Of a DNA stretch of 10,712 nucleotides, positions 1-10,712 are shown in pieces (the stretch's first letter is position 1; every line of letters starts with the position of its first letter). The DNA comes from a bacterium (GTDB lineage: Bacteria; BMS3Abin14). The stretch is taken from NCBI GenBank assembly GCA_020350725.1, contig CP070719.1, positions 652,864 through 663,575 of the forward strand, written 5' to 3'. The position numbers were made by a program, and so were the translations under genes. The notes beneath the pieces are model-generated. The model had not been told where the DNA came from and ran no database searches. It worked only from the letters and a program-made list of their open reading frames with translations.

Positions 1-69
1 GCCAGGGCCGATCCCGGCTTCTGGGACAAGCGGAAGGAGAGGTTCTGGGACAGAAAGAGAAAACGATAG
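1..69 (+). CDS. Possible C-terminal tail of an upstream gene (partial)
   Basis: Frame 1 is open from the first base to a TAG at 67-69 and gives 22 residues rich in Lys/Arg and Trp (a repeated FWD[K/R]-type motif, ending in RKRKR). The repeat-filled spacer starts right after the stop, as it does after the stops at 1944, 5959 and 10515. This makes a genuine gene end plausible. Too little is visible to name a product, and chance is a real alternative. Confidence 0.4.
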   Translation, partial: ARADPGFWDKRKERFWDRKRKR

Positions 70-161
70 GGCGCCGAACGGACGCGGGAACGCGGGTACC
101 GGGGTACACGGGCACACGCGGGGGAGAGGGGGCTAGGGGGCGTGGGGGCGAACAAGCGGTT

Positions 162-195
162 GTCATTGCGAACAGACACCCGCGTGAAGCAATCT
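162..195 (+). repeat. 34-bp constant-arm element, copy A
   Basis: Left arm GTCATTGCGAAC, 10-bp core AGACACCCGC, right arm GTGAAGCAATCT. The arms contain a 5-bp inverted repeat (ATTGC/GCAAT). The lead-in GGGGCGAACAAGCGG before it is shared with copy C. I recall similar dispersed TCATTGCG...GCAATCT palindromic elements from several unrelated bacterial genomes, but did not check this. Confidence 0.8.
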
Positions 196-200
196 ATAAC

Positions 201-267
201 CGTGAACCGTGAACGGTGAACTGTGAACTGGAATTTACTGATCACGAATCACAAATCACTAATCACG
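201..267 (+). repeat. Paired heptad arrays (NGTGAAC)4 - linker - (AATCACN)4, copy A
   Basis: Four uninterrupted heptads (CGTGAAC twice, GGTGAAC, TGTGAAC) span 201-228. The linker TGGAATTTAC spans 229-238. GATCACG, AATCACA, AATCACT and AATCACG span 240-267. The core GTGA of the first array is the complement of TCAC in the second, with the same period, so an imperfect stem with the linker as loop is possible. Confidence 0.85.
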
Positions 268-303
268 GCTCTTTGCCAACCGTGAACTGTGAACTGTCCT
301 TTT

Positions 304-331
304 GGATTTTGGACTTTGGATTTTGGATTCG
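304..331 (+). repeat. GGAYTTT heptad array
   Basis: GGATTTT, GGACTTT, GGATTTT and GGATTCG follow each other without gaps. The same module recurs at 6218-6238 (GGACTTT twice, then GGATTGA). It reads open in frame with the following gene and creates a false upstream TTG start at 302. Confidence 0.8.
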
Positions 332-361
332 TTGAACCGTGAACAGGGTATAGGTTATCTA

Positions 362-889
362 ATGTCCAAACACGCTGACAGACTGGCCGAGGCCGGCATA
401 GCCGTCCTGACCTGCGCCCTGATCCTCCTCAACCTCCCGGGGATGATCGGCGGGCCGGGCCGGGCCGATGGCCTCGCCGCCGCCCGCCCTCAGGAGCTCT
501 CCTCCCTGGACAGGCCGTCCTTCCTCCAGGACCTGGACAGGGCCAGGTACCTGGTGGACGGAAACGGTGATCCGGAGGACGCCCTGGCCGATCTCAAGTC
601 CCGTTTTCCGGGGAGGCACGAGGTCTGGGCCCTTTCCGCAAGACACAGTGAGTCGGCCGGTGACGAGTACGGGGCCGTTCTGGATTACGCCCGGGCGGTC
701 AGGCTCCAGCCGGACTACCTGGACGATCGATCCCCGCTCTACATGGGCGTCAGGATCGCCCGGATCGCGGAGAGGGCCTTCTCAGACCTGACCCGGGCAC
801 GAGCGACGGGCCGGCTGGAGAGGGTAGAGAGGGATGCCCTTGACGGTGTCTATTTCCTCAGACGGCGCCTGGCGGGAGGGTGCGAATGA
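362..889 (+). CDS. Small membrane-anchored TPR-like protein
   Basis: This 175-residue protein has a hydrophobic N-terminal segment (about residues 11-28, preceded by charged residues). It is either an uncleaved anchor or a signal sequence, so the rest probably lies outside the cytoplasmic membrane. Residues about 86-119 look like one tetratricopeptide repeat (Trp, Ala, Gly, Tyr/Ala and a terminal Pro in the usual spacing). A weaker helix pair flanks it. TPRs mediate protein-protein contacts, and no enzymatic motif is visible. The ATG at 362 is chosen over an in-frame TTG at 302 because the extra 20 codons are mostly GGAYTTT/GTGAAC repeat DNA, and TAGG at 351-354 can serve as a weak ribosome site. 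Its stop overlaps the YedE start (ATGA, 886-889), so the two are probably co-translated and may work together. The family is not recognised; the TPR reading is moderate. Confidence 0.7.
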   Translation: MSKHADRLAEAGIAVLTCALILLNLPGMIGGPGRADGLAAARPQELSSLDRPSFLQDLDRARYLVDGNGDPEDALADLKSRFPGRHEVWALSARHSESAGDEYGAVLDYARAVRLQPDYLDDRSPLYMGVRIARIAERAFSDLTRARATGRLERVERDALDGVYFLRRRLAGGCE

Positions 890-1944
890 AGTGGGCGAAA
901 GGGGACAGCCTGCTCATCGCCGCCGCCGGAGCCAGCATGGGTGTCCTCGGCGTGGCGCTGGTCCACTGGGGCAACCCCGCCAATTCGGGGATCTGTATCT
1001 CCTGCTTCGTGGAGAACCTCGCCGGGGGACTTCAGCTGCACGCCAACGACCGCATGGCCTATTTCAGGCCGGAACTGGCCGGATTCGTCCTCGGAGCCTT
1101 CCTGATGGCCATGGCCGGCAGGGAACACCGCGCCAGATCAGGCCGTCTTCCCCTGATGGGTTTTTTCCTCGGGGTTTTCCTGATCGTAGGCTCTTCCGTT
1201 TTCATGGGGTGTCCCATCAAGATGATGCTCCGTATCGCAGCCGGCGACCTGACCGCGCTGGGAGGTCTGGCCGGTCTGGGTGCCGGGGTATGGGTCGGCG
1301 TCTTCTACCTGAGGGCGGGGGTCGACGTGGGGGGTACCCGCGCCGAGCAGGGAAAGCTCCAGGGTTATCTCCTGCCCCTGGTGACCTTCATCGTGTTCGC
1401 GGGATGGATCCTGCGGCCGGGCATCCTGACGGCCAGTGTGACGGGACCCGGCAGCCGCCATGCACCGGTGGCTTTGGCCCTCATAAGCGGCCTCCTGATA
1501 GGGGCTCTGGCCCAGAGATCCCGATTCTGCGTAACGGGAAGCTTTACCAATCTTTACCTCGCCCGCGACGCCGGGCTGATGAAGGGACTGGCCTCTCTTC
1601 TCCTCTCTGCGGTGGCGCTCAGCGCCGCCCTCGGCCTCCTCCGGGTCGGGGTCCTCGATCAGCCGGGATCCCATCCCGACCATCTCTGGAATTTCCTCAG
1701 CATGGCCATGGTCGGCTTCGCGTCGGTTCTGGCGGGGGGCTGTCCCTTCCGACAGCTCGTCCTGGCCGGCGAGGGGGCCACGGACGCCGCATTGGTCGTC
1801 CTCGGCATGGTCGTGGGAGGGGGGGTGGTCCACCAGTGGGGGATCGCAAGCACCTCGGCCGGGCCGACGCCCCACGGCAAGGCGGCGGTTCTTCTGGGCC
1901 TGATCTTCTGCCTGGCCGTCGCGAGGGCCTACCGGAGGGATTGA
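886..1944 (+). CDS. yedE: YedE/YeeE-family membrane protein, probably selenium-metabolism YedE/FdhT type
   Basis: A 352-residue polytopic inner-membrane protein with about nine or ten hydrophobic segments. The family (YeeE/YedE, sulf_transp) moves sulfur species such as thiosulfate. A subfamily called YedE/FdhT co-occurs with selenium utilisation genes, and the best fit here is that subfamily. Characteristic internal-repeat motifs are visible: an SGICISCF segment with C37 and C40, GCP at 109-110 before IKMM, RSRFC with C215, and GGCP at 284-287 before FRQL. Conserved cysteines of this sort line the substrate path in YeeE. The ATG at 886 is preferred over GTG 880 because GGGAGGG (874-880) is well placed for it and it forms an ATGA overlap with the upstream TPR-like gene. 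The substrate (sulfur or selenium species) cannot be decided from sequence. The desulfurase and DUF3343 genes downstream favour a selenium link. Confidence 0.88.
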   Translation: MKWAKGDSLLIAAAGASMGVLGVALVHWGNPANSGICISCFVENLAGGLQLHANDRMAYFRPELAGFVLGAFLMAMAGREHRARSGRLPLMGFFLGVFLIVGSSVFMGCPIKMMLRIAAGDLTALGGLAGLGAGVWVGVFYLRAGVDVGGTRAEQGKLQGYLLPLVTFIVFAGWILRPGILTASVTGPGSRHAPVALALISGLLIGALAQRSRFCVTGSFTNLYLARDAGLMKGLASLLLSAVALSAALGLLRVGVLDQPGSHPDHLWNFLSMAMVGFASVLAGGCPFRQLVLAGEGATDAALVVLGMVVGGGVVHQWGIASTSAGPTPHGKAAVLLGLIFCLAVARAYRRD

Positions 1945-1983
1945 CCGAGGGGGAGACAGGGCGATGGGGCGAGGGGGGAAAAG

Positions 1984-2011
1984 AGTCCAGAGGCCAGAGG
2001 CCAGAGTCCAG
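1984..2011 (+). repeat. AGTCCAG heptad array, copy B
   Basis: AGTCCAG, AGGCCAG, AGGCCAG and AGTCCAG run without gaps. Arrays of the same unit with the same copy number of four occur at 5980-6007 and 10566-10593, each shortly after the end of a gene. Confidence 0.85.
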
Positions 2012-2042
2012 AGAGGGTGAAGAGCGGACGCGAGGACCTACC

Positions 2043-2090
2043 CGAGGGGGCGAGGGGGCGATAGGGAGAGGGGGCGATGGGGCGATGGGG
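2043..2090 (+). repeat. G-rich octamer array
   Basis: CGAGGGGG occurs twice (2043-2058) and CGATGGGG twice (2075-2090), separated by a degenerate unit. The runs of four or five G on one strand could in principle form G-quadruplexes. Less regular versions occur in the other spacers. Confidence 0.7.
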
Positions 2091-2093
2091 CCC

Positions 2094-2119
2094 TTCGACA
2101 AGCTCCGTTCGACAAGCTC
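2094..2119 (+). repeat. TTCGACAAGCTC direct repeat
   Basis: TTCGACAAGCTC is present at 2094-2105 and 2108-2119. A related GCCCTTCGACAGGCTCAGGGC-type sequence lies at 10599-10619. I recall this motif as a common dispersed element in many environmental genomes, but did not check. Confidence 0.65.
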
Positions 2120-2149
2120 ACGGCAGGCAGGGCAAGCGAAAAGGAGTCT

Positions 2150-2183
2150 GTCATTGCGAACAGGAAACCGCGTGAAGCAATCT
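2150..2183 (+). repeat. 34-bp constant-arm element, copy B
   Basis: Same 12-bp arms as copy A; the core is AGGAAACCGC. It is followed directly by ATAATTG and the first GTGAAC heptad. Confidence 0.8.
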
Positions 2184-2188
2184 ATAAT

Positions 2189-2273
2189 TGTGAACCGTGA
2201 ACCGGAATTTACTAATCACGAATCACCAGTCACGGATCACTGAATCACCAACCGTGAACCGTGAACTGTAAAC
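2189..2273 (+). repeat. Paired heptad arrays, copy B
   Basis: TGTGAAC and CGTGAAC (2189-2202), linker CGGAATTTAC, then AATCACG, AATCACC, AGTCACG, GATCACT and (after one extra G) AATCACC (2214-2249). CGTGAAC twice and TGTAAAC follow (2253-2273). Module order and linker match copy A. Confidence 0.85.
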
Positions 2274-2287
2274 TATAATTAACCTAC

Positions 2288-2294
2288 AGGAGGT
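2288..2294 (+). promoter_or_regulatory. Strong Shine-Dalgarno deciding a TTG start
   Basis: AGGAGGT lies five bases before TTG 2300, an essentially perfect ribosome site. It fixes the PqqD-like gene's start despite the rare start codon, and it is the main entry site for the five-gene overlapping unit. Confidence 0.8.
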
Positions 2295-2299
2295 TACCA

Positions 2300-2635
2300 T
2301 TGGCTGTCCTGACCCGTGCACCCTCCGTTCAGTGGAGGGTCGAGGAGCACAGAGAGGAGAAAGCCCTGGAGGTCCTGGCCGATCCTGACCGACTCGGGGA
2401 GGACCCCGATGTGATGGAGCTCGGGACGGTGACCATCCTGGCCGGAGGCGTGATGCATCAGCTCAACCTCCTCGGCGGCCGGATCTGGACACTCTGCGAC
2501 GGAACCCGGGACAGGGCTGCGGTCCTGGACGAGCTGCTCGGGGTCTTCGAGGTGGACCGGCAGACGCTTTCCCGCGACCTGGACGAGTTTCTCGCCGACA
2601 TGATCGGAAAGGGGTTGATCCGTGAAGAGGAATGA
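2300..2635 (+). CDS. PqqD-family peptide carrier (GeoRSP type)
   Basis: This 111-residue protein matches the PqqD fold in its C-terminal part: residues about 53-107 carry HQLN, then IWTLCDGTRD, a helical stretch, a valine-aspartate turn, then DLDEFLADMIGKGLI. PqqD-like RREs (RiPP recognition elements) bind the leader of a precursor peptide and present it to a partner radical SAM/SPASM enzyme; here the partner is the next gene. It is longer than a minimal PqqD (about 90 residues), with roughly 40 extra residues at the N terminus. The TTG start follows a near-perfect AGGAGGT. Its end overlaps the radical SAM start by 14 bases, so the two are probably made in a fixed ratio. TIGRFAMs names such a set GeoRSP (Geobacter radical SAM/SPASM/PqqD); that assignment is from memory of domain order and size, not a search. 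The substrate is unknown. Confidence 0.85.
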   Translation: MAVLTRAPSVQWRVEEHREEKALEVLADPDRLGEDPDVMELGTVTILAGGVMHQLNLLGGRIWTLCDGTRDRAAVLDELLGVFEVDRQTLSRDLDEFLADMIGKGLIREEE

Positions 2636-3644
2636 CGGCCTCCTCTCGGCTCCATTGACCATCAACTGGTCCCTGTCCTATGACTGCAACTTCTCCTGCA
2701 GCCACTGTTACAGCCGGGATCTGGGCGACGGGGGGCTGCCCCGGGAGGAGATCTTCCGGATCGCCGACCTCCTGGCTGCGAAGGGTGTCATGTTCGTGAA
2801 CTTCGGCGGCGGCGAACCCCTGGTCTACGGCAACCTCTTCGACGTCGCCGCCTATGCGTCGGGGGCGGGCCTGAAAGTCACGATGAACAGCAACGGCTTT
2901 CTCCTGGAACGGCGTGCGGCGGCCGAGATCGCCCGGGCCGGATTTCACAGTGTGGGGATAAGCATCGACAGCCCCGTCCGGGAGGTACACGACCGGTTTC
3001 GAAACATGCCGGGCAGTTTCGACAGGGCCCTGGCCGCCCTGGACCATCTGAGAGAGGCCGGCGTTCCGTCCACCGTCTCCTGTGTCGTCAACCGTCTGAA
3101 TGTGAACAACTGGGACGGGATGATCGCCCTGTGCAGCGATCACGGAGCAGAAACGCTGTACCTGCACAACTACAAATGCACCGGAATGGGGCTCGCCAAT
3201 ATGGGAGGCCTGGACCTGAGCCCCGAGGAGTGGGGCCGGTTCTACGCCGGTGCTCTCGAGATCCAGAGGGCCGTCAACGACATCACCATCTCCTTCGACG
3301 ATCCCATAATGGCGGCCGTGCCCGGCCACGACCCCCGGACAGCAGTCCCCGGAAGCACCTGCGGCAAGCTCAGCCTGCACCTGAAGCCCAACGGGGATCT
3401 GACGCCATGCGGTTTCATTCCCGTCGTTATAGGCAACATCCTCGAGGATGAGCTCGATGACATCTGGTTCTACTCCCCCGTCCTCCAGAGCATGCGTGCG
3501 AAAACCCCCCAGGGAAAATGCGACGGATGCGAGAGTTACAAAACCTGTCTGGGCGGGTGCACGGCCAGGGTCTTCGCCCTGACCGGCACCTTCGATCAAC
3601 CTGACCCCCACTGCTGGATCGAGGAGGAGGACCGGGATGGCTGA
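2622..3644 (+). CDS. Radical SAM/SPASM peptide-modifying enzyme (GeoRSP type)
   Basis: A 340-residue cytosolic enzyme. The N-terminal radical SAM barrel has the [4Fe-4S]-binding CX3CX2C at C22, C26 and C29 and the SAM-binding GGGEP at 62-66. The C-terminal SPASM domain is complete: C247, C263, then CX2CX5CX3C at C300, C303, C309 and C313, and a last Cys at C331, enough for two auxiliary iron-sulfur clusters. Enzymes of this architecture (PqqE, AnSME, MftC, thioether-forming sactisynthases) cut SAM to a 5'-deoxyadenosyl radical and modify a peptide or protein side chain. The chemistry performed here cannot be read from sequence. The GTG start at 2622 has AAAGGGG upstream (2608-2614) inside the PqqD-like gene. 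The 3' end overlaps the SPASM-only gene by 8 bases. The adjacent PqqD-like protein argues for a leader-bearing substrate. Confidence 0.93.
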   Translation: MKRNDGLLSAPLTINWSLSYDCNFSCSHCYSRDLGDGGLPREEIFRIADLLAAKGVMFVNFGGGEPLVYGNLFDVAAYASGAGLKVTMNSNGFLLERRAAAEIARAGFHSVGISIDSPVREVHDRFRNMPGSFDRALAALDHLREAGVPSTVSCVVNRLNVNNWDGMIALCSDHGAETLYLHNYKCTGMGLANMGGLDLSPEEWGRFYAGALEIQRAVNDITISFDDPIMAAVPGHDPRTAVPGSTCGKLSLHLKPNGDLTPCGFIPVVIGNILEDELDDIWFYSPVLQSMRAKTPQGKCDGCESYKTCLGGCTARVFALTGTFDQPDPHCWIEEEDRDG

Positions 3645-4527
3645 CCTGGGCTTCGACTCGCCCTGGCGCGTGCACTGGCGGCTTCTGGGCTGCGACCCGG
3701 CGCCGGTCGCGGGCATGATCCGGGAGGCAGGGCCCCTGGCGGTTACACTGGAAGTGTGTTCGCCGGATGAGCTGTCGGGCCTCGAGCTGCCCTGGCCCAA
3801 CGCATCCTTCGTGGTCGTCCTGCAGGACTGGAAGATGGTCCGGGACGGCCTGTCTGGATCGGATGTCGCCAGGTGGGAGTTTCCCGTCACCGGGCCTGAG
3901 GAAGCAAGGCAGGCGGCCGAACTCCACTCCGGAAGGCTTCCGCCGTGGGGAGGAGCCTTCCGGTGGCTTCCCGTCCGCGGCCGTCTGACCGATCTGCCCG
4001 TCATGCTTGAATTGGCGGCGAAGAATCGATTCGGTGTGACCTTGCCAAACAGACGGGCAGATGATATCACGGCGCGGAAAGAAGACGTGCTGCCCCTGCC
4101 CGGGGAACCGGGCGCTCTTGACCGCGACACCGTGATGCGGCTGGTTGAGGAGCTGGGCAAGGAGAGGATCAGGGTCCACGATTTTATCCTCTCCCAGACC
4201 ATGGGCCTGAGCACCACGGAGCCGGGCGGCTGCGAGGCGGCAAATGCCCTGGTCTTCGTTGACGAGGCGGGAGACGTCTACCCGTGCGATTCCCTCCGGG
4301 TCAGAATGGGCAGCCTTCGCCGGGAGAGCCTGAGGGATGTCTGGGAAAAACCGATCCGGACCCGGATCAGGAGGGACGTCAGCTCCCTTCCTCCTGTCTG
4401 TTCATCCTGTGACGTTCTCCCTCTCTGCAGAGGGGGGTGCAGGGGGATTGCCTTCCACGTGACGGGTCATTTCGGCGCTCCCGACATGCTGTGCGGCCAT
4501 CACGAATGTAAAGAGGACGATCTTTGA
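3637..4527 (+). CDS. SPASM-domain protein lacking the radical SAM cluster motif (GeoRSP type)
   Basis: This 296-residue protein ends in a full SPASM cysteine set: C199, C217, CX2CX5CX3C at C255, C258, C264 and C268, and C286 (plus C291). Its N-terminal ~190 residues contain no CX3CX2C and no GGGEP-like motif; the only cysteines there are C19 and C41. It therefore cannot make a SAM radical by the usual route and is best read as a degenerate paralogue. It may act as an auxiliary-cluster electron partner or a subunit of the preceding enzyme (inference). Size and position fit the TIGRFAMs-type GeoRSP system SPASM domain protein. It overlaps its upstream neighbour by 8 bases and its downstream neighbour by 4 (TTGA), so stoichiometric production with the radical SAM enzyme is likely. 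It is not a frameshifted fragment: the frame is intact and the loss is confined to the N-terminal motifs. Confidence 0.85.
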   Translation: MADLGFDSPWRVHWRLLGCDPAPVAGMIREAGPLAVTLEVCSPDELSGLELPWPNASFVVVLQDWKMVRDGLSGSDVARWEFPVTGPEEARQAAELHSGRLPPWGGAFRWLPVRGRLTDLPVMLELAAKNRFGVTLPNRRADDITARKEDVLPLPGEPGALDRDTVMRLVEELGKERIRVHDFILSQTMGLSTTEPGGCEAANALVFVDEAGDVYPCDSLRVRMGSLRRESLRDVWEKPIRTRIRRDVSSLPPVCSSCDVLPLCRGGCRGIAFHVTGHFGAPDMLCGHHECKEDDL

Positions 4528-5693
4528 CCCGGCGGACCATCTACATGAACAACGCCGCCACGAGCTGGCCGAAACCGGAACCGGTGATCGGCAGGTTGAT
4601 GTGGGGCGTAACCGAACTCTCCGCCGCCCCCGGCAGAGCCGGTTCTCCAGCCCTCGAGAGCGAGAGGGCCATCTTCGAGGCCCGCGAAGAGGTGGCGAAA
4701 TTCATCGGCGCCAGGGACAGCTCACGGGTGGTCTTCACCCTCAACGCAACGGCGGCTCTCAACCTCGCCATAGGGGGGCTTGTCAGGGCCGGTGACAGGG
4801 TGATCACCACTTCCATGGACCACAACTCGGTGGCCCGCCCCCTGGCCAGGGCGGCGGAGGAGATGGACGTCGAGGTCGTCCGGGTAACTGCCGATGAAGC
4901 GGGGGAGCTTCAGGCAACGCAGATCCTGGACGAGATCGATGACCGGACCCGGATGATCATCCTCACCCATGCCTCCAACGTCACCGGCGCTATTCAGCCG
5001 GTGGAAGAAATTGCCGAGGCGCTGTCGGCCCGGGAGGGATCAAGGCCCCTCCTCCTCGTCGACGCGGCCCAGTCCGCCGGCGTCCTCCCCATCGACGTCG
5101 ACCGGTCGGGAATCGATCTCCTGGCGGCCCCCGGACACAAATCCCTCTATGGTCCGCAGGGTACGGGCATCCTCTACGTGGGGGAGGGAGCCGACCCCGT
5201 TCCCCTCATGGAGGGCGGCACGGGCGGGGAATCGACACTGGTTCGACAGCCGACCTCCCTGCCGGACCGTTACGAGAGCGGGACGCCCAACATCCCCGGC
5301 ATCGTGGCCCTGGGGGAGGCAGTCAGGTTCATCGGGGACAGGGGCATCGACACGATCCGGGCCCACGAGAACAGACTGATGGGGACCCTGATCGAGGGGC
5401 TGGCAGGGGTAAGGGGGGTGCGACTGTTCGGGCCCTGCCGGCCTGACCGTCAGGTGGCGGTCCTGTCCTTCACAGTCGAGGGGATGGATCCGGCCGAGGT
5501 GGGCACCTACCTGGAGAGGACCGAGGGGATCGTCACGCGCGTCGGGCTTCACTGCTCGCCCCACTCCCACCGGACCATCGGGACCTACCCCGAAGGGACC
5601 ATTAGGGTCAGCCCGGGGATCTTCAATGTCGACTCCGATATCCTCTCCCTGGTCCGGGGCGTTGAGAGATTGGCGGCGAGGCGGTCCCGATGA
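4524..5693 (+). CDS. Class V aminotransferase-fold cysteine desulfurase
   Basis: A 389-residue PLP enzyme that takes sulfur from L-cysteine (or selenium from selenocysteine) as a cysteine persulfide. Visible residues: H149 in THASNVTG (stacks on PLP), D180 and Q183 in VDAAQSAG, the Schiff-base lysine K206 in GHKSLYGPQG, and the catalytic cysteine C344 in GLHCSPHSH. A YESGTPNIPG segment (250-259) closes the active site. The N terminus (IYMNNAATSWPKP) is typical of the non-IscS, non-SufS group annotated as 'cysteine desulfurase family protein' (TIGR01977 type), often found beside selenium genes. TTG 4524 is chosen because AGAGGA (4512-4517) precedes it and it makes a TTGA overlap; ATG 4545 is the alternative. 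The end overlaps DUF3343 by ATGA. It is likely the S or Se donor for the operon rather than the general Fe-S supplier (inference). Confidence 0.92.
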   Translation: MTRRTIYMNNAATSWPKPEPVIGRLMWGVTELSAAPGRAGSPALESERAIFEAREEVAKFIGARDSSRVVFTLNATAALNLAIGGLVRAGDRVITTSMDHNSVARPLARAAEEMDVEVVRVTADEAGELQATQILDEIDDRTRMIILTHASNVTGAIQPVEEIAEALSAREGSRPLLLVDAAQSAGVLPIDVDRSGIDLLAAPGHKSLYGPQGTGILYVGEGADPVPLMEGGTGGESTLVRQPTSLPDRYESGTPNIPGIVALGEAVRFIGDRGIDTIRAHENRLMGTLIEGLAGVRGVRLFGPCRPDRQVAVLSFTVEGMDPAEVGTYLERTEGIVTRVGLHCSPHSHRTIGTYPEGTIRVSPGIFNVDSDILSLVRGVERLAARRSR

Positions 5694-5959
5694 AGACCGG
5701 CGAGCTCCTCGTCGTGTTCCCCACCACCCACCTGACCCTCAAGGCCGAGCAGGTCCTGAGGGGGGCGGGTATTGCCCACCGGACTATTCTCAAACCCAGG
5801 AAGGTCAGCAGCGACTGCGGTCTGGCGATCCGCCTCCAGTGGGAGGACCTGGACAGGGCGGCGGGCATTCTGGAGGAGGCGAAACACCTTCCCGCCACCT
5901 TCTACCGGTCCGAGGAGGGCCAGTGGAGCCAGATCCGCATGCTGGGTGCTCCGGAGTGA
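5690..5959 (+). CDS. DUF3343 putative Se/S carrier-like protein
   Basis: This 89-residue protein matches the DUF3343 (putative Se/S carrier-like) family in length and in its key segment: a beta strand (ELLVVFPTTH), a helix with a conserved Lys-Ala-Glu, then a basic stretch and S-S-D-C-G-L-A-I-R with C43. C43 is the family's invariant cysteine and the presumed site that would hold persulfide or perselenide sulfur/selenium. The fold resembles a small ferredoxin-like or TusA-like carrier. The ATG start sits in the desulfurase stop (ATGA), an arrangement suggesting direct handover from the desulfurase. Family function is not proven by experiment as far as I know; the name rests on genomic association with selenium genes. 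It is the last gene of the five-gene unit, and repeat DNA begins right after its stop. Confidence 0.88.
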   Translation: MKTGELLVVFPTTHLTLKAEQVLRGAGIAHRTILKPRKVSSDCGLAIRLQWEDLDRAAGILEEAKHLPATFYRSEEGQWSQIRMLGAPE

Positions 5960-5979
5960 AGGGACGGGGGGGGGAAATG

Positions 5980-6007
5980 AGTCCAGAGTCCAGAGGCCAG
6001 GGTCCAG
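5980..6007 (+). repeat. AGTCCAG heptad array, copy C
   Basis: AGTCCAG twice, AGGCCAG and GGTCCAG, four units without gaps, beginning 20 bases after the DUF3343 stop. Confidence 0.85.
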
Positions 6008-6076
6008 AGGGAGGACGGAGACGCGGGGACACGAGGGGGTGAGGGGGAGATAGGGCGAGGGGGCGAACAAGCGGCT

Positions 6077-6110
6077 GTCATTGCGAACCAGGACTCAGGT
6101 GAAGCAATCT
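6077..6110 (+). repeat. 34-bp constant-arm element, copy C
   Basis: Arms are identical to copies A and B; the core CAGGACTCAG is the most divergent. The preceding GGGGGCGAACAAGCGG matches copy A, so identity extends well outside the 34 bp on the left. Confidence 0.8.
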
Positions 6111-6115
6111 GTGAC

Positions 6116-6209
6116 TGTGAACTGTGAACCAGTCTTTTCGAATCACTAATTACGAATCACAAATCACGGCTCTTTCCAAACCGTGAACTGGAAACTGTAA
6201 ACTGTGAAC
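6116..6209 (+). repeat. Paired heptad arrays, copy C1
   Basis: TGTGAAC twice (6116-6129), a different linker (CAGTCTTTTCG), then AATCACT, AATTACG, AATCACA and AATCACG (6141-6168). GCTCTTTCCAAAC, CGTGAAC, TGGAAAC, TGTAAAC and TGTGAAC (6182-6209) follow. The stretch from AATCAC through GCTCTTT to GTGAACTG closely matches spacer A (about 254-290). Confidence 0.85.
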
Positions 6210-6217
6210 CATTTTTT

Positions 6218-6271
6218 GGACTTTGGACTTTGGATTGATCACTAATCTCTAATTTCTAATGCTCTAATGTT
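6218..6271 (+). repeat. GGACTTT heptads followed by CTAATNT units
   Basis: GGACTTT twice and GGATTGA (6218-6238) match the 304-331 module. CTAATCT, CTAATTT, CTAATGCT and CTAATGTT (6242-6271) are a further motif family of period 7-8, seen only here. Confidence 0.75.
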
Positions 6272-6283
6272 CTGCTTTTCAGC

Positions 6284-6389
6284 TGTGAACCGTGAACCGG
6301 GAACTGGGAACTGGAATTTACGAATCACGAGTCACTAATCACGAATCACGGCGGTCTCAACTGTGAACCGGGAACCGGGAACTGTGAAC
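6284..6389 (+). repeat. Paired heptad arrays, copy C2
   Basis: TGTGAAC, CGTGAAC, CGGGAAC and TGGGAAC (6284-6311), linker TGGAATTTAC (6312-6321), AATCACG, AGTCACT and AATCACG twice (6323-6350). Then GCGGTCTCAAC, TGTGAAC, CGGGAAC twice and TGTGAAC (6362-6389). Linker and unit count match copy A. Confidence 0.85.
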
Positions 6390-6413
6390 TGTATTTAATA
6401 TAAGGATTTCGAT

Positions 6414-7361
6414 TTGCGCATCTACGGCAACCTCGATGAGATCCACGGTCGCGAACGGGGCTGTGTCGCGGCCGTCGGCAACTTTGACGGTGTCCACCTG
6501 GGGCACGGGGCCATCCTCAAGCAGGCCGCCGCCAACGCCGCTGCCAGAGGGGTTCCCGGCCTGGTCATGACCTTCAGCGTTCATCCCGCCAACCGGCTCA
6601 GACCGCACAGCGCTCCGAGAATCATCATGAAAATGGAGGATCGGCTGGCCCTCATGGCCCGCGCCGGTATCCAGGCGGCGCTGGTCCTGCCCTTCGACAG
6701 GCGGCTTGCCGGCATGGAGCCGGCAGAGTTCGTCGACGGGGTCCTGATCAACAGCCTGGGCATCACCGAGGTCGTCGCCGGCGAGGAATGGAGGTTCGGT
6801 AAGGATCGGGTCGGTGATATGGACAGCCTGTCTTCCATGGGCCGTGAGCGGGGTTTTTCGGTCACCTCGGTCGGCGCTCAGATGCTTGAGGGGTCTCCGG
6901 TCAGCTCCACGCGCATCAGGGGCGCCCTTCAGGAAGGAGATGTCGGCCTGGCGGAAAAACTCCTCGGACGTCCCCACTTCGCCCGGGGCACCGTCGAGCG
7001 GGGGGAGGGCAGGGGAAGGAGGCTCGGGTTCCCAACCGTCAACCTCGCCTGTGAGAGTGTGATCCTCCCTGCCCGGGGGGTCTACGGTGCCGCGTTCGCC
7101 TGCGATGACAGGGTGGGGCCTGCCGCGGTGAATATCGGAAGCCGGCCGACCTTCGGGAGCGGGACGGGAACCGTGGAGGCCCACCTCGTCGGGGTCCGTG
7201 AGGACCTGTACGGCAGGCAGGTGACCATCATCTTTCTGACGAGACTGCGGGACGAAATAGCGTTTCCCGACAGGGGTTCCCTGATCGAACAGATCGCCCG
7301 GGACGTTGAGAGGGCCGAGAAAACCTTCGATCTCTCTCGAATAGGGGAGGTGCCCCTGTGA
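6414..7361 (+). CDS. ribF: Bifunctional riboflavin kinase / FAD synthetase RibF
   Basis: A 315-residue cytosolic enzyme that phosphorylates riboflavin to FMN and adenylates FMN to FAD; length is normal for RibF. The N-terminal FMN adenylyltransferase domain shows GNFDGVHLGH (22-31, nucleotide binding), TFSVHP (53-58), GEEWRFG (123-129) and SSTRIRGAL (164-172). The C-terminal riboflavin kinase domain shows GRRLGFPTVN (201-210), a VYG strand (223-225) and NIGSRPTFG (240-248), with the catalytic glutamate of the kinase domain probably E255. The TTG start at 6414 is preferred because AAGGA (6402-6406) lies at correct spacing and the protein begins exactly where the family does; no upstream ATG exists. 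It sits alone between a repeat spacer and the pilus genes, and no FMN riboswitch was seen before it. Confidence 0.95.
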   Translation: MRIYGNLDEIHGRERGCVAAVGNFDGVHLGHGAILKQAAANAAARGVPGLVMTFSVHPANRLRPHSAPRIIMKMEDRLALMARAGIQAALVLPFDRRLAGMEPAEFVDGVLINSLGITEVVAGEEWRFGKDRVGDMDSLSSMGRERGFSVTSVGAQMLEGSPVSSTRIRGALQEGDVGLAEKLLGRPHFARGTVERGEGRGRRLGFPTVNLACESVILPARGVYGAAFACDDRVGPAAVNIGSRPTFGSGTGTVEAHLVGVREDLYGRQVTIIFLTRLRDEIAFPDRGSLIEQIARDVERAEKTFDLSRIGEVPL

Positions 7362-7368
7362 CTTCCCG

Positions 7369-7393
7369 CCGGGTCCACCGGAGAATTACCCGG
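7369..7393 (+). other. Hairpin after ribF, no T-tract
   Basis: CCGGGT (7369-7374) pairs with ACCCGG (7388-7393) over a 13-base loop, eight bases after the ribF stop. The following bases (ATATCACC) are not a T run, so it is not a standard intrinsic terminator. It could be chance. Confidence 0.25.
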
Positions 7394-7411
7394 ATATCAC
7401 CGCCATGGACC

Positions 7412-7440
7412 TTGACAAATTCGCCCATTGAAAGATAGCC
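7412..7440 (+). promoter_or_regulatory. Possible sigma-70-type promoter before pilB
   Basis: A perfect TTGACA (7412-7417) lies about 70 bases before the pilB start. The matching -10 is weak: GATAGC or ATAGCC at 16-17 bases' spacing, with a better TATAGC only at 23. It is plausible because the 124-base gap holds no gene or repeats. No sigma-54 GG-N10-GC pattern was found. Confidence 0.25.
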
Positions 7441-7467
7441 TATAGCCGCTCGTGGCAGATTCGCCCG

Positions 7468-7474
7468 AAGGAGG
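7468..7474 (+). promoter_or_regulatory. Shine-Dalgarno of pilB
   Basis: AAGGAGG ends 11 bases before ATG 7486. It supports this start and a high translation rate. Confidence 0.7.
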
Positions 7475-7485
7475 AAAAGACCCGC

Positions 7486-9276
7486 ATGTCGGCAGCACGA
7501 CTTGGTGAGATGCTCGTCAGGGCCAAACTGATCGACGAGGAGCAGCTCAAATTGGCCCTGGAGGAGCAGGGGAAATCCGGCGGGCGGTTGGGATACAACC
7601 TCGCCAAGCTGGAGATCCTGAGCGAGGCGGAGATCGTGGCTTTCCTGAGCAAGCAGTACGGGGTGCCTTCGATCAACCTCGCCGAATTCGATATCGATCC
7701 GAACATCATCAAGCTCATTCCCGCCAAAACGGCCAAAAAGTACCAACTCATTCCCGTGAGCCGGACCGGGGGCACCCTGACCCTTGCCATGGCCGACCCG
7801 ACCAACGTCTTCGCGCTGGACGACATCAAGTTCATGACCGGATACAACGTCGAGCCGGTGGTGGCATCCGAGACCGCCATCGAGGACGCCATCATGAAGT
7901 ACTACGAATCGGGCGGGTTCGGAGGCGGCAGGGCGGACATCGACGCCACCGATTTCAACCTGGATGACGTCGACATCGGGGGGTTCGAGGGTGAAATGGA
8001 GGCCGGCGCCATCCTCGATGTGGAGGAATTCGACAATCTGGTTCAGGGGGCGGTGGACGACGTCGAGGTGGTTGAGGATTCCGACGAGGACATCCTGTCC
8101 GGCGAGGTGGAAGCCCCCATCATCAAGCTCGTGAACGGTATCCTGATCAGGGCCTACAAGATGAAGGTGAGCGATATCCACATCGAACCCTACGAGAGGA
8201 TCATGAGGATCCGCTACCGGCTGGACGGTGTGTGCAAGACGATGATGAATCTGCCCCTCAAGATACGCAACGCGGTCATCTCCCGGGTGAAGATCATGTC
8301 CAAGCTGGACATCGCCGAGAGGAGACTTCCCCAGGACGGTCGGATCAAGATGAAGCTGGGACGCAGAGCGGAGGTCGATTTCAGGGTTTCCGTTCTCCCC
8401 ACCCTCTTCGGGGAGAAGATCGTCCTCCGTCTCCTGGACAAATCCAACCTTCAGCTCGACATGACCAAGCTCGGATTCGAGGAGCAGGCTCTCGCCAACT
8501 TCAAGGAGGCCATCCACAAGCCCTTCGGGATGGTCCTGGTTACCGGGCCCACGGGGAGCGGCAAGACGACGACACTCTATTCGGCCCTGGCGGAACTCAA
8601 CAAGGATGACGTCAACATCATGACGGCCGAGGATCCTGTGGAGTTCAACCTCATGGGCATCAACCAGGTGCAGATGCACGACGAGATCGGCCTGAACTTC
8701 GCGGCCGCCCTCAGGTCGTTCCTGAGGCAGGATCCGGACATTATTCTCGTGGGTGAGATCAGGGATTACGAGACGGCCGAGATCGGGATCAAGGCAGCCC
8801 TCACCGGCCATCTCGTCCTGTCGACGCTCCACACCAACGACGCGCCCTCCACTATCAACAGGCTCCTCAATATGGGCGTCGAACCGTTCCTCGTGGCATC
8901 CGCCGTTATCCTCGTGGTGGCCCAGAGGCTCGCCAGGCGGGTATGTGAAGGGTGCAAGAAGGTCCTCGAGGTACCCGAGAAGGCCCTCATCGACGTCGGT
9001 TTCTCCCCCGAAGAGGCCGGGAACATCGTGTGCTACAAGGGCGAGGGATGCAACGCCTGCGGCGGGACCGGATACAAGGGCAGGGTGGCACTCTACGAGG
9101 TCATGACGGTCAACGACGAGATCAAGGAGGTGATCCTCCAGGGAGGGACCACTTTCGAGATCAAGGAAGCGGCGGTCCGTGCCGAGATGAACACCCTGAG
9201 GATGAGCGGCCTAAACAAGATCAAGGAAGGGGTGACCACCATCGAGGAAGTCCTTCGGGTCACCTTCGGCGATTGA
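7486..9276 (+). CDS. pilB: Type IV pilus extension ATPase PilB
   Basis: A 596-residue cytosolic hexameric ATPase of the GspE/PilB family that drives pilin polymerisation at the inner membrane. N-terminal GspE_N/MshEN-type domain (about 1-140); a highly acidic linker (about 145-207); then the secretion ATPase core with Walker A GPTGSGKT (354-361), Asp box including E382, Walker B region DPDIILVGEIRD (416-427, catalytic E424) and His box GHLVLSTLHTNDA (441-453). A four-cysteine zinc site (C487, C490, C522, C525) and GRVALYEVM (532-540) identify PilB/GspE and exclude PilT. PilB is preferred over GspE because pilT follows 90 bases downstream. Length is slightly above the usual ~565 residues owing to the acidic linker. 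Confidence 0.95.
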   Translation: MSAARLGEMLVRAKLIDEEQLKLALEEQGKSGGRLGYNLAKLEILSEAEIVAFLSKQYGVPSINLAEFDIDPNIIKLIPAKTAKKYQLIPVSRTGGTLTLAMADPTNVFALDDIKFMTGYNVEPVVASETAIEDAIMKYYESGGFGGGRADIDATDFNLDDVDIGGFEGEMEAGAILDVEEFDNLVQGAVDDVEVVEDSDEDILSGEVEAPIIKLVNGILIRAYKMKVSDIHIEPYERIMRIRYRLDGVCKTMMNLPLKIRNAVISRVKIMSKLDIAERRLPQDGRIKMKLGRRAEVDFRVSVLPTLFGEKIVLRLLDKSNLQLDMTKLGFEEQALANFKEAIHKPFGMVLVTGPTGSGKTTTLYSALAELNKDDVNIMTAEDPVEFNLMGINQVQMHDEIGLNFAAALRSFLRQDPDIILVGEIRDYETAEIGIKAALTGHLVLSTLHTNDAPSTINRLLNMGVEPFLVASAVILVVAQRLARRVCEGCKKVLEVPEKALIDVGFSPEEAGNIVCYKGEGCNACGGTGYKGRVALYEVMTVNDEIKEVILQGGTTFEIKEAAVRAEMNTLRMSGLNKIKEGVTTIEEVLRVTFGD

Positions 9277-9280
9277 TCGC

Positions 9281-9345
9281 CTGCCGAGAGACGCGTCGGC
9301 GGTGATTCTTAATCGGATCATTCCCATTCCGGCGTCCTCACGCCG
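9281..9345 (+). other. Two small hairpins in the pilB-pilT gap
   Basis: GCCGA (9283-9287) pairs with TCGGC (9296-9300). CGGCGT (9330-9335) pairs with ACGCCG (9340-9345) across a CCTC tetraloop, about 20 bases before the pilT start. Neither has a T-tract. They could tune pilT translation or mRNA processing, or be chance in GC-rich DNA. Confidence 0.25.
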
Positions 9346-9366
9346 CCCCTGAGGGAGAGAGGCCAT

Positions 9367-10515
9367 ATGGAGGGACCGACCAAGAATATGCCCAACCAGA
9401 GTGCGGGCATGGATGAGATGCCCAGCATTCATCAGATGCTCAAGTTCATGGTGGATAACGGGGCCAGCGATCTCCACATCACGCCGGGCACACCGCCCCA
9501 GTTTCGGATCGACGGATCGCTCCGCCCCCTGAACGTTCCCATCCTCACGCCGCCCGTCACCAAGAAGATCGGCTACAGCCTCCTGACGGACGCCCAGAAA
9601 CACAGCTTCGAGGAGGAGAAGGAACTCGATTTCTCCTTCGGGGTCAAGGGCCTTTCACGGTTCAGGGCCAACATGTTCCACACCAGAGGGTCCGTCGGCC
9701 TGGCCATCCGGACGATCCCCTTCGAGATCATGACTTTCCAGCAGCTGGGACTGCCGAAGGTGGTGGAGGATCTGACCAAGAAACCCAAGGGCCTCATTCT
9801 TGTCACTGGCCCGACCGGGAGCGGGAAATCCACCACCCTCGCAGCCATGATCGACCGGATCAACACCAGCAGACACGAACATATCGTCACCGTTGAAGAC
9901 CCCATAGAGTTCCTCCATCCCCACAAGAGCTGCGTCGTCAACCAGAGGGAGGTCGGGGCCGACACCGACTCCTTCAAGAAAGCGCTCAAGTATATCCTCC
10001 GTCAGGATCCCGACATCGTCCTTATCGGGGAGATGCGCGACCTCGAGACCATCGAGGCCGCCCTGACCGTTTCGGAAACCGGCCACCTGGTGTTCGGCAC
10101 CCTTCACACCAACAACTGCGTCCAGACCATCAACCGGATCATCGACGTCTTCCCGCCGTACCAGCAGCCGCAGGTCCGCGCACAGCTCTCCTTCGTCCTT
10201 GAGGGCGTCCTGTCCCAGACCCTCATCCCCAAGAAGGCCGGAGGCAGGATCCTCGGCCTCGAGATCATGATTCCCAACGCGGCCATCAGGAACCTGATCC
10301 GTGAGGACAAGGTCCATCAGATCTACTCCAGCATGCAGGTCGGCCAGACCAAGTTCGGCATGCAGACCATGAACCAGTCTCTCCTCGATCTCTTTCAGAA
10401 GGGGACGATCTCGCTCGAAGAGGTCCTCGGCCGGACGACCAACCCCGAGGAGATGCGCCAGATGCTCGGCCAGGCCGGGGTGGACGCAGGAGCGAAGTTT
10501 GCCTCATCGGAATGA
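9367..10515 (+). CDS. pilT: Type IV pilus retraction ATPase PilT
   Basis: A 382-residue cytosolic hexameric ATPase that depolymerises pili and powers twitching. The PAS-like N-terminal domain starts around residue 20 (SIHQMLKFMVDNGASDLHIT). Walker A is GPTGSGKS (148-155), Asp box VTVEDPIEF (174-182), Walker B region DPDIVLIGEMRD (214-225) and His box GHLVFGTLHTNN (239-250). The PilT-specific AIRNLIRE motif, required for retraction, is at 306-313. There is no zinc tetracysteine, as expected for PilT. About 20 residues precede the usual N terminus; GAGGGAGAGAGG (9351-9362) supports ATG 9367, but in-frame ATGs at 9388, 9409 and 9418 are alternatives. It is probably transcribed with pilB. The inner-membrane pilC often found next is not in the window; repeat spacer D follows. 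Confidence 0.96.
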   Translation: MEGPTKNMPNQSAGMDEMPSIHQMLKFMVDNGASDLHITPGTPPQFRIDGSLRPLNVPILTPPVTKKIGYSLLTDAQKHSFEEEKELDFSFGVKGLSRFRANMFHTRGSVGLAIRTIPFEIMTFQQLGLPKVVEDLTKKPKGLILVTGPTGSGKSTTLAAMIDRINTSRHEHIVTVEDPIEFLHPHKSCVVNQREVGADTDSFKKALKYILRQDPDIVLIGEMRDLETIEAALTVSETGHLVFGTLHTNNCVQTINRIIDVFPPYQQPQVRAQLSFVLEGVLSQTLIPKKAGGRILGLEIMIPNAAIRNLIREDKVHQIYSSMQVGQTKFGMQTMNQSLLDLFQKGTISLEEVLGRTTNPEEMRQMLGQAGVDAGAKFASSE

Positions 10516-10520
10516 GGGGA

Positions 10521-10544
10521 GTCCGGAGGGGGAGAGATCCGGAC
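10521..10544 (+). terminator. Hairpin just after pilT, possible terminator
   Basis: GTCCGGA (10521-10527) pairs perfectly with TCCGGAC (10538-10544) over a 10-base loop, starting six bases after the pilT stop. Position favours a terminator or 3' stabiliser, but no T run follows, so factor-independent termination is doubtful. Confidence 0.3.
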
Positions 10545-10565
10545 GCGGAGACGCGGAGAGAGATG

Positions 10566-10593
10566 AGCCCAGAGTCCAGAGTCCAGCGTCCAG
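10566..10593 (+). repeat. AGTCCAG heptad array, copy D
   Basis: AGCCCAG, AGTCCAG twice and CGTCCAG, four units without gaps, as in copies B and C. Confidence 0.8.
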
Positions 10594-10598
10594 AGGGG

Positions 10599-10619
10599 GC
10601 CCTTCGACAGGCTCAGGGC
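10599..10619 (+). repeat. TTCGACAGGCTC motif with short inverted ends
   Basis: TTCGACAGGCTC is flanked by GCCCT and AGGGC, which can pair. It is the single-copy counterpart of the pair at 2094-2119 and lies at the same relative place, between the AGTCCAG array and the 34-bp element. Confidence 0.6.
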
Positions 10620-10661
10620 AGGCGAAAGGCCGACGCGGAGACGCGGGGAGAAAAAGCGGTT

Positions 10662-10695
10662 GTCATTGCGAACAGGAAACGGCGTGAAGCAATCC
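10662..10695 (+). repeat. 34-bp constant-arm element, copy D
   Basis: Left arm identical to the others; core AGGAAACGGC (one base from copy B); right arm ends AATCC instead of AATCT, the only arm change among the four copies. Confidence 0.8.
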
Positions 10696-10712
10696 ATGAC
10701 TGTGAACAGGGA

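Follow-up and report, generated by a model that had tools for sequence, protein, structure and literature searches.

The window, a stretch of 10,712 nucleotides of contig CP070719.1 (assembly GCA_020350725.1, positions 652,864 to 663,575), contains a locus in which five overlapping open reading frames are preceded by the genes of a TPR protein and a YedE-family transporter:

362..889, + strand: TPR protein with an N-terminal membrane helix and the C-terminus ...RRRLAGGCE (penultimate Cys codon at 881-883)
886..1944, + strand: YedE-family membrane transporter of the GeoRSP-type clade (TIGR04112, 379 bits, cut-off 200; tree)
2300..2635, + strand: PqqD-like peptide chaperone of the RRE fold family (PF05402, 54 bits, cut-off 23.4; TIGR04302 the best match, at 72.6 bits, below the cut-off of 100)
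2622..3644, + strand: GeoRSP radical SAM/SPASM (rSAM) enzyme (TIGR04303, 413 bits, cut-off 400), with CNFSCSHC (CxxxCxxC) at 2685-2708
3637..4527, + strand: SPASM protein whose radical-SAM half is degenerate; in the alignment it lacks CxxxCxxC and has seven invariant SPASM cysteines (TIGR04304 the best match, at 70.4 bits, below the cut-off of 300; PF13186 above cut-off)
4524..5693, + strand: class V cysteine desulfurase-like enzyme (TIGR01977, 415 bits, cut-off 377)
5690..5959, + strand: Se/S-carrier-like protein, DUF3343 (PF11823, 62.7 bits, cut-off 25), with the motif SSDCG

The open reading frames of the PqqD, radical SAM/SPASM, SPASM, class V desulfurase, and Se/S-carrier proteins, and the overlaps of 14, 8, 4, and 4 nt between them, were reproduced as given in the preliminary description of this DNA. 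That account had confined the locus to these five genes, which stand, but it had missed the TPR (362-889) and YedE (886-1944) genes, which share an ATGA overlap, lie directly upstream, and belong to the same locus. The 355-nt gap 5' of pqqD, examined for an RNA element, folds no better than shuffled sequences.

The PqqD, rSAM, and SPASM genes are adjacent in the window, as expected of the GeoRSP system. The family assignments proposed earlier hold for the rSAM enzyme, the desulfurase, and the carrier-like protein, which score above the cut-offs of TIGR04303, TIGR01977, and PF11823, but the PqqD and SPASM proteins fall below those of TIGR04302 and TIGR04304. The TIGR04302 cut-off is passed by the Geobacter and Nitrospirota members and missed by the Desulfuromonadales locus L054 and by L040, a relative of the window, and that of TIGR04304 is passed by L087 and missed by L112, L054, and L040; the Geobacteraceae locus L087 passes both. 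The radical-SAM and SPASM cysteines of the rSAM enzyme are invariant in seven sequences. The translation of the desulfurase contains the GHK lysine and the LHCSP cysteine, and reaches 317 bits against the SclA (selenocysteine lyase) model NF040779, short of the cut-off of 525, while the SSDCG motif is common to the DUF3343 protein of the window and its relatives.

The structure model of the SPASM protein (pLDDT 88.8) has the sactisynthase 5wgg/5why and the anSME 4k37 as its best matches in the PDB. These matches, together with the loss of CxxxCxxC and the retention of the seven cysteines, identify this protein as a pseudo-radical-SAM/SPASM subunit. The TPR protein, the start of which (the ATG at 362) was selected by comparison with its relatives, is modelled as TPR-like and all-helical (pLDDT 87), with the last five residues unstructured. 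Its C-terminus reads ...YYLQ.RLAGGCE or ...IAGSC[GSQ], and the penultimate residue is a cysteine in every complete sequence, including six that were added later. This invariant residue suggests that the TPR protein is a candidate chalcogen carrier. A penultimate cysteine is found in the DsrC/TusE sulfur carriers, which share with the TPR protein both the conserved C-terminal residue and a flexible tail, although the TPR fold is unrelated and is membrane-anchored here; the likeness is a lead to a putative function.

When 84,980 species genomes were scanned, 231 relatives were recovered, and a set of 80 loci was retained from the Desulfuromonadia (including the Geobacteraceae), the Nitrospirota, the Deferrisomatales, and entries bearing the labels Deltaproteobacteria and Rokubacteria. 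The relatives in the family of the window retain the order TPR-YedE-PqqD-rSAM-SPASM-desulfurase-DUF3343-ribF at 40-70% identity, which indicates that the cluster is not a product of chance. The tight coupling that had been read from the overlaps persists in this conserved neighborhood, but not in the overlaps themselves, given that approximately 0.6 kb separates the rSAM and SPASM genes in L041, and a few hundred nt separate the SPASM and desulfurase genes in L040 and L042, so that the genes appear to be coupled by neighborhood.

Among the 55 distinct GeoRSP loci with at least 4.5 kb of sequence on either side, YedE is present in 52, the TPR protein in 51, a phosphonate-binding-type (PhnD-type) lipoprotein in 51, and a NosD/beta-helix protein in 47; the SPASM counts over these loci were left unused, as they are inflated by a model that also matches the rSAM protein. 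The YedE, TPR, and lipoprotein genes adjoin the trio in several phyla. The linkage of the trio to the desulfurase and DUF3343, which had been noticed in a single genome, recurs in eight of the nine loci of its own family. Over the well-flanked loci as a whole, the desulfurase part of this association is found in 25 (and is missing from 30), whereas DUF3343 is restricted to six, all of them in the family of the window. In the genomes G093 and G103, the desulfurase accompanies the PhnD-TPR-YedE genes, while the trio is located approximately 30 kb away, which implies that the desulfurase pairs with the transport module first; in G111, it also adjoins PhnD-TPR-YedE, and not an rSAM gene. Other repeated neighbors include membrane proteins of the ResB, ArsP, and Fer4_5 types, a small OpuAC-like protein, CarboxypepD_reg and HEAT proteins, and a cupin. 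The genes extHIJKLMNOPQS, considered for their link to selenite as a possible match to the extended cluster of Geobacter, were rejected, since their described parts (a rhodanese, a porin, a Rieske protein, and a cytochrome b; PMC5877670, PMC6148476) do not match the neighbors found.

A search for small conserved open reading frames revealed an unannotated gene near the trio, which encodes a peptide of 18-20 aa with the form M-K-K-..-Y-x-K-P-[RK]-V-V-G-S-S-x-V-H-P-C-stop. The typical peptide, MKKYMKPRVVGSSNVHPC, is encoded 70-250 nt downstream of the rSAM gene in most Desulfuromonadales loci, while a 20-aa form (MKKQAYVKPRIVGSADVHPC and similar sequences) is located some 8-10 kb upstream in the Geobacter loci and in some of those of the Nitrospirota. 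As judged from the DNA, the gene carries a clear coding signal. In the 88 distinct copies, the entropy of the first, second, and third codon positions is 0.59, 0.55, and 1.48 bits, respectively, and mixed synonymous codons underlie the invariant P, P, C, and stop, an invariance that is partly imposed by the search pattern; an SD-like sequence precedes 59 of 81 starts. No NCBIfam model matches the peptide, no description of it was found in the open literature searched, and the open papers searched report no substrate for GeoRSP.

The occurrence of the peptide follows that of the GeoRSP system closely. At the DNA level, the pattern P-x-[IV]-x5-[IV]-[HY]-P-C-stop was present in 48 of 50 GeoRSP genomes and in none of 18 unrelated controls, the exact pattern being absent from the GeoRSP genomes G082 and G090. 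In a sample of 177 Nitrospirota genomes of at least 90% completeness, an authentic peptide was found in all eight GeoRSP genomes and in one of the other 169 (Fisher p 4e-13), where authenticity was judged by eye from the KPxVVG context; when all matches are counted, including seven further ones in random-looking sequences, p is 6e-10. The sole GeoRSP-negative exception, G111, carries two peptides and the PhnD-TPR-YedE-desulfurase module with no rSAM match, which makes the association imperfect, although an assembly gap is a possible reason for the missing rSAM gene. This co-occurrence argues for the peptide as the putative substrate of the trio, which had been described as having none known; a candidate is thus available, and its role would be that of the precursor.

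The peptide is encoded in G001, G002, G003, G004, G007, G008, and G009, which are relatives from the window's own family. In the genome of the window itself (2.78 Mb in one contig, with some stretches of N), the exact pattern had no match, a relaxed search recovered one chance-looking match with three mismatches, and 190 kb searched by profile yielded no peptide. The extended cluster of G003 is absent from the approximately 100 kb around the window, and a search by way of the 810-aa membrane protein encoded 5' of the peptide in relatives led to no precursor, the best match having only 28% identity and no peptide nearby. The precursor of this genome is either divergent, located within a masked N stretch, or lost, and the peptide is therefore the best candidate at the level of the enzyme family, rather than one demonstrated for the window.

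The chalcogen handled by the locus may be either sulfur or selenium. Comparative genomics has tied TIGR04112, DUF3343, and Sec-lyase-like enzymes to selenium (PMC5322559), and the locus resembles this gene set in that TIGR04112, PF11823, and a Sec-lyase-like class V enzyme are found together, but differs from it in its separate YedE clade, the replacement of YedF by a TPR partner, and the presence of the module in genomes without selD. The genome of the window has a selD with an in-frame TGA, which adjoins yedF at a site other than the window locus. The gene selD is found in 47 of 50 GeoRSP genomes, which is weak evidence. Against a Nitrospirota background of 85 of 177 genomes, selD accompanies the high-scoring (canonical) YedE in 17 of 17 (p 1.5e-6) and the GeoRSP-type YedE in six of nine (p 0.21). 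A branch with support of 100/100 and a length of 1.42 parts the GeoRSP-type proteins from the selD-linked clade in the YedE tree, and the high-scoring YedE loci that were sampled lack the TPR and lipoprotein genes. The module is present in G093, G103, and G111, which are devoid of selD, and is not, therefore, bound to selenophosphate. Given this separate clade and these selD-less genomes, the expected tracking of selD by the system proved not to be tight, and sulfur is at least as likely as selenium. The label "putative selenium transporter" perhaps covers two functions, given the split of the YedE clades.

With a probability of roughly 0.65, the five genes represent the cytoplasmic half of a system for peptide maturation of the GeoRSP type, to which a chalcogen module and a precursor ending in VHPC would belong. 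This reading builds on features that are firm at the level of the sequences, namely the families, the conserved neighborhood, the signal of coding in the peptide gene, and the joint occurrence of this gene and GeoRSP. The 18-20 aa precursor with its Val-His-Pro-Cys end would be bound by the PqqD protein and delivered to the radical SAM/SPASM enzyme, whose SPASM partner, which has the radical-SAM fold but lacks the SAM cluster, would serve as a subunit that carries electrons or provides docking; the modified site would most likely be the invariant C-terminal VHPC. The desulfurase (with DUF3343, in the family of the window) would be grouped with YedE, the TPR protein, and, in relatives, the phosphonate-binding-type lipoprotein, in a module that may take up sulfur or selenium species and pass them on, this direction of flow being presumed. 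The TPR protein may hand such species to or from YedE, and their destination would be either the peptide product or the many Fe-S clusters.

The fate of the chalcogen separates the principal alternatives. The desulfurase, DUF3343, and YedE may deliver sulfur or selenium to be built into the VHPC peptide, a tentative possibility to which the company of chalcogen proteins across phyla, the invariant cysteine that closes the precursor, and the carrier-like penultimate cysteine of the TPR protein all lend weight. The absence of the desulfurase from 30 of the 55 loci, and that of DUF3343 outside its own family, speak against it, and the sulfur could be that of the peptide's own cysteine, as in sactipeptides. 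The thio- or seleno-modification pathway envisaged in the preliminary description has gained from YedE (52/55) in its link to sulfur or selenium and is partly supported, while selenium itself is not established. A rather doubtful option is that the desulfurase and carrier merely feed sulfur to the Fe-S clusters of the rSAM/SPASM proteins, which is a common role for class V desulfurases, and several clusters are expected in the two SPASM proteins together; about half of the loci have no desulfurase, however, and in G093, G103, and G111 it adjoins the transport module and not the rSAM gene. A divergent GeoRSP locus with such a supply of Fe-S sulfur is possible, but fits the findings less well than peptide maturation.

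It is unlikely that the locus is dedicated to selenium, with YedE importing a selenium compound and the trio producing a selenium-related peptide. The selenium-linked families and the occurrence of selD in the genome of the window and in other GeoRSP genomes favor this explanation, whereas the separate YedE clade and the contrast in selD between the two YedE groups of the Nitrospirota weigh against it. A very improbable alternative is that the target of the rSAM enzyme is the ...LAGGCE end of the TPR protein, instead of the small peptide. This tail is invariant, and no other conserved Cys tail was found close to the trio in the genome of the window, but G111 has the TPR protein with no GeoRSP rSAM found, the predicted membrane anchor would place the tail outside the cytoplasm, and it is the peptide that closely tracks the rSAM.

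Peptide maturation by the trio has parallels in known systems. The GeoRSP models (TIGR04302/04303/04304) share with the window the three-gene arrangement of PqqD, rSAM, and SPASM, with an rSAM above the cut-off, and differ in the low-scoring PqqD and SPASM proteins and the attached desulfurase and DUF3343; neither the candidate peptide nor the YedE-TPR-PhnD module forms part of the curated models examined. The precursors of PQQ and mycofactocin have about 20-30 aa. The PQQ (PqqA/PqqD/PqqE) and mycofactocin (MftA/B/C) pathways likewise combine a very short precursor with a PqqD-like chaperone and a radical SAM/SPASM enzyme, but the present system differs in its VHPC end, its one to six dispersed copies, and its extra pseudo-radical-SAM SPASM subunit, and no peptidase was seen in the conserved set. 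Matches to TIGR02109 and TIGR03962 were far below the cut-off, and the PqqE structure 6c8v was also matched. The sactipeptide maturases SkfB and CteB, which are radical SAM/SPASM enzymes that act on Cys peptides, are, by sequence or fold, the nearest relatives with a solved structure; here, by contrast, the RRE is on a separate PqqD protein, the identity is low, and the candidate substrate is far shorter. A candidate of 18-20 aa can be synthesized, which makes the GeoRSP enzyme testable at once.

A bolder and speculative possibility is that metal-cycling bacteria have in GeoRSP a ribosomal-peptide pathway of a new class. In it, PqqD, rSAM, and SPASM would mature several 20-residue VHPC peptides per genome with the aid of a dedicated S/Se supply (YedE, TPR-Cys, and desulfurase), and each peptide may be a small partner, whether in a redox, metal-binding, or structural capacity, of the adjoining giant multihaem cytochromes and beta-helix surface proteins. 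The cytochrome neighbors, in Geobacter-type and Nitrospirota bacteria, point to extracellular electron transfer, in which, to our knowledge, no peptide-derived cofactors are known. Each genome has between one and six copies of the peptide gene, and their positions hint that the peptides work together with surface and electron-transfer proteins. Dispersed copies directly follow the genes of giant cytochromes, for example, in L198 (1,734 aa, 23 CXXCH), L204 (2,050 aa, 24 CXXCH), and L206 (more than 2,100 aa, 30 CXXCH), as well as in L199, L201, L214, and L215, while the order is reversed in L210, where a 25-haem protein follows the peptide. Other copies adjoin the rSAM gene, or those of NosD/beta-helix, CarboxypepD_reg, or 810-aa membrane proteins.

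The VHPC peptide, the candidate GeoRSP substrate, is preceded directly in own-family relatives by a membrane protein of approximately 810 amino acids (L230:5987-8419, L211:3858-6272), which has a weak polyamine-aminopropyltransferase-like match. Giant multihaem cytochromes adjoin the peptide at other loci (L199, L201, L204, L206, L214, L153, L159, L164), and a comparison of these genes, located upstream of the peptides, recovered a common C-terminal W-N-x-x-T-P-W, a motif that may represent a sorting or processing signal. In one genome (G042:C41:6395-6536), two almost identical peptide genes lie in tandem, approximately 100 nt apart.

The Nitrospirota genome G111 (L130, L174, L189) encodes two VHPC peptides, together with the PhnD-TPR-YedE-desulfurase module, and the GeoRSP radical SAM protein had no match in this genome, which would reflect either an assembly gap or the use of another maturase.

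In the genome of the window itself, yedF is followed by selD with an in-frame TGA (G000:C1:1314788-1316350), at a distance of 650 kb from the window, the predicted SelD being a selenoprotein.

The operon is adjoined by ribF, in the relatives as well, and the intergenic gaps of the window are filled by several copies of related tracts (GTGAACCGTGAACTG, AATCACGAATCACTA, TCATTGCGAACAGG...GTGAAGCAATC):

106-360, 1945-2290, 5960-6400 and 10530-10712: tract-filled intergenic gaps
6414-7361 and 7486-10515: genes 3' of the operon, with ribF first and after it two ATPase genes, GspE/PilB- and PilT-like by inspection
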